Part shown: one piece after another, positions 1 to 64,000 of the stretch
Numbering within the stretch: position 1 is the stretch's first letter
Layout of the letters: each line of letters starts with the position of its first letter
NCBI RefSeq assembly: GCF_900111745.1
Contig: NZ_FOIJ01000001.1
Span: 682,001 to 746,000 of the forward strand
Direction of reading: 5' to 3'
From: Stigmatella erecta
Lineage (GTDB): Bacteria > Myxococcota > Myxococcia > Myxococcales > Myxococcaceae
Length of the DNA stretch: 64,000 bases
Notes under the pieces: model-generated
The model's input: only the letters and a program-made list of their open reading frames with translations
The model's database searches: none
What the model was told of the DNA's origin: nothing
Made by a program: the position numbers and the translations under genes

Positions 1-843
1 GGCGGTGGCCGCCTGGAAGGGCGAGGCGGTGGCGAACGTGACGAACTGGTGTGCGCGCTGCACCGCGTCACGCAGCGGCGGCGGGGCAATGATCCAGCCG
101 ATCTTCCACCCGGTGAGGCTGAACGTCTTGCCCATGCTGCTCACCGTGACGGTGCGGCCGGCCAGTGCCGGCACGGTGGAGGGGCGCACGTGCCGCGCGG
201 GGGCGAACACGATGTGCTCGTACACCTCGTCGGCGAGCACCGTCACCCCATGCCGCTCGCACAGGGCGCCGATGCGCTCCAGCTCCTCGCGGGTGAACAC
301 CTTGCCCGTGGGGTTGTGCGGGGTGTTGAGGATGAGCAGCCGCGTGCGGGGGCCGAAGGCCGCCTCCAGCTCCGCCCCGTCGAACCACCACGTGGCGTGG
401 TGCGCATCCGGGGGCCGCAGCGGCACGTAGCGCGGCGTGGCCCCCACGAACGCGAGGTTCGCCACATAGGAATCGTAGAAGGGCTCGAAGACGATCACCT
501 CGTCGCCCGGATCCACCAGCCCCAGGATGGCATCCAGCAGGGCCTCGGTGGCCCCGCTCGTGACGGTGACCATGGTGTCGGGATCCACCTGCTGGCCGTA
601 GAAGCGCGCCGCATGCTCGGCGATGGCCCCGCGCAGCTCGCGCGCCCCCATGCTCGGGGCGTACTGATTGGAGCCCTCACGGATGGCCCGCACCGCGGCC
701 TCCTTCACCTCCTCCGGCCCATCGAAGTCCGGGAACCCCTGCCCCAGGTTCACCGCGCCGTGGCGCGCGGCCAGGGCGCTGAACTCCGAGAACACCGTGG
801 TCCCCAAGCCAGCAACACGGCCGGCGAGGTGCGAGCGGCTCAT
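1..843 (-). CDS. Pyridoxal-phosphate aminotransferase, methionine/kynurenine aminotransferase type (C-terminus beyond the window edge)
   Basis: A class I/II fold-type I aminotransferase that transfers an amino group to a 2-oxo acid in the cytosol. The 281 visible residues contain the N-terminal stretch 'LGTTVFSEFSALAARHGAVN', the substrate-loop motif 'GQGFPDFDG', 'NTPHNPTGK', 'ADEVYEH' and the PLP-lysine motif 'SSMGKTFSLTGWK'. The order and spacing match the YbdL/kynurenine-oxoglutarate transaminase subgroup, which prefers methionine and aromatic amino acids. The start is an ATG whose complement lies at 841-843. The usual family length is about 385-390 residues, so roughly 100 residues are missing off the left edge. 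It is transcribed away from the sphingolipid operon. The family is certain; the exact substrate is inferred from resemblance. Confidence 0.9.
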   Translation of the reverse strand, partial: MSRSHLAGRVAGLGTTVFSEFSALAARHGAVNLGQGFPDFDGPEEVKEAAVRAIREGSNQYAPSMGARELRGAIAEHAARFYGQQVDPDTMVTVTSGATEALLDAILGLVDPGDEVIVFEPFYDSYVANLAFVGATPRYVPLRPPDAHHATWWFDGAELEAAFGPRTRLLILNTPHNPTGKVFTREELERIGALCERHGVTVLADEVYEHIVFAPARHVRPSTVPALAGRTVTVSSMGKTFSLTGWKIGWIIAPPPLRDAVQRAHQFVTFATASPFQAATA

Positions 844-1180
844 CGAGGACTCCCGGACGGCCGGAAGGGGGAGGGAAACAAGCGCCCGGCACGTCGTCCG
901 CACACCATAGCGCCCTGCCGACCGCGACACCCGTGTCAGATGACCCAGGCCCTGGGCTGCTAAGTGCCTGATTCGCAACAAATCGGCCCCGGCGCGTACG
1001 CTGGTCCCGGAAAGTTGGTGCCTTGACAGTCCTGGCATCCCTCTTTATTCACGGCTCCGCGTCGCCCCGAGGAGGTCGTACGCAGCACCCCTCCCAAGGT
1101 GCAGCCGTCTGGAACGCGCCCCACCGCAATCGCCCCTCCAGACCACCCCCGGATCCCCCGACGCAGACAGAAGGACCACC
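844..1180. other. Intergenic region between divergent genes
   Basis: This stretch of 337 bases separates the aminotransferase from the divergent sphingolipid operon. Apart from a promoter-like sequence at 1023-1051 and a purine-rich ribosome binding site just before 1181 (AGAAGGA), I see no gene, tRNA or strong hairpin in it. Translations across it lack family signatures. Confidence 0.6.
1023..1051 (+). promoter_or_regulatory. Sigma-70-type promoter for the sphingolipid operon
   Basis: A perfect TTGACA -35 hexamer (1023-1028) is followed after exactly 17 bases by TATTCA (1046-1051), which keeps the first three bases of the TATAAT consensus. Transcription would start near 1058 and leave a leader of about 120 nt before the ATG at 1181. 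Such an A/T-containing match is unusual in this GC-rich sequence. This is a sequence match only. Confidence 0.5.
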
Positions 1181-2734
1181 ATGAGTGACGTCTTCGACAA
1201 GTGCCGCAGTTGGAAGGACTACCGCATCGCGAAGGCCGCGGGCCTCTACCCCTACTTCCGCTCCATCGAGGCCTCCCACGGAGCCACCGAGGTGGAGATC
1301 GAAGGGCGCCGCGTCATCATGGTGGGCTCGAACAACTACCTGGGCCTGTCGGCGGATCCGCGGGTGAAGGAGGCGGCCGTCCGCGCGGTGGAGAAGTTCG
1401 GCACCACGTGCTCGGGCTCCCGCCTGCTCAACGGCACCCTGGCGCTGCACGAGGAGCTGGAGGCGCGGCTGGCCAAGTTCCTCAACCGCGAGTCGGCGCT
1501 CGTCATCTCCACCGGCTTCCAGACGAACCTGGCCCTGTCGGCCATCCTGGGCCGGCACGACATCGTCTTCAGCGACCGGCAGAACCACGCCTCGCTCGTG
1601 GACGGCATCCGGCTGGGCTTCGCCACCGAGCGCAAGTACCGCCACAATGATCTGGAGCACCTGGAGCAGCTCCTGGCCGCGGCCGAGCCGAACGCCGGGA
1701 AGATCATCGTCACCGACGGCGTGTTCTCCATGGAAGGGGACCTGTGCAACCTGCCCCGCCTGGTGGAGCTGGCCAAGCGCTACAACGCGCGGCTGATGAC
1801 GGACGATGCGCACTCCATGGGCGTGCTGGGCACCCACGGGCGCGGCGTGTCCGAGTACTTCGGGCTGGAGGCGGAGACGGACCTGGTGATGGGCACCTTC
1901 TCCAAGAGCTTCGCCTCGCTGGGCGGCGTGCTCGCGGGCCCCTTCGAGGTCATCAACTACATGCGCCACAAGGCGCGCCCGGTCATCTTCTCGGCGTCCA
2001 TGACGCCCGCCTCCGTGGCGGCGGCGCTCAAGTCGCTGGAGATCATCGAGGCGGAGCCGGAGCGCCGCGCGCGGCTCCTGGACATCGCGGAGAAGATGCA
2101 CAACGGCTTCCGCGCCATGGGCTTCGACACGGGCGTGTCGGTGACGCCGGTGGTGCCGGTGCACATCGGGGATCAGGTGAAGTGCTTCCGCTTCTGGAAG
2201 GCGCTGCACGAGGCGGGCGTGTTCGCCAACCCCGTCATCCCCCCGGCGGTGGAGGCGGGCCACGCGCTCATCCGCACCAGCTACATGGCCACGCACACGG
2301 ACGCGCAGCTCGACCAGGTGCTCGACACCTTCGAGAAGATCGGCCGGCGCCTGAACGTCATCCCCGAGACGCGGCCCACGGTGTACGAGCCGGTGCAGAT
2401 CGCCCGGCCGGGCTCGGGCGTGCGCGCCAACAAGGCCTCGGAGAAGTGGGCGGCGGGCTCCGCCGGCCAGCTGGTGAACCCCAACGGCTTCTCGCTGGAT
2501 CAGCTCTCGCGCATGTCCTCGCGCGAGGTTGCCGGCAAGCTCTTCGACGCGGTGGAGCACCTGACGTGGCGCGCCGCCAACTTCCAGCCGGAGGACCTGC
2601 GCAAGCTGAGCGGGGCCTCGCGGCGGCTGTGGAAGAAGCGCGGCGAGCTGCCCGGGCTGCTGCTGGAGAAGAGCGCGCACTTCTTCATGAAGAACGGGCA
2701 CGACCACAACGGCGCCCCGGTGGAAAGGAACTAG
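1181..2734 (+). CDS. spt: Serine palmitoyltransferase (alpha-oxoamine synthase) with a C-terminal extension
   Basis: A PLP enzyme of the alpha-oxoamine synthase family, expected to condense serine with a fatty acyl thioester to give 3-ketosphinganine, the first step of sphingolipid synthesis. Residues 1 to about 395 form the whole catalytic fold: 'GSNNYLGL' near 49, 'QNHASLVDG' (H136), 'TDDAHSMGVLG' (D208, D209, H211) and 'GTFSKSFASLGG' with PLP lysine K242. About 120 further residues follow. They are predicted helical and have no acyl-carrier DSL motif, and they are absent from ordinary family members of about 400 residues. The start ATG has an AGAAGGA site. The next gene begins six bases after the stop. 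The assignment over KBL or BioF rests on the two pathway partners that follow. Confidence 0.88.
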   Translation: MSDVFDKCRSWKDYRIAKAAGLYPYFRSIEASHGATEVEIEGRRVIMVGSNNYLGLSADPRVKEAAVRAVEKFGTTCSGSRLLNGTLALHEELEARLAKFLNRESALVISTGFQTNLALSAILGRHDIVFSDRQNHASLVDGIRLGFATERKYRHNDLEHLEQLLAAAEPNAGKIIVTDGVFSMEGDLCNLPRLVELAKRYNARLMTDDAHSMGVLGTHGRGVSEYFGLEAETDLVMGTFSKSFASLGGVLAGPFEVINYMRHKARPVIFSASMTPASVAAALKSLEIIEAEPERRARLLDIAEKMHNGFRAMGFDTGVSVTPVVPVHIGDQVKCFRFWKALHEAGVFANPVIPPAVEAGHALIRTSYMATHTDAQLDQVLDTFEKIGRRLNVIPETRPTVYEPVQIARPGSGVRANKASEKWAAGSAGQLVNPNGFSLDQLSRMSSREVAGKLFDAVEHLTWRAANFQPEDLRKLSGASRRLWKKRGELPGLLLEKSAHFFMKNGHDHNGAPVERN

Positions 2735-2740
2735 GCGCCC

Positions 2741-3919
2741 ATGGCCCTGTCCGCCGAAGCGGCCGCCGCCCCTGCCCTGCCCCCCGTGCCCGCCGGTGTC
2801 ACGGTCAGCCGCGTGCAGAACAGCGCGGACAAGACGGCCTTCATCCGCCTGCCCTACTCCCTCTACCAGGGGGATGCGAACTGGGTGCCCCCGCTGGAGA
2901 TGGAGCGGCGGGACTTCCTGGATCCGCGCAAGAACCCCTTCCTCGAGTTCGGCGAGGTGGTGCTGTTCCTCGCCCGGCGCGGCAAGGACGTGGTGGGCCG
3001 CATCGCGGCGGTGAAGGACCCGCGCTTCAACGAGTTCCAGGGCACCAACTACGGGTTCTTCGGCCTGTTCGAGTGCGTGAATGACGCCGGGGTGGCCCGC
3101 GCCCTGTTCGACGCCGCCTCCGAGTGGCTCAAGGCCCAGGGCTTCACCTCGGTGCTCGGGCCGATGAACTTCTCCGGCAACCAGGAGCTGGGGCTGCTGG
3201 TGGACGGCTTCGGCACGCCGCCGGCGCTGATGACGACGTACAACCCGCCCTACTACGCGCAGCTCCTGGAGGCCTGCGGGTTCACCAAGGCGAAGGATCT
3301 CTGGTCATTCGAGCTGTCGTCCTCGGCCGAGCCGCCCGAGAAGGTGGTGCGCATCGCGGAGAAGATCCGCCAGCGCGAGGGCATCACCGTCCGGCACGTG
3401 GACATGAAGCGCCTCGCCGAGGAGATCTCCCGCCTGAAGGAGATCTACAACTCGGCCTGGGAGAAGAACTGGGGCTTCGTGCCCATGACGGAGCGCGAGT
3501 TCGATCACCTGGCCCGGGAGATGAAGCAGATCGTCCGGCCGGAGCTGGTGCTCATCGCCGAGGTGAAGGGCGAGCCCGTCGCCTTCTCCATCACGCTGCC
3601 GGATGGCAACGAGGCCATCAAGGCCGCCGGGGGCCGGCTCACCACCTTCGGGATCCCCGTGGGGCTGGTGAAGATGCTCCTGGCGGTGCGGAAGATCCGC
3701 CGGCTGCGGCTCATCACCCTGGGCATCAAGGAGGGGTACCGCCGCCGCGGCATCGACGCCATCATGTACCTGGACACGCTGCGCACCGCCCGCAGGCTCG
3801 GCTACGAGGGAGGGGAGATCTCCTGGACGCTCGAGGACAATCACCTGGTGAACCGGGCGATCGAGTCCATGGGCGGCCAGCGCTCCAAGACGCACCGCAT
3901 CTACCAGCGTCCGCTCTGA
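2741..3919 (+). CDS. bcerS: GNAT-fold N-acyltransferase, probable bacterial ceramide synthase
   Basis: A 392-residue protein with a GNAT-like acyltransferase fold, likely to N-acylate the sphingoid base to make ceramide or dihydroceramide. The N-terminal part includes 'LPYSLYQGDANWVPPL', typical of the large GNAT-like family that contains Caulobacter bCerS. The C-terminal part has 'GIKEGYRRRGIDAIMYL', the acyl-CoA binding loop (R/QxxGxG/A-like), followed by 'GGEISWTLEDNHLVNRAIESMG'. It lies between the serine palmitoyltransferase and the reductase, six bases after one and ten before the other, so the three are surely co-transcribed. No signal peptide or membrane segment is seen. The fold is certain; the ceramide role comes from similarity to Caulobacter bCerS and from context, and the acyl donor (CoA or ACP) cannot be told. 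Confidence 0.8.
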   Translation: MALSAEAAAAPALPPVPAGVTVSRVQNSADKTAFIRLPYSLYQGDANWVPPLEMERRDFLDPRKNPFLEFGEVVLFLARRGKDVVGRIAAVKDPRFNEFQGTNYGFFGLFECVNDAGVARALFDAASEWLKAQGFTSVLGPMNFSGNQELGLLVDGFGTPPALMTTYNPPYYAQLLEACGFTKAKDLWSFELSSSAEPPEKVVRIAEKIRQREGITVRHVDMKRLAEEISRLKEIYNSAWEKNWGFVPMTEREFDHLAREMKQIVRPELVLIAEVKGEPVAFSITLPDGNEAIKAAGGRLTTFGIPVGLVKMLLAVRKIRRLRLITLGIKEGYRRRGIDAIMYLDTLRTARRLGYEGGEISWTLEDNHLVNRAIESMGGQRSKTHRIYQRPL

Positions 3920-3929
3920 GAGGCCCGCC

Positions 3930-4916
3930 GTGCACTTTCTCCTCACGGGTGGTACCGGATTCATTGGCCAGCGGCTCGCGCGCCGCATCATCGAGCGGGG
4001 CGACACGCTCACCGTGCTCGTGCGCCGCACCTCCAAGCGAGGCCCCCTGGAGGCGCTGGGCGCGCGCTTCGCCGACGGCGACCTGCTCACCGGCCAGGGG
4101 CTCACCGAGGCGGTGAAGGGCGTGGACTGCGTGCTCCACCTGGCGGGCGTCACCAAGGCCCGCGACGAGGAGGGCTACATCCAGGGCAACACCGAGGGCA
4201 CCCGGCGGCTGGCGCGCGCCATGGCGGCACTGCCCCAGCCGCCCCGGCTCGTCTTCTGCTCGTCCCTGGCGGCGGCGGGCCCCTCCGTGCCGGGGCAGCC
4301 CCGGCGCGAGGAAGAGACCCCTGCCCCGGTGTCCCGCTACGGCCGCAGCAAGCTGGGCGGCGAGGAGGCGGTGCGCGAGTTCTGCGACAAGGTGCCCTCC
4401 GTCATCGTCCGCCCGCCCATCGTCTACGGGCCCGGGGACCAGGAGTTCCTGCCCGCCCTGCTGCCCATGGCGCGGCGGGGGCTGGTGCTCAAGAGCGGCC
4501 TGGGCCCGAAGCACTACTCGCTCATCCACGTGGATGATCTCTGCACGGCGCTGCTCGCCGCGGCCGAGCGCGGCCAGACGCTGCGCCAGGACGCACCCGA
4601 GGTGGGCGTCTACATGGTGTCGGACGGGACCGAGTACCGGTGGGAGGACTTCTGCGTGACGCTCGCGGAGGCCCTGGGCCGCACGCCGCCCTGGGTGCTG
4701 CCCGTGCCCGAGGCCCTCAGCTACGTGGTGGGCCTGGGCTCGGAGCTGGCCGCGCGGGTGCGGGGCACGGTGCCCATGCTCAGCCGCGACAAGGTCCGCG
4801 AGATGCGGTGCGCGGCGTGGACCTGCTCTCCGGACCGGGCGGCGAAGGAACTGGGCTTCACGCCCGCCATCCCGCTCGCCCAGGGATTGCAGAGCGCCCT
4901 GGCCGCCTCGAAGTGA
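3930..4916 (+). CDS. cerR: Extended SDR reductase, probable 3-ketosphinganine reductase
   Basis: An NAD(P)-dependent extended short-chain dehydrogenase/reductase of 328 residues. The nucleotide-binding glycine motif 'TGGTGFIG' is at residues 6-13, 'CSSLAAAG' carries the catalytic-serine region, and 'RYGRSKLGGEEAV' holds the YxxxK pair. 'VIVRPPIVYGPGDQEFLPAL' is typical of epimerase-like SDRs. By context it reduces 3-ketosphinganine, matching the epimerase-type CerR of Caulobacter rather than the unrelated eukaryotic KDSR. It starts with GTG ten bases after the acyltransferase stop. The C-terminus converges on the MlaC-like gene 31 bases away. Without its neighbours it would only be called an NAD-dependent epimerase/dehydratase. 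Confidence 0.8.
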   Translation: MHFLLTGGTGFIGQRLARRIIERGDTLTVLVRRTSKRGPLEALGARFADGDLLTGQGLTEAVKGVDCVLHLAGVTKARDEEGYIQGNTEGTRRLARAMAALPQPPRLVFCSSLAAAGPSVPGQPRREEETPAPVSRYGRSKLGGEEAVREFCDKVPSVIVRPPIVYGPGDQEFLPALLPMARRGLVLKSGLGPKHYSLIHVDDLCTALLAAAERGQTLRQDAPEVGVYMVSDGTEYRWEDFCVTLAEALGRTPPWVLPVPEALSYVVGLGSELAARVRGTVPMLSRDKVREMRCAAWTCSPDRAAKELGFTPAIPLAQGLQSALAASK

Positions 4917-4947
4917 GGCCGCGGCAGGGCGCCCGGGGCTTGCGCGG

Positions 4948-5610
4948 CTACTGCTTCTGAACCTTGGCCGCAGGCGCCGGCTTCGAGGTGCTGGTGGCCT
5001 GGGCCTTCGCGTCCACGCCCCCGGCCGCCGGGGCCGCCGTGCTGGCCGACGACTTCTCCAGCTGCGCCCGCTTGGCCTTCAGGGTGGAGAGCAGGCCGTC
5101 GAAGCCCTTGTCGGCGAGCAGCTTGCGGAACTGGCCGCGGTAGGTCTCCACCAGGGACACGTCGTCGGTGACGACGTCGTAGATGCGCCAGGTGCCTCCT
5201 TTGCCCGCCACCTTGTAGAGCTTGTAGTCGACCGGGATCTGATCGGCCTTCGCCGTGAGGGTGGTGTCCACGGTGGCCTCGTTGCCCTCGATGGCCTCCT
5301 TGCCGTACTTCACGTCCGCCTGGGCCTGGCCGATGGCCTTCTGGGCGTAGGAGGCGCGCAGCAGGCCCTTCATGGTCTCCGTGAAGTCCTTGCGCTGGGC
5401 GGCGTTGAGCGTGTCCCAGTTCTTGCCGAGGGCGCGCTTGGAGAGCTCCTCGAAGTCGACGAACTTCTCGACGACAGTAGCCAATTGCTCAACGGTGGCC
5501 CCGGGCGCCGAGGCGGCCTTCTGAACGTCCGCGTTGCCGGACTTGACGACTTCCAGCGGTCCGGCGGGCGCGGCGGCGAGCAGCGAGGCGGTAAGCAGGG
5601 CAGCAATCAT
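4948..5610 (-). CDS. mlaC: MlaC/Ttg2D-family periplasmic lipid-carrier protein
   Basis: A 220-residue exported protein. The first 17 or so residues (MIAALLTASLLAAAPAG) form a short signal peptide. The rest matches the MlaC/Tol-tolerance family: 'VEKFVDFEELSKRALGKNWDTL' near 48-70, 'FTETMKGLLRASYAQ', 'VDYKLYKVAGKGGTWRIYDVVTDDVSLVETYRGQF' and a final 'LLSTLKAKR'. MlaC proteins shuttle phospholipids through the periplasm between the outer membrane and the MlaFED complex. An Ala/Pro/Lys-rich tail of about 35 residues is extra. It lies 57 bases after a TolC-like gene on the same strand. The likely ABC partner (MlaE, MlaF, MlaD) is about 23 kb away in this window. Confidence 0.85.
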   Translation of the reverse strand: MIAALLTASLLAAAPAGPLEVVKSGNADVQKAASAPGATVEQLATVVEKFVDFEELSKRALGKNWDTLNAAQRKDFTETMKGLLRASYAQKAIGQAQADVKYGKEAIEGNEATVDTTLTAKADQIPVDYKLYKVAGKGGTWRIYDVVTDDVSLVETYRGQFRKLLADKGFDGLLSTLKAKRAQLEKSSASTAAPAAGGVDAKAQATSTSKPAPAAKVQKQ

Positions 5611-5667
5611 CGTTTTGGGCTCCGGAAGTAGGTCGATGCCGGTGTGACGACAGGTTGAGCCGGGAGG

Positions 5668-7272
5668 TTATTCACCCTCGGCGGGGGGTGCGGCGGTGAC
5701 ACGCTCCAAAGCCGCGATTCCCAGGCGGACGTCAAACCAGCTCTTCGCCTTGTCGGCCGATCCCTGAGCAAGCGCGGTGAAAGCGTCCACCAGTTCACGC
5801 GTGTCGCCCGTGCCGAGATCAAACGCGGCATAGGCGGCCGTGGCCCAGCGCCGCGCGTTCTTCTCCGCCTCGGTGGCGGCCTGGGCGCGCTCCAGCGCGG
5901 CCGTGAGTTCCCCGTGCGTCTTCGTCACCTCCAGGCGCAAGGCGGCCTGGAGCAGGCGCTGCTGGGCCTTGAGCTTGTCCAGCTCGGCCCGGGCCTGATC
6001 CAGCTGCGCCTTCTTGATGGGGATGTCGAAGGTGCCCCGCATGGCGAAGCCGACACCCGCGGTGCGGTCGTTGTAGGGATCGTACGAGAAGGGCGAGCGC
6101 TGCACCGTGGTGTTGGTGGTGTAGGCGAACTTCGCGAAGCCCACGAGCCCCAGGTCCGGGTAGAAGCTGCGCTCGCGGATGAGGACTTCCTGTTCGCGCG
6201 CGGTGACGCCCGCCTGGATCGCCACCAGCTCCGGGCGGCGCTGCTCGGCCTGCGCGAGCGCCTCCTCCAGCGAGGGCGGCGTGAACGCCTCCTTCATCGG
6301 AAGATCCACCTCGGCGATCTTCAGCGGCTCGCCGGGCTTGCCCCCCGCCAGCAGCCGGATGGCCTCCAGCGCGAGCGCCTGGCCCTGCTTCGCCTCCGTG
6401 CGGCGGGCCACGACGATCTGCCGGAAGAAGTTCACCTTGTAGGTGTCCAGTTTGGAGACCTGCTCGGACTCCTCCTCCAGCAGGGCCTCGATGCGCTTGG
6501 CCGCGTCATCCAGCCGCTTCTCCGTCTCGCCCAGCTGGGCCAGGCCCGAGCGCGCGAGCTGGTAACCATAGAAGGCCTGCGCCGCCTGGAGCCCCGCCTC
6601 GGCCCGGGCCCGCTCCCGGAGCGCCCGGCCGATGATGGGGCCCTGATCGCCCGCCTTCTCCAGCGCCGACAGCTTGCCAAAGGTGTACAGCGGCAACAGG
6701 GCGTTGACCTCCGCGCGGAACGTCACGCCCAGCGTGCCGAAGTTGAGGTCTCCCTCCAGCGTGGCCTCCGTGGTGGGCGGGCCGCCCAGGCCGTCGTTGT
6801 GCGCCTCGGGCACGGGGCCCCCGAAGCCCACCACCGTCTCGAACTTCGGAAACCAGGCCCAGTGCGCCTGCCGCTGCAGGGCCTCTAGCCGCCGCAGCTC
6901 CGCCTCGGACTCCTCCACCCGGGCATCCTGCTGGCGCGCCTTCGCCACCAGCATCGCCAGCGTGAGGGGCTTGTCCTGGGGAAGGGGCGCTTCCGGACCC
7001 GCGGGTACCCCCGGCAGCCGAGGGCCCGGGGAGGTAGGCCCCGGGGCGGTCCCCTGCTCCCCCACTTCCGGGGCCCGGGCAGGCACGTCGACCTGGGGCG
7101 TCGCGGGGCCTGGGGCGGCAGGGCCGCTGGGCTGCCCCGGAACGGGCGCGGAAGTGCCTGGAACCGGGGCCGAAGCGCCCGGGGTGACGGCAGGTGCCCC
7201 TTGGGCCTTCGCCGCACCAGAGGAGAGCGCCAGTCCTATTCCCACGAGATGTGCCAGAGCTGTCTGTTTCAC
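5668..7272 (-). CDS. TolC-family outer-membrane channel/efflux protein
   Basis: A 534-residue outer-membrane factor of the TolC fold. A signal peptide (about residues 1-23, ending AKA-QG) is followed by an unusual 70-residue Pro/Ala/Gly-rich linker. After it come two repeats of long amphipathic helices and strands, recognisable by 'LTLAMLVAKARQQDARVEESEAELRRLEA' and 'SLEEALAQAEQRRPELVAIQAGVTAREQEV'. Such proteins form trimeric periplasm-spanning ducts. It lies upstream of the MlaC-like gene and is presumably co-transcribed, which suggests a role in lipid or envelope traffic rather than classical drug efflux. No inner-membrane pump gene is adjacent. The family is clear; the substrate is unknown. 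Confidence 0.85.
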   Translation of the reverse strand: MKQTALAHLVGIGLALSSGAAKAQGAPAVTPGASAPVPGTSAPVPGQPSGPAAPGPATPQVDVPARAPEVGEQGTAPGPTSPGPRLPGVPAGPEAPLPQDKPLTLAMLVAKARQQDARVEESEAELRRLEALQRQAHWAWFPKFETVVGFGGPVPEAHNDGLGGPPTTEATLEGDLNFGTLGVTFRAEVNALLPLYTFGKLSALEKAGDQGPIIGRALRERARAEAGLQAAQAFYGYQLARSGLAQLGETEKRLDDAAKRIEALLEEESEQVSKLDTYKVNFFRQIVVARRTEAKQGQALALEAIRLLAGGKPGEPLKIAEVDLPMKEAFTPPSLEEALAQAEQRRPELVAIQAGVTAREQEVLIRERSFYPDLGLVGFAKFAYTTNTTVQRSPFSYDPYNDRTAGVGFAMRGTFDIPIKKAQLDQARAELDKLKAQQRLLQAALRLEVTKTHGELTAALERAQAATEAEKNARRWATAAYAAFDLGTGDTRELVDAFTALAQGSADKAKSWFDVRLGIAALERVTAAPPAEGE

Positions 7273-7491
7273 CGGGTCGCCTCGTTCGCGAGTCCGGCGG
7301 GTGCCAGAAATCGCGGCGGCGCAGCATCTATCTTCAGAAGGGCGCCGTCACCGCTTCTTTCGTGGGCCCTCCCGCCTTCGCTTTTTTTGAGAGATCTCCA
7401 TGGCGCCTTGCGCTACGGGGAAGCACAATCCGCGCCGTTTTTTCACGGGCCGTGGCCCCCTGGGGACCCCGGCCTGCTATCGAGGAGCCAC

Positions 7492-8412
7492 ATGGCCTAC
7501 ACCGATCGCGTGAAGCAGATCCTCTCCTGGTACCCGTCCGACAACCCGGGCACCCTCACCAACCTGGCGCGCCTGCTGAACACCGGCGCGCTGGCCGGCA
7601 CCGGCAAGCTGGTCATCCTCCCGGTGGACCAGGGCTTCGAGCACGGTCCGGCGCGCTCCTTCGGGCCGAACGTGGCCGGGTATGATCCCGACTACCACGC
7701 CCAGCTGGCCATCGAGACGGGCTGCAGCGCGTACGCGGCGCCGCTCGGCTTCCTGGAGGCCATCGCCGGCAAGCTCGCGGGTGAGATTCCCCTCATCCTC
7801 AAGGTGAACAACTCGGACACCCTGGCCAAGGTGCCCAACCCCATCTCCGCCGTCACCTCCTCCGTGAAGGACGCCGTGCGGCTGGGCTGCGCTGCGGTGG
7901 GCTACACCATCTACCCGGGCTCCGGGGCGCGCAACGAGCAGTATCAGGACCTGCGCGACATCATCGCCGAGGCCAAGTCCTACGGCCTGCCCACCGTGCT
8001 CTGGGCCTACGCGCGCGGCGCCATCTCCAAGGAGGGCGAGACGGGCATCGACGTGATTGCCTACGCGGCGCACATCAGCGCCCAGCTCGGCGCCCACATC
8101 ATCAAGGTGAAGCCCCCCACGGACTTCATCGAGCAGCCCGAGGCCAAGAAGGCCTTCGAGAAGGCGGGCATCCCCACCAAGACGCTGGCCGACCGCGTGC
8201 GCGAGGTGGTGCGCTCGTCCTTCAACGGCAAGCGCATCGTCATCTTCTCGGGCGGCGAGTCCAAGAGCACCCCGGAGCTGCTCGAGGACATCAAGCAGAT
8301 CCACCAGGGTGGCGGCTTCGGCTCCATCATGGGCCGCAACGCCTTCCAGCGTCCGCATGACGAGTCCGTCAAGCTGCTCAAGGACGTGATGGGCATCTTC
8401 TCCGGCAAGTAA
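7492..8412 (+). CDS. fbaB: Class I fructose-bisphosphate aldolase (DhnA/FbaB type)
   Basis: A 306-residue Schiff-base aldolase that interconverts fructose 1,6-bisphosphate with glyceraldehyde 3-phosphate and dihydroxyacetone phosphate. The archaeal/bacterial DhnA-type signatures are visible: 'LVILPVDQGFEHGPARSF', 'LKVNNSDTL', 'GCAAVGYTIYPGS', 'GAHIIKVKPPTDF' (the Schiff-base lysine region) and the phosphate-binding 'IVIFSGGESKS' and 'GGFGSIMGRNAFQRP'. The start ATG is preceded by CGAGGAG nine bases upstream. A longer open frame upstream has no family similarity and is not used. A strong hairpin terminator lies just after the stop, so the gene is probably transcribed alone. Confidence 0.93.
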   Translation: MAYTDRVKQILSWYPSDNPGTLTNLARLLNTGALAGTGKLVILPVDQGFEHGPARSFGPNVAGYDPDYHAQLAIETGCSAYAAPLGFLEAIAGKLAGEIPLILKVNNSDTLAKVPNPISAVTSSVKDAVRLGCAAVGYTIYPGSGARNEQYQDLRDIIAEAKSYGLPTVLWAYARGAISKEGETGIDVIAYAAHISAQLGAHIIKVKPPTDFIEQPEAKKAFEKAGIPTKTLADRVREVVRSSFNGKRIVIFSGGESKSTPELLEDIKQIHQGGGFGSIMGRNAFQRPHDESVKLLKDVMGIFSGK

Positions 8413-8440
8413 GCCCGGCCTCAGCCCCTGCCTCACCGCG

Positions 8441-8480
8441 CGGCCGGTGCTCCCTTCGGGGGGCCCGGCCGTTGTGCTTG
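8441..8480 (+). terminator. Hairpin terminator after the aldolase gene
   Basis: A stem of about 13 G/C-rich pairs (8441-8454 with 8459-8471, one bulged T) is closed by a cTTCGg tetraloop, a very stable hairpin. It is followed by the moderately T-rich TTGTGCTTGG. It starts 29 bases after the stop codon of the aldolase gene. The weak T-tract leaves some doubt about factor-independent action. Confidence 0.55.
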
Positions 8481-8501
8481 GCCGCGTCCGCGGGAGGCCG
8501 G

Positions 8502-8542
8502 AAAAAGAAAAAGCCCCCCGAGGATTTCTCCTCGGAGGGCTT
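8502..8542 (-). terminator. Rho-independent terminator for tRNA-Ala
   Basis: On the minus strand a near-perfect 14-bp stem (arms 8529-8542 and 8511-8524, four-base loop) is followed by the U-rich run TTTTTCTTTTT. It begins seven bases after the 3' end of the tRNA-Ala gene and is a textbook intrinsic terminator. Confidence 0.85.
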
Positions 8543-8548
8543 CAGGTG

Positions 8549-8621
<73 letters not shown>

Positions 8622-8676
8622 GAAATTCCCTGCCGCCTTCGCCCTGGGAGGCGTCGACGTCGAAAGCGGCGCACTT

Positions 8677-9072
8677 CTACTTCCGTTTCGGCTTGGACGC
8701 CAGAGAAGTTTGCGGCCTCGTGTCGTTTTTTCCCTTCAACCGCGCGGCGGCCGCCTCCCCTTCCTGGAGAATGTCGGTGATCTCCTGGGCGTGAACCTGG
8801 GCGCGCTGCTCGGCCGCCTGCACGGCCTTCACGGCGGGTGCGAGCGAGGGGGGCAGCTCCAGCTTGCCCTTCTGGACCTGGCGCCACACGGCCTCGCCCA
8901 GCTCACGCAGCACCTTGTCCTTCTCCATCTGCAGGAAGTTGCCCTGGGAGTTGAGCCGCGCCAGCTCCGAGGTGCGGGTGACCTCCTCGCGCAGGTGGGT
9001 GAGCTGATCCTGTGCCTGCCGGAAGGCCTCCTGGATCTGCTTCATCAACTCCGGCTGCTTCGCATCCGCCAA
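8677..9072 (-). CDS. Conserved-looking small coiled-coil protein of unknown function
   Basis: A 131-residue, highly charged cytosolic protein rich in Glu, Gln, Lys and Arg with Leu spaced as in coiled coils (about residues 5-60 and 80-110), ending in a Lys-rich tail. No signal peptide, membrane segment or known motif is visible. The best start is a TTG at 9070-9072, preceded by the strong ribosome binding site GGAGGTGA nine bases upstream; no better ATG lies in the N-terminal part. It sits between the rRNA methyltransferase and tRNA-Ala on the same strand, 57 bases after the methyltransferase stop. I do not recognise the family. Confidence 0.7.
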   Translation of the reverse strand: MADAKQPELMKQIQEAFRQAQDQLTHLREEVTRTSELARLNSQGNFLQMEKDKVLRELGEAVWRQVQKGKLELPPSLAPAVKAVQAAEQRAQVHAQEITDILQEGEAAAARLKGKNDTRPQTSLASKPKRK

Positions 9073-9129
9073 GACGTGTCACCTCCGGAAGGACTGATGA
9101 CCGTGCGTAGCGTGGGCCCTTGGGGACTG

Positions 9130-10500
9130 TCAACCCTGGGACTTGCGCAGCCGCGCGGCGAAGAAGCCGCCCCCGGGCACCCGGGGCGGGATGGGCCGCA
9201 GGAAGGGGCCGTCGCACAGCGCCTCGGCCCGCCCGGCGCCCAGCACCGGCGCCACCGGCTCCAGGGTGAAGCCCGGCGCCTGGGCCAGGAAGCCCTTCAC
9301 CACCTCGTCGTTCTCCTCGGGCAGCAGCGAGCAGGTGGCATAGACGATGAGCGCCCCGGGCCGCGCCTCCCGCCCCACCTCCTCCAGGAGCGTGAGCTGG
9401 GTGGCCTGGAACTCGGAGATGGCCTTGGCGGTGAGCTTCCACTTCTGATCCGGCTCGCGCCCCAGCGAGCCCGTGCCGCTGCACGGCGCATCCACCAGGA
9501 GCACGTCCACCTGGCTCAGCGGCAGCGGGTGGGGAAAGGCCACGTTGCGCACGGACAGCTCCCGCACCCGCTCCCGGGCCTGCGCCAGCCGCCGCCGCGA
9601 GCGGTCCCCGGCCAGCACCCGGCCCGCGGTGCCCACCATGTCCGCCAGCGCCAGCGTCTTGCCCCCCGCCCCCGCGCACACGTCCGCCACGGTGAGCCCC
9701 GCCAGCGAGCCTCCCGGCGGCCGGCACACCTCGGCGATGAGCTGGCTGCCCACGTCCTGGACCTGGAGGCGCCCCGTCTTCATCGTCCGCGTCTCGAAGA
9801 CGCGGTGGCTGCTGTCCGCGATGCGCACCGCGTCCGGCGCCAGCGCCACGGCCTCGGCCGCCACCCCCTCCTCCTTCAGCTGCGCGAGCACCTCGTCCCG
9901 CGTCCCGGAGGGGCGCACCCGGAAGTGCAGCGGCGGCTCCTCGTCGAGCGCGGCGAGCAGCCCCTCCAGCACGGGCTCCGGGTGCAAGGCGGCCAGCCGC
10001 TCCACGAGCCAGTTGGGGAACGAGTAGCGCACCGCGAGCCGCTCCGGGCCGGACTCCGGCAGCGGCAGCTCCGGCAGGGGCGTCTCCACCACCCGCGCGA
10101 GCAGATCATCTTTAATGGTGCGGGGCCGCACCGGACCGGGCAGCCGCACCTCGGGCCCAATGCGCGCCCACCCCTCGCCACAGAAGAGGCGCCGCCAGAG
10201 CGCGTACCGGACCAGCGCCTGATCCTCGGTGAGGCCAATCTTGCTGGGCGGGTGGCCCAGCGTCCGGGCGGCCAGATCCAACAGCCGCTGGTGGCGCGAG
10301 AGCTCCCGCACGGCCAGCGCGGCGAAGCGGCGCTCCTGGCCGCCGAGCCCCTCGGCCTCCCGCAGCGCGTTGGCGAGGGAGGCCTTGAGCGGCTCCCCGC
10401 GCAGCACGGCGACGTGCGCCTCGATGGCGGCCGTGGCGGCACGGCGCGAGGGGCGGCCCAGCAGGGCCGGATCCAAAGGAGGAGGCCAGGACATGCTCAC
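9130..10500 (-). CDS. RsmB/NOP2-family RNA (cytosine-5) methyltransferase
   Basis: A 456-residue S-adenosylmethionine-dependent RNA m5C methyltransferase, probably acting on 16S rRNA. An N-terminal helical NusB-like region (about 1-140) precedes the catalytic Rossmann domain. Motif I is seen as 'VADVCAGAGGKTLALADM'. Motif IV is 'DAPCSGTGSLGREPDQKW', whose cysteine releases the product. Motif VI is 'YATCSLLPEENDEVV', whose TC cysteine is the nucleophile. Both catalytic cysteines are present. The start is GTG at 10498-10500, with an ATG two codons later as an alternative. It follows the receiver-cupin gene by 22 bases on the same strand. The family is certain; the exact target base cannot be deduced. 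Confidence 0.9.
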   Translation of the reverse strand: MSMSWPPPLDPALLGRPSRRAATAAIEAHVAVLRGEPLKASLANALREAEGLGGQERRFAALAVRELSRHQRLLDLAARTLGHPPSKIGLTEDQALVRYALWRRLFCGEGWARIGPEVRLPGPVRPRTIKDDLLARVVETPLPELPLPESGPERLAVRYSFPNWLVERLAALHPEPVLEGLLAALDEEPPLHFRVRPSGTRDEVLAQLKEEGVAAEAVALAPDAVRIADSSHRVFETRTMKTGRLQVQDVGSQLIAEVCRPPGGSLAGLTVADVCAGAGGKTLALADMVGTAGRVLAGDRSRRRLAQARERVRELSVRNVAFPHPLPLSQVDVLLVDAPCSGTGSLGREPDQKWKLTAKAISEFQATQLTLLEEVGREARPGALIVYATCSLLPEENDEVVKGFLAQAPGFTLEPVAPVLGAGRAEALCDGPFLRPIPPRVPGGGFFAARLRKSQG

Positions 10501-10522
10501 GGGACGACCGGCTCCAGCACCC

Positions 10523-11191
10523 TCACCGGGAGAGCGCCAGCGAGACCACCAGGCACCCGGCCCCCGTGCGCACCTCGCGAGGCCCCCTGGCGGACAGGAA
10601 GAAGTAATGCGGGGCCGGCTGACGCTCGCCGCCCACCTCGATGTCCCCCTCTAGCACGAGGACCCCCTCGCCGCCCGCCCGGGGGGCCCACGTGTGGCAG
10701 GCCCCCGCGGCCAGGCGGAGCCAGGTGGGCCCCTCTGGCCCCTGCGCGGAGGGCGCGGGCGACACCTGGACGCCGGGGGACGCCTCGGCCCAGGCCTTCC
10801 CGTCCGGAGGCCGCGGCGCCAGGCGCTCCGCCTCGGTGCGCAGCGCGAGGAAGCGCTCCACCAGCACCAGGATGTCCTCCAGCTGGAAGGGCTTGGTCAG
10901 CATCGCGTCCGCCTGGAAGGGGCGCAGCACCTTCGTCATCTCCTCGGCGGTCGCCGCGCTGACGATGGCCACCGGCTGCAGCCGCTGCTGGGCCGCCTCC
11001 ACGATGGTGCGGCCGCCCTGCACGTTGCCCGCGATGCGCAGATCCGTCAGCACCAGCTCGAAGCGCTCCTCCTGAAGGGCCTCCAGGGCGGGGGCGACCT
11101 GGCCCACCATGCGCACCTCGGCCAGCTCGGAGAGCAGCTCGCCCATTCCCTCGCGCAGGCTCGGGTCGTCTTCGACCAGCAGCACCTTCAT
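10523..11191 (-). CDS. Response-regulator receiver domain fused to a cupin-like domain
   Basis: A 222-residue cytosolic protein with two parts. Residues 1-120 are a CheY-like receiver: acidic pocket 'VEDD', phosphoacceptor aspartate in 'LVLTDLRIAGN', and the conserved 'LTKPF' lysine. Residues about 150-222 look like a small beta-barrel of the cupin/ChrR type ('WLRLAAGACHTWAPRAGGEGVLVLEGDIEVGG'), joined by a Pro-rich linker. The usual metal-binding histidines are mostly missing, so it may bind a ligand rather than catalyse. The ATG is chosen at the start of the receiver with AGGTG upstream; a longer N-terminus is possible but unlike the family. It lacks a DNA-binding domain, so output is probably by protein contact. 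Confidence 0.8.
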   Translation of the reverse strand: MKVLLVEDDPSLREGMGELLSELAEVRMVGQVAPALEALQEERFELVLTDLRIAGNVQGGRTIVEAAQQRLQPVAIVSAATAEEMTKVLRPFQADAMLTKPFQLEDILVLVERFLALRTEAERLAPRPPDGKAWAEASPGVQVSPAPSAQGPEGPTWLRLAAGACHTWAPRAGGEGVLVLEGDIEVGGERQPAPHYFFLSARGPREVRTGAGCLVVSLALSR

Positions 11192-11281
11192 GGGAGCACC
11201 TCTCGCCCGGAGCGCTGGAGGCTCGTCATCCCAGGCTCCGCCCTGATGGCTGCATGACACATGTGGCAGGATTAAGGTGAA

Positions 11282-11367
11282 TGGCCCTCCCCGGACTCGA
11301 ACCGGGACGCGGGGTCAGCCGCAGCGGATTTTGAGTCCGCCTCGTCTACCAATTTCGACAGAGGGCC
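11282..11367 (-). tRNA. tRNA-Leu (anticodon CAA)
   Basis: An 86-nt class II tRNA. The acceptor GGCCCTC pairs with GAGGGCC. The D loop contains AAATTGGTAGACG. The anticodon stem GCGGA/TCCGC carries loop CTCAAAA with anticodon CAA. A long variable arm (TGCGGCTGACCCCGCG) follows, and the T loop is GGTTCGAGTCC. The long variable arm and the AAATTGGTAGAC D loop are leucine features. CCA is not encoded. Confidence 0.95.
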
Positions 11368-11463
11368 TCGTCGACGTCGATGGCGGCAGACGTATACCTC
11401 GGCCCGCGTTCTCATGCATCCGGAGATTGCGGTGCCTCAGGCAAATGACTAGAGGGACCGCAC

Positions 11464-12210
11464 ATGTACAACATCCTCATCTCCCTGGGCGTTGGCATCG
11501 CCATCGCACTGGGCGTCAAATTGGCCGGGTTTCCCCTCTGGGCCGGCCTCGTTCCGGGCATCCTGGCCTTCGTGGCCACCTTCATCCTGCTGGCCCGCCG
11601 GGTCGCCCAGCGCATCCAGGCGCTCATGGAAACTGTTCAAAAGGAGTTCCAGGGCCAGCCCACCTCCCAGAAGGAGGCCCTGGGGCGCGTGGAGCGGGCC
11701 GTGAAGACCCTGGAGCAGGGGCTCGTCTACGAGAAGTGGCAGATCATGGTCGGCCCGGAGCTGCACGCCCAGATCGGCATGCTCAAGTACATGGCCAAGG
11801 ACCAGGAGGGCGCCCGGTCGCACCTGGCCCGGGGCAGCGCGCGCAACTACATGGCCAAGGCCATGGAGGGCGCCCTGCACTACCAGCGCAAGGACTACCC
11901 CGCCATGGAGGCCGCCTTCGAGGCCGCGGTGAAGGCCGGCAAGAAGGAGTCCCTCATGTGGGCCGCCTACGCCTGGTGCCTGGTGCAGCTCAAGGAGAAG
12001 GACAAGGCCCTGCGCGTGCTCGCCCGCGGCGTGGAGACCAACCCCTCCGACGAGAAGCTCAAGTCCAGCCTGGCCCAGCTCCAGAACGACAAGCGGCTCA
12101 AGATGAAGCCGTACGAGCCCACCTGGTGGCAGTTCGGTCTGGAGACGCCCCCCCTGCAGCCCATGGGCGGAGGCGGCGGCCGGCGGGTTCAGTTCACCAC
12201 CCGACGTTAG
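11464..12210 (+). CDS. Membrane-anchored tetratricopeptide-like protein
   Basis: A 248-residue protein. Two adjacent hydrophobic segments at about residues 3-22 and 26-45 form an N-terminal hairpin anchor. The rest is cytosolic and helical with TPR-like spacing: 'ARSHLARGSARNYMAKAMEGALHYQRKDYPAMEAAFEAAVKAG', then 'SLMWAAYAWCLVQLKEKDKALRVLARGVETNPSDEKL'. The tail is Gly/Arg-rich. The ATG is preceded by AGAGGGA. It stands alone between tRNA-Leu and a long non-coding gap. TPR proteins serve as scaffolds; no partner is evident. The specific family is not recognised. Confidence 0.78.
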   Translation: MYNILISLGVGIAIALGVKLAGFPLWAGLVPGILAFVATFILLARRVAQRIQALMETVQKEFQGQPTSQKEALGRVERAVKTLEQGLVYEKWQIMVGPELHAQIGMLKYMAKDQEGARSHLARGSARNYMAKAMEGALHYQRKDYPAMEAAFEAAVKAGKKESLMWAAYAWCLVQLKEKDKALRVLARGVETNPSDEKLKSSLAQLQNDKRLKMKPYEPTWWQFGLETPPLQPMGGGGGRRVQFTTRR

Positions 12211-12604
12211 TAGTGGACGCCAGGTGGTGATCCGTTGGCCCGGACACGGGAATTCCTACCGGTTCACGCCTTCCCGCGCTGGAACCCTTTCCAGCCGGGG
12301 TAAGACTCCGGGGTGTAACGGGTCGCGCAACTCCCCGAAATGACTCCAACCCCAGGGATTTTCCCGGGGGCACGCAGCTTGCTGTATCCCTCTGACATCA
12401 AGTCACCGGCCTGCACGGGCTGGAAGCAAAGTGACAGATGGGCTTGGCAGCTGGAGGTTCGGGGTGAAGGTTGCGGAGGTCGACGGGTGCGGGTGGCACG
12501 GGGCGGCGGCGGGAGCATGCGGGGTGAGTGGATTCTCCCCAGGGCATAGCGCTCGGGATCTTCGGCCTGCCATTTCAAGGCAGGCGTGCGCAGCGGAGCG
12601 TTGA
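12211..12604. other. 394-bp intergenic region with two short hairpins
   Basis: No gene is seen here. Two perfect inverted repeats stand out. GCTGGAA/TTCCAGC at 12278-12295 (4-base loop) lies after the TPR gene and has no T-run. GCCTGCC/GGCAGGC at 12565-12585 (7-base loop) lies in the leader of the next gene. The middle part is unusually rich in G on the plus strand and matches no promoter consensus that I trust. Confidence 0.55.
12565..12585 (+). promoter_or_regulatory. Leader stem-loop upstream of the diguanylate cyclase gene
   Basis: A perfect 7-bp stem, GCCTGCC and GGCAGGC, encloses the loop ATTTCAA and ends 19 bases before the ATG at 12605. The ribosome binding site GGAG lies just beyond it. 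It could be an RNA hairpin influencing translation or a protein-binding palindrome; nothing in the sequence decides between these. Confidence 0.35.
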
Positions 12605-13570
12605 ATGGAACGGCGCGGCCGGGGCAGTGAGCAGCCGCTGGTCCTCATCATCGAGGACGATGCGGGTGTGCAGGAGAGCCTCTCGGATCTGCTGTTGGCG
12701 CGATTCGAGGTGCTGACCGCCAGCGATGCGGACGTGGGCATGGAGCTGGCGCGAGAGCACCGCCCGGACCTCATCCTGCTGGACCGGTTCCTGCCCAGCG
12801 GGGATGGGCTGTCGGTCCTGGAGGCCCTGCAGGGCGACGCGCGCACCGACTGTGTGCCCGTCATCTTCCTCACGGGGGATGCGGACGAGGCCACCCTGGA
12901 GCGCTGCCTGGAGATGGGCGCCGTGGACTTCATTCACAAGCCGGCGAGCGCCCGCGAACTGATGGCCCGCATCGACCGGGCCCTGCGCCAGAGCGAGCAG
13001 CAGCACCGGCTCCGGGTGCTGGCCCAGACCGATGGGCTCACCGGCCTGGCCAACTTCCGCTCGCTCACGCTGCGCCTGGAGGAGGAGTTCCGGCGCGCGC
13101 TGCGCTACCAGTACCCGCTGTCCGTGGTCGTCATCGACCTGGACCACCTCAAGGCCATCAATGACGGGATGGGCCACGATGTGGGCAACCGCGCCATCCT
13201 GGCGCTCTCCACCCACCTGAAGAACAACCTGCGCGAGTCGGACTTCGCGGCGCGCTTCGGCGGGGACGAGTTCGTCGCGCTCCTGCCCCACCAGACGGCG
13301 GCCGAGGCCGCGGCGTTCGCCGAGCGCATCCGCGCGGGGCTGCGCAACGTGGTGGTGCAGCGCAGCGACGGCCGGCCGGCGCCCTTCGGGCTGAGCGTGA
13401 GCGTGGGCATCGCGGACCACTCCCCGGAGGCGCCGCGCGAGAACACCGACGCACTGCTGAAGGCGGCGGACGCGGCACTGTATGTGGCCAAGCGCGAGGG
13501 CCGGGACCGGGTGGTGGTGCACAGCACCGCCGCCGAGGTCCACCCTCCCCCGGTGGCCCAGCGGCACTGA
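12605..13570 (+). CDS. Response regulator with GGDEF output: diguanylate cyclase
   Basis: A 321-residue two-component output protein that makes the second messenger c-di-GMP. The receiver domain (about 10-125) has acidic residues 'IEDD', phosphoacceptor D60 in 'LILLDRFLP' and the lysine of 'FIHKP'. The GGDEF domain (about 135-305) begins 'TDGLTGLANFRSL'. It has the metal/substrate segment 'VIDLDHLKAINDGMGH', the active-site motif GGDEF at 219-223, and the inhibitory-site RxxD (R210-D213) exactly five residues before it. It should therefore be active and subject to product inhibition. The start ATG has GGAG eight bases upstream. The flavoprotein-receiver gene follows 49 bases later. The cognate kinase is unknown. 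Confidence 0.93.
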   Translation: MERRGRGSEQPLVLIIEDDAGVQESLSDLLLARFEVLTASDADVGMELAREHRPDLILLDRFLPSGDGLSVLEALQGDARTDCVPVIFLTGDADEATLERCLEMGAVDFIHKPASARELMARIDRALRQSEQQHRLRVLAQTDGLTGLANFRSLTLRLEEEFRRALRYQYPLSVVVIDLDHLKAINDGMGHDVGNRAILALSTHLKNNLRESDFAARFGGDEFVALLPHQTAAEAAAFAERIRAGLRNVVVQRSDGRPAPFGLSVSVGIADHSPEAPRENTDALLKAADAALYVAKREGRDRVVVHSTAAEVHPPPVAQRH

Positions 13571-13619
13571 AGCAGTTCACGCGGGCGGTGGTGGGGCCCC
13601 AGGGCGAGCGAGGGCGCGG

Positions 13620-15350
13620 ATGAGCGGAGACAGGCTGGTCAGCGGTTCGAGGGTGGCGGTGGTGGGAGGAGGCATCGCCGGCGCGGGCCTGGCCGCCTCG
13701 CTCATGTTCAATGGCCGGGCACGGGGCGTCTCGCTGGACGTGCGCGTGTACGCGCAGGGCGAGCCGGACAGCGTGCCCCCGCCCGTGGTGCTGACCCCCG
13801 AGTGCCGCTCCCGCCTGGCCGCGCTGGGCTGCCGCGTTCCCCTCGACTGGCGCGTGCACGAGCTCCGGGGCGTGGAGGTGATTGCCGAGGGCCGGCGCGA
13901 GCTGCTGCCCGCGCCCGCCGGAGGCCTGTGGGTGGTGGACAACTGGCCCCATGGCCCGGGCGGCATGAGCGTGGTGCGCGAGGCGCTCACCACCGCCGCG
14001 ACGGCCCAGGGCGCCCGGTTCATCTCCCGCCGCGTCGACCGGGTGGAGCACCAGCCGCCCTCGCCGGATGCCCCCGCCCCGGTGCGCAACAGTGGCCCCC
14101 TGGTGGTGCGCGCGCAGGGCAGCGGCGAGCGCTTCCACGCGGTGGCGCTCGCCACGGGGACGGGCTCCTCGCTCGCGGAGAGCTTCTTCCCGGACTTCCA
14201 GCCCGCGCCCACCGTGGCCGCGGTGCACGCCCGGGTGCGCCAGAGCGCCTCCCGGCTGAGCCTTGCCCCGCTGGCGCGGCTGTGGCTCTCGCCCCTGCCC
14301 ACCATCGACGGGCTGTTCCTGCTGCCCAGCGCCCACTCGGTCTATGTGCTCGCGTTCGGCCCGCTGGTGACCCCGGCGGACCTGTGCCAGGCGCTGATGA
14401 TGGCCGCGCGCGACGGGCTCCTGGAGGAGGGCTTCGAGCTCTCCGCGCTGGAGACGACGCGCCTGCCCTTCGGGCCCGGCCGCACGCTGGTGGCCCCCGG
14501 GCAGCTCGCCGTGGGCCCGGCCGCCGTGGGGCACCCGCTGCAGATCGGCCTGTCCGAGACGCTGGCGACGTGCAGCCGCGCCGCCGTGGGGCTGCTGGAT
14601 GGCGGGCTCTCCACCGCCGCGCTGGAGCGCCGGTACGTGCGCAACGGGCTCTCGGAGATGATGGAGGACGCGGCGGCGGGGGCCCGCTCCGTGGCCTGGC
14701 TGCGGCGGGCCGGACGCCGGGCGCCCGAGGCCTTCCTGGCCGCCCGCAAGCGCGGGGCCGTGGGCGGTGTCTACAGCGGGGGCGTGCTCGGCCTGGCGGC
14801 CCCCACCCCGCTGGCGCTGCTCGCCTCGGCGCGCTGGGCGGGCCTGCGCGAGGTGGTGGGCTCGTGGCTGCGCACCACGGTGGAGCCGGTGCCCACGGCC
14901 ATGCCCTCGCTGGAGCCGGACCTCTATTACGTGGTGGATGACGATCCGGACGCCCGCGAGGCGATGACGCAGCTGCTGGAGTCCACGGGCGCCACGGTGG
15001 TGGCCTTCGCGGACGAGCTGGCGCTGTTCTGCGCGGTGGCGCGCCGGCCTCCCACCGCCATCCTGCTGGATGTGGTGCTGCACTGGGTGGACGGCCTGCG
15101 GCTGTGCGAGGGGCTCAAAAAGCATCCGCTCACCCGGAACACGCGCGTCCTCGTCATGAGCGGCCTGGACCGCCCCCACGTGCGCCAGGGCGCGCTCGAC
15201 GCGGGCGCGGAGGCCTTCCTGCCGAAGCCCGTGGAGCCCCGGCAGCTCATGCAGGCGCTCCTGGGGGAGGGCCTGGACGCGCCCCGCCCGGCGCTTCGTC
15301 CGGCGGACGTGTCTGCGGGGCTCGAGCCCGACCGCTACGCCGCCTCCTGA
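13620..15350 (+). CDS. FAD-dependent oxidoreductase-like protein fused to a C-terminal receiver domain
   Basis: A 576-residue fusion. Residues 10 to about 400 resemble FAD-dependent monooxygenases/oxidoreductases. The dinucleotide-binding motif 'VAVVGGGIAGAGLAASL' is at 12-28, and a late motif 'LAVGPAAVGHPLQIGLSET' lies where the family has GD (ribose-binding Asp). Here that residue is Pro (P300), so catalysis or FAD grip may be altered. Residues 432-555 are a complete receiver: 'VVDDDPDAREAM', phosphoacceptor D484 in 'AILLDVVLHWVDG' and K536 in 'FLPKPVEP'. The ATG follows GGGCGCGG; a GTG about 30 bases upstream is an alternative. It lies 49 bases after a receiver-GGDEF gene and may share its signalling pathway. 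The role is unknown; a redox- or flavin-gated signalling device is a plausible inference. Confidence 0.82.
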   Translation: MSGDRLVSGSRVAVVGGGIAGAGLAASLMFNGRARGVSLDVRVYAQGEPDSVPPPVVLTPECRSRLAALGCRVPLDWRVHELRGVEVIAEGRRELLPAPAGGLWVVDNWPHGPGGMSVVREALTTAATAQGARFISRRVDRVEHQPPSPDAPAPVRNSGPLVVRAQGSGERFHAVALATGTGSSLAESFFPDFQPAPTVAAVHARVRQSASRLSLAPLARLWLSPLPTIDGLFLLPSAHSVYVLAFGPLVTPADLCQALMMAARDGLLEEGFELSALETTRLPFGPGRTLVAPGQLAVGPAAVGHPLQIGLSETLATCSRAAVGLLDGGLSTAALERRYVRNGLSEMMEDAAAGARSVAWLRRAGRRAPEAFLAARKRGAVGGVYSGGVLGLAAPTPLALLASARWAGLREVVGSWLRTTVEPVPTAMPSLEPDLYYVVDDDPDAREAMTQLLESTGATVVAFADELALFCAVARRPPTAILLDVVLHWVDGLRLCEGLKKHPLTRNTRVLVMSGLDRPHVRQGALDAGAEAFLPKPVEPRQLMQALLGEGLDAPRPALRPADVSAGLEPDRYAAS

Positions 15351-15362
15351 GCACGCGGCGGC

Positions 15363-16256
15363 TCAGCGCTCCCAGGCCGTCATGTCATAGGGAGGGGACA
15401 CGTGCACCGCGCCGGGTTCCTTCCGGAACCACGTGAGCTGCCGCTTGGCATACCGGCGCGTCTCCTGGGCGGTGTCCTGAAGGGCCTCCTCGCGGCTCAG
15501 CCGCCCCTCGGCCACGGCGCGCGCCTGCACGTAGCCCACGCTGCGCATGGGCGCCGCGTCCGCGTACCCCCGGGCCAGCAGCGCCTGGGTCTCCTCGATG
15601 AGCCCCCGGGCGAACATGGCCTCGGTGCGCGCGTGGATGGCGCGGTAGAGCGCCTCGCGCGGCGGCTCCAGGACGAAGAGCCGGAAGGGGTACCGGTCCT
15701 GCGTGAAGGCGTGCTCCCGGCGCCACACGGAGGCGGGCACGCCCGTGCGCGAGTGAATCTCCAGCGCGCGGATGATCCGGACGAGATCATTCGCGGGCAG
15801 CTTCGCGGCCGTCTCCGGGTCCACCTCGGCGAGCCGGCGGTGAACGGCCTCCCGGCCTTCCGCGGCGGCCAGCGCCTCCAGGGTGGCCCGGAGCACGGGG
15901 TCCGCCCCGGGCGCCTCCACCACGCCGTGGAGGAGCACGCGCAGGTAGAGGCCCGTGCCGCCCACGACGAACACCGGCCGGCCCCGGGCGGCAATCTCCG
16001 CGATGGCCGCGTCCGCGAGCCGCTGGTACTCCGCCGCCGAGAACGTCTCCTGGGGCTCCACCACCGAGAGCAGGTGGTGCGGCACGGCGGCCAGCTCCTC
16101 CGGGGAGGGCTTGGCCGTGCCGATGTCGAAGTGGCGGTACACCTGCTGCGAGTCCGCGCTGACGATCTCGCCGCCCGCGCGCCGGGCCAGCTCCACCGCC
16201 AGCGCCGTCTTGCCCGAGGCGGTGGGGCCCGCGATCACGGTGAGCAGCGGCTTCAC
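15363..16256 (-). CDS. miaA: tRNA dimethylallyltransferase
   Basis: A 297-residue enzyme that adds a dimethylallyl group to N6 of adenosine-37 in tRNAs reading UNN codons. The P-loop 'IAGPTASGKTALAVELA' is near the N-terminus, followed by 'IVSADSQQVYRHFDIGTAKP', 'PHHLLSVVEPQETFSAAEY', 'VVGGTGLYLRVLLHG', 'NDLVRIIRALEI' and the C-terminal 'QETRRYAKRQLTWFRKEP', all diagnostic. I place the start at GTG 16254-16256, because GGAGG lies ten bases upstream and the family begins here; the frame runs further upstream without similarity. It converges with the flavoprotein-receiver gene. Confidence 0.95.
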   Translation of the reverse strand: MKPLLTVIAGPTASGKTALAVELARRAGGEIVSADSQQVYRHFDIGTAKPSPEELAAVPHHLLSVVEPQETFSAAEYQRLADAAIAEIAARGRPVFVVGGTGLYLRVLLHGVVEAPGADPVLRATLEALAAAEGREAVHRRLAEVDPETAAKLPANDLVRIIRALEIHSRTGVPASVWRREHAFTQDRYPFRLFVLEPPREALYRAIHARTEAMFARGLIEETQALLARGYADAAPMRSVGYVQARAVAEGRLSREEALQDTAQETRRYAKRQLTWFRKEPGAVHVSPPYDMTAWER

Positions 16257-16315
16257 GGGACAGGTGCCTCCACGGCAAAGGCACCTACCACCGCTCAAGA
16301 ACACTAGGAATAACA

Positions 16316-16846
16316 TTGTCCGACTGGCAGAACCTCAACGGCGAGTGGCAGTTCGCCAACGCCAGCGCGGGCCAGGCGCCCCCGTTCAACCAGACGCTCG
16401 CCGAGAGCGTGCTGGTGCCCTTCCCCATCGAGTCGGCCCTCTCGGGCATCCAGCGCCGCCAGGACCGCATGTGGTACCGCCGCACCTTCACCCTCCCCTC
16501 GGGCTGGAACGGCCGGCGCGTGCAGCTGCACTTCGGCGCGGTGGACTGGGAGGCCACCGTCTACGTCAACGGCCAGAGCGTCGGCTCGCACAAGGGCGGG
16601 GTCGACGGGTTCAGCTTCGACATCACCGACCGGCTCAAGGCGGGCGCCGCCAACGAGCTGATCGTCGGCGTGTCTGATCCGACCAGCGCGGGCGAGCAGC
16701 CCGTGGGCAAGCAGCGCCCGGGCCGCTACCTGCGCCACTTCACCTCCGAGGTGTGGATCGCCGACGGCAGCGGCGGCGGCTGGAACGGCAACGCCTCCTT
16801 CACCACGGATGTTAGCTGGAATGTAGTCGCCCCCTGGGCGCCGTAA
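16316..16846 (+). pseudogene. Remnant of a glycoside hydrolase family 2 enzyme, internally deleted
   Basis: The 176-residue frame holds the N-terminal sugar-binding (jelly-roll) domain of GH2 enzymes such as beta-galactosidase: 'NLNGEWQFA', 'LVPFPIESALSGI', 'MWYRRTFTLP', 'VQLHFGAVDWEATVYVNGQ' and 'GVSDPTSAGEQPVGKQR'. Right after GKQR, where GH2 proteins continue with NPGGIWYT and more than 500 residues, the sequence jumps to a 40-residue tail, 'RYLRHFTSEVWIADGSGGGW' and on. That tail resembles the end of AbfB-like carbohydrate-binding modules. The Ig-like and catalytic TIM-barrel domains are absent. The only start is TTG and there is no signal peptide, so the N-terminus also looks lost. An in-frame deletion of a secreted enzyme is the simplest reading. 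Confidence 0.72.
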
Positions 16847-16901
16847 CCCCACGGGACACCCCGCGTGACAGCCGTCCCGGGGCGGGAGCATAAGGGCCTG
16901 C

Positions 16902-18344
16902 GTGACCGAGGCCCCCGCCGACTCCCGCCCCGACCCCACCGCGCCTCCCAGTTCCCCGGGGCGCGGCCCCCAGCTGGCCTCCATCGCCGTGGCCAGCGCG
17001 CTGTTCATGGAGTTCATCGACTCCACGGCCCTGTCCACCGCCCTGCCCACGCTCTCCACCGCGTTCCACACGGATCCGGTGCACCTGAAGCTGGCCCTCA
17101 CCTCCTACATCCTGGCGCTGGCCGTGATGGCCCCCGCGAGCGGCTGGGCCGCCGACAAGTACGGGCCCCGGCGCGTGTTCATGCTCGCCATGAGCGTCTT
17201 CCTGGTGGGCTCGGTGCTCTGCGGCTTCGCCCAGTCGCTCGGCCAGCTCGTCGTCTTCCGCACCCTCCAGGGCCTGGGCGGCGCGATGATGACGCCGGTG
17301 GGGCGGCTCATCGTCGTGGGCTCCGCACCCCGCGAGCGGCTCGTCTCGGCGATGAGCTGGTTCACCATGCCCGCGCTCGTGGGGCCGCTGGTGGGCCCGC
17401 CCCTGGCGGGCTTCATCCTGGGCGTGGCCAGCTGGCCGTGGATCTTCTTCATCAACGTGCCGGTGGGGCTGCTGGGCATGGCGGCGGTGCTGCGCTTCGT
17501 GCCGCCCCTGCACCAACCCGACCCGGGCCCCTTCGATGGCAAGGGCTTTGCCCTCACGGCCGTGGCCATCACCTCGTGGATCGGGCTGGCGGAGACGGCG
17601 GGCATGGACCTCATCCCGGTGGCCGCGCAGGGGGCGCTGGGCCTCACCGCGCTGGGGGCCACGGGGCTCTACCTGCGGCACTGGCGCAGGACGGAGCGGC
17701 CCGTGATGAACCTGGGCCTGGTGCGCTTCCTCACCTTCCGGGCGAGCCTCGTGGGCGGCACCGTGCTGCGGCTGGGGCTGGGCGCCACGCCCTTCCTGCT
17801 CCCGCTGCTGTTCCAGGTGGCGCTGGGGTGGACGCCCTTCGAGGCGGGCCTGGTAACCATCGGCACCAGCGTGGGGGCCCTGGCCTGCAAGCCCGTGGCG
17901 CCGGGGCTGATCCGCCGGTTCGGCTTCCGGCGGGTGCTCATCCTCTCCAACCTGGCCACCGCGGTGCTGACGGCCGCCCCGGCGCTCTTCCGGCAGTCGA
18001 CGCCGGTACCCCTCATCATCGGCTTGCTGGCGGTGGCCGGCTTCACGCGGTCCATGCAGTTCACGGCCACCAACACCGTGGCGTACGCGGAGCTGCCCCC
18101 GGGGGCCATCAGCAACGCCTCCACCCTGTCCGTGGTGGCCCAGCAGGTGGGGCTGAGCCTGGGCATCAGCTTCGGCGGCCTGATGCTGCACGTGGCCCGG
18201 GGGAGCACCGAGGGGCCGCTGACGCCCGAGCGCTTCTTCCTGCCCTTCCTCGCCGTGGGGCTGGTGTCGGCGCTGGCGGGCCCCATCTACCGGCGCCTGC
18301 CGGCCGACGCGGGCGCCAGCATCAGCGGCCGCAAGTTGGCCTGA
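16902..18344 (+). CDS. MFS multidrug transporter, DHA2 (EmrB/QacA) family
   Basis: A 480-residue inner-membrane secondary transporter with about 14 hydrophobic segments, probably exporting drugs or toxic compounds by proton antiport. Family signatures are visible: 'FIDSTALSTALPTLSTAF' (motif D1 with Asp in helix 1), 'GWAADKYGPRRVFMLAM' (motif A between helices 2 and 3), 'RTLQGLGGAMMTPVGRL' (motif B) and 'GPLVGPPLAGFI' (motif C, the antiporter signature). The GTG start has AAGGG five bases upstream. It converges with the next MFS gene with only six bases between their stops. The substrate is not predictable. Confidence 0.9.
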   Translation: MTEAPADSRPDPTAPPSSPGRGPQLASIAVASALFMEFIDSTALSTALPTLSTAFHTDPVHLKLALTSYILALAVMAPASGWAADKYGPRRVFMLAMSVFLVGSVLCGFAQSLGQLVVFRTLQGLGGAMMTPVGRLIVVGSAPRERLVSAMSWFTMPALVGPLVGPPLAGFILGVASWPWIFFINVPVGLLGMAAVLRFVPPLHQPDPGPFDGKGFALTAVAITSWIGLAETAGMDLIPVAAQGALGLTALGATGLYLRHWRRTERPVMNLGLVRFLTFRASLVGGTVLRLGLGATPFLLPLLFQVALGWTPFEAGLVTIGTSVGALACKPVAPGLIRRFGFRRVLILSNLATAVLTAAPALFRQSTPVPLIIGLLAVAGFTRSMQFTATNTVAYAELPPGAISNASTLSVVAQQVGLSLGISFGGLMLHVARGSTEGPLTPERFFLPFLAVGLVSALAGPIYRRLPADAGASISGRKLA

Positions 18345-18350
18345 CGGGGC

Positions 18351-19652
18351 TCAACCCGGGGAGCGCATCCCCGAGAGGCGCGAGCGGCCCGCCGTGAGCA
18401 GGTAGACGGCCACGGCGAGCCCCACGCCACACACCCCCGCCACGTAGTGCACGGGGGCCAGGGGGTTGTCCTTCACGAGCAGCGTCACCACCAGCGGCGT
18501 CAGGCCCCCGAACACGGCATAGGCCACGTTGTAGGAGAACGAGAGCCCGGAGAAGCGCACCGCGGCGGGAAAGGCGCGCACCATCACCGTGGGCACCACG
18601 CCCACCACGCCCACGCAGAAGCCCGTCACCGCGTACAGCCCGGCCAGGTGCTCCGGCGCCCGCGCCACCCCCAGGTAGAGCAGGTACGAGGCGCCCATAA
18701 GGAGCAGGCAGCCCAGCCCCAGCATCCACCCCGCCCCGAACCGGTCCGTGGCGAGGCCGAAGCAGATGCACCCCAGCGTGAGGCTCAGGGTGGCCAGGCT
18801 GTTGGCCTCCAGCGTGCGGGCGGCGGGGATGGCGTAGAGCTTCTGCATCAGCGTGGGCGTCATCAGGATCATCACCACGATGGCGGCGGTCAGCACCCAG
18901 GAGACGAGCATCGACACGGCCACCGAGGCGCCATGGCCGCGAAGCACGGCCTTGAGGGGCAGCTCCTGCACCAGGGCCTTGCGCTGGCGCATCTCCTCGA
19001 ACACCGGCGTCTCGGCCAGCCAGCGCCGCAGGAACACGGAGAAGAAGCCGAAGAGGCCGCCCACCAGGAAGGGCCACCGCCACCCGATGGCCAGCACCTC
19101 GTCGGGGCTGTACACGGTGTTGATCGCCGTGGCCACCAGCGAGCCCAGGAGGATGCCAAACGTGAGGCCGGAGGTGAGCGTGCCGCACGCGAAGCCGATG
19201 CGCCGGTCCGGCACGTGCTCGGCGACGAACACCCACGCGCCGGGCACCTCGCCGCCCACCGCGGCGCCCTGGAGCATGCGCAGCACCAGCAACACCAGCG
19301 GCGCCGCGTACCCGGCCGTGGCGTAGGTGGGCAGCAGGCCGATGAGCAGCGTGGGCACCGCCATGAGGAAGACGCTCAGCGAGAACATGCGCTTGCGGCC
19401 CGTGCGGTCCCCGAAGTGCGCCATGACGATTCCTCCCAGGGGGCGCGCCAGGTAGCCGGCCGCGAACAGCCCGAAGGCCTGGAGCTGCCGCAGCCACTCC
19501 GGGGTGCTGGGGGGAAAGAACAGCTGGCCAATCACCGAGGTGAAGAACACGAAGATGATGAAGTCGTAGAACTCCAGCGCGCCGCCCAGCGCCGCCAGGG
19601 CGAGGGTCCGGGCATCCTGACGGGTGAGGGGGCGCGGGGGGGCTGTCTCCAT
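18351..19652 (-). CDS. MFS transporter, metabolite:H+ symporter (MHS) family
   Basis: A 433-residue 12-helix permease of the MHS group, which takes up organic acids or compatible solutes with protons (ProP, citrate, alpha-ketoglutarate or shikimate carriers). Characteristic stretches are 'GGALEFYDFIIFVFF' in helix 1, 'RPLGGIVMAHFGDRTGRKRM' in the helix 2-3 loop, and 'RMLQGAAVGGEVPGAWVFVAEHVP' in helix 4, a variant of the MHS motif with GGE. 'GWRWPFLVGGLFGF' follows helix 6. The ATG start is clear. It converges with the DHA2 transporter. The substrate cannot be named from sequence alone. Confidence 0.88.
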   Translation of the reverse strand: METAPPRPLTRQDARTLALAALGGALEFYDFIIFVFFTSVIGQLFFPPSTPEWLRQLQAFGLFAAGYLARPLGGIVMAHFGDRTGRKRMFSLSVFLMAVPTLLIGLLPTYATAGYAAPLVLLVLRMLQGAAVGGEVPGAWVFVAEHVPDRRIGFACGTLTSGLTFGILLGSLVATAINTVYSPDEVLAIGWRWPFLVGGLFGFFSVFLRRWLAETPVFEEMRQRKALVQELPLKAVLRGHGASVAVSMLVSWVLTAAIVVMILMTPTLMQKLYAIPAARTLEANSLATLSLTLGCICFGLATDRFGAGWMLGLGCLLLMGASYLLYLGVARAPEHLAGLYAVTGFCVGVVGVVPTVMVRAFPAAVRFSGLSFSYNVAYAVFGGLTPLVVTLLVKDNPLAPVHYVAGVCGVGLAVAVYLLTAGRSRLSGMRSPG

Positions 19653-19716
19653 GGGGACATCTGAACGTCAACCCGGCAGCGGGGCAAGGTCCGCGCGGCG
19701 CCAGGCCCCCGGCGGG

Positions 19717-21612
19717 CTACCCGGAGGTTCCACAGGCCGGCTCCCGGTGGTCCGGCCGGGACCGCGCGGGGCCCCGGCCGGCCAGGGGGGGCCCGGACGC
19801 CGCGCCCTCGATCCGGACGCGAAGCGCCTCGCGGAGCACATCCATGTCGATGGGCTTGCGCAGCACCCGCTCCGGGTACTGCTCGAGGAAGGACGAGGAC
19901 GCCTCGGTGAAGGCCCCCCCGGTGAGGAATAGCAGGGTGTCCGCCTGGGAGGGACGGGTCCGCTCCAGCTCGGACAGGAGCTCCATGCCATTCATCTCCG
20001 GCATCATCACATCGCACAGAATCACATCGAAGCACGCGCCCTGGAGCACCCGGGCCAGGGCCTCCCGGGCCCCCTGCGCCACGAGCACCTCGTGCTCCCG
20101 GCCCAGCGCCCGGCGGAGCGCGCTGCCGACGTGAAGCTCGTCGTCCACCACGAGGATGCGCGAGCGCTTCACCTGGGGCTGCGCGGGCGCCTCGTCCAGG
20201 GCCTCCCGCAGCACCGAGACCGACAGGGGCAGCACCACCGTGAAGGTGCTGCCCTGGCCCGGCTGGCTCTGGACCTCGATGGCCCCGCCCAGGCTGTTGA
20301 CGATGCCCTGGCAGACCGAGAGCCCCAGGCCCGTGCCCTTCCCCACGGGCTTGGTGGTGAAGAACGGGGTGAAGAGCCGGCCGAGCACCTCCGGGCCCAT
20401 CCCCTTGCCCGTGTCGGAGATGCTCACCCGCACGCGCCCGTCCTCGCCCAGCCGGGTGGCGACGCGAATCTCGTTCTGCTCCACGAGCCCCGGCTCGATG
20501 GCGTGCGAGGCGTTGATGAGCAGGTTGAGGAAGACCTGGGACAGGCGCACCTCGTTGCCATCCACGGGCGGAACGGCCTGGAAGTCGTGCACCAGCCGGG
20601 CCCGGTGGCGGATCTCGTTGCGGGCCATGTTCATGGCGGCCGTGAGCACCGGGGCCAGCTCCGTGGGCTCGCGCTTGTCATCGTCCCCACAGGAGAACGC
20701 CTTGAGGCTCAGGACGATGTGCTGCACGCGCGAGCACCCGTCGTTGGCCTCCGAGAGGGCATTGAACACCTCCTCCCAGTCCTCCGGCGCCTCGCCGGCC
20801 GCGTCCTCCGGGAGGCCCTCCTTCACCAGCCGCTGCATCTCCTGGAGGGAGAACTGGATGTTGGCGGTGATGTAGGCCAGCGGGTTGTTGATTTCATGCG
20901 CCACCCCCGCCGAGAGGGTGCCCAGGGTGGTCCGCCGGTCCGCGACGATGAGCTGATCCTGCGCGGCGCGCAGCGCCTGCCCCTGGGACACCAGCAGCGC
21001 CTGCTGCGCTTCCAGTTGCTGCCGCATGAGCACAACCGAGCCCTCCCCGGGGCCCCCTCCCTGCTCGGGTGGGCCCTGCGGGGGCAGCGCGCCCCGGCTC
21101 CCTCGCACGGAGGCTCCCCCCACCCCCACGCCCAGCAGGAGGAGGGCCACCAGGGCCGACTGCTGCCTTTGCTGCTGCTGCTCCCGCCGCATCCGCGCGA
21201 GGCTGAGGCCCACGAACAGGGTGCCCTGGCGGCCCTGCGGGGTGCGCAGGTGGAGGCGGACCACGGCCTGCTCCTCCAGCAGCTGCGTCTCCCGCGAGGC
21301 GTCCCGGAGCGCCTTCGGCGCGTGCTCCGGGTTCCAGGCGGCCCGCACCGTGCCCTGCTCCCCCAGCACCAGGCCAAAGCGGGCGCCGGGAACCGAGGCG
21401 AGCCGCGCCAGGTCCTGGGTACCGCCCTCGCCGAGCCCCTGCGCCAGCACCTGGGCGATGTCCCAGGAGTGCTTCAGCATGCGTTGCTCCGCCCGCGCGT
21501 CCTCCAGGTGAGACAGGACCAGGAAGAAGCCCAGGGCGCCGCCGGCCAGGAGAAGCATCCCCCGGAGGGACGGCCCGGCACTCACCGGGAGGGACGGAGG
21601 AACAGGCCTCAT
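19717..21612 (-). CDS. Membrane-bound hybrid histidine kinase with C-terminal receiver
   Basis: A 631-residue sensor kinase. One membrane segment lies at about 18-36 and another at 153-170. They bracket a periplasmic sensor of about 115 residues with no recognised motif, followed by a coiled linker. The HisKA domain has H239 in 'GTLSAGVAHEINNPLAYI', the ATPase domain has N box 'FLNLLINASHAI', 'SDTGKGMG' and 'GKGTGLGLSVCQGIV', and the receiver has 'VVDDE', D534 in 'VILCDVMMPEMNG' and 'LRKPID'. The AHEINNPL box places it with NtrB/ZraS-like kinases. The ATG chosen gives a proper N-terminus. It follows the RsbQ-like gene on the same strand by 173 bases. No DNA-binding partner is adjacent. Confidence 0.9.
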   Translation of the reverse strand: MRPVPPSLPVSAGPSLRGMLLLAGGALGFFLVLSHLEDARAEQRMLKHSWDIAQVLAQGLGEGGTQDLARLASVPGARFGLVLGEQGTVRAAWNPEHAPKALRDASRETQLLEEQAVVRLHLRTPQGRQGTLFVGLSLARMRREQQQQRQQSALVALLLLGVGVGGASVRGSRGALPPQGPPEQGGGPGEGSVVLMRQQLEAQQALLVSQGQALRAAQDQLIVADRRTTLGTLSAGVAHEINNPLAYITANIQFSLQEMQRLVKEGLPEDAAGEAPEDWEEVFNALSEANDGCSRVQHIVLSLKAFSCGDDDKREPTELAPVLTAAMNMARNEIRHRARLVHDFQAVPPVDGNEVRLSQVFLNLLINASHAIEPGLVEQNEIRVATRLGEDGRVRVSISDTGKGMGPEVLGRLFTPFFTTKPVGKGTGLGLSVCQGIVNSLGGAIEVQSQPGQGSTFTVVLPLSVSVLREALDEAPAQPQVKRSRILVVDDELHVGSALRRALGREHEVLVAQGAREALARVLQGACFDVILCDVMMPEMNGMELLSELERTRPSQADTLLFLTGGAFTEASSSFLEQYPERVLRKPIDMDVLREALRVRIEGAASGPPLAGRGPARSRPDHREPACGTSG

Positions 21613-21785
21613 GGCGCACGCCCTCCAGAACCTGGCTCTTGCCGCATGGACTGTTCCCCCCCGCCCGGACTGATTCCGTGGCACCCCGTCCTTGAGGGAT
21701 GCCACGGGTTCAGGATCCTGAAAAACTGGGCAACCTCACGAAACCAAGACGCCGCACGGCTGTCGAGAGGCTGAACGGCGATGTG

Positions 21786-22652
21786 TCAGCCAGTCCGCTG
21801 CTCGCGGTGGGCCGCGGAGGCCACCGCGCCCTGGGGCCGCTTCCGGGGTGCCTCCGGCTCGATGAACTGTTCGAGGGCCTCGTTCACCAGCAGGGGGGAA
21901 CTCAAGTGCGGCAGGTGGCCCCGGGCGTCGATGCGCGTCAGCTGCGCGTTCGGGATGTGCTGGGCCATGTAGAGGCCCACCTCGTCCGCCACGGCGATGT
22001 CCTGGCCGGACTGGAGAACGAGGGTGGGTGTCTTCAGCAACGGAAGCGCCGCCCGGCAGTCGGACTCGAAGATGACGCGCGCGGTGGACAGCGCGATGTC
22101 CGGGCGCATGGAGGACAGGGTCCGGGCGAACTCGTTGGACAGCTCGGGCATGTCCGGGGTGTTCATCGCCAGCGGCGCGAACCCCATGGCCCAGCTGTAG
22201 AAGTTCGCCGACATGGCGGCATAGAGCGCATCGAGCTGCGGCTGCTCGAAGCCGCCCACGTAGTCCCCGTCGTTCAGATACCGGGGCGAGGCCTTGATGC
22301 AGACCAGCTGGCGGAAGCGCTTCGGCTCCGCGACGGCGGCCAGCAAGCCCGCCATGCCGCTGACGGAGTGGCCCACGAGGATGCCATCCATCACATCCAG
22401 CTCCTCGCAGATCTCCAGCAGATCCTCCGCGTAGCGTTGGATGTTGCTGTAGCGCTCGGCGCTGTAGGCATTGAAGTCGGACCGGCCGCAGCCCACATGG
22501 TCCAGCAGGATGATCTGGTACCGGTCCCGGAATGCCGCCACCTGATGGCGCCAGGCGCGCTGTTCAGAACCAAAGCCATGCGCGAAAATCAGCGGCGGGC
22601 CCAGAGAGCCCAGAACCCTGACATTGTTGCGCGCGTAGATGGAATGACCCAT
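21786..22652 (-). CDS. rsbQ: RsbQ/KAI2-type alpha/beta hydrolase
   Basis: A 288-residue alpha/beta hydrolase of the RsbQ/D14/KAI2 group, small-molecule receptors that also hydrolyse their ligand. The triad is S96 in 'LVGHSVSGM', D218 in 'LQSGQDIAVADEVG' and H246 in 'DARGHLPHL', at nearly the same numbering as Bacillus RsbQ. Other family stretches are 'HGFGSEQRAW', 'LLDHVGCGRSDFNAY' and 'SPRYLNDGDYVGGFE'. In Bacillus, RsbQ is needed by the PP2C phosphatase RsbP to signal energy stress. Here no PP2C gene is adjacent; a membrane hybrid kinase follows on the same strand. A short Ala/Arg-rich tail is extra. The ATG is preceded by a G-rich site. Confidence 0.87.
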   Translation of the reverse strand: MGHSIYARNNVRVLGSLGPPLIFAHGFGSEQRAWRHQVAAFRDRYQIILLDHVGCGRSDFNAYSAERYSNIQRYAEDLLEICEELDVMDGILVGHSVSGMAGLLAAVAEPKRFRQLVCIKASPRYLNDGDYVGGFEQPQLDALYAAMSANFYSWAMGFAPLAMNTPDMPELSNEFARTLSSMRPDIALSTARVIFESDCRAALPLLKTPTLVLQSGQDIAVADEVGLYMAQHIPNAQLTRIDARGHLPHLSSPLLVNEALEQFIEPEAPRKRPQGAVASAAHREQRTG

Positions 22653-22756
22653 TCTGATTCCCCCCCGATCAGACAGTCGAGACTACGCCCTGGAGCGTAA
22701 TATAGGTGGCCGCCGGAAAGGAACCGCGCAATCCCTTTCCGCGGCCGGGGGAGCGG

Positions 22757-24064
22757 TCAGCCCTGGGAAGCCGGGGCTGGAGGGGCGGCCCGTACCGTCT
22801 GGGCAATGTCCGCCAGGGCCACGGCCAGGGGCTCGCCACCCGCCATGGGCTTGAGCTGGGCCCGGCCCGACTGGCGCTCCGCCTCGCCCAGCACCAGGGC
22901 GAACCGGGCGCGCGTCTTGTCCGCGCGCTTCATCTGGCTCTTGAGGCTGCCGCCCCGCGTGTCGAACTCCACCTTGAGCCCCTCGCGGCGCAGGCGGCTC
23001 ACCAGGGTGAAGGCCTCGTCCTGCGAGCCCTCGTCCGCCACCGCGATGAACACGTCCGGCGGCGCGCTGAAGCGCTGGCCACCCTCGCGCAGCAAGAGCG
23101 TCAGCCGGTCCAGCCCCAGGGCAAAGCCCACCGCGGGCACGTCCGGCCCGCCCAGGGCTTTCAGCAGCTTGTCATACCGCCCGCCCCCGCCCACCGTGCT
23201 GGCGGTGCCCAGCGCCGGGTGCGAGGCGATGAACTCGAAGGCCGTGCGCGTGTAGTAGTCCAGCCCGCGCACCAGCTGCGGGTTGATGACGTAGCGCACC
23301 TTCAGCGCGTCCAGCTTGCGGCGCACGTCCGCGAAGTGCGCCTGGCAGGGCTCGCACAGGAACTGGAGGATGTCCGGCGCCCCGCGCGCCACGGCCTGGC
23401 ACTTGTCGTTCTTGCAGTCGAGCACCCGCATGGGGTTGTGCTCCAGCCGCCGCTGGCAGTCACCGCACAGCTCCTCGCGGTGTGCCATCAGGTGCTCCAC
23501 CAGCTTCTTCTGGTAGGCGGGCCGGCACGCCTCGTCCCCCAGGGAGTTGAGGTTGAGCGAGATGTCCTTGAGCCCCAGCACCTCCAGGAGCTGCACCACC
23601 ATGTCCATCAGTTCGACGTCCTGCGCCGCCTCGCGCGAGCCGTACGCCTCGGCGCCGATCTGGAAGAACTGGCGGTAGCGGCCCGTCTTCATCCGCTCGT
23701 AGCGGAACATGGGGCCCATGTAGTACCAGCGCGTCACCGGCTCCAGGTTGGACACCGAGTGCTCGATGTAGGCGCGCGCCGCGGGGGCGGTGCCCTCGGG
23801 CCGCAGGGACAGGCTGCGCTGGGCCTTGTCCTCGAAGGTGTACATCTCCTTGCCGACGATGTCCGTCTCCTCGCCCACGCTGCGCACGAAGAGCGCGGTG
23901 TCCTCCACCATGGGCGTGCGGATCTCCCCGTACCCGAAGCGGGTGAACACCTCGTGCACCGAGCGCTCCACGAACTGCCACGTCTCGATGGGCGCCATCT
24001 CCCCGCCCAGCTCGCCGGGCAGAAGATCATTCATCCCCTTCACACCGCTGAGCTTCTGACTCAC
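22757..24064 (-). CDS. hisS: Histidyl-tRNA synthetase
   Basis: A 435-residue class II aminoacyl-tRNA synthetase charging tRNA-His in the cytosol. It shows 'LSGVKGMNDLLPGE' at the N-terminus, motif 2 'YYMGPMFRYERMKTGRYRQFFQIGAEAYGS', the histidine-specific 'VRGLDYYTRTAFEF', motif 3 'GFALGLDRL' and a C-terminal anticodon-binding domain ('DVFIAVADEGS'). An insertion with CGDC, DCKNDKC and CEPC suggests a zinc knuckle, seen in many bacterial HisRS. The GTG start at 24064 overlaps the stop of psd in a GTGA tetranucleotide with GGGGAG upstream, so translation is probably coupled. Frames further upstream are read-through of psd DNA. Confidence 0.95.
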   Translation of the reverse strand: MSQKLSGVKGMNDLLPGELGGEMAPIETWQFVERSVHEVFTRFGYGEIRTPMVEDTALFVRSVGEETDIVGKEMYTFEDKAQRSLSLRPEGTAPAARAYIEHSVSNLEPVTRWYYMGPMFRYERMKTGRYRQFFQIGAEAYGSREAAQDVELMDMVVQLLEVLGLKDISLNLNSLGDEACRPAYQKKLVEHLMAHREELCGDCQRRLEHNPMRVLDCKNDKCQAVARGAPDILQFLCEPCQAHFADVRRKLDALKVRYVINPQLVRGLDYYTRTAFEFIASHPALGTASTVGGGGRYDKLLKALGGPDVPAVGFALGLDRLTLLLREGGQRFSAPPDVFIAVADEGSQDEAFTLVSRLRREGLKVEFDTRGGSLKSQMKRADKTRARFALVLGEAERQSGRAQLKPMAGGEPLAVALADIAQTVRAAPPAPASQG

Positions 24065-24903
24065 ACGATCTCCCCGATGCGCTTGCCCAGACGGACCACC
24101 GTCTCGGGCTGAAGGCTGTCGTCCCACTTCACCCGCTTGGGCTCGAACAGCAGGATGACGGTGGAGCCCATCTCGAAGCGCCCCAGCTCCCCGCCCTTCT
24201 CCACCGGCAGGGCGGTGCCATACCGGTGCACCTTGCCCGGCTTGCCGGTGTGCGTGAGCACCTCGTCATAGGCGGCCTTGATGCGCGACACACACGTGGC
24301 GCCCACCTTCACCACCGCGCACTTGCCGGCCACGGTGTCCAGGTAGGTGACGAGCCGCTCGTTCACGCAGAACAGCGACTGCTTGTTCTTCACCGACGCG
24401 GGGTTGACCGGCCAGAACTCGCCCGGAATGTACGCGTAGCCGGTGATGGTGCCGCCCAGGGGCGCGTGGATGCGGTGGTAGTCCCGGGGCGACAGGTAGA
24501 GCGTCGTCCAGGCCCCGCCGTGGAACGGCGCGGCGGCCGCCGCGTCCCCGAGCAGCTCGTCCACCGTGTACTCGATGCCCTTGGCCTGCAGGCACCGCCC
24601 GTGGTCCGAGTAGCCCACCTGGGACACGCGCGCGTCCACCGGGGAGACCACCACCTTCTCCCCGCTGTCCACCGGCCGCAGGCCCGGCTTGAGCCCCCGG
24701 GTGAAGAACTCCGCGAAGGTGGAGTAGCGCTCGAACGAGTGCTCCGCCTCCTCCATGTCCACGTTGTACGCCTTGGCGAAGGCCTTCATCGCCGCCCGGT
24801 GCACCGGCGCGGGCGCGGGCAGCCGCGTGGCCACCCCCACCGCCGCGGAGAGGGCGGACTTGGGCAACAGGTGCATCAACTTCATGAAGTGCTGTTCATT
24901 CAT
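24061..24903 (-). CDS. psd: Phosphatidylserine decarboxylase proenzyme
   Basis: A 280-residue membrane-associated proenzyme that makes phosphatidylethanolamine from phosphatidylserine. Self-cleavage at the GST motif (M245-G246-S247-T248 in 'FEMGSTVILLF') turns S247 into the pyruvoyl cofactor, leaving a small alpha chain of 34 residues. Other family features are 'SPVDARVSQVG' (D90), 'YLSPRDYHRIHAPLGG' (catalytic His), 'GEFWPVNP' and 'FCVNERL'. Its length matches the short Gram-negative proenzymes. The stop overlaps the hisS start by four bases. Joining lipid synthesis to histidyl-tRNA charging in one operon is unusual. Confidence 0.94.
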   Translation of the reverse strand: MNEQHFMKLMHLLPKSALSAAVGVATRLPAPAPVHRAAMKAFAKAYNVDMEEAEHSFERYSTFAEFFTRGLKPGLRPVDSGEKVVVSPVDARVSQVGYSDHGRCLQAKGIEYTVDELLGDAAAAAPFHGGAWTTLYLSPRDYHRIHAPLGGTITGYAYIPGEFWPVNPASVKNKQSLFCVNERLVTYLDTVAGKCAVVKVGATCVSRIKAAYDEVLTHTGKPGKVHRYGTALPVEKGGELGRFEMGSTVILLFEPKRVKWDDSLQPETVVRLGKRIGEIV

Positions 24904-24954
24904 GGGAATGCGAAAGTCTCGTGAGGAGGCCCATCCCGAGGGACGGGCGAGGGG

Positions 24955-25677
24955 TTACGGGCCCGCGTCGGGCGCGGCCGGCCCGCCGTCGGGCCCCGTG
25001 GGAACAAGGCGCGTCAAGCTCTTGGCTAACACCGAGAGCACCCGGCCGTCTTCGACGAGCACCAGTTGATTGGCGAACCGGGGGTATGCCTGCCTGCACG
25101 AGAACCGGTCCGCCAGCTCCCAGGACTCGCGCATCCCGCGGCCGGTAACGTTGATGGACTCGCCCCGCCGGAAGCAGCCCTGGTAGCCAGACGACAGCTC
25201 CGAGGCCGGGGTGCCCTCCCCGGGGCCCTGCGAGGAGCCCGCGTCCGGGGCGCCCGCGTCCACGGGGGCCGGGGCGGCGGGCGGGGGCGGCGGCGCCGGG
25301 GACTCCTCCCGGGGCGAGGACGGGAAGTCGTCATACTGGCGCGCCGAGGCGACGGCGGCCTCCGTCTCCTCCTGGGAGGACTCCATGCGCTTGCGCCCAT
25401 CGCGGATGCGCTGGAGCAGCTCGCGCGCCGACTGCGCGTCCAGGCTCTCGGAGGGGACGCGCTCGAGCTGGGCCTCGATGTCCTCCATCTGCGGATCGAG
25501 GTAGGCCCGGTCGAGCTGCTGGGCGTAGAGCTTGCTGAAGCGCTGGTGGGCCTGCTCGTACTCCGGCGAGGGCGCCGCGGCTTCCTTGCGGCACGCCACG
25601 GGCGACAGCACGAGCAACAGGGTGGACACAAGGCCCCTCAGGGGCCGGTTCAGGGGCGACAGTCGGGGGGTCCGCAC
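24955..25677 (-). CDS. Predicted lipoprotein of unknown function
   Basis: A 240-residue protein with a type II signal peptide: a basic N-terminus, a hydrophobic core at about 15-25 and the lipobox 'VLSPVAC' with lipidated C29. Residues 35-115 are charged and helical, possibly coiled coil. A Pro/Ala/Asp-rich disordered linker (120-155) leads to a C-terminal part with two cysteines ('GYQGCFRRGESINVTG' and 'DRFSCRQAYPRFANQLVLVEDGRVLSVLA'). I recognise no family. It follows the metallophosphoesterase gene on the same strand by 21 bases and may be co-transcribed with it. Confidence 0.7.
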   Translation of the reverse strand: MRTPRLSPLNRPLRGLVSTLLLVLSPVACRKEAAAPSPEYEQAHQRFSKLYAQQLDRAYLDPQMEDIEAQLERVPSESLDAQSARELLQRIRDGRKRMESSQEETEAAVASARQYDDFPSSPREESPAPPPPPAAPAPVDAGAPDAGSSQGPGEGTPASELSSGYQGCFRRGESINVTGRGMRESWELADRFSCRQAYPRFANQLVLVEDGRVLSVLAKSLTRLVPTGPDGGPAAPDAGP

Positions 25678-25698
25678 GGGGGGCGGTTATATGCCAGT

Positions 25699-26430
25699 TT
25701 AGACGCCCAGGAAGAGCCGCTTGCCGAAGTTCAGCGCGAGATCCGCATCGAAGATTTTCTGCGCCGCCGTCTCGATGTCGTACTCCACGCGCAGGTACTC
25801 CACCGTGCGCGCGTCCGTGTCGCAGATGACGAAGCAGGCCCGGTTGTCGTAGTCCCGCGGCTGCCCCACGCTGCCCACCGAGATGATGTACTTGTAGCCC
25901 CGCCGGATGCCGAACTTCTGGGCCACCACGTCATTCACCTCGCCGTTGCCAATGGCGAACGCCTTGCACAGGTGGCTGTGGCCGATGAAGGTGACTTCCG
26001 GCAGCTCCGACACGAACGGCGTCAGCTCCCGCGCCTGCTCCAGCGCGAAGATGTACTCGTACGCCTTGGGCTCCACGGGCGAGCCATGGCTGAAGCCCAC
26101 CTCGCCAATGCGGTAGGTGTACGGCAGGCTCCGCAGCCACGTGTGGTTGTCCTCGCGCAGCACGTTGGCGGACCAGTCCAGGGCGTGCCGGGCGGCGTCG
26201 TAGTAGTACGAGTAGTCCATGCGGCCGGCCACCGCCGCGTCGTGGTTGCCCAGCAGCGTCACCTCGGTGACCGAGCGCACCAGCTCGCAGCACTCGTTGG
26301 GCGAGGCGCCATAGCCGACGATGTCCCCCAGGGACACGAGCCGGTCCACCTTGTGGTGGTCCGCGGTCCGCAGCACCTCCGTGAGCGCCTCGATGTTGGA
26401 GTGAATGTCGGAGATGACCGCGATCCGCAT
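25699..26430 (-). CDS. Calcineurin-like metallophosphoesterase
   Basis: A 243-residue protein of the YfcE/MJ0936-like and diadenosine-tetraphosphatase-like metallophosphoesterases, with two metal ions. The five motifs are in order: 'ISDIHSN' (DxH), 'VSLGDIVGYG' (GD), 'LLGNHDAAV' (GNHD), 'VGFSHGSP' (GH-like) and 'FIGHSHLCKAF' (GHxH). The C-terminal beta stretch 'YKYIISVGSVGQPRDYDNRACFVICD' is typical. The likely activity is hydrolysis of a phosphodiester or nucleotide; the substrate is unknown. The ATG at 26430 is chosen because the fold begins immediately. It lies 33 bases downstream of the PilZ gene. Confidence 0.88.
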   Translation of the reverse strand: MRIAVISDIHSNIEALTEVLRTADHHKVDRLVSLGDIVGYGASPNECCELVRSVTEVTLLGNHDAAVAGRMDYSYYYDAARHALDWSANVLREDNHTWLRSLPYTYRIGEVGFSHGSPVEPKAYEYIFALEQARELTPFVSELPEVTFIGHSHLCKAFAIGNGEVNDVVAQKFGIRRGYKYIISVGSVGQPRDYDNRACFVICDTDARTVEYLRVEYDIETAAQKIFDADLALNFGKRLFLGV

Positions 26431-26463
26431 GCAAGCCTCGATGGAGGGCAACGTCCGGGCGGC

Positions 26464-26805
26464 TCACGCCCCGGCGCTGGCCGCCATGTCGTGGGAGATG
26501 ATCCGCCTGAGCTGCTCACGCGCTGCGTCATCCAGCGCATCAAACTGCAGTCCCATGCCCGGGGGCCGGGACTGGCCATTCTGGCGGGCCCAGACGACCT
26601 TCGCCATCGCCTGGAACTCCGCCCCATCCTTTTCTCCGCTTCCTAACCGGACCGCGGCCCGCGCGCCCGTCTGCAATGGGGTGCTGGTGCGCATGAACAG
26701 CCCGCCCTCGCTCACGTTGCCCACCCGTGAGTAGAGCGTGACGTCCTCCGCCCGGCACCAGCATCGCATTCGGGAGGTGACCCGAGCGTACTTTCGGTTC
26801 TCCAT
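26464..26805 (-). CDS. PilZ-domain c-di-GMP-binding protein
   Basis: A 113-residue single-domain PilZ protein. The two c-di-GMP contact motifs are present: 'RKYAR' (RxxxR) at residues 4-8 and 'NVSEGGLFM' (D/NxSxxG). They are followed by the beta-barrel stretches 'GARAAVRLG', 'FQAMAKVVWARQNGQ' and 'GMGLQFDALD'. It should act as a cytosolic effector of the c-di-GMP made by cyclases such as the two encoded in this window. The ATG at 26805 is preceded by GGGGAA; a longer frame upstream has no similarity. It is the first gene of a same-strand run with the phosphoesterase and lipoprotein. Confidence 0.88.
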   Translation of the reverse strand: MENRKYARVTSRMRCWCRAEDVTLYSRVGNVSEGGLFMRTSTPLQTGARAAVRLGSGEKDGAEFQAMAKVVWARQNGQSRPPGMGLQFDALDDAAREQLRRIISHDMAASAGA

Positions 26806-26939
26806 TTCCCCACACTCCTCCACGGTAGACCCCCCAGTGCGTTCAGCTTCTTCCAAGCGACTGGAAAATAACAGCAGGAACGCACAGTAAAGCCCACCTC
26901 CCTCCCCGGTCAAGCCAACCAGTTCCGGATTTCCCCGCT

Positions 26940-27863
26940 TTACTGGGCAGTCAGGGGAAATTCGTCGAAGTGGGTCAGGCGCTTGAACTCATTGAAGCGG
27001 GCATAAAGTTCAGGCGTCTGGAGATCCCTCAACCGGTCCAGGCTGAAGCGCTCGACGTTGAAGGAGGCCATGACGCTGCCCATGACCATGGCGCGGCACA
27101 GCACGTCCCGGTCGAGCCGGCCTGCGGTGGCCACCATGCCCATGAAGCCGCCGGCGAAGGTGTCCCCCGCCCCGGTCGGGTCGAACACGTCCTCCAGGGG
27201 GAAGGCCGGGCAGGCGAACACATGCTCCTTCTCGAAGAGCAGCGCGCCGTACTCGCCGCGCTTGATGACGACGGTGGAGGGGCCCATGCCGAGGATGGCG
27301 CGGGCGGCCTTCACCACGTTGTGCTCGCCGGTGAGCTGGCGCGCCTCGCCGTCGTTCACGAACAGCAGGTTCACGCGCTTGAGCGTCTCGAGCAGCTCCG
27401 CGCGGGTGTTCTGGATCCACAGGTTCATCGTGTCGGCGGCCACCAGCCGGGGCGCCTTCACCTGGTCGAGCACCTGGCCCTGGAGCTGGGGGTGGATGTT
27501 GCCCAGGAACACGTAGGGGGTGTTGCGGTAGGCCTCGGGCAGCTTCGGCGAGAAGCTCTGGAAGACGTTGAGCTGGGTGTCCAGCGTCTGGGCCTCGTTG
27601 AGCTGCCAGCCGTACTTGCCCTTCCAGCGGAAGGTGCGGCCCTTCTCCCGGACCAGGCCGCTCAGGTCCACGTTGCGCGAGCGCAGAAACTCCACGTGGG
27701 CCTCCGGGAAGTCCTCGCCCACCACGGCCACCAGCTGCACCGGATTGAAGAAGGAGGCAGCGGTCGAGAAGAAAGTGGCCGAGCCGCCAAGAACCTCCTC
27801 CTTGATACCGAAGGGGGTTTCCACCGAATCCAGCGCCACCGAACCGACGACAAGCAGAGACAT
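26940..27863 (-). CDS. PfkB-family sugar or nucleoside kinase
   Basis: A 307-residue ribokinase-fold kinase that phosphorylates a sugar or nucleoside with ATP. The two PfkB signatures are visible: the N-terminal 'VLGGSATFFSTAASFF' (substrate glycine pair) and the C-terminal 'DVFDPTGAGDTFAGGFMG', with the catalytic Asp in GAGD. 'VVIKRGEYGALLF' and 'LLFVNDGEARQLTG' are also typical. Compared with classical ribokinases the segment 'RTFRWKGKYGWQLNEAQTLDTQLNVF' points to a divergent subgroup whose substrate is unknown. It lies 109 bases downstream of mlaD on the same strand; a link to lipid transport is not evident. Confidence 0.88.
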   Translation of the reverse strand: MSLLVVGSVALDSVETPFGIKEEVLGGSATFFSTAASFFNPVQLVAVVGEDFPEAHVEFLRSRNVDLSGLVREKGRTFRWKGKYGWQLNEAQTLDTQLNVFQSFSPKLPEAYRNTPYVFLGNIHPQLQGQVLDQVKAPRLVAADTMNLWIQNTRAELLETLKRVNLLFVNDGEARQLTGEHNVVKAARAILGMGPSTVVIKRGEYGALLFEKEHVFACPAFPLEDVFDPTGAGDTFAGGFMGMVATAGRLDRDVLCRAMVMGSVMASFNVERFSLDRLRDLQTPELYARFNEFKRLTHFDEFPLTAQ

Positions 27864-27972
27864 GGTGCTTCCTGGGAGTGCCTGGGTTTGAAGACTCTCG
27901 GCACGGCGCTCAGGGCAAGCCCCGTGCCACGACGGGGTACGACGTTCGGGGCCCCGCGGTCAAGCCGCTTGC

Positions 27973-29511
27973 CTAGGGGGTGGGCACGGAGGTGATGAGC
28001 GCCTTGAGGTCGTCGTCGGTGAAGAAGAGGCCGCCGCCGAAGAAGAAGTCCCGTCCGGCGATGAGCCGGTTGGTGGCCGTGTCGCGCTGCTGGGCATTGA
28101 GGATGTCGTCCATGCCCACCGTCACGAAGAGGTGATCAAACGCCTGGGCGCGCAGGGTGGCGCGGATCCGGGGGTAGCGCAGCTCCTCGGCGGAGAAGTT
28201 GAAGGCATCCAGCTTCAGCTCCAGCGCATCCTTCAGGAAGTGCAGGTCCGCGCCCACGCCGCCCGTGGACTCGATGAGGCCGAAGCGCAGCGTGGTGAAG
28301 TAGTAGCGCTTGGCCAGCTGGGCGGAGATCTTGAAGGTCTCCTTGGTGATCTTCTGCGTCTGCGTGACGGGCTGGCCCGAGTCCGGCGGGTTGTTCTGCA
28401 CCACGCGGACCTCCACCATGCCGCGCGGGTCGTCGATGATCTCCAGCAGGTAGTACTTGTCCGGCTTGGGGATGAGCCGCAGCGAGACGGTGTTCTTCGA
28501 GCGCCCCTGCGTCATGAGGTAGGTGGACTGCACGCCCACCTCCGTCTGCAGGCCGGTGAGGCGGCTGGCGTAGTCGGCCACGTCCTCCACCGTCTCGGTG
28601 AGCTTCTGCCCCAGCTGCCGGTCCTGGAGCAGCGTGCCCACCACGCCCTCGCCCTCGCGCACCGTGGTGGTGATGCTCTCGAGGTTGCCCAGGGTGCGGT
28701 CGAGCTTGGCGAGCGAGTCCTTGAGGCTGCCCACCCCCTCCTGGAGCCCCTCCTCGTTGGTGCCGACGATCTTCTTCACGCTGCCGAGCACCTCCCGCAC
28801 GTCCTTGGTGATGTACTCGATGTTGTTGACGATGCGCGTCACCTCGGCCTGGTTCTCGCGCGTCAGCCCGCGCACGTCCGCGGACACGCCCTCGAAGTTG
28901 ATGAGGATGGCGTTGAGCCGCTCGCCGTTGGTCTGCACCATCACGTTCACGGCGTCCGACAGCTTGACGGTGTTCTCCACGATGCGCTGGAGCGAGCCCG
29001 TGCCGCGCTCACCGCCGAGCACCTCGCGCAGCGCCCCGGTCACCTGCTGGATGTCCGCAGTGATCTGCCCCAGCGACTCGAACACGGCCTCCATGCCCTG
29101 CGAGTCGATGACGCGGCGGATCTGCCCCCCGGGCTCCAGGGACGGGGCCTGCTCGGTGCCGGGGTTCAGGTCCAGGAGGAAGTCGCCCAAAAGAGACTCG
29201 GAGCGCTTGGTGATGACGGCATCCTGGCGCATGTCCACGCCCTTCTGGATGCGCAGGAACACCTTGGCGCGCGTGCCCTCCAGGGAGATGTTGCTGATGA
29301 TGCCCACGGGGATGCCGGCGATCTGCACGCGGCTCTTGGGGCTCAGGCCCGAGGCGTCCCGGAAGTAGGCCCACACGGCGACGGACTCGTCGTCGCTCAG
29401 GTTGCCCTTCTGCGAGAACAGAAAGAACGCCAGGAAGAATGCTCCGGCAGCGATGACCAGCAGTCCGACGCGGAACGGTGTGACGAGCTTCTTCACCTGG
29501 GTTGACTCCAA
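27973..29511 (-). CDS. mlaD: Long MlaD-family MCE protein with a putative C-terminal outer-membrane barrel
   Basis: A 512-residue substrate-binding component of an Mla-type phospholipid transporter. An inner-membrane anchor lies at 14-33. The single MCE domain is at about 43-128 ('ASGLSPKSRVQIAGIPVGII', 'LLGDFLLDLNPG'). A long helical region follows at about 135-318, rich in heptads. The C-terminal 324-498 region consists of alternating strands ('NTVSLRLIPKPDKYYLLEI', 'KRYYFTTLRFGLIES', 'PRIRATLRAQAFDHLFVTVG', 'RDFFFGGGLFF') and looks like an outer-membrane beta-barrel. E. coli MlaD has only about 180 residues. The layout matches the one-protein transenvelope bridge described for Veillonella MlaD. 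It follows mlaF by 64 bases. The barrel is inferred from strand pattern. Confidence 0.85.
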   Translation of the reverse strand: MESTQVKKLVTPFRVGLLVIAAGAFFLAFFLFSQKGNLSDDESVAVWAYFRDASGLSPKSRVQIAGIPVGIISNISLEGTRAKVFLRIQKGVDMRQDAVITKRSESLLGDFLLDLNPGTEQAPSLEPGGQIRRVIDSQGMEAVFESLGQITADIQQVTGALREVLGGERGTGSLQRIVENTVKLSDAVNVMVQTNGERLNAILINFEGVSADVRGLTRENQAEVTRIVNNIEYITKDVREVLGSVKKIVGTNEEGLQEGVGSLKDSLAKLDRTLGNLESITTTVREGEGVVGTLLQDRQLGQKLTETVEDVADYASRLTGLQTEVGVQSTYLMTQGRSKNTVSLRLIPKPDKYYLLEIIDDPRGMVEVRVVQNNPPDSGQPVTQTQKITKETFKISAQLAKRYYFTTLRFGLIESTGGVGADLHFLKDALELKLDAFNFSAEELRYPRIRATLRAQAFDHLFVTVGMDDILNAQQRDTATNRLIAGRDFFFGGGLFFTDDDLKALITSVPTP

Positions 29512-29575
29512 AAGCTTCCGGCCGCGGGGACTCTAGCCATTTGGGGCTTGCGCGCCAGCATTTCCCGTCTCCCGC

Positions 29576-30361
29576 CTAGTTCTTCCCGAACCAGGTCTGG
29601 AGGAACACCTTGACCGCCTCGTTCTGCGAGGTGCGCAACTGCTCCGGCGGGCCGAACTCCACGATGACGCCCTTGGAGAGAAAGGCGATGTAGTCGGCCA
29701 CGTTGAACGCCGAGGCGATGTCGTGGCTGATGACGACGCTGGTGACGCGCAGCTCGCGCTGGGCCGCGAGGATCATCTCGTCCACGTAGTCGGTGGTGAT
29801 GGGATCCAACCCCGTGGTGGGCTCGTCGTAGAGGACGATCTTCGGATCCATCACGATGGCGCGCGCCAGGCCCACGCGCTTGCGCATGCCGCCGGACAGG
29901 TCCGCCGGGAACTTGGCCTCGGCCGTGCGCGGCAGGCCCATCAGGTCCAGCTTCGCGCGGACGAGCGTGCGGATCTGCTCCTCGGACAGCTGCTTGCGGT
30001 GCTCGCGCAAGGGGAAGGCGACGTTGTCGTAGACGTTCATCGAGTCGAAGAGCGCCGCGGCCTGGAACACCATGCCGAACTTGCGCCGCACGACTTCCAG
30101 GCGCTCCTCGCCCAGGGGGACGATGTCCTCCCCGTCGATGATGACCTGGCCGCTGTCGGGCTTGAGCAGGCCGATCATGTGCTTCATCAGCACCGTCTTG
30201 CCGGAGCCGGAGCCTCCGAGGATGACGCAGGTACTGCCCTCCGGCACGGTGACGTTGATGCCGGTGAGCACCTTGTACTCGCCGAACGTCTTGTGCAGCT
30301 CGACGACCTGGATCATCGGCCGCGTGGAGGTGGCGCGGGGGGGACGGGAGGCGGCGGTCAT
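29576..30361 (-). CDS. mlaF: MlaF-type ABC transporter ATP-binding protein
   Basis: A 261-residue cytosolic ATPase that powers the MlaE permease in phospholipid transport. Walker A is 'GGSGSGKTVLM', the signature 'LSGGMRKRVGLARAI', Walker B 'KIVLYDEPTTGLDPIT' and the switch histidine lies in 'SVVISHDIASAF'. The MlaF/Ttg2A-type 'DLMGLPRTAEAKFPADLSGGM' is present. The ATG at 30361 overlaps the mlaE stop in ATGA, indicating coupling. A second ATG 15 codons later, directly at the ABC fold, is an alternative. The order mlaE-mlaF-mlaD differs from the E. coli order mlaF-E-D-C-B, and no mlaB is present. Confidence 0.92.
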   Translation of the reverse strand: MTAASRPPRATSTRPMIQVVELHKTFGEYKVLTGINVTVPEGSTCVILGGSGSGKTVLMKHMIGLLKPDSGQVIIDGEDIVPLGEERLEVVRRKFGMVFQAAALFDSMNVYDNVAFPLREHRKQLSEEQIRTLVRAKLDLMGLPRTAEAKFPADLSGGMRKRVGLARAIVMDPKIVLYDEPTTGLDPITTDYVDEMILAAQRELRVTSVVISHDIASAFNVADYIAFLSKGVIVEFGPPEQLRTSQNEAVKVFLQTWFGKN

Positions 30362-31176
30362 GTGCGGATGAGCACCCCGATGATGAAATCGAGGATGAAG
30401 ATGGAGAGCGCGCTGGAGACCATGGCCTCGGTGGTCGCCTGGCCCACGCCCTTGGCGCCACCCGAGGCGTTGTAGCCCTTGTAGCAGCAGATGAGCGTGA
30501 CGGTGAGGCCGAAGACGGCCCCCTTGAGCGTGCCCTCGTACAGGTCCAGGGGCTCCATCCACTGCTGGGTGCGCGACAGGAAGGTGCCGGCCGAGGTGCC
30601 CTGGACGAAGACGGAAATCATGTAGGCGCCGCTCATGCCCGAGGTGAAGAAGAGCATGGTGAGCACAGGTCCCATGATGAGGCCCGAGAGCACCCGGGGC
30701 ACCAGCAGGTACTGCACGGGGTTGACGGCCATGGTCTCCAGGGCGTCCACCTGCTCGGTGACGCGCATGGTGCCCAGCTCCGTGCACATGGAGGAGCCGG
30801 CGCGCATGGTCACCATGAGCGCGGAGAACACCGGGGCCAGCTCGCGGCTGAGCGTGAGGGCCACCGTGGGGCCCACCAGGCTCTCGGCGTCGAAGAGGGC
30901 AAAGGCGGTGGACACCTGCTGGGCGAACACCATGCCGGTGAACAGCCCGGTGAGCGCCACGATGAAGATGGAGCCCACCCCCACGAAGTCCAGCTGCGAG
31001 AAGAAGATGTGGGGCCGGAAGGGGCGCTTGAAGGCCCAGCGCAGCACCTGGAAGCCCAGGTGGGCCACGCCCCCCACGTCGCTGACGACGGAAATGGTCC
31101 CCTTGCCGAAGTTTTCGACGGCTTGGGTCAGGAAATGAGGCTCCTTGGGCGCCTTGTCCGCGTTCTCGGTGGCCAT
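30358..31176 (-). CDS. mlaE: MlaE-type ABC transporter permease
   Basis: A 272-residue inner-membrane permease of the MlaE/Ttg2B/YrbE family, with about five to six hydrophobic segments. Diagnostic stretches are 'GVGSIFIVALTGLFTGMVFAQQ', 'ELAPVFSALMVTMRAGSSMCTELGTMRVTEQVDALETM' (the coupling region) and 'PRVLSGLIMGPVLTMLFF'. The dimer sits between MlaF and MlaD and moves phospholipids. It is the first gene of mlaE-mlaF-mlaD and diverges from the zinc-ribbon gene; the 146-base gap holds the promoters. The likely periplasmic carrier, MlaC, is encoded about 25 kb away. Confidence 0.93.
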   Translation of the reverse strand: MATENADKAPKEPHFLTQAVENFGKGTISVVSDVGGVAHLGFQVLRWAFKRPFRPHIFFSQLDFVGVGSIFIVALTGLFTGMVFAQQVSTAFALFDAESLVGPTVALTLSRELAPVFSALMVTMRAGSSMCTELGTMRVTEQVDALETMAVNPVQYLLVPRVLSGLIMGPVLTMLFFTSGMSGAYMISVFVQGTSAGTFLSRTQQWMEPLDLYEGTLKGAVFGLTVTLICCYKGYNASGGAKGVGQATTEAMVSSALSIFILDFIIGVLIRT

Positions 31177-31238
31177 GGTTGGGTGGGGCCTACTCTACGT
31201 GTCCGAAGCGGGGGCACAAGGGCCGTGCTGCGTGGCGG

Positions 31239-31267
31239 TTGTACCTCTCGGGGCAGATCGTTATGTT
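31239..31267 (+). promoter_or_regulatory. Possible promoter of the zinc-ribbon gene
   Basis: TTGTAC (31239-31244) and TATGTT (31262-31267) are spaced by 17 bases in the divergent gap before the gene starting at 31323. The -10 element matches four of six consensus positions, the -35 only three. A weak call, made because such T/A-containing motifs are rare here. Confidence 0.3.
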
Positions 31268-31322
31268 GCGCGCCCCCTTTTTCATGATGCGGGCCCCCAG
31301 GCCCGAAGCAGGGCTCCACACG

Positions 31323-31913
31323 ATGGCAACTCATAAGGTCGGCGGCGAGGTCGATGCCCTTTGTACCCGCTGCAAGCTCACCCTGGCGCACACCATCCTG
31401 GCGATGGTGGGCCCGAAGATCGTCCGGGTGCGCTGCAACACCTGCGGCGGAGATCACGCCTACCGCAGCGCTCCGGGCACCACGGATCGTCCCACGCCGG
31501 CGGCACGCAGCTCCTCGTCCTCCTCCACGTCCCGGTCTTCCTCCTCCCGGGCGGAGAAGGCCGAGAAGGTCGTCATCTCCTTCGAGGAGCAACTGGCCGG
31601 CAAGGACATCGCCAACGCACCGAAGTACAGCCCCAAGGACACGTACCGGCTGGATCAGGTGATTCAGCACCCCACCTTCGGGCTGGGGCTGGTGACGGTG
31701 GTCCGCGGCGACAAGGTGGACATCGTCTTCAAGTCCGAGACGAAGACCCTGGTGCACGGCCGCGGCGGCCCGGCGGCGGAGCGCCCCTCCTTCAGCCCGC
31801 CCAGCGCCCGGAAGGCAGGCCCCTCTGACAAGCCCGTCGCCCCGGGGACGGAGGATGCCGCCCCGCCCTCCGACGAAGCCCCTCCCGCCGAGGTGCCTCC
31901 CTCCGAGGATTGA
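31323..31913 (+). CDS. Zinc-ribbon protein with disordered linker, unknown function
   Basis: A 196-residue cytosolic protein. An N-terminal zinc ribbon uses C14-x2-C17 and C38-x2-C41 ('DALCTRCKLTLAHTIL' and 'RVRCNTCGGDHAYRS'). A Ser-rich disordered stretch (about 55-80) follows. A conserved-looking beta segment 'YRLDQVIQHPTFGLGLVTVVRGDKVDIVFKSETKTLVHG' (about 105-145) resembles small SH3-like nucleic-acid or protein-binding modules. The C-terminal 50 residues are Pro/Ala-rich and disordered. I chose the ATG before the zinc ribbon; the upstream frame shows no similarity. Two further plus-strand genes follow. I recognise no named family. Confidence 0.75.
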   Translation: MATHKVGGEVDALCTRCKLTLAHTILAMVGPKIVRVRCNTCGGDHAYRSAPGTTDRPTPAARSSSSSSTSRSSSSRAEKAEKVVISFEEQLAGKDIANAPKYSPKDTYRLDQVIQHPTFGLGLVTVVRGDKVDIVFKSETKTLVHGRGGPAAERPSFSPPSARKAGPSDKPVAPGTEDAAPPSDEAPPAEVPPSED

Positions 31914-31960
31914 CCCCCGCCGCCTGGGAGCAGTGAACTCCTTCGCGCCGCCCTGAAGAC

Positions 31961-33349
31961 ATGCGCCCTGTGTTCCTGCTCCTCACGGCCCTGTTGCTCC
32001 CCCTGGCCGCCGCCGCTGCGGCGCCAGAGGTGCGCTTTTCTCCCACCCGGGTGGTGCTGGGAGAGGATCGCCTCGTGGAGGTGGAGGTGCGGGTCCCCCC
32101 CGAAGCGGGGCCCGTGCAGGCGGTGGCATCCACGGGGACGTTCGCCGAGCCGGTGGCCGCGGGCGGCCCGGTGCGGACGTTCCGGTGGACGCCCCCGGAC
32201 ATCCGCTACCCGCTCGCCGCCTACCTCGTCTTCTGGGTGGACACGCCCCAGGGGCCCCCCGAGGCCACCGCCATCCGGGTTCCCCTGGTGGGGCGCACCA
32301 CGCTGCCCATCACCACGGATCGCGGCGCCTCGGTGGAGATCGAGATCGCCGGCCAGCGCTTTGGCCCCGTCCAGGCCGACCGCCGGGGCCGGGCCCGCAT
32401 CCCCGTCGAGGTGCCTCCCGGCGAGAGGGAGGCCCGGGTGCTGGCCACACGGGGAACGCTGCAAAAGACCCGGACCGTGCCCCTGGAGGTGCCCCCCCAC
32501 CGGCCCCTCGTGGCGCTCCTGTCGCCCCAGCCCATGCCCCCCGAGGGCGGGTGGCTGGTGGTGGCCGGCGAGGACACCGGCGACGCCTCCACACTGGTGC
32601 TCAAGCCCCTGGGGGCCCGGGTGGAGCCCGCCGCGCCCGCGGGAGCGTACCCGCTCTACCGGGTGACGCCGCTGCCGGGAGCGCAGAGCGTCTCCGTGGA
32701 CATCCGGCGCCGCAAGGCCAAGGACCAGGCCCGGGCCGAGGCCGCGATCGGCCAGCCGCCCCCGCCCCCCGAGCCGCCCCCTCTTCCGCCCGAGCCGCCC
32801 CCGCCCGAACCCCCGCCCGAGCCGCCCCCGGCCCCTCCCAGCCCCCGGAAGGGGGTGGCGCTGCACCTGCTGGCGGGCGGCTTCTTCGCCGGGGGCGCGA
32901 ACCAGGGGCCGCTGGTGGCCCTGGGCCTCTCGTACCCCCTGCCCTTCTGGGACCAGCGGCTCTCCCTGGAGCTGGAGGCGGGGGTGCGCCGCGCCCGGCT
33001 GAGCCTGGACATCCAGGACCTGGGCCAGGTGCGCTCCCAGCTCGTCGCGGCCCCCGTGCTGGTCTCCGCGCGGCTGACGCTCCTCGACGCGGCGGCCTGG
33101 GCCCTGGCGGTCCGGGCGGGTGGAGGGCTCCTGCCCTTCCAGCATGAGGTCTCGAACACGTTCCAGGAGGGCTTCGAGGAGGGAAAGCTGGGCTCGATGG
33201 CCTTCGTCTCCGTCCAGGCGGCATACCGTTTTGGACGCTTCAGCGTCTTCGTGGAGCCACGCTGGGAGCATGCCCCTGTGCATACCCCCCGTCTGAATGC
33301 CAAGCTGGGGGGGATCGCCGCCATCCTGGGCGTGAGGTACGAACCATGA
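31961..33349 (+). CDS. Exported protein with Ig-like domains, Pro-rich linker and outer-membrane barrel-like C-terminus
   Basis: A 462-residue envelope protein. A signal peptide (1-20, ending AAAAA-APE) is followed by two or three beta-sandwich-like regions (about 22-245). A striking proline-rich linker at about 266-295 is built from PPPEPP-type repeats. The final 165 residues contain amphipathic strands ('ALHLLAGGFFAGGANQGPLVALGLSYPL', 'LSLELEAGVRRARLSLDI', 'MAFVSVQAAYRFGRFSVFVEPRW') ending in 'IAAILGVRYEP', as expected of an eight-strand outer-membrane barrel. The stop overlaps the start of the next lipoprotein gene in ATGA, so the two are translated together. Function unknown. Confidence 0.75.
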   Translation: MRPVFLLLTALLLPLAAAAAAPEVRFSPTRVVLGEDRLVEVEVRVPPEAGPVQAVASTGTFAEPVAAGGPVRTFRWTPPDIRYPLAAYLVFWVDTPQGPPEATAIRVPLVGRTTLPITTDRGASVEIEIAGQRFGPVQADRRGRARIPVEVPPGEREARVLATRGTLQKTRTVPLEVPPHRPLVALLSPQPMPPEGGWLVVAGEDTGDASTLVLKPLGARVEPAAPAGAYPLYRVTPLPGAQSVSVDIRRRKAKDQARAEAAIGQPPPPPEPPPLPPEPPPPEPPPEPPPAPPSPRKGVALHLLAGGFFAGGANQGPLVALGLSYPLPFWDQRLSLELEAGVRRARLSLDIQDLGQVRSQLVAAPVLVSARLTLLDAAAWALAVRAGGGLLPFQHEVSNTFQEGFEEGKLGSMAFVSVQAAYRFGRFSVFVEPRWEHAPVHTPRLNAKLGGIAAILGVRYEP

Positions 33350-34050
33350 GAACCCACGAGCACCGCGGTGTGACGGGCTTTCCGGGTCCCCGCTGGGCGC
33401 TCTGCCTGCTGCCGCTGCTCTGGGCCTGCAGCAACTCGGAACCGGGCCCTCCGGTCACCCTCACCTCGGTGACCCCCACCACCATGTCGTCGAGCGAGTG
33501 CGTCGACGTGAAGGTGGGGTTGACCGGCGAGCTGCCGATCACCCTGGACTACGGCACCTCCACCGTCACCGTCGACGCGGCCTCGGTGCGCGAGGTGTTC
33601 GTCGGCCCGCAGCGCTTCTTGCCCTCGTCCCTGCAGTGGACCGAGGGGGGATTCACCCTCCCGCTGCCCGCAGCCATGCCGGAGGGCAAGCACGATGTCC
33701 GCGTCCTGCTCTCGGACGGAAGCACCCTCCTGCTCCCGGCGAGCTTCGAGGTGACCGCGCCCATCCAGCTGACCGGCTTCACCATCGATTACGTCCTGGA
33801 CCACTACCCGGACGAGCCCTTCACCGTGGTCATCCGGGCCCTGGGGGTGGACGCCGGGCGCTTCCGGGGGAAGGTCCAGCTGAGCTCCAGCCATGCGCTC
33901 CTGCACCCCACGCAGGGGGCCACGTTCCAGGACGGCGTGCTCCGGCAGGAAGTCACCCTGACCGGTGAGCCCGGAAACGTCTTCCTCCAGGTGATGGACT
34001 GCCAGGGGCTCCAGACCCAGTCCAACGAGTTCCGGCTGCTCGCCCGCTAA
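33346..34050 (+). CDS. Predicted surface lipoprotein with IPT/Ig-like folds
   Basis: A 234-residue lipoprotein: the signal peptide contains 'LCLLPLLWACSN', with lipobox Cys at 28. The mature part is beta-rich and resembles IPT/TIG-type folds ('LTSVTPTTMSSSECVDVKVG', 'VREVFVGPQRFLP', 'LPAAMPEGKHDVRVLLSDGS'), with a second domain ending 'VFLQVMDCQGLQTQSNEF'. It overlaps the barrel-like protein by four bases and probably functions with it in the outer membrane. Its stop overlaps the stop of the convergent rluA-type gene by three bases. No enzymatic motif is visible. Confidence 0.72.
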   Translation: MRTHEHRGVTGFPGPRWALCLLPLLWACSNSEPGPPVTLTSVTPTTMSSSECVDVKVGLTGELPITLDYGTSTVTVDAASVREVFVGPQRFLPSSLQWTEGGFTLPLPAAMPEGKHDVRVLLSDGSTLLLPASFEVTAPIQLTGFTIDYVLDHYPDEPFTVVIRALGVDAGRFRGKVQLSSSHALLHPTQGATFQDGVLRQEVTLTGEPGNVFLQVMDCQGLQTQSNEFRLLAR

Positions 34051-34760
34051 GCCGGGTGGGCGGTGGCCCCCGCGCCGCGCAGCAGCGCCAGGGCCTGGGC
34101 CATGTCCTCGGGCAGCGGCGCCTCCACCGCCCCCGCCACCACGCCCGGCAGGGCAGGCCACTCCAGCCTCGCCGCGTGCAGGGGGGTGCGCGACAGCACC
34201 ACCGTCTCCCCCTCCCCGCCCAGCTCCCTCCGGGTGAGGGGCTCGGCCCGGCCATACTGGTGGTCCACCAGCAAGGGGTGCCCCTGGCCCAGCAGGTGGA
34301 CGCGGATCTGATGCGTGCGGCCCGTGAGCGGCTCCGCCTCCACCAGCGAGGCCCGGGCGAACGTCTCCACGGGGCGAATGCGCGTGCGCGAGGGCTTGCC
34401 GTCCTCACCAGGCCTCGCGGGGCGCATGCGGCCCTTGCGCGCGGGCACCAGCGCCACGTCCACCAGCCGGGGCGCCTCCACCCGGCCCTCCACCAGCGCC
34501 AGGTACCGCTTGCGCACCTGGCCCTCTTCGAAGGCGATGGACAGGGCCCGGTGCCGCTCCGCGTCCAGGGCGAACACCAGCACCCCGGAGGTGTCCCGGT
34601 CCAGCCGGTGCACCACGAAGACCTTGCGGCGCAGCTGGGCTTCCAGCTGCTCGCGCAGGGAGGACTCACCCTCGGCCCGCCCCGGAATCACGAGCGTGCC
34701 CGGGGGCTTGGCCACCACGAGCAGGCCCTCGCCCTCGTGGAGCACGCGCACTTCGCTCAC
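34047..34760 (-). CDS. RluA-family pseudouridine synthase
   Basis: A 237-residue RNA pseudouridine synthase converting specific uridines of rRNA or tRNA. The catalytic motif 'VVHRLDRDTSGVLVFA' contains the essential Asp. 'LLVVAKPPGTLVIPG' and 'LTGRTHQIRVHLLGQGHPLLVDHQYG' are the other RluA-family marks. No S4 domain is present, so it belongs with the short RluA/TruC-like enzymes. The start is GTG at 34758-34760, overlapping the stop of the M16 gene in GTGA. The target nucleotide is not predictable. It ends the same-strand run that starts at 40427. Confidence 0.92.
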   Translation of the reverse strand: MSEVRVLHEGEGLLVVAKPPGTLVIPGRAEGESSLREQLEAQLRRKVFVVHRLDRDTSGVLVFALDAERHRALSIAFEEGQVRKRYLALVEGRVEAPRLVDVALVPARKGRMRPARPGEDGKPSRTRIRPVETFARASLVEAEPLTGRTHQIRVHLLGQGHPLLVDHQYGRAEPLTRRELGGEGETVVLSRTPLHAARLEWPALPGVVAGAVEAPLPEDMAQALALLRGAGATAHPA

Positions 34761-36124
34761 GCGTACTCCGACACCGGCACCACGCTGATGGGGCCCAGCC
34801 CCTTGAGCAGCTTCTTCGCCTCGGCGGCCCGGCCCAGCACCACGATGACGGGGGGCTCGGGGAACAGGTACTTGGCGGCGGCCTCCTTCACCTGCTTGCC
34901 CGTCACCGCGTACAGCCGCTCCCGGAACTTCTCCACCCAGTCCTCGCCCAGCCCGTACACGCGGATGTCGGCGATGACGGCGGCCACGGACTCGTTGGTC
35001 TCGGTGCGCAGCGGGTAGAGCCCGCCCAGGTACGTCTGCGCCGTCTTCAGCTCGCGGGGTGTGATGCCCCCGGTGCGCACCTGGGCCACCTCCGCCAGGG
35101 CCACGTCGATGATCTCCCGGGTGGAGGCCGTCTTGGTGAAGGTGGAGATGGCGAAGGCGCCGGCCGCGCGCATCGCGTCGAAGTAGCTGCCCACCCCGTA
35201 CGAGAGCCCCCGCTCCACGCGGATCTCGTTCACGAGCCGGGAGGTGAACCCGCCGCCCAGGGCGATGTTCATCGCCGTGGCCGCGAAGTAGTCCGGGTGG
35301 CCCAGCCGGTACCCCGGGCCGCCGATGCGGACCTGGGACTGGGTCTGGTCCGGCTTGTCCACGAGGATGACCTTGCCGGCCTGGGCCATGCGCGTGACGG
35401 GCGGCACCTCCACGGGCGTGCCCTGCTCCGCGGGCTCCCAGCCCGCGAAGGCCTTCTCCGCCTCGGCAGCCACCACCTCGGGCTTCACCGCGCCCACCAC
35501 CACCAGCAGCGCCGTCTGGGGGCCCACGCGCTCGCGGTGGAAGCGCACCAGGTCCTCGCGGGTGAAGGTGCGCACGTGCGCGGCCTTGCCCCCCACGTCA
35601 TGCCCGTAGGGGTGGCTGCCCCACAGCGCGCGGTTGAAGGCCCGAGCCGCGATGGTCTCGGGATCGTCCAGATCATTGGCGAACTGCGCCAGGGTGCGCT
35701 CCCGGGCCCGCTCCACCTCCTTCTCGGGGAAGGAGGGCTCCCGGACGATCTTCCCCAGCACGGAGAGCATCGCGGGGAAGTGCTCCGCGGGGGTGGTGAC
35801 GTAGAGCGACATCAAGTCCTCGCTCACGCCGCCCGAGAGGCTGGCGCCCACGAACTCGATCGCCTCGTCGAGCTCATCCGCGCTCAGGCTCTTCGTGCCC
35901 CGGCGGAGCAGGCGGACGGTGAAATCGGCGAGCCCCTCCTTGTCCTTCGGGTCGGTGATGCTGCCGGCGCGCAGCACCAGGCGCATGGAGACGAGCGGCA
36001 GCGGTCCCCGCTCGGCGGTGAGGACCTTCAGGCCGCTGGAGGTGACCGTCTCGGTGACGGTGGGCAGCTTGATGGGACGGGGAGCCGGCGCCTTCTTGGC
36101 GGTGGCTTGGGAACGCAAGGCCAT
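34757..36124 (-). CDS. M16 peptidase-like protein lacking the zinc-binding motif (regulatory subunit)
   Basis: A 455-residue M16 (pitrilysin/processing-peptidase) homologue with both M16 halves. Where active members have HxxEH this protein reads 'GLADFTVRLLRRGT', so it cannot bind catalytic zinc. The C-terminal half keeps the substrate-binding 'GGGFTSRLVNEIRVERGLSYGV' (R and Y pair). It is therefore like the non-catalytic alpha subunit of mitochondrial processing peptidase or of bacterial M16B pairs. The ATG at 36124 has AAAGGA nine bases upstream; a TTG slightly earlier is less likely. Its active partner is encoded 17 bases upstream. No signal peptide is seen, though a Lys/Ala/Pro-rich start is present. 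Confidence 0.9.
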   Translation of the reverse strand: MALRSQATAKKAPAPRPIKLPTVTETVTSSGLKVLTAERGPLPLVSMRLVLRAGSITDPKDKEGLADFTVRLLRRGTKSLSADELDEAIEFVGASLSGGVSEDLMSLYVTTPAEHFPAMLSVLGKIVREPSFPEKEVERARERTLAQFANDLDDPETIAARAFNRALWGSHPYGHDVGGKAAHVRTFTREDLVRFHRERVGPQTALLVVVGAVKPEVVAAEAEKAFAGWEPAEQGTPVEVPPVTRMAQAGKVILVDKPDQTQSQVRIGGPGYRLGHPDYFAATAMNIALGGGFTSRLVNEIRVERGLSYGVGSYFDAMRAAGAFAISTFTKTASTREIIDVALAEVAQVRTGGITPRELKTAQTYLGGLYPLRTETNESVAAVIADIRVYGLGEDWVEKFRERLYAVTGKQVKEAAAKYLFPEPPVIVVLGRAAEAKKLLKGLGPISVVPVSEYA

Positions 36125-36141
36125 GGGAAATCCTTTCAAGC

Positions 36142-37452
36142 TCAGGCGGCGGAGGGCTCGGGCAGCAAGGTCACCACCGAGCGGCGCTCGGGGGCGAAGA
36201 ACTTCGCCGCGACGGTCTTCACCTGCTCATTGGAGATGGCGGCGTAGCGCGAGGGCAGCATGAGCAGCTCCTGCCACGAGCCCAGCAGCGTCTCGTAGTG
36301 GCCGAGCGCGTGCGCCCGGCCGGTGTTGGTGGCCAGCTCCCGGAGCTGATCGGCGCGCAGGTTGTTCTTGGCCTTCTGGAGCTCGCGCTCGGTGAGCCCC
36401 TCGCGCGCCACGCGCTCCAGCTCCGCGTACAGCGCCGCCTCGGCCTTCTGGGGGTCCGAGTCCGGCTTGAGCTCCAGGTAGAAGACGATGGTGCCCGGGT
36501 CGATGCGCCAACCCCAGTCGAACATCACCGACACGGCGGCCTGCTGCTCGTAGATGAGGGACTTCACCAGCCGGCTGCCCTCGCCCTTGTTCATGGCGTA
36601 CTGGATGACATCCAGCACCAGCGTCTCCTCCTCGGAGGCGCGCGGGCCGCGGTAGCCCAGCATCAGCGAGGGCGACTGGGCCGGGTGGCGCACCTGGGCG
36701 CGCCGCTCGCCCTTCTGCACGGGCTCGGCGTCCAGCACCGTGGCGGGCTTGGGGCCCTTGGGGATGTCCCCGTAGTAGCGGCGCACCAGCGCCAGGGTCT
36801 TCTTCGGGTCGATGTCGCCGGCGATGTAGAGCACCGCGTTGTTCGGCGCGTAGTAGGTGCGGAAGTACTCCTCGCAGTCCGTGCGGGAGATGTTCTCGAT
36901 GTCCGCCATCCACCCGATGACGGGCCAGCGGTACGGGTGCGCCTTGTAGATGAGCGTGCCCAGCTCCTCGTCGAGCATGCCGGTGATTTCATTGTCCACG
37001 CGGACGCGGCGCTCCTCCTTCACCACCTCGCGCTCGCTGGCGAGCGAGTCGTCGGAGATGCGCAGCGAGCGCATGCGGTCCGACTCCAGGTCCAGCACCG
37101 TCTCCAGCGCGTCCGAGGAGAAGTCGTCGTAGTACACCGTCATGTCGTTGGAGGTGTACGCGTTGGACCGGCCCCCGTTGGACTCCAGCGTCCGGTCGAA
37201 CTGCTTGGGGCCGTACTTCTTCGCCCCGTTGAACATCATGTGCTCGAACAGGTGGCTGATGCCGGTGATGCCGGGGCGTTCGTTGCGCGAGCCGACCTGG
37301 AAGAAGGTGTAGAGGCTGACCACGGGCGTCTGCGCGTTGGGCAGCAGCCGGACCCGGAGGCCATTGGACAGCGTGGCCTCGTGAACAGTGAGCAGGGACT
37401 GCAGGGCGGCGTCCGCCTTGCGGGCGGCGGGCCGGGGAGGTGCCTTGGGCAT
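36142..37452 (-). CDS. M16 zinc protease, catalytic subunit
   Basis: A 436-residue insulinase/processing-peptidase family metalloprotease. The inverted zinc motif is 'ISHLFEHMMFNG' (H67, E70, H71), and the third ligand is E147 in 'SEREVVKEERRVRVDNE', at the expected 76-residue distance from H71. 'MNKGEGSRLVKSLIYEQQAAVSVMF' is the C-terminal substrate-binding region. It pairs with the following inactive M16 gene to form a heterodimer that degrades or processes short peptides or signal peptides. No signal peptide is evident. The ATG at 37452 is chosen; a GTG six codons earlier is possible. It begins 25 bases after the NarL-type regulator stop. Confidence 0.92.
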   Translation of the reverse strand: MPKAPPRPAARKADAALQSLLTVHEATLSNGLRVRLLPNAQTPVVSLYTFFQVGSRNERPGITGISHLFEHMMFNGAKKYGPKQFDRTLESNGGRSNAYTSNDMTVYYDDFSSDALETVLDLESDRMRSLRISDDSLASEREVVKEERRVRVDNEITGMLDEELGTLIYKAHPYRWPVIGWMADIENISRTDCEEYFRTYYAPNNAVLYIAGDIDPKKTLALVRRYYGDIPKGPKPATVLDAEPVQKGERRAQVRHPAQSPSLMLGYRGPRASEEETLVLDVIQYAMNKGEGSRLVKSLIYEQQAAVSVMFDWGWRIDPGTIVFYLELKPDSDPQKAEAALYAELERVAREGLTERELQKAKNNLRADQLRELATNTGRAHALGHYETLLGSWQELLMLPSRYAAISNEQVKTVAAKFFAPERRSVVTLLPEPSAA

Positions 37453-37477
37453 GCCCGGCACCGTATACACGCCCGCG

Positions 37478-38134
37478 TTACAGATCCACCACGCCCGCCT
37501 TCAAGGCGAGCACGACGGCCTCCACATGGGAGTTCACGCCCATCTTCCGGTAGATGTGAGACAGATGGGTGCGCACGGTGCGCCGCTCCAGCGTCATCAC
37601 CTCCCCCACCTCGGCGTTGGACAGCCCCTTGGCCACGAAGCGCAGCACTTCGAACTCGGCGGGGGTGAGCCCCCAGGGGTTGGCGGGCTTCCCTGCGGGC
37701 TTGCCCTGGAGCGAGTGGAAATAGTTCCAGAACCGCCGCGCGATGATGGGCTCCAGCACGGTGCCCCCCTCCATCACCTCGCGGATGGCGGAGCGGATCT
37801 TCTCGGGCCCCACCCGCTTGACCAGGTAGCCCGAGGCCCCCGCCTGGATGGCCTCGTAGACCTTCTGCTCGTCCTCGAAGGACGTGAGGATGAGGATCTC
37901 CACGCCGGAGGCCCGGCGCTTGACGCGCTGGGTGACCTGGATGCCGTTGAGGCCCGGCAGCTCGAGATCCAACAGGACGATCTGCGGCTGGACCTGGAGG
38001 ATGTCCTCCACCGCCAGCTCTCCATCCTGGCAGGTGCCCACCACCTCGAGCTCCTCGAAGGTCCCCAGCACCTTCACCAGGTTCTTGAGGAGGGTGGGCT
38101 GATCCTCGACGACGTAGACGCGGGTGCGGTCCAT
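37478..38134 (-). CDS. NarL/FixJ-type response regulator
   Basis: A 218-residue DNA-binding response regulator. The receiver (about 4-122) has 'VVEDQ', phosphoacceptor D56 in 'IVLLDLELPGLNG' and 'GYLVKRVGPEKI'. The LuxR-type helix-turn-helix (about 150-210) is 'LTPAEFEVLRFVAKGLSNAEVG' followed by 'TLERRTVRTHLSHIYRKMGV'. It starts two bases after the stop of the pseudokinase gene, so the two are translationally linked. No histidine kinase is encoded nearby, so phosphorylation may come from a distant kinase, or activity may be set by the pseudokinase. The targets are unknown. Confidence 0.92.
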   Translation of the reverse strand: MDRTRVYVVEDQPTLLKNLVKVLGTFEELEVVGTCQDGELAVEDILQVQPQIVLLDLELPGLNGIQVTQRVKRRASGVEILILTSFEDEQKVYEAIQAGASGYLVKRVGPEKIRSAIREVMEGGTVLEPIIARRFWNYFHSLQGKPAGKPANPWGLTPAEFEVLRFVAKGLSNAEVGEVMTLERRTVRTHLSHIYRKMGVNSHVEAVVLALKAGVVDL

Positions 38135-38136
38135 GC

Positions 38137-40131
38137 TCAACGCCTCGGGACGGGTTTGAACTTCTGCTCGATGGCCCGCGTCTTGCCCCGCTCGAAGTGC
38201 AGGCGGAACTCCGCCCGCTCGCCGGTGGACACGGACTCCAGGACGATGAGCCGGGTGCCGGGCTTCACCGGGTAGCGGACGAGCGGCGTGCGCCGGCTCA
38301 ACGGCACCCCATCGATGAAGACCCGCGCCGGGGCGTTGGCCCGCAGGGTCACGAAGGCCGCCTGGGCGCGCACGGGGGGCGCCTCGGCCACGGCCTGCTC
38401 CCGGGGCTCCGGAGCCGGGGGCACGGGAATGGGCTGCGCGGGGGGAGGCTCCCGAAGCGGGCTCCCGGGCCCTCCCGCCTGGGCCGCCACCGGGGGGGCC
38501 TCGGGTGGGGCCGGAGACACGTCTCCGGGGGCGGGGCGCTCCCAGGTGGCGAGCACGAAGGCGAACAGGCCCACCAGGGCGAAGGCCCCCGCGAGGCTCA
38601 GGGCCCGGCGCTGCCGGCGCGTGGTCTTCAGGAGGTTGAGCTCCTCCGTGAAGAGCCGCCGCCGCTTCGCCACGGGAATCCCCTCCTGGGTGGGCGGCGG
38701 CATCGGAATCTCCGGCCGGTCCTTCGCGGCCGAGGGCTGCACGGGGGCCGGGGCCTCCCGGGCCACCAGGCGCTTCCGGACGGACGTCGCGGCCTCCTCG
38801 GGCGGCTCCTCCGCGGGGCGCTCGGGCGCGTCCGGCACATCCTCGACCCACTTGAGCCGGGGGTTGCGGCCCACGCGCGTGCCCTCCCTGGCGCCCGTGC
38901 TGCCACCGGGGGAGGCCAGCGGCTTGCGGGGCACGGAGGCCATGGGGCCCGCGGGAGCATCCCAGTGGACGTCCTGGGCCGAGGGGGGTGTGGGGGCCGT
39001 GTTCTCGTTCTCGTCCACGGGCGCGGAGGCCCCGGTGCGCAGGGGTTCCAGGGAGGCGGAGGCCTCGGGCACGTACGCCTCGAAGGCGGGGGCCGCCTCC
39101 TGGGTCTTCGCCTCGGTCTCCTCCTCGCTCAGCGCGGGGCTGAACGGCGTGCGCACCACCACCGAGACATCCAGGGGCTCGGCGCGCAGGTGGGCAATCT
39201 CCGCCCCGGAGACGGCGGTGAGGGCGAAGGGCTCGGAGAACGGCACGGGCCCGAGCGTGGAGAAGTTCACCTCGTTGGGGACCAGCTCCCGGGTGAACCG
39301 GCGCAGGTCCTCCACGCCAGGCATGCCCCCATGCGAGGCCAGGAAGTTGCGCAGCCCTCCGGCGAACTCCCCGGCCGAGCGGAAGCGCCGCTGCGGGAGC
39401 GGATCCAACGCGCGCAGGATGACGGGGTCCAACCGGGAGTTGATGCGGCGATCCAGGCGGCTGGGCGGGGGCAGCCCATCCCGGCGGGTGCTCAGGCCGC
39501 TGCCCACCACGAGGGCCTCGCGCAGGGTGAGCAGCTCGTAGGCGATGGCCCCCAGGGAGTAGATGTCCGACAGCTCGCTGGGCTCCTCGCCCTTCCCCAC
39601 CTCGGGGGCCCGGTAGGCGCTGCGCCCCCGGGTGGCAAAGGCGCGCTTGAGCTCGGGCACCGCCATCAACGCCTTGAGCGCCCCGAAGTCGCAGATGCCG
39701 GGCACGCCGTCACGCGACAGCAGCAGGTTGCCGGGGGTGATGGCGCCATGGACGACGCCCACCTCGTGCGCCCGCTGCACGGCCTCCAGGAGCTGGATGA
39801 CCAGGTGCAGCGCGAGGGCGGACGGAAGGAGCACCTCCTTCGTGTTGAGCCGCTGGAGCGCCGTGCCCAGGGTGAAGCCCTCCACGTGCTCGCGCACCAC
39901 CGCGAGCCGCTGCCTCACGAAGCCCATGTCCACCACGGGGATGATGCCCGTGGGGCGCAGGGGGTTGAGCACCCGCGACGTGTCGGCGAGCACCCGGGCG
40001 TAGGCGGGATCCGACGTCTTGGCGTGGAAGAGCTTCACCACCACGCTGCCCCCACCCTCCTGGGTGGCCTGGTAGAGTTCGGCGAGATCTCCTGGTTCGA
40101 CGCGGCCGGTGAGGCGGTAGGAGGCGCTCAT
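38137..40131 (-). CDS. Membrane Ser/Thr kinase-like protein lacking the catalytic aspartate (pseudokinase)
   Basis: A 664-residue protein. Residues 10-270 have the protein-kinase fold: beta-3 lysine K33 ('VVVKLFHA'), 'CDFG' at 147-150 and 'RSAYRAPEV', 'LSDIYSLGAIAYELL'. The catalytic loop reads 'VVHGAITPGNLLL', so HRD is HGA and the proton-accepting Asp is missing (A130). The glycine loop is also degenerate. A long Pro/Glu-rich segment (300-500) leads to one membrane helix (510-530) and an extracytoplasmic PEGA-like domain (about 592-640, 'ARVFIDGVPLSRRTP'). It likely acts as a scaffold or ligand-gated binder. It overlaps the upstream zinc-ribbon gene (ATGA) and abuts the regulator gene. Confidence 0.88.
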   Translation of the reverse strand: MSASYRLTGRVEPGDLAELYQATQEGGGSVVVKLFHAKTSDPAYARVLADTSRVLNPLRPTGIIPVVDMGFVRQRLAVVREHVEGFTLGTALQRLNTKEVLLPSALALHLVIQLLEAVQRAHEVGVVHGAITPGNLLLSRDGVPGICDFGALKALMAVPELKRAFATRGRSAYRAPEVGKGEEPSELSDIYSLGAIAYELLTLREALVVGSGLSTRRDGLPPPSRLDRRINSRLDPVILRALDPLPQRRFRSAGEFAGGLRNFLASHGGMPGVEDLRRFTRELVPNEVNFSTLGPVPFSEPFALTAVSGAEIAHLRAEPLDVSVVVRTPFSPALSEEETEAKTQEAAPAFEAYVPEASASLEPLRTGASAPVDENENTAPTPPSAQDVHWDAPAGPMASVPRKPLASPGGSTGAREGTRVGRNPRLKWVEDVPDAPERPAEEPPEEAATSVRKRLVAREAPAPVQPSAAKDRPEIPMPPPTQEGIPVAKRRRLFTEELNLLKTTRRQRRALSLAGAFALVGLFAFVLATWERPAPGDVSPAPPEAPPVAAQAGGPGSPLREPPPAQPIPVPPAPEPREQAVAEAPPVRAQAAFVTLRANAPARVFIDGVPLSRRTPLVRYPVKPGTRLIVLESVSTGERAEFRLHFERGKTRAIEQKFKPVPRR

Positions 40132-40427
40132 CCCTTCCCTGCCCGGCGCCGGACGGCGGCGAAGTGGAACCCACACCAGACACAGCTCTCGCCCCGGCGG
40201 CCGCGCGGCAGCTCCAGGGTACACCCGGGGCACCGGGGCCGGGGCTTTCCGGACACCTCCCGGGGGGAAGCGGTGGCCTTGCCGGACCGGGCGCGAACGG
40301 CGGCGGAGGCCGCGCGCCGCACGTGCAGCTCGAGCTGGCGGACGCGATCCTCCAGGGCTTCGATTCGAGCGGACAGCCGCGCATGGATCTCGGCGTCCGC
40401 GGACTGACGTCTGGCAGGAGACCGCAT
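40128..40427 (-). CDS. Small coiled-coil zinc-ribbon protein
   Basis: A 99-residue protein. Residues 10-42 are a likely coiled coil ('DAEIHARLSARIEALEDRVRQLELHV'). The C-terminus carries a zinc ribbon with two CxxC pairs ('CPGCTLELPRGRRGESCVWCGFHF'). The stop overlaps the start of the pseudokinase gene in ATGA, and 81 bases separate its ATG from the divergent nucleotidase start. The coupling to the pseudokinase suggests joint function. I recognise no named family. The ATG at 40427 is chosen because the coil and ribbon lie directly behind it. Confidence 0.75.
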   Translation of the reverse strand: MRSPARRQSADAEIHARLSARIEALEDRVRQLELHVRRAASAAVRARSGKATASPREVSGKPRPRCPGCTLELPRGRRGESCVWCGFHFAAVRRRAGKG

Positions 40428-40508
40428 GGCGCTGCGAAGCGTGCCACGCCCCCTCGGATACCGGCAAGGAAGACCCACGGCGGGGTGCCCGCGCAGGGGG
40501 GCCATGTT

Positions 40509-42212
<1,704 letters not shown>

Positions 42213-42225
42213 GTGGATCGCAGCC

Positions 42226-43044
42226 ATGTACCCTGTGCGCATGCCCAGGACGCCCGCGCACCTATTTCTGGCTACCAGTTTACTGGCGGCATGTGCCAGC
42301 ACTCCTCAACGAACAGCTTCCAAGGACTTGCGCCTCGACACCGAGACCGTTGGCCGCATGCGCTATGCCGCCTCTGTTGGCAAAGGAGCGGGTTCCTTTG
42401 GGCCCGTTGTCACTTCGGCGGCAACTCACCGCCTCTCTGATCTAGCCCCTGTTCTACTGACTTTGCTTGAGAGCGATAACACGCTGGGCGAGTTCGAGGA
42501 GCGCCTCGTGGAGTGCGCCAGGCAGTCCGAGCGGCAAGTCAACGCTTCCTTCTTTGGCAACCGCGCCCCGACGCGCGAAGAGTGTGGCGAGGAAGTAGAG
42601 GTGGACGGCTGCGGTGCGCCAACCACCCGGGCCATGCTACTGGGGCAGAAGAAACATGCCCTCGCCCTACAATGCGCTCGCGAAGTGCTTGAACAGCTCT
42701 GGCCTGCGTCTTTCAGCTTGGAGCAGCGCTACCGCTACTACCCCAACGCTCAGTTCGTCGAAACCGTCAGCCGCGAAGAGGAGGCGCGCCTCATTGCCCA
42801 AGGCTGTACCCGCGAACTCTGGCGCACCATCAAGCCGGACATCGTTCTTCATGGTGATCATGACCCACGAAGGTCTGCGCTCACCCTGGACTTCAAGTAT
42901 CCCTGTCCCGATACCAACGAACCCCGTTGGACACGGTATGGCGAGAACAGTGCCTACGCAGGTTCGAATCAGGGCAGGGTTTACCGGGATGCCTTGGGGG
43001 GAGAAGCACTGATGATCTCTCCACGGACCGGAGTGACTCGATGA
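42226..43044 (+). CDS. Lipoprotein with PD-(D/E)xK nuclease-like C-terminus, candidate polymorphic toxin
   Basis: A 272-residue predicted lipoprotein. The signal peptide 'HLFLATSLLAACAS' has lipidated C23. A middle region contains several cysteines. The C-terminal 80 residues contain 'KPDIVLH' (D205), then 'LTLDFKYPCP' (D222-F-K224) and 'SNQGRVYRDALGGEALMISP'. The spacing PD...DxK followed by a Q/Y-containing helix resembles restriction-nuclease-fold toxin domains. The stop overlaps the immunity gene start (ATGA). G+C is clearly lower than in the flanks. The layout recalls SitA-type lipoprotein toxins transferred between myxobacterial cells, but no sitB is present. An internal ATG five codons in is an alternative start. 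The nuclease is inferred from motif order. Confidence 0.68.
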   Translation: MYPVRMPRTPAHLFLATSLLAACASTPQRTASKDLRLDTETVGRMRYAASVGKGAGSFGPVVTSAATHRLSDLAPVLLTLLESDNTLGEFEERLVECARQSERQVNASFFGNRAPTREECGEEVEVDGCGAPTTRAMLLGQKKHALALQCAREVLEQLWPASFSLEQRYRYYPNAQFVETVSREEEARLIAQGCTRELWRTIKPDIVLHGDHDPRRSALTLDFKYPCPDTNEPRWTRYGENSAYAGSNQGRVYRDALGGEALMISPRTGVTR

Positions 43045-43961
43045 GAGAGACCATCCCCGTCATCCGGTTGCGGACAGACAGCGGCAGGCTGGTGGCCCGC
43101 GACGGTGTCATCCTCTGCTTCTTCATGCGCCGCTCGCATCAAGAGGTGGCCCCCGCCGTATGGCGCGCCTTACAGGCCTATTTGCGTGCCATTCCCCCTC
43201 AATCATTGAACTGGTACGGCTCGGACGATGGAGACACTCTCCCACTCGATGACAAAGGTTGGGAGCACATCCGCTGGCAAATCCTTGAACGCTCTTGGGG
43301 AGCCGAGTGGCTCGTCGACTTGGAGGAGGACGCCAGTGCAGTGGGCGGGTACCACTTCGAATATGACGGCCGGAAACTCGATGATCCGGGGTTCTCTCAC
43401 GACGAGAACTCCACCAGCGGAGTCACCTTCTCCTTCCCCACCGAGTACCTCTTGGAGCATGGTCCCGCCCATCTGCGCTCCTTGGCTCTAGAACTCGCCC
43501 GCGAGCTACCCTTCAGCTTCGGTTACGCCAGCCTTGCATTCGTTGCTCCGCACGGCCTTTGGTACGCGGCTCGTAGGGAACTCATCGACCCATTGAGCCG
43601 CTACCTAGGCATGGATCTCTATCATCTGAATGATACGAGCCGTGTCATCGGCACCCGGGCGCGAGGAGCCTATTGGCTCACCTTCCTAGGTCAGCCCTTA
43701 CTCGGCCAGCTTGGCGGCATTGAGTCCATACGCCACAAGCTCTCCTTCCCGGAAGTGTCCTTCCATTCCTTGGGGAGAGAGCGCCTGCTGCTCACCCTGG
43801 GGGAGTGGCCCGACGCCATTGACACCGCGCAGAAGGCTTACTTTCCCCAGTACCAGGCGTTGGCGAACCTATTGGAACCTTTCCTCTACGAGGAGCGCAC
43901 CGGCTGGATCTCCCTCGACAAGGACAACATGCGGCGCTGGTTGCGAAGACTTTGTCAGTGA
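43041..43961 (+). CDS. DUF3396 (type VI immunity family)-like protein, probable immunity partner
   Basis: A 306-residue soluble protein without signal peptide or membrane segment. 'DGVILCFFMRRSHQEVAPAV' at the start, 'ARGAYWLTFLGQPLLGQLGG' (about 210-230), 'ERLLLTLGEWPDAID' and 'LEPFLYEE...MRRWLRRL' at the end follow the layout I know for DUF3396, the type VI immunity protein family. Its ATG overlaps the stop of the lipoprotein gene in ATGA, the usual toxin-immunity coupling. Like that gene it is lower in G+C and uses codons (such as TTG and CTA) rare in neighbours, indicating recent transfer. The family call is from memory of the motif layout. Confidence 0.72.
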   Translation: MRETIPVIRLRTDSGRLVARDGVILCFFMRRSHQEVAPAVWRALQAYLRAIPPQSLNWYGSDDGDTLPLDDKGWEHIRWQILERSWGAEWLVDLEEDASAVGGYHFEYDGRKLDDPGFSHDENSTSGVTFSFPTEYLLEHGPAHLRSLALELARELPFSFGYASLAFVAPHGLWYAARRELIDPLSRYLGMDLYHLNDTSRVIGTRARGAYWLTFLGQPLLGQLGGIESIRHKLSFPEVSFHSLGRERLLLTLGEWPDAIDTAQKAYFPQYQALANLLEPFLYEERTGWISLDKDNMRRWLRRLCQ

Positions 43962-44079
43962 GCAGGACAGCGTCGTAGACGCAAGGCTCATGATGACGCC
44001 AAGTGGTGCCGCTGGGGCGGTTTCATTCTGCGGAAGAAAGCAGGCTATCGCGTGAGCGTTACACGACGATGGGTGAAGG

Positions 44080-44169
44080 ATGACGGAGGATGTGTGGGCC
44101 AAGCTGGAGCCCCTGCAGACTCCTCGTCCCGAGCATCCACTGGGGTGTCACAATATTCACCAGCAGTGA
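44080..44169 (+). pseudogene. Transposase stub, N-terminus of an IS5-like transposase
   Basis: A 29-codon frame, starting 'MTEDVWAKLEPLQTPRPEHP' and ending shortly after 'LGCHN'. It resembles the N-terminus of IS5-type transposases (W-x-x-L/I-x-P-L-L then HPLGCHR). The rest of the transposase is missing and no terminal repeats are seen within the 253-base gap. It lies between the lower-G+C toxin-immunity pair and the receiver gene, and marks the edge of the island. Confidence 0.5.
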
Positions 44170-44214
44170 CTCCAGCGCCGCAACCAGAACAGCAGGCCGA
44201 GACCGCGCTGACGC

Positions 44215-44571
44215 CTACGTGACGGCAGCAGCCAGCAACTGAACGATGTCGACCGGCTTGCGGAGGTAAGCGCGGGCAGCGAGGACGTCGCGGCGGCTGT
44301 CAAGATGGGGATCCGCGCTCATGACCACCACCGGGATGTGGGCGAAGCGCGCGTCGGCCCGCTGCTCGGTGCGGAACTCGAAACCGTCCTTCACGGGCAT
44401 CATCAGGTCCAGCAGGATGACGTCGGGACAGGGCCGCATCGTCTCCAGCGCGGCGAGCCCGTGGGCTCCATTCTCCGCGCAGACCACCGTGTGGCCCTCC
44501 TCCTCGAGCAGCTCGCGCAGGGCATCCCGGATGTAGAAGTCGTCCTCCACGACGAGGATGTGCCGGTTCAT
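44215..44571 (-). CDS. Single-domain response regulator (receiver only)
   Basis: A 118-residue CheY-like receiver. 'LVVEDD' supplies the acidic pocket, D55 in 'VILLDLMMPVKDG' is the phosphoacceptor, 'VVVMSAD' has the switch Ser and 'YLRKPVD' the lysine. There is no output domain, so it probably relays phosphate or acts by protein contact. Its ATG overlaps the stop of the giant hybrid kinase in ATGA, so that kinase is almost certainly the phosphodonor. The stop lies close to the edge of the lower-G+C island. Confidence 0.92.
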   Translation of the reverse strand: MNRHILVVEDDFYIRDALRELLEEEGHTVVCAENGAHGLAALETMRPCPDVILLDLMMPVKDGFEFRTEQRADARFAHIPVVVMSADPHLDSRRDVLAARAYLRKPVDIVQLLAAAVT

Positions 44572-47500
44572 GCCAGGCCTCCGTGTGACGTGGCGGGGTC
44601 CTGCGCCTGGAAGCGCGAGGCGTCTTGGGGAAGGAGGACCACGAAGCATGCCCCTCCCCCCGGAGGGCTCTCGACGGCGATCGTCCCGCCGTGAGCACTC
44701 ACGATCTGCTTGGAGATGAAGAGGCCCAGCCCCAGTCCTCCGGTGTTGCGCGAGGCCATCCCGCGGTCAAAGCGGTCGAAAATGGTCTCGCGCAGCGCTT
44801 CCGGAACGCCGGGGCCCTGGTCGCGCACTTCGAGACGGACGAGGTCCCCCTCCTCGGAGAGGCGCACGGCCAGCGGCCCCCCCGGTGCGTACCTCACCGC
44901 ATTGGAGACGAGGTTCGTCAGGACCTGCTCGAGCCGGCGCCCATCCCAGACCCCCAGGAGCCCCGGCGGGGCCTCCAGCCGCACCTGGCACCCGGCAAGC
45001 GCGAGCTGCCCGGCAAAGCGCTCCAGCATATCGGATGCCAGCTGGGCGAGGTCGGCTTCCTTGAAGTCCAGGTCAAGGGTGCCCGTCCGGATGCGCGCCA
45101 AGTCGAGGAGATCGTCCACGAGGCTTGTCAGCCGGTCCACCTGGATCAACGATACCCGGAGCGCCTTCGCGAGCCGCTCCGGACTCGGCGCGCGGCCCCC
45201 ATCGGGCTTCACGTTCCGCTCGGTCATCTGCAACTGCATGCGCAAGGAGGTGATGGGCGTCTTCAGCTCGTGCGACGCAATGGAGAGGAACTCGTCGCGC
45301 GCATCGAGGAGCGTCTTCAGCTCCTGCTCCGCCCGCTTGAGCCGAGTGATATCCGTGAAGGTGAGAAGGGTCTGCGCTGGATGCGAGCCAACGCCCGGCA
45401 CGAAGCCGGAGTCGGCCACGAGGTGGAAGCGGCCTGCGGGCGAGTGACAGAGGGCCTCCAGGTCACGGACCTGGGAATTGAGCATGCGGGCCAGGCCGAG
45501 CGGGCCGTCGTCCTCGCCAGTGATGCGAAATGACCGGCCGTTTTCCGCGGCGTCGAGGTCCATGGGAAAGCCGCCGTCCGCGAGCTGCTGGGCGGCATGG
45601 TTCACGAAGGTGAACCGGCCCGAGTCCGGGTCGACGAGCAGCGTGGGCGCCGGGAGCCTGTCGAGCACCGCCTGGAGCCACTGCTGATGCTGCCTGAGGG
45701 CCACCGCGTGTGCCTCTTGCTCCGCCGCCCGCTGCCGCAGGGCCGCCATCGTGAGCTGCGCTTGCACGCGGGCAAGGAGTTCCCTCGCCGCGAACGGCTT
45801 CGTCAGATAGTCATCCGCGCCCAGTTCGAGCCCGCTCGCCGTGGCCTCCTCCCCCGCGCGTGCGGACAGCAGGATGACCGGAAGCGTGCGCAGGGTGCTG
45901 TCCGCCCGGAGCTGCTGCACGAGTTCGATGCCATCCATCACCGGCATCATCACGTCCGAGAGCACGAGATCCGGCCGCGCCGCCCGAGCCGCCTGGAGCG
46001 CCTCTGCTCCGTTCGCCACGGCCGTCACCTGATAGCGGCCCTCCAGGAGGCGGCGGACATAGTCGCGCATATCGGCGTTGTCGTCGGCGAGCAGGATTCT
46101 CGGCCTGGGGCCACTCACCGCGGCCCCCGGGGCCTGCGCTGGAACCGGCGCAGGGGCCGACGGAGAGGGCTCGACCTGCCAGCGGAGCGTCTCCTCGACG
46201 AAGGCCTCGATGCGCACCGGGTTGGGGGGCGGACGCTGCGCGCTGTCCAGGAGGGACGTCCCCATCCAGTAGGTATTGCCCAGCGGGACACGGACCAGGA
46301 AGGTCGAGCCCTCGCCGACGGTGCTTCGCACCTCCACCGAGCCCCCATGGAGCTTCGCGAGATCCTGCACGAGCGCAAGGCCGATCCCGCTGCCCTCGTG
46401 GGTCCGCCCCTTCGCCTCATGCACCCGGTGGAAGCGCTGAAACACGCGTCCAAGCTCGCTGGCCGGAATGCCAATGCCCGTGTCCTGCACCGACAGCTGC
46501 GCGAACCCACCCTCCCGCTTCAGGGCGACCCGGATCTCACCGGCATGGGTGAACTTGAACGCGTTCGACACGAGGTTGAGGACGATCTTCTCCCACATCT
46601 CGCGGTCGACGAGCACCGGCTCCCCGAGCGGCTCCACGTCCACCACGAAGCGCATCCCCGCGCGCTCCACGGCGGAACGGAACGCGCTCGCGACGTCGCG
46701 GGTGAGCGCCGGCAGGTCGGTGGGCTCGACCGAGGCCTGGGCCCGGCCGGCCTCGATGCGGGAGAAGTCGAGCAGCGCATTCACCAGCTTGAGCAGCCGC
46801 AGCGCGTTGCGGTGCACGACCTGCAGCTCGCCGAGCGCCGCCGTGGACAGGGCCCCGTGGCGCCCGGACAGGAGCTCCTCCACCGGCCCCAGCATGAGCG
46901 TGAGCGGGGTGCGGAACTCGTGGCTCACGTTGCTGAAGAACGCCGTCTTGGCCAGGTCGAGTTCCGCGAGGGCCTCGGCCCTGCACCGCTCCGCCTCATA
47001 GGCACGCGCGTTCCCGAGCGCCGCGCAGGCCGCCGCGCCCAGCATCTCCACGAAGGCGCGATAGGCATCATCGAGCGGAAGCCGTTGGCTCATCCCAATG
47101 ACGAGGAACCCGAGCGGAGCATCCACCCCAGCGACCCGGATCGGCAGCACGAACGACATCCCCAGCGGCTCGGGGTACGGTCCCGCGGAGACGTGCCCGA
47201 ACCGGGCCTCCAGGTCCGGGACCGGCTCCGCCCGCCCGCTGCCCATCGCCTGCCTGAGCGGCCAGCTTTTCTCCCTGGCGCCGGGCGTGAGCCGGATGAC
47301 TTCCGGCGCAAGCGGTCCCCCCGCCTGGGTCCCACAAGTCCCCCGCAGCCGCGCCTCGGTCCCAGCGGGCTCCGTCACGTAGAGAAGCGCGAACGGCAGG
47401 TCGAAGCCATACTCCCCGAGGGTGGCCAGCAGCAGGCCGCACGCCTCATCGAATACCTGGGCCTGTCCTGCCCGGTCAGCGATGTCCCGCAGCGCCCGCG

Positions 47501-47993
47501 TCCTGCGCTGGGCAAGCATCGTTTGGGTCGTCTCGGTCACCGGGTGGAAGAGCCCCACCACCTTGCCGGACTCGTCGCGGATCGGGCTCAGCGAGAAGGT
47601 GAAGAACGTCTCCTCCGGGTAGCCATTGCGCTCCAGGAACATCCGCTGGTTCTCGAGGTACGAGGTCTCACCCGCGAGTGCACGCTCGAAAGGCTCGCCA
47701 ATGGCCGGCCAGGCAGAGGCCCAGGTCACCCGGTAGCTCTCCCCCATGGCGCGGGGATGCACCGCGCCGCAGACCACGCGGTAGCCTTCGTTGTAGATCT
47801 GGTTGTGGCCGTCACCCCAGATGATGTTGATGGGGAAATTCGACGCCAGGCAGAGGCTCACGGTCGTGCGCAAGCTCTGCGGCCACGTCTCGATGGGCCC
47901 CAACGGGGAACGCGACCAGTCGAGGGACTCGATGAGGGCGGCCATTTCGCCCCCGCCGGCAAGCCATTCCAGCTTCCTCGGAAGCGTACTCAT
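44568..47993 (-). CDS. Giant hybrid sensor kinase with two histidine-kinase cores around a receiver
   Basis: A 1141-residue soluble sensor kinase with no membrane helix. In order: PAS-like (about 20-160, 'NIIWGDGHNQIYNEGYRVV'), GAF (about 175-335), HisKA with H358 ('SNVSHEFRTPLTLML'), first HATPase ('VLNLVSNAFKFTH', 'DTGIGIP', 'GSGIGLALVQDLA'), receiver with D680 ('LVLSDVMMPVMDG'), a second PAS (about 770-890), second HisKA with H908 ('SIASHELKTPITSL') and second HATPase ('VLTNLVSNAVRYAP', 'GGLGLGLFISKQIV'). Both cores have all N, G1 and G2 boxes, so both should be active. It is coupled by ATGA to the following receiver gene, giving a possible H-D-H-D relay in two genes. The signal is unknown and likely cytosolic. 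Confidence 0.92.
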   Translation of the reverse strand: MSTLPRKLEWLAGGGEMAALIESLDWSRSPLGPIETWPQSLRTTVSLCLASNFPINIIWGDGHNQIYNEGYRVVCGAVHPRAMGESYRVTWASAWPAIGEPFERALAGETSYLENQRMFLERNGYPEETFFTFSLSPIRDESGKVVGLFHPVTETTQTMLAQRRTRALRDIADRAGQAQVFDEACGLLLATLGEYGFDLPFALLYVTEPAGTEARLRGTCGTQAGGPLAPEVIRLTPGAREKSWPLRQAMGSGRAEPVPDLEARFGHVSAGPYPEPLGMSFVLPIRVAGVDAPLGFLVIGMSQRLPLDDAYRAFVEMLGAAACAALGNARAYEAERCRAEALAELDLAKTAFFSNVSHEFRTPLTLMLGPVEELLSGRHGALSTAALGELQVVHRNALRLLKLVNALLDFSRIEAGRAQASVEPTDLPALTRDVASAFRSAVERAGMRFVVDVEPLGEPVLVDREMWEKIVLNLVSNAFKFTHAGEIRVALKREGGFAQLSVQDTGIGIPASELGRVFQRFHRVHEAKGRTHEGSGIGLALVQDLAKLHGGSVEVRSTVGEGSTFLVRVPLGNTYWMGTSLLDSAQRPPPNPVRIEAFVEETLRWQVEPSPSAPAPVPAQAPGAAVSGPRPRILLADDNADMRDYVRRLLEGRYQVTAVANGAEALQAARAARPDLVLSDVMMPVMDGIELVQQLRADSTLRTLPVILLSARAGEEATASGLELGADDYLTKPFAARELLARVQAQLTMAALRQRAAEQEAHAVALRQHQQWLQAVLDRLPAPTLLVDPDSGRFTFVNHAAQQLADGGFPMDLDAAENGRSFRITGEDDGPLGLARMLNSQVRDLEALCHSPAGRFHLVADSGFVPGVGSHPAQTLLTFTDITRLKRAEQELKTLLDARDEFLSIASHELKTPITSLRMQLQMTERNVKPDGGRAPSPERLAKALRVSLIQVDRLTSLVDDLLDLARIRTGTLDLDFKEADLAQLASDMLERFAGQLALAGCQVRLEAPPGLLGVWDGRRLEQVLTNLVSNAVRYAPGGPLAVRLSEEGDLVRLEVRDQGPGVPEALRETIFDRFDRGMASRNTGGLGLGLFISKQIVSAHGGTIAVESPPGGGACFVVLLPQDASRFQAQDPATSHGGLA

Positions 47994-48074
47994 TGGGGAG
48001 GTATACGTACCCCCTGGTGCTGAAACAAGGTGGATTGAACCACATCAAGGGTTTGAACCGTTGTGCAACGGACG

Positions 48075-48866
48075 CTACCCGCCACGGATGCGCCTGCGGC
48101 CCCAGATGACGTCGGTGTGCCGGGAGCCTGGCTCCGGGGCCAGCCCCAGCTTCTTCAAGTCATCGGAATACTTCGCGCCTTTGACCACCACCCACCGCCG
48201 GGCCACGCGCTCCGCCTCCGCCAGCGTCTCCGGCGTGAGCGGCGCGTGGTCCGCGAAACGGCGCAGGACGTCGAAGCCGGGCTGCGCCTTCCGGGGCTTG
48301 GAGAACATCGGATCGAAGAACACGATGTCGAAGGAGCGCGAGGGCAGCGTGCGCAGGTACTCGCTCGCATCCGCGTGCACCGCCTCGACCCGGCACGAGT
48401 CCGGGCCGAGCGCGTAAGTCTTCAGCCCTTCCGAGACGACGGCATAGAGGGCCAGGCGCTTCTCCAGCCCCACCACCCTGCCCTGCGGCCCCACCGCCAG
48501 CGCCGCCACGATGGCGTCCTGCCCCAGGCCCAGGGTGCAGTCGAGCACCGCATCCCCGGGGCGCAGGTCCGCCATGCGCACGAAGGTATCCGGCTCTCCT
48601 TCGGCCAGCCGGAGCCGCCGCAGGTGCGCCATGCCCCCGTGAAAGGCGTGCTGGCCCTCCGCGTCCCGGAGCGTCACGCCGTCCCGGCCGAAGACGAGGA
48701 GCGCCGCGGTCCGGGTGCCCAGCCAGTCCGCGACGCCCTCGCCGGGCCTGCGCGGAAAAAAAGGAACCGCCCATGCGCTCGCGGCCGCGCGGGCCTGAGC
48801 GATGAGCGGTGGGTCCGGATTGGCACTGGTGGTCACCGCGAGGGGCGCCGGAGCCTCGGCATTCAC
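48075..48866 (-). CDS. SAM-dependent methyltransferase, RsmJ-like
   Basis: A 263-residue class I methyltransferase. The SAM-binding motif is 'VLDCTLGLGQDAIVAAL', then 'VGLEKRLALYAVVSEGL' and the catalytic-type 'FDIVFFDPMFSKPRKAQPGF' (DPMF, as in RsmJ, which methylates G1516 of 16S rRNA). The C-terminal 'RRWVVVKGAKYSDDLKKLGL' also fits the RsmJ/YpiP group. The substrate is likely guanine-N2 in RNA, though this is inferred from the DPMF motif. It starts 14 bases after the RND permease stop on the same strand and may be transcribed with the efflux operon. Confidence 0.85.
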   Translation of the reverse strand: MNAEAPAPLAVTTSANPDPPLIAQARAAASAWAVPFFPRRPGEGVADWLGTRTAALLVFGRDGVTLRDAEGQHAFHGGMAHLRRLRLAEGEPDTFVRMADLRPGDAVLDCTLGLGQDAIVAALAVGPQGRVVGLEKRLALYAVVSEGLKTYALGPDSCRVEAVHADASEYLRTLPSRSFDIVFFDPMFSKPRKAQPGFDVLRRFADHAPLTPETLAEAERVARRWVVVKGAKYSDDLKKLGLAPEPGSRHTDVIWGRRRIRGG

Positions 48867-48880
48867 GGCGCCCCCTTACC

Positions 48881-52027
<3,147 letters not shown>

Positions 52028-52102
52028 GGTGGTGGTGTCCTCAAGATGCGATGCTGTGGCCAGGCCCCGCGCCCCTCCGCGCGGCGCCCGGTGTTGCTGT
52101 GA

Positions 52103-53266
52103 CTAGCGGCTTCCCCCCACCGCACCGCCGCTGGCCCCGGCGCTCAGCTCCTTGCCCACCCGGACGGCGGCCTGCTTCACCTTCACCGGTGCCCCGTCCC
52201 TCAGGGACTGCAGCGAGGTGACCGCCACCTGATCCCCTTGCTTCAGGCCGCTCTCCACCACGTAGGCCATCTCGCCCAGGGTGCCGAGCTGGATGGGCCG
52301 CCGCTCCACCACCGTCTTGCCTTCCTTCTCCCGCACCACGAGCGCGAAGGGCTGGCCGCTCTGGCGCACCACCGCGAGCACCGGCAGCTGCAGCGCCTGG
52401 CGCGTGGAGTAGACGAGGCGCGCGCGCACCAGCTCGCTGGGACGCAGCCCCACGGTGTTGCGGAAGGCGGCGCGGACCTCCACGAGCTGGGTGCGGGGGT
52501 CCGCCTGCGGCGCGATGAAGAAGACGCTGCTGGTGAGCAGCACCTTGCCGCGCGAGTCGAGGAGCTCCAGCGGCGTGTCGGTCCGCAGCGAGCGGGCCCG
52601 CTCGGAGGGCACCGAGACGCTCACCTCCAGCACATCCGCCTGGGCCACGCTCGTCAGCACCGTGGACAGGCCGACCGAGTCGCCCACGCGGACCACGATG
52701 TCGCCCACGGTGCCCGCGAAGGGGGCCCGCACCACGTGGAACTGCAGCTGCACCTCGCGCTGGGTCAGCTGGGCGCCGGCCGCGCGCGCGGCGGCCTCGG
52801 CGGCCTGCACCTGGGCCTGGACGCGCTCCAGCTCCTGGGCGCTCGCCAGCCCCTCCTTGTGGAGGGCCTCGGTGCGGGTCATCGTGCGGCGCGCCAGCTC
52901 CAGGTCCACTTCCCGGGAGCTGCGCTGGGCGCGGGCGTTCTCGACCGCGGCCGTCTCGCCGCGCGCATCCACGTCGATGAGCGGCGCGCCGGCCTCCACC
53001 TTCTGGCCCGGCTTCACGTGAATGGCGCGCACGTAGCCCGCCACCTGGGGCAACAGGGTGACGCTCTGACGCGACTGGAGCGTGCCGAGGTACTCGCCGG
53101 TGTCCCGCACCTCGCTGGGCGCCAGGTTCACGACTTCGATTTCACGCGGCGGCGGCGGCGCCTTCGCGGGCGGCTTGGCACACCCCACGGCCCCCGCGAC
53201 GCACGCAACCCCGAACATTCCAACCGCCAGTACCCTCAGGGGGCGCATCTTCTTCACCAGTCGCAT
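52103..53266 (-). CDS. RND efflux periplasmic adaptor (membrane fusion protein), lipoprotein
   Basis: A 387-residue adaptor of the AcrA/MexA family linking the pump to the outer-membrane duct. The signal peptide ends in a lipobox 'VAGAVGC' with lipidated C29. The body has a barrel/lipoyl halves pattern: 'VRAIHVKPGQKVEAGAPLIDVDARG', a helical hairpin of about 100 residues ('ARRTMTRTEALHKEGLASAQEL'), then 'VRAPFAGTVGDIVVRVGDSVG' and the membrane-proximal 'GEMAYVVESGLKQGDQVAVTSLQSL'. The ATG lies within the last codons of the upstream TolC gene (13-base overlap); GTG at 53257, giving a GTGA overlap, is an alternative. It acts in the periplasm with the permease. Confidence 0.93.
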   Translation of the reverse strand: MRLVKKMRPLRVLAVGMFGVACVAGAVGCAKPPAKAPPPPREIEVVNLAPSEVRDTGEYLGTLQSRQSVTLLPQVAGYVRAIHVKPGQKVEAGAPLIDVDARGETAAVENARAQRSSREVDLELARRTMTRTEALHKEGLASAQELERVQAQVQAAEAAARAAGAQLTQREVQLQFHVVRAPFAGTVGDIVVRVGDSVGLSTVLTSVAQADVLEVSVSVPSERARSLRTDTPLELLDSRGKVLLTSSVFFIAPQADPRTQLVEVRAAFRNTVGLRPSELVRARLVYSTRQALQLPVLAVVRQSGQPFALVVREKEGKTVVERRPIQLGTLGEMAYVVESGLKQGDQVAVTSLQSLRDGAPVKVKQAAVRVGKELSAGASGGAVGGSR

Positions 53267-54657
53267 CGGGCCTCCGTCAAAAATGCACTCAGTCTCGACT
53301 GAACGAGCTCGAACTCCCGCAGGGCGAGCGCCAACTGCGCCTGGCGCAGGGCCGCGCCGCTCTGCACCAGCTCCAGGCTGCTGCCCCGGCCGACCTCGAA
53401 GGCGCGGCGGGTCAGATTGTCCGTCCGCTCCGCCAGCTCCAGCGCCGCGGCCGACGTCTTCACCAGGGTCTCGGCCACCTCCACGCTCCGCCGGGCGCGC
53501 GCCACCTCCACCTCCACCTCGCGGCCGGTGCGCAGCAGCGTCTCGGCCGACTGCGCCTCGAGCGCCGCGCGCTCGCGCACCAGCCCCTCCCGCAGGCCGC
53601 CCTCCCAGATGGGCACCGACAGGATGGCGGAGATGCTCCAGGTGGGCACCGTTCCGAAGCCCGGATCCGTGGTGTACGCCACGACGTTGCTGGAGAGCCC
53701 CAGCGTGGGCAGGTAGCCCGCGGAGGCCTGGCGCCGGCTGTCGCGTGCCGCGGACGCCTGGGCCCGCGCGGCCACGAGATCCGGCCGCTCACTCAGGGCC
53801 TTCAGCGGTGCGCACTCGTCGCGGGTCTGCTCCACCAGGCCCTGAAGCTGGAAGGATGTCCGCACCCCCACCGCCTCGGGCAAGCCCAGCGTCAGCCCCA
53901 GCGCCTCCCGGGTCCGGCGCAGCTGCTCGTCTCCCGAGATGAGCGAGGCGCGGGCGACTTCCACGTCCTGACGCACGCGCACCACGTCGAGCTGCGTGCC
54001 CGCCCCCAGCTCGAAGGAGCGCTGGGTCAGCGCGGCGCGCTCCAGGGCCTGCCGCAAGCCCACGCGGTTCAGCTCTGCGGTGCGCTCGGCCGCCACGGTG
54101 GCCACCAACGCCTGGGCCAGCCCCAGCGTGAGGCGGCGCTGCACATCCTGGAGGTTCGACCGAGCGCTCTCCTCGGTCGAGCCAGCGGCCGACACCCCGC
54201 GCCAGGCGCTCACGTTCACCAGGGACTGCGTCAGCGAGATGGAGCCGCTCAAGAGCGGCGAGGTCGGCGCCTTGTCTCCCTCCCCCGCCTGGCCCACCAG
54301 GGGGCTGCCCGAGGTCGCCAGCACGGGGACATCCGGGTTGAGCAGGTCATGCCCCACACCGCCCGACAGGCGCGCGGTGGGCAGCAGCGAGGAGAGGGCC
54401 TGGCGCCACAAGCCTTCGGCGCGCTGAACGTTGGACTGGGCGATCCGCAGGTCCGAGGAGCGCTCGCGCAGCATCTTCAGCGCCTCGTCCCAGCTCGACA
54501 CCTGCCGCGCCGCCCCGGGCGCGGGGGTGAGCATGGGGTCCTCGATCTTGGGCTGGAAGGGCGCGGGGGCCGCCGGAGGCTCGGCCTGAGCCGCCAGGGC
54601 CAGCCCTGGAGCCGCGACACTCAAGAGGCAAAAGAACGGGAAATACCTGAAATGCAT
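53254..54657 (-). CDS. TolC-family outer-membrane factor of the RND efflux system
   Basis: A 467-residue outer-membrane channel. A signal peptide (about 1-22, ending ALA-AQ) is followed by the two TolC repeats: 'SWDEALKMLRERSSDLRIAQSNVQRAEG' and 'LSERPDLVAARAQASAARDSRRQASAGYLP'. The family strand 'GTVPTWSISAILSVPIWEGGLREG' and the helix 'RAFEVGRGSSLELVQSGAALRQAQ' complete it. It makes a trimeric duct with the adaptor and permease encoded downstream. It is the first gene of the operon, so the three parts are made together. The ATG at 54657 is used; a GTG five codons earlier is possible. Confidence 0.92.
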   Translation of the reverse strand: MHFRYFPFFCLLSVAAPGLALAAQAEPPAAPAPFQPKIEDPMLTPAPGAARQVSSWDEALKMLRERSSDLRIAQSNVQRAEGLWRQALSSLLPTARLSGGVGHDLLNPDVPVLATSGSPLVGQAGEGDKAPTSPLLSGSISLTQSLVNVSAWRGVSAAGSTEESARSNLQDVQRRLTLGLAQALVATVAAERTAELNRVGLRQALERAALTQRSFELGAGTQLDVVRVRQDVEVARASLISGDEQLRRTREALGLTLGLPEAVGVRTSFQLQGLVEQTRDECAPLKALSERPDLVAARAQASAARDSRRQASAGYLPTLGLSSNVVAYTTDPGFGTVPTWSISAILSVPIWEGGLREGLVRERAALEAQSAETLLRTGREVEVEVARARRSVEVAETLVKTSAAALELAERTDNLTRRAFEVGRGSSLELVQSGAALRQAQLALALREFELVQSRLSAFLTEARCDW

Positions 54658-54738
54658 ACCGGGAAGGGCCACGTTCAGGAGAGAGGAGCCTTGTGCGCTG
54701 CCCGGTCGCCCCTCTGCGGGACCGCCCGTTCAGTGTTA

Positions 54739-54755
54739 TTGACAATTGTTGTCAA
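54739..54755. promoter_or_regulatory. Perfect palindromic operator for the MarR regulator
   Basis: TTGACAA and TTGTCAA (54739-54745 and 54749-54755) form a perfect 7+7 inverted repeat around a three-base centre. It sits in the 120-base gap between the RND operon and the divergent marR gene. It contains TTGACA on both strands, so a bound dimer would cover a -35 element in either direction. MarR operators are typically 16-18-base palindromes like this. Binding is inferred. Confidence 0.65.
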
Positions 54756-54777
54756 GAACAAGCATCTTCATACGCCG

Positions 54778-55242
54778 ATGAACCTCGCCGAGCAAGTGGC
54801 ATCTCTGCGCCGAACGTTGCACCGGTTCATTACCCGCCGGCTGAGCAAGCGCACCCGGAGGCCCTTTCAACAATTATTGGCCCTCAAATACATCGCCAAA
54901 CAGGAGGCCCACACCCAAGCTTCCCTGGCCGAGCGATTAATGGTGGATGCGCCCGCGGCGAGCCGTCTGGTGGACCGTCTGGAGGAGGAAGGGCTCGTGA
55001 AGCGCTGCGCCGGAGAGAACCGGCGCTGTGTGCGCCTGGAGGTCACCGCCGCGTCCGAGGCAGAGCTCGAGGTGCTGCGCGACGCGTCCCACTGGGTGGA
55101 GAGCGAGGCGAGCCGTCACCTCTCCGTGACCGAGATGAGCGAGCTCAAGCGCCTGCTGGAAAAGGTGCAGATCGGGATGAACCAGACCCTGGAGACGCTC
55201 GGTCCCGACGACTCCGACGAGCCCCTGGAAAAAACGACGTGA
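54778..55242 (+). CDS. MarR-family transcriptional regulator
   Basis: A 154-residue winged-helix repressor. The helix-turn-helix is 'QASLAERLMVDAPAASRLVDRLEEEGLVKR' (about 42-72), the wing 'CAGENRRCVRLEVTAASEAELE' has the usual D/ExR pattern (ENRR), and flanking helices provide the dimer interface. It probably represses the divergent RND efflux operon and itself through the palindrome at 54739-54755, with release by a phenolic or drug ligand. The ATG has no strong ribosome site (ACGCCG), so expression may be low. It ends two bases before the convergent membrane acyltransferase gene. Confidence 0.92.
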   Translation: MNLAEQVASLRRTLHRFITRRLSKRTRRPFQQLLALKYIAKQEAHTQASLAERLMVDAPAASRLVDRLEEEGLVKRCAGENRRCVRLEVTAASEAELEVLRDASHWVESEASRHLSVTEMSELKRLLEKVQIGMNQTLETLGPDDSDEPLEKTT

Positions 55243-55244
55243 GC

Positions 55245-56165
55245 TCAGCCCCCGCCCCAGGTGTCGACGATCTGGAGGCAGGGCTCAACGAACAGTGGTG
55301 AGCTGGCGCCCAGCCACGTCACCGTCCAGAGATGGGCGAGCGGCGCCGGCCACCGTCCCACGGCCAGGACGCGCTCGAGCCAGACCAGCGGCAGCTGAAC
55401 CAGGAAGAACGCCCCCATCATCCCGGCCCAGAAGGGGCCCACCGCAGGCAGCATGAAGGCCGCGTGGCCCAGGGCGCTCACCCCGAACACCGCGGCCGTT
55501 CCTCCCCAGACGCCCCTCCGCCGGGCCACGGGGACGAAGACGTGCTGCTTCAGAAAGCGGTGAACGGTCTGGTTCCAGCGGTGGTTCCAGAACTCGGAGA
55601 TCGTCCGCGAGAGCAGCGGATCGTCGTGGAGCGGGCGTGGATCCATCCCCCGCAGGCCATATGCGATCAGCACGAGCGACATGGCGGCCTCCACGGCCGT
55701 GTACAGGAACACGAGGCCCGCCCCCCAGCGCACCGCCAGGCGAAGGCCGCCCGAGAGCAGCGGGCATCCATAGGCCAGAACTCCCCAGGCAAGCCCCACG
55801 AGGGGCGCCGCCACCGCCAGACGCTTCAGCGCGGCCCCATCGAGCCAGGGGGCCACGTTCCGGGCCTTGCGGACATCGAGGAGGGCCACGGCATGCCGCA
55901 TCCGGTCCCACGCCGGGAAGCTCCGGGAGGTCCGCGTCAGCTCCACGGCGCGGGCCAGGAACCAGACGCCCCCCAGCCCCAAGAGGGCCCGGAAGGTGGG
56001 CAGGTCCGCGGGAGCGAGGAAGGGAAGCCAGAGCACCGCGCCGGACACGAGCAGGGCCAGCCTCCGGCGCCAGGCCGCGCCGGCCGCGAGCCACCCCGCG
56101 CCCATCGAGGCCGCGTACAGCGCCCCCACGAGGAGGACTGGGAGCCCCACATCCCGCATGGTCAC
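55245..56165 (-). CDS. MBOAT-like membrane acyltransferase (wax-synthase domain type)
   Basis: A 306-residue protein with about eight hydrophobic segments. The segment 'HDDPLLSRTISEFWNHRWNQ' followed by 'VHRFLKQHVFVPVARRRG', then 'GVSALGHAAFMLPAVGPFW' with an intramembrane His, matches the wax-synthase-like MBOAT group that transfers acyl chains to an alcohol. No signal peptide other than the first helix is seen. It is convergent with marR and follows the diguanylate cyclase region on the same strand. The family is well supported; the acceptor (sterol, fatty alcohol or glycerolipid) is unknown. Confidence 0.82.
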   Translation of the reverse strand: MTMRDVGLPVLLVGALYAASMGAGWLAAGAAWRRRLALLVSGAVLWLPFLAPADLPTFRALLGLGGVWFLARAVELTRTSRSFPAWDRMRHAVALLDVRKARNVAPWLDGAALKRLAVAAPLVGLAWGVLAYGCPLLSGGLRLAVRWGAGLVFLYTAVEAAMSLVLIAYGLRGMDPRPLHDDPLLSRTISEFWNHRWNQTVHRFLKQHVFVPVARRRGVWGGTAAVFGVSALGHAAFMLPAVGPFWAGMMGAFFLVQLPLVWLERVLAVGRWPAPLAHLWTVTWLGASSPLFVEPCLQIVDTWGGG

Positions 56166-56195
56166 CCCTGCCCCGCGCCGCGTGGACGGACCAGA

Positions 56196-58358
56196 CTACC
56201 CCGCCTCCGCCACCTGGAGCTTCCGGCCGCCCTGCATCTGGGCCACCGTCACCGACTGGTTCCGGCCGTTGCGCTTGGCGTGGTACAGGCACTGGTCCGA
56301 CAGATCGATGAGGTGCTGCTTGTCGTAGCCGTGGTCCGGCCCCGTCGAGATGCCCAGGGACAGCGTCACCTTCAGCGGCCCCATCTCCGTCTGGAACACC
56401 TCGGCCTTCACCGCCTCGCGGATGCGCTCGGCGATGACCAGGGCGCCCTTGGCGTCCGTCTCCGGCATGATGATGGCGAACTCCTCGCCGCCGTAGCGGG
56501 CCACGATGTCCGTGTCGCGCGCCTTCTCGCGGAGGATCTTCGCCACGCCCCGGAGCACGGCATCGCCCGTGGGGTGGCCGTACGTGTCGTTGACGCTCTT
56601 GAAGTGGTCGATGTCCGTGAGGATGAGCGACAGCTTGCGCTGGTAGCGCCGCGCCTGCGCCAGGTGCTCGTCCGCCTTGCTCTGGAAGGTGCGGTGGTTG
56701 AGCAGCCCCGTGAGGCCGTCCGTGGTGGCCATGCGCTCCATCTGCTCGAAGAGCTGGGCGCGGAGCACCGCCTGCGCCGCCTGGATGGCCATCACTTCCA
56801 GCATGCGCAGCACGTCCGGATCCAGCACCTTCTTGCGCGAGCCCACCACCAGCGTGCCGAGGATCCGGTCGCCCGCGGTGAGCGGGAAGATCTTCAGCGC
56901 GCCCAGGCCTTTGATCTGCGTCTCCTCGTCGAAGACGATCTGCCGCTCCATCGCCTTGATGTCCCGGCCCGGCAGCGGCGCGCCGTAGCGCACCACGTTG
57001 GCGACCAGCCCGTTGTTGTCCGGGAAGTACTGGCCCTCCAGCGCCTTGCCCCCCGTGGTGACGCCCGTCATCCGGGCCACGCGGTGCATGCGCTTGCCCT
57101 CCACCTCGCTCACCAGCGTCACGGCGCAGAAGTCCAGGCTGGCGATCTGCCGGGCGCTCTCCAGCACCGCGATGAAGACCTGCTCCGGGTTGCCCGCGCG
57201 GTTGAGCTCCTCGATGGCGCGGAAGAACCGGTCCTTCTCGTCCCGGCTCTTGCGGATGTACGTCATCACCCGCTCCACCTCGATGGCGCGCAGCACCTCG
57301 CCCGCGAGCGTCGTCAGCAGCCGCTCGTCCTGATCGGAGAACGGATCGTTGGTGACGCGGTCCGCCACCAGCACGCCGCGCACCAGCCCGCCCGCCTCGA
57401 TGATGGGCACGGCCAGCACGGCCTGCACCGCGGGGGCGCTCTCGTAGTAGGTGATGCCCTTGAGCCCGTTCAGCGAGTTCATCCGCACCGGGGCCCGGCG
57501 CTTGAGCACCCCGCCGATGATGCCCTCGCCGGCGTTGAAGCGCTCGCGCTGCACGCGGTCCGAGGCGGAGCGGCAGTCGTGCAGCTTCAGCCCCCGGTCA
57601 TCCGAGTCGAGCAGGAAGGTGGCACAGGTGTGGGTGCGCAGGGCCGTCTCGGCGACTTCCAGCGCCGCGCCCACCGCGCCCTCGATTTCCTTCACCGAGG
57701 CCACCAGCCACTTCTCGTCCTGGTTCATCCCGCTGAAGCTCTCCTGGGTGCCCGAGCTGATGAGGCGGAAGGTGCGCGCGCGCTCCTCCACCTCCTTGAT
57801 GCGCTTCTGCACCGCGCCGCTCTCCGCGTGGCGGGCCGCGGCGATGCGGGCCGAGAGCACCACGTGGTACATGCCCGCGAAGAGCGACAGGAAGAGCGCG
57901 TGCGTGGCGAAGGCGGCCCCGTTGCTCGAGCCCGGGCCCCCCAGGGTGACCAGGGCGTCGAACGCCAGCGCCACGCCCAGCAGGGTCAGCCCCGCGTTGC
58001 GCTGCAGGAAGGCCACCAGGAACGCCATCAACAGGTAGATGAGGGGAAAGAGCGCCGCGCCCCCGATGGCCACGACGATGAAGGCCGTGGCGATGAGGCC
58101 GCCGCCCAGCTCCAGGTCGTCCCGCAGCTCGATGACCGAGCCCAGGGCATTGCGCCGGAGGCGGCGCCACGCCGACACGCCCAGCCCCAGGAGCAGGAAC
58201 AGGACGAGGCACGCGTCGGTCCAGCCCAGCGTGTCGAGCCCCCGGAAGCCGCCCCGGGCCAGGCGCAGGAAGACCAGAAACACGGCCAGCAGCGAAATCG
58301 ACCGGATCGCGTGGCGGACGAGCTTGGGCATCAGCGGAACTGCCGAGAGCGCGTTCAT
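56196..58358 (-). CDS. Membrane diguanylate cyclase with two GAF domains (DmxA-like)
   Basis: A 720-residue c-di-GMP synthase. About six hydrophobic segments occupy residues 18-175. A coiled linker leads to two GAF-type domains (about 210-375 and 390-540). The GGDEF domain follows: 'ATTDGLTGLLNHRTF', 'LILTDIDHFKSVNDTYGH', active-site GGEEF at 623-627 with the inhibitory RxxD (614-617) five residues before. It should be active. The order TM-GAF-GAF-GGDEF is that of Myxococcus DmxA, which acts at the division site, and its start overlaps the ftsB stop in ATGA, which supports the same role. The DmxA label is inferred from architecture and neighbours. Confidence 0.9.
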   Translation of the reverse strand: MNALSAVPLMPKLVRHAIRSISLLAVFLVFLRLARGGFRGLDTLGWTDACLVLFLLLGLGVSAWRRLRRNALGSVIELRDDLELGGGLIATAFIVVAIGGAALFPLIYLLMAFLVAFLQRNAGLTLLGVALAFDALVTLGGPGSSNGAAFATHALFLSLFAGMYHVVLSARIAAARHAESGAVQKRIKEVEERARTFRLISSGTQESFSGMNQDEKWLVASVKEIEGAVGAALEVAETALRTHTCATFLLDSDDRGLKLHDCRSASDRVQRERFNAGEGIIGGVLKRRAPVRMNSLNGLKGITYYESAPAVQAVLAVPIIEAGGLVRGVLVADRVTNDPFSDQDERLLTTLAGEVLRAIEVERVMTYIRKSRDEKDRFFRAIEELNRAGNPEQVFIAVLESARQIASLDFCAVTLVSEVEGKRMHRVARMTGVTTGGKALEGQYFPDNNGLVANVVRYGAPLPGRDIKAMERQIVFDEETQIKGLGALKIFPLTAGDRILGTLVVGSRKKVLDPDVLRMLEVMAIQAAQAVLRAQLFEQMERMATTDGLTGLLNHRTFQSKADEHLAQARRYQRKLSLILTDIDHFKSVNDTYGHPTGDAVLRGVAKILREKARDTDIVARYGGEEFAIIMPETDAKGALVIAERIREAVKAEVFQTEMGPLKVTLSLGISTGPDHGYDKQHLIDLSDQCLYHAKRNGRNQSVTVAQMQGGRKLQVAEAG

Positions 58359-58633
58359 GGCGCCTCCAGGTGGAAGACGATTTCGCCCGGCTTCACATAG
58401 CCGAGCTCCTCGCGGGCCGCACGCTCGAGGGCGGCGGGATCCTTGCGCAGGGCTTGAATCTCACGCCGCAGAGACTCGTTCTGTCCGGCCAGCACGCGGT
58501 TGCGCTCCTGCAGCGACTCGACATCCTGCCGCAGCGTGAGGTAGCGGCGGAACCCCCGGGCATCGGCCACGGACGCCAAGGACAGGGCCCCCGCCACCAC
58601 CGCCATCACCAGGAACTTTCTCTGCGCCGTCAT
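58355..58633 (-). CDS. ftsB: FtsB/DivIC-family septum formation initiator protein
   Basis: A 92-residue bitopic inner-membrane protein of the divisome. One membrane helix (about 6-24, 'KFLVMAVVAGALSLASV') is followed by a periplasmic coiled coil ('LRQDVESLQERNRVLAGQNESLRREIQALRKD') and the conserved FtsB/DivIC end 'ERAAREELGYVKPGEIVFHL'. FtsB joins FtsL and FtsQ to activate septal wall synthesis. The stop overlaps the diguanylate cyclase start by four bases (ATGA), coupling a division protein with c-di-GMP synthesis. The ATG at 58633 gives the standard length; a GTG nine codons earlier is possible. Confidence 0.92.
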   Translation of the reverse strand: MTAQRKFLVMAVVAGALSLASVADARGFRRYLTLRQDVESLQERNRVLAGQNESLRREIQALRKDPAALERAAREELGYVKPGEIVFHLEAP

Positions 58634-58703
58634 GAGCGGCCGGAAGGTACCAGTGGCCACCTACCGGGCAAGAAATCCGCTCCAGCCCTGTAGCGGCCGC
58701 GCC

Positions 58704-59219
58704 CTAGCGCTTCAGCAGCTTGCGAAGCGTCTTCTCCAGCTCCCCGTGCGCCGACATCCCTTGCCAGGCGGACACCGCCCGGCCGTCCCGGTCCAGGAGG
58801 ACCGTCATGGGCAGCGCGCCAATGTGGCCGAAGGCGGACCGGCCCGAGCGCAGGTACTCATCCGCCAGCAACATCGGGTAGTTGAGCGCGGCCTGGTCGG
58901 CGTAAGGCCCCAGCACCCGGCGCCCTTCCAGGTCCATCCCCACGGCGACCACCTGCAACCCTTCCGGCCCATGGTCGCGCTGAAGCGCCTGCAAGGTGGG
59001 CACTTCCGCCACACAGGGGAAACACCATGTCGCGAAGAAACTGACCAGGACCACTTTTCCGGACAGGGCCCGGGGCCGGTACGGCACGGGCCCCACCGAG
59101 GGCAGGACCAGGGCGTTCAGGAACCCGTTGCCCGGGGCCTCCACCGGCGAGGGCGTGCTCCGGCACGCGCCCAGGGCCAGCAGCAGCGCGCACGTCAGGG
59201 CCCGGGACGGACGGCTCAT
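58704..59219 (-). CDS. TlpA/thioredoxin-like lipoprotein (thiol-disulfide oxidoreductase)
   Basis: A 171-residue predicted lipoprotein. The lipobox 'LALGAC' gives lipidated C19. The thioredoxin fold follows with 'VVLVSFFATWCFPCVAEVPTLQ' (C66-x2-C69), 'GLQVVAVGMDLEG' and the cis-Pro region 'IGALPMTVLLDRDGR'. It probably reduces or oxidises periplasmic cysteine residues. Its ATG overlaps the fur stop (ATGA), so it is made together with the metal regulator. The redox partner is not encoded in the window. Confidence 0.9.
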   Translation of the reverse strand: MSRPSRALTCALLLALGACRSTPSPVEAPGNGFLNALVLPSVGPVPYRPRALSGKVVLVSFFATWCFPCVAEVPTLQALQRDHGPEGLQVVAVGMDLEGRRVLGPYADQAALNYPMLLADEYLRSGRSAFGHIGALPMTVLLDRDGRAVSAWQGMSAHGELEKTLRKLLKR

Positions 59220-59680
59220 GCCTCGGTCTTGGGCGCGGGCGGCTGGCGCTGACAGTCCTTGCACAGGCCGTACAGCTCCATCTTGTGCGACGTCACCGTG
59301 AAGCCGTGCTTGCGCGCCACGGCCTCCTGCATGGCCTCGATGCGGTCGTTCTCGAACTCCACGATGCGGCCACAGCGGGTGCAGATGAGGTGATCGTGGT
59401 GCTCGCGCCCCGCGGCGGCCTCGTAGCGGGTCTGCCCGTCCCCGAAGTTGCGCGCGTGGGCCAGCCCACAGTCGTTGAGCAGCTTCATCGTCCGGTACAC
59501 GGTGGCCACCGACACCTTGGCGTCCTGCTCGCGCACCTTGCTCCACAGCTCCTCCACCGACAGGTGCCCGCCAATGGCGAAGAACGTGTCGATGATGAGG
59601 CTGCGCTGGCGCGTGCTCTTCAGGCCATGCTGCTCCATGTAGCGGTTGAGGACTTCTTCCTTCTTCTCCTGCTCATTCAC
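59216..59680 (-). CDS. fur: Fur-family metal-dependent transcriptional regulator
   Basis: A 154-residue winged-helix repressor of the Fur family. The DNA-binding part contains 'GLKSTRQRSLIIDTFFA' and 'KVSVATVYRTMKLLNDCGLA'. The metal part has 'REHHDHLICTRCGRIVEFEN' (His94, His95, His97 and zinc cysteines C100, C103) and a second CxxC at C140, C143 for the structural zinc. This fits Fur better than Zur or PerR, but the metal is not certain from sequence. GTG at 59680 is chosen because GGGAGGTG lies eight bases upstream; ATG at 59716 is the alternative. It is read together with the thioredoxin-like lipoprotein. Confidence 0.9.
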   Translation of the reverse strand: MNEQEKKEEVLNRYMEQHGLKSTRQRSLIIDTFFAIGGHLSVEELWSKVREQDAKVSVATVYRTMKLLNDCGLAHARNFGDGQTRYEAAAGREHHDHLICTRCGRIVEFENDRIEAMQEAVARKHGFTVTSHKMELYGLCKDCQRQPPAPKTEA

Positions 59681-59853
59681 GGGCAGCGCACCTCCCACCA
59701 ACCGGACTTCTTCCATTTCCTGGCGACTCCTGAGGCCCATCGCTTCACCCGCTTTGACGGAAGTTGACCTGGAGGGCAAGCCTTCGTCCGCTGATTGCTG
59801 TCCAGCCGCTTGCGTTGCTGGCTGGCTGTTTACATTGAAGTGTGACGGGCTCA

Positions 59854-59881
59854 TTGACACCCATCCGGCGCGAAAGATAGA
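59854..59881 (+). promoter_or_regulatory. Possible promoter before the gene at 59927
   Basis: TTGACA (59854-59859) is followed after 16 bases by GATAGA (59876-59881). An imperfectly known palindrome CTCGTAAACGAG lies at 59892-59903, between it and the ATG at 59927, and could be an operator. The -35 is perfect, the -10 weak. Confidence 0.35.
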
Positions 59882-59926
59882 GGCAACCGCCCTCGTAAAC
59901 GAGCATTTTTCCGTGGCTTTCCCTTC

Positions 59927-61147
59927 ATGACCAGCATGTGGAACAGAAGACGGCAACCCGACGATGTCCCAACCCCGGTGGCGGTCGCCGTCTCCGATTT
60001 CTGTCGGCGCGCCAAATCCGCCGCAACCCCCACGGAGGTCCGGGAGGCGCTCGCCCTGCTGGCGGACGAGGATGATTTCCGCATCCGGGCGCTGACCGAC
60101 GCGGAGCCGGAGCGCTCGCCGCTGGGGCCTTTCGCCGTGGTGGACATCCTCCGGGGCACCTCCGCCGAGCTCGCCTCCCAGCGCCAAGGATGTGGCTACT
60201 ACGAGGTCGTCCGGGAACTGGCCCGCGTCCGGGAGGAGAAGGCGCCCCCTGCTCCGGCCCCCACGGGGCTCACTTTCGCCCCCCCGCCCGCTCCTCCTCC
60301 GGCCGTGCCTGAGGCCCTCTCCGAGGGAGGCGCCGCGAAGGCGGGCAAGGCCGCCCGCCCGTCCGCGGAATCCCTTCAGGAGCGCATCGCCCCCCGCAAG
60401 CGGGAGAGCGCGCCCGAGGCCATGCCCTTCGATGCCCAGGAGCCCGTCTCCTTCAAGCGGGCCCTGCCCAAGCCCCGGGGCCGCTTCACCCAGGTCGCCG
60501 CCCCCAAGAGCAGCTACCAGACGCTGCTCCACGCCGAGGGCAAGGACATCCTCGAGTCGGCGATGGAGCAGAACGAGCACCGCTTCGCCCTGATTCACGC
60601 CCTGTCCGAGCAGTACAACGGCGCCCGGGGCGAGCTGACCCAGACGGACGTGGAGACGGCGCTGCAGCGCCACGGGCTGATGGACCGGCTGACCGCCCGG
60701 GAGCGGCAGGGCCTCCTGTCGGCCTACACCGAGCAGCGCGGGGCCGCGGGCCGGGTGGCCTGGTCCCTGGGGCTCAGCCCCTCGGAGCTGCAGCGCCTCA
60801 TCGGCTCGCTCCAGCTCCAGGCGGAGGTGGACGGGGTGCGGGAGCGGTTCCAGCGCGAGGTGCTCGCCAGCCGGCACCTCACCCAGCGCCTGGACATGCT
60901 GGGCCGCGACAAGTACCTGGCGGACCTGGGCATCAAGAAGCGCTTCACGGACATGCTCCGCAAGGATCTGGAGGAGCTGGCGCGCAACGAAGTCCCGGAT
61001 GCCGGGGACATGGCCGGGCTGTGCCTGGCGATCGCGCGCAAGCACGGTGCGCCCCAGGAGCTGGTGCTCCGGGCCCTGGACCGCCTGGGCCTGTCCGAGG
61101 GGTTGCGCAAGCAGCTCCAGGCCCAATCGAATTACTCTTCGCCCTGA
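59927..61147 (+). CDS. Uncharacterised cytosolic protein with disordered middle and helical C-terminal domain
   Basis: A 406-residue protein. Residues 1-100 form a helical domain ('VAVSDFCRRAKSAATPTEVREALALL'). Residues 100-190 are Pro/Ala/Lys-rich and disordered. Residues 195-406 are helical; the segment 'AAGRVAWSLGLSPSELQRLIG' looks like a Fis-type helix-turn-helix, followed by 'LAIARKHGAPQELVLRALDRLGLSEGLRKQL'. There is no signal peptide or enzymatic motif. I do not recognise the family; DNA binding is only a guess from the Fis-like stretch. The ATG is preceded by TTTCCC, with no clear ribosome site. It is followed by the FmdB-type gene after 12 bases. Confidence 0.7.
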   Translation: MTSMWNRRRQPDDVPTPVAVAVSDFCRRAKSAATPTEVREALALLADEDDFRIRALTDAEPERSPLGPFAVVDILRGTSAELASQRQGCGYYEVVRELARVREEKAPPAPAPTGLTFAPPPAPPPAVPEALSEGGAAKAGKAARPSAESLQERIAPRKRESAPEAMPFDAQEPVSFKRALPKPRGRFTQVAAPKSSYQTLLHAEGKDILESAMEQNEHRFALIHALSEQYNGARGELTQTDVETALQRHGLMDRLTARERQGLLSAYTEQRGAAGRVAWSLGLSPSELQRLIGSLQLQAEVDGVRERFQREVLASRHLTQRLDMLGRDKYLADLGIKKRFTDMLRKDLEELARNEVPDAGDMAGLCLAIARKHGAPQELVLRALDRLGLSEGLRKQLQAQSNYSSP

Positions 61148-61159
61148 CGAGAAACCACC

Positions 61160-61492
61160 ATGCCCATTTACGAATACGCCTGTCAGAGCTGTGGGAAGAT
61201 CATCGACGTGCTTCAGAAGATCAGCGATCCGGCGCCCGCCGCGTGCACCGAGTGCGGCGCCGAGAACACGCTGAGCAAGGTCGTCAGCCGCTCGAGCTTC
61301 GTGCTCAAGGGTGGCGGCTGGTACTCGGATCTCTACAGCTCCACCAAGAAGGACGGCTCGGCCAGCTCCAGCTCGGGGGGAAGCGCCTCCACCAGCACCA
61401 GCACCAGCACCAGCAGCGCGCCGGCCTCGACGGGCACGGCGTCCAGCCCGGCCCCGGCGGCCTCCCCGCCGGCGCCGAGCACCAAGACCTAG
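61160..61492 (+). CDS. FmdB-family zinc-ribbon protein
   Basis: A 110-residue protein. The N-terminal 42 residues match the FmdB/regulatory zinc-ribbon family: 'MPIYEYACQSCGKIIDVLQKI' and 'CTECGAENTLSKVVSRSSF', with two CxxC pairs. 'FVLKGGGWYSDLY' ends the conserved part. The remaining 50 residues are a low-complexity Ser/Thr/Ala/Pro tail. The family is associated with regulation but its biochemical role is unknown. It follows the preceding gene by 12 bases and is probably co-transcribed. Confidence 0.85.
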   Translation: MPIYEYACQSCGKIIDVLQKISDPAPAACTECGAENTLSKVVSRSSFVLKGGGWYSDLYSSTKKDGSASSSSGGSASTSTSTSTSSAPASTGTASSPAPAASPPAPSTKT

Positions 61493-61540
61493 CGGACCGG
61501 AAACTGGCGAGGGGTGCTGGGGCGGCGCACACTGCCGCCC

Positions 61541-61735
61541 GTGCCCTTTCCACCTTCCAAGCGGCCCCCCCGCCGTTGTGTCCTGTGCGGTCATCCCGAG
61601 CTGACGGATGCGCGCGGCCTGGGACGTTTCCTCCTGGTCCCGGATCCCGATGGCCGGGGTCCGGTGTGCCCCACTCAGCGGGGGTGCCAGGCCCTCGTTC
61701 GAACCACCGAGGCGCTGACGCAGGCCACCCGCTGA
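61541..61735 (+). CDS. Possible small cysteine-pair protein
   Basis: A frame of 64 residues with 'RRCVLCGHPELTDARGLGRFLL' and 'GPVCPTQRGCQAL', a CxxC...CxxxxxC pattern suggesting a small zinc-binding protein. A GTG at 61541 starts it; no convincing ribosome site is present. It lies 48 bases after the FmdB-type gene, in the same direction. The cysteines, codon bias and position support a real gene, but short length makes this uncertain. Confidence 0.45.
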   Translation: MPFPPSKRPPRRCVLCGHPELTDARGLGRFLLVPDPDGRGPVCPTQRGCQALVRTTEALTQATR

Positions 61736-61777
61736 GCTAAGCAGGGCCCCTCACGCGCTCACGCCTGGGGAGGCCCC

Positions 61778-62509
61778 GTGAAGAGACTGTTCGCCGTTTT
61801 GTTCGTCCTGTTGGGAGGTTGCAGCTCCCACACCTTGCTCGCACCGGATGACCGGGCCACGCTGGAGCAGACGCTCACGCGCCCGGAGCCGCAGCGCTAC
61901 CTGCGCCTGTCCATGCACGTCACCCCGTTCTTCGGGGATGCCTCTCTGCGGCTGCTCACGCCCTACCCTCCCGAGGAGGTGCTGGTGCTGGACGACGCCC
62001 GGGGCCGGCCCGTGCTGCCAGGCCCCATCCAGGCCACGCTCCCGGCGGGGGCCCGCGCCCGCATCCTCCGGGTGGAGTTTCCCACCGCCTGGGTGGTGGC
62101 CGAGCGCGTCCTCTACACCCCGCGCACCTGGCCCTGGGCCTACGTGGAGGTGGAGGGCGCCCCCGAGGGGCCGCCGCTGGTCATCCTCCTGCCCCCGCAC
62201 CACAAGACGCGGCAGGACTTCCAGGCGGAGGTGGACCGCTTCCTGTCGCCGCAGTCCCTCCAGCCGCGCCTCGCGGAGTTCAGCGCGGAGGTGAAGGAGG
62301 CCATCCGCCAGAAGAAGACCGTGACGGGCATGCCCGCCGAGGCCCTGGAGATGTCCTGGGGCTACCCGGAGCGCATCCTCCGGGAGCTGCAGGGCACCTC
62401 CCGCATGGAGACCTGGACCTACCCCGGGGGCAAGCGCCGCGCCTACGTCACCGACGGGCGCCTGACCCGCGTGGAGGAGGCGCCCGCCGCGCCCCCTCCC
62501 AGCCCGTAG
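61778..62509 (+). CDS. Predicted lipoprotein with BamE/SmpA-like C-terminus
   Basis: A 243-residue lipoprotein. The signal peptide 'MKRLFAVLFVLLGGCSS' has lipidated C15. The middle (about 40-160) is beta-rich ('YLRLSMHVTPFFGDASLRLL'). The last 70 residues resemble a BamE/SmpA fold: 'VKEAIRQKKTVTGMPAEALEMSWGYPERI' and 'METWTYPGGKRRAYVTDGRL'. That fold commonly assembles with outer-membrane machines. It starts with GTG after GGGGAGG. It converges with the catalase gene, 17 bases from stop to stop. The precise role is unknown. Confidence 0.78.
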   Translation: MKRLFAVLFVLLGGCSSHTLLAPDDRATLEQTLTRPEPQRYLRLSMHVTPFFGDASLRLLTPYPPEEVLVLDDARGRPVLPGPIQATLPAGARARILRVEFPTAWVVAERVLYTPRTWPWAYVEVEGAPEGPPLVILLPPHHKTRQDFQAEVDRFLSPQSLQPRLAEFSAEVKEAIRQKKTVTGMPAEALEMSWGYPERILRELQGTSRMETWTYPGGKRRAYVTDGRLTRVEEAPAAPPPSP

Positions 62510-62526
62510 CCCGGAAGGGGCCCCCC

Positions 62527-64000
62527 TCAGGCCGGGATGCTCTCCGTGTCCTTGCGGTCCCAGTGGCGGTGCTTCTTGATGGCGTCGACGAAGGCGGTGG
62601 CCACGGTGCCGGCCCCGCCCGGGTCGGCGACGATGCCCGGCGCGCCGGTGTCGAGGCCGCAGGCCTTCAGCAGGCCGACGCCCTCCTTCGAGGCGCCGAT
62701 GGCCTTGTAGTGGCGGTAGGCCTCCAGGATGAAGTGCCGCGCATCCCCATCCCGCTTCAGCGTCTCCACGCTCACGGCCCCGCCCGGGACGAAGACGGCG
62801 TCATACTCGATGGACGCGGTGGTGTTCGCGCTCTTGTCGACCGGCACGGCCTGCCCGCCCGCGGCGGTGACGGTGCCCAGGTGCTTGGCGATGACCTTCA
62901 CCTGCGCGCCCTGCCGCTTCATCTCCGCCTGGAGCTCCTGGAGCGCCGCGGCGTCGACGCCGTCGGCCACCAGCGCCGCGATGCGCCGGGTCTTGATCGA
63001 GGTCTTCGGCATGCTCTCGATGCTGAGCGCCGGAGACGCGTCGATCACGGACTTCGGCGAGGCCACCGCCTTCGGCGCGGGGACCCCGACGCCCAGGGCG
63101 ACCTGCGCGGCGAGCGTCCCGTCGATCTTCGCCAGGATCTCCTCGATGACGCGCTTGCGGATCTCGGGAATCTCGACCTTGCCGAGCTCGAAGCGGAGCG
63201 CTTCGATGATGTGCTGCTGCTCGGGGGGCGACATGCTCCGGAAGAACATCGCGGCCTGGCTGAAGTGGTCCGCGAAGCTCTGGCTGCGCACGCGCGTCTT
63301 CTCCCCGGCGACCTTCTCCGGGAAGTGCGCGAAGCCCCCCTGACGGGTGGAGGCCATCATCGGGCAGCCTCCGCCCAGGGAGTTCGGGTGGTAGTTGGCG
63401 CGGCCGGTGTTGATCGTCTGCCGGTGGAACCCATCCTGCTGGTGGTTGTGCACGGGCGCGATCGGCCGGTTGATGGGAATCTCCGTGAAGTTCGGCCCTC
63501 CCAGCCGGGTGAGCTGCGTGTCCAGGTACGAGAAGAGGCGCGCCTGCATCAGCGGGTCATCCGTGAAGTCGATGCCCGGCACGATGTTCGCCGTGCAGTA
63601 GGCCACCTGCTCGGTCTCGGCGAAGTAGTTCGTCGGGTTGCGGTTGAGCGTGAGCTTGCCGATGCGCTGCACGGGCACCAGCTCCTCGGGCACGAGCTTC
63701 GTCGCATCCAGCAGCTCGATGCCGAGCTTGGCCGCGTCCGCCTCCTCGATGATCTGCACGCCCAGCTCGTACTCGGGGAAGTCCCCCTGCTCGATGGCTT
63801 CCCACAGGTCGCGCCGGTGGTAGTCCGGATCCTTGCCGCCCAGCTTCTGGGACTCGTCCCAGACGAGCGAGTGGACCCCCAGCAGCGGCTTCCAGTGGAA
63901 CTTCACGAAGCGCGAGACGCCCTTGTCGTTCACGAAGCGGAAGGTGTGGACCCCGAACCCCTCCATCATGCGGTAGCTGCGCGGCAGGGCCCGGTCGGAC
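62527..64000 (-). CDS. katE: Large-subunit catalase HPII type with C-terminal DJ-1/PfpI-like domain (N-terminus beyond the window)
   Basis: A haem catalase that breaks hydrogen peroxide into water and oxygen. The visible frame starts with '[20 protein letters not shown]', which is about the middle of the enzyme. It has the proximal-tyrosine motif '[18 protein letters not shown]', '[13 protein letters not shown]' and '[11 protein letters not shown]'. The last 150 residues (from '[21 protein letters not shown]') form the extra DJ-1/PfpI-like flavodoxin domain of large-subunit catalases, including '[16 protein letters not shown]'. No catalytic Cys is apparent in that domain. About 200 or more N-terminal residues, with the distal His, lie off the right edge. 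Confidence 0.94.

Follow-up and report, generated by a model that had tools for sequence, protein, structure and literature searches.

The mlaD gene of Stigmatella erecta, located in a 64,000-nucleotide stretch of contig NZ_FOIJ01000001.1 (the window; genome size 9.2 Mb), probably encodes, as judged from structure models, the MlaD subunit of an MlaEFD-type lipid ABC transporter that itself reaches the outer membrane. The basis for this reading is sequence and prediction: the domains, the gene order, a confidently modelled membrane-faced barrel, the rhythm of the helical region, conservation across the phylum, and the lack of a MlaA match. The mechanism proposed below is that of Grasekamp et al. 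2023 (PMC10665443), transferred by analogy to S. erecta MlaD; statements attributed to that paper refer to the available part of its text.

Gene, gene order, and domain architecture of MlaD

Read from the TTG at 29511, mlaD has 512 residues, the length given in a preliminary description of this DNA; the GTG at 29496 is the likelier start, giving a product of about 507 residues, because it is preceded by GGAG 9 bases upstream and because aligned homologues have a methionine at the matching residue. Residues are numbered here according to the 512-residue reading (Table 1). On the alignments, the frame is real and no chance frame, since 23 homologues from other genomes (50-81% identical) align over the full length, except one that ends at a contig edge. 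Two alignments were used, A1 with 24 rows and A2 with 48 rows.

Table 1 Features of the mlaEFD cluster, of the MlaD domains, and of the mlaC locus in the window
Feature	Position	Strand	Basis or remark
mlaE, permease	30358..31176	minus	PF02405 E 6.8e-75; TIGR00056 above cut-off
mlaF, ATPase	29576..30379	minus	PF00005 E 3e-32; start chosen within longer open frame
mlaD, long barrel-bearing form (predicted)	27973..29511	minus	likely start GTG at 29496
MlaD N-terminal helix with transmembrane segment, residues 4-34	29410..29502	minus	model, pLDDT mostly <50; conserved in alignment A1
MlaD MCE domain, residues 41-138	29098..29391	minus	PF02470 and structural match to E. coli MlaD core
MlaD helical region, residues 141-320	28552..29091	minus	model (pLDDT <50); hydrophobic period
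MlaD predicted ten-stranded barrel domain, residues 322-498	28018..28548	minus	model, structural matches, face test
MlaD C-terminal tail with short helix, residues 499-512	27976..28017	minus	after last strand
TolC-family outer-membrane factor	5668..7272	minus	PF02321 E 5.6e-25
mlaC, periplasmic lipid carrier family	4948..5610	minus	PF05494 E 2.5e-38; solved MlaC chains, e.g. 8oj4_H E 2.8e-7

The adjoining mlaE and mlaF named in the preliminary description were recovered directly upstream of mlaD on the same strand; for mlaF, the MlaF model was the best match, at 208 bits under its cut-off of 441. A PfkB-family gene (26940-27863) lies behind mlaD. Scanning of named genome contigs gave 73 loci, and the order mlaE-mlaF-mlaD-pfkB-'pilZ'-'phosphoesterase' was conserved in all of the 26 nearest (L035-L060), the last two names being those that we presume for the two genes downstream of pfkB. 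A few genes after mlaD, at 24061-24903 on the minus strand, there is a gene which we take to be that of phosphatidylserine decarboxylase; it was present in 21 of these 26 loci, the other five stopping short of its position. One contig, titled Comamonas sp. KCTC 72670 (L054), carries a myxobacterial mlaEFD region with unchanged gene order and an mlaD 70% identical to that of the window; either its title or its assembly is probably wrong. Among 20 barrel-mlaD loci chosen from distant families (L155-L174), 15 have mlaE, mlaF, and mlaD grouped on a single strand (L155-L158, L161-L163, L165, L166, L169-L174); only mlaF and mlaD were detected in L159 and L167, only mlaD in L164 and L168, and mlaE and mlaF were on the strand opposite to mlaD in L160. 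A second mlaE-mlaF-MCE cluster is present in the S. erecta genome (L108, 6862-9693, contig C6); its MCE protein is a 457-residue open frame with a likely internal start and without a match to the barrel profile, the one barrel match of the genome being the window mlaD.

A single match to Pfam MlaD (PF02470) was found in the protein, at residues 44-118 (E 5.4e-14; 52.6 bits against a cut-off of 25.1), and the modelled MCE domain aligned with the E. coli MlaD core (5uw8) over 97 residues, with Z 17.0 and rmsd 1.8. The full-length model was weak (mean pLDDT 54.8; below 50 across 139-321); the MlaD models placed helices within 141-318 and strands within 322-498, so that, together with the PF02470 match, the previously described succession of an MCE domain, about 180 helical residues, and a C-terminal strand region is confirmed. 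Mean hydrophobicity in residues 141-320 recurs with a period of 3.51 residues; seven overlapping stretches of this region peaked at 3.42-3.59, and the observed power was reached by none of 500 shuffles in each. As a sequence pattern, this period fits a parallel helical bundle having either a hydrophobic core or a hydrophobic lumen, without distinguishing the two. With a helix rise of 1.5 Angstrom per residue, 180 residues would, if fully helical, extend over about 270 Angstrom. In the tail, the model of residues 300-512 has a helix at 499-508, and D occupies positions 499 and 501 throughout the 48 rows of A2.

The C-terminal domain as a predicted outer-membrane barrel

Residues 300-512 were folded alone with 47 homologues from the named-contig scan, giving a model with pLDDT 85 and pTM 0.75. 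Strands 1-4 comprise residues 322-332; 337-349; 352-360 with 365-372; and 383-390 with 393-403; the remaining strands are 406-413, 416-425, 430-437, 448-456, 461-468, and 488-498. Ten is the count when each arm of the long hairpin, though broken, is treated as a single strand and an extra three-residue strand piece at 483-485 is left out. Such an even number would place both termini of the barrel on the periplasmic side, as required by the preceding helices.

The barrel model was aligned structurally to 999 solved chains. The top match was OpcA (Z 16.4, rmsd 2.9, 140 aligned residues); further matches were a designed ten-stranded transmembrane barrel (Z 14.7), Pla (14.3), and a Legionella Dot/Icm porin (13.3). 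Foldseek gave nothing at E 0.001 or better with this model (best E 1.1e-3), and, judged by their titles, the 50 rows listed (E 1.1e-3 to 2.9e-2) were without exception outer-membrane barrels or designed transmembrane barrels. By sequence, the barrel profile matched no solved structure below E 0.4, and the only Pfam match of the domain was at chance level (E 0.2).

Soluble barrels matched as well, BFA1 with Z 12.9 and nitrobindin with 12.1, which is lower than the matches above, if not by much. They would agree with a C-terminal domain that is a soluble periplasmic barrel of the lipocalin or nitrobindin type, binding lipid at the tip of MlaD. We regard this as very improbable: the outer-membrane barrels score higher (16.4, 14.7, 14.3) and fill the listed Foldseek rows, and the polar face of the domain is the conserved one. 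The latter follows from a face test in which strand segments were split by parity into a more and a less hydrophobic face and the conservation of the two was compared (p values ignore the relatedness of rows). In A1, the hydrophobic face of the barrel was the more variable (1.14 vs 0.75 bits, p 0.003; 9 of 12 segments). For the MCE domain of these proteins the opposite was seen, the hydrophobic face being the conserved one (0.64 vs 1.39, p 0.004; 5 of 6 segments). In A2, the barrel gave the same direction more weakly (1.66 vs 1.34 bits, p 0.09; 8 of 12 segments). Segments against the trend numbered 3 of 12 in A1 and 4 of 12 in A2. The pattern, of moderate strength, suggests an inside-out, lipid-facing barrel.

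Both the order of structural matches and the face test thus disfavour a soluble sandwich or lipocalin at the C-terminus. A soluble beta-sandwich was the outcome that the preliminary description had set against its proposal of an outer-membrane barrel; the model of the domain has a barrel instead, and a ten-stranded barrel of the outer-membrane type is supported by prediction.

Distribution in Myxococcota and the retained MlaC

The lineage, called proteobacterium-like in the preliminary description, is Myxococcota. Of 156 genomes of this phylum (completeness filter 90%), 143 were matched by the barrel profile A2 and 154 by PF02470; 4 of the 13 barrel-less genomes are from one family (genome sizes 0.5-1.8 Mb). 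One genome with the usual barrel match has an additional weaker one (G029:C156:11595-12110; E 5.4e-20), a possible duplicate barrel MlaD. Two Nitrospirota contigs (L098, L099) also carry relatives, as does one contig called proteobacterium (L103). According to the preliminary description, finding the architecture here would show it to be broader or older; this novelty does not hold, as Grasekamp et al. 2023 (PMC10665443) had already described the type in Veillonella, reported it from some Proteobacteria and phyla related to them, and called it ancestral. The barrel sequence set of that paper comprises 103 sequences, and its main text, as far as available, contains no word beginning 'Myxococc'. 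New here are the counts for bridge-form MlaD in a phylum outside Firmicutes (143/156 genomes).

MlaA (PF04333) was matched in none of the 156 genomes, the control search being positive in E. coli and Caulobacter, and gave no match in the S. erecta genome itself. MlaC (PF05494) was matched in 125 of the 156, namely in 117 of 143 genomes with the barrel and 8 of 13 without; the S. erecta genome has two matches. Barrel forms are stated to occur, as a tendency and not by strict definition, without MlaA and MlaC (PMC10665443). This tendency holds in the phylum of a Desulfonauticus genome (L107), as its counts indicate: among 197 genomes drawn evenly from that phylum (barrel 38, MlaA 103, MlaC 113), MlaA occurred in 8 of 38 barrel genomes vs 95 of 159 others (p 2e-5), and the corresponding counts for MlaC were 8 of 38 vs 105 of 159 (p 8e-7), relatedness being ignored in both p values. 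MlaC was likewise matched in none of the four genomes of L107, L098, L099, and L103. Myxococcota deviate from the published tendency as regards MlaC, and its presence in 117 of 143 barrel genomes is unexpected for a bridge needing no shuttle.

In the window, mlaC lies about 22 kb from mlaD, with a TolC-family gene 57 bp upstream on the same strand and genes on the other strand flanking both sides of the pair; at E 0.01, sequence comparison matched the TolC-family protein to none of the solved structures. Twenty MlaC genomes were hand-picked from the 125 and surveyed at one locus each. A TolC-family gene was on the same strand and within 70 bp of mlaC, or overlapping it, in 14 loci (tolC first in 12, mlaC first in 2); it was at 322 bp in one locus and at 3.9 kb in another, and 4 of the 20 had no TolC-family gene by similarity to that of the window. 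The spacing was rejected as evidence tying mlaC-tolC to mlaEFD: it is about 22 kb here, but in genome G053 the two lie at 0.77 and 3.99 Mb of one contig. Among the matches listed in a literature search, none had a title dealing with Mla in myxobacteria or with a unit of mlaC and tolC. In two genomes, short MCE frames of 194 and 171 residues occur about 2 kb from a MlaC match (G071:C67:16457-18850 and G072:C409:4195-6579), an arrangement that resembles an E. coli-type cluster, though MlaA was matched nowhere in the phylum sample.

Fourteen genomes have a single PF02470 match together with a barrel match, and 11 of them carry MlaC, so that MlaC often occurs without another detected MCE partner; for 9 of the 14 the coordinates show the two matches to be the same gene, and MlaC is present in 7 of those 9. 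On the same count, MlaC as the partner of a barrel-less MCE protein such as that of L108 was rejected.

These data bear on a reading in which the barrel merely anchors MlaD while MlaC ferries lipid between MlaD and a TolC-family terminus in the outer membrane, MlaC-TolC replacing MlaC-MlaA-OmpC. It would account for a phylum that has no MlaA match yet retains MlaC, for the adjoining genes in 14 of the 20 chosen loci, and for MlaC in 11 of the 14 genomes just mentioned, and it agrees with the Veillonella barrel having been judged too narrow for lipid (PMC10665443). We nevertheless consider it unlikely, given that MlaC went unmatched in 26 of the 143 barrel genomes, where the barrel MlaD would manage without it, and that mlaC-tolC stands outside the mlaEFD cluster at a distance that is not conserved. 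A hybrid route, in which an envelope-spanning barrel MlaD coexists with a MlaC shuttle whose TolC-family outer-membrane partner replaces MlaA-OmpC, is put forward tentatively, its probability being fairly low; if true, there would be two routes, the bridge and the shuttle, which may run in opposite directions, or else MlaC would load and unload the system at TolC.

Myxococcota are a lineage in which the putative bridge and the MlaC shuttle coexist without detectable MlaA; what deserves attention is that MlaC is retained there and is often encoded next to a TolC-family gene. As Myxococcus is genetically tractable, the role of MlaC beside the bridge and the direction of lipid could be addressed in one cell.

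Proposed mechanism and comparison with known systems

In the preferred reading, in which MlaD as a transporter subunit extends by itself to the outer membrane, an MCE ring of six copies, as in characterised MCE proteins, would sit on MlaE, and the amphipathic helices of these copies may form a tube across the periplasm, the far end of which would be anchored by the insertion of each C-terminal ten-stranded barrel into the outer membrane. Powered by ATP hydrolysis in MlaF, the presumed cargo, phospholipid, would pass along the tube, the most likely direction being the one argued for Veillonella, from the outer to the inner membrane (PMC10665443).

Compared by description, V. parvula MlaD has the same domain order (transmembrane helix, one MCE domain, long helical part, ten-stranded C-terminal barrel; Grasekamp et al. 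2023, PMC10665443), and fractionation placed its TM-MCE part in the inner membrane and its barrel in outer membrane fractions (PMC10665443). The two species further share the mlaE-mlaF-mlaD cluster and the absence of MlaA. S. erecta MlaD is longer (about 507-512 vs 419 residues; helical part about 180 vs about 150), and MlaC, unlike in Veillonella, is retained in the S. erecta genome and in most of Myxococcota; tolC stands beside mlaC in S. erecta, whereas in Veillonella tolC and tamB stand behind mlaEFD (PMC10665443). With the E. coli Mla system, S. erecta has in common the MCE fold, MlaE and MlaF, and a MlaC homologue in the genome; it differs from MlaFEDB-MlaC-MlaA in having no MlaA match, and E. 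coli MlaD, with 183 residues, is without the long helices and the barrel that are predicted in S. erecta MlaD. Mycobacterial Mce1 (8fed, 8fef) likewise has an MCE domain followed by long helices, and was both the best Foldseek match of the full MlaD model (E 3.7e-10) and, as 8fed_B, its best PDB match by sequence (E 3.2e-5); the Mce1 chains contribute one strand apiece to a small common barrel (PMC10665443), whereas each S. erecta MlaD chain is predicted to have its own. The multi-MCE tunnels PqiB and LetB share the idea of spanning the envelope, and the MCE folds match (LetB Z 13.7); they have several MCE domains (PMC10665443), whereas S. erecta MlaD has one.
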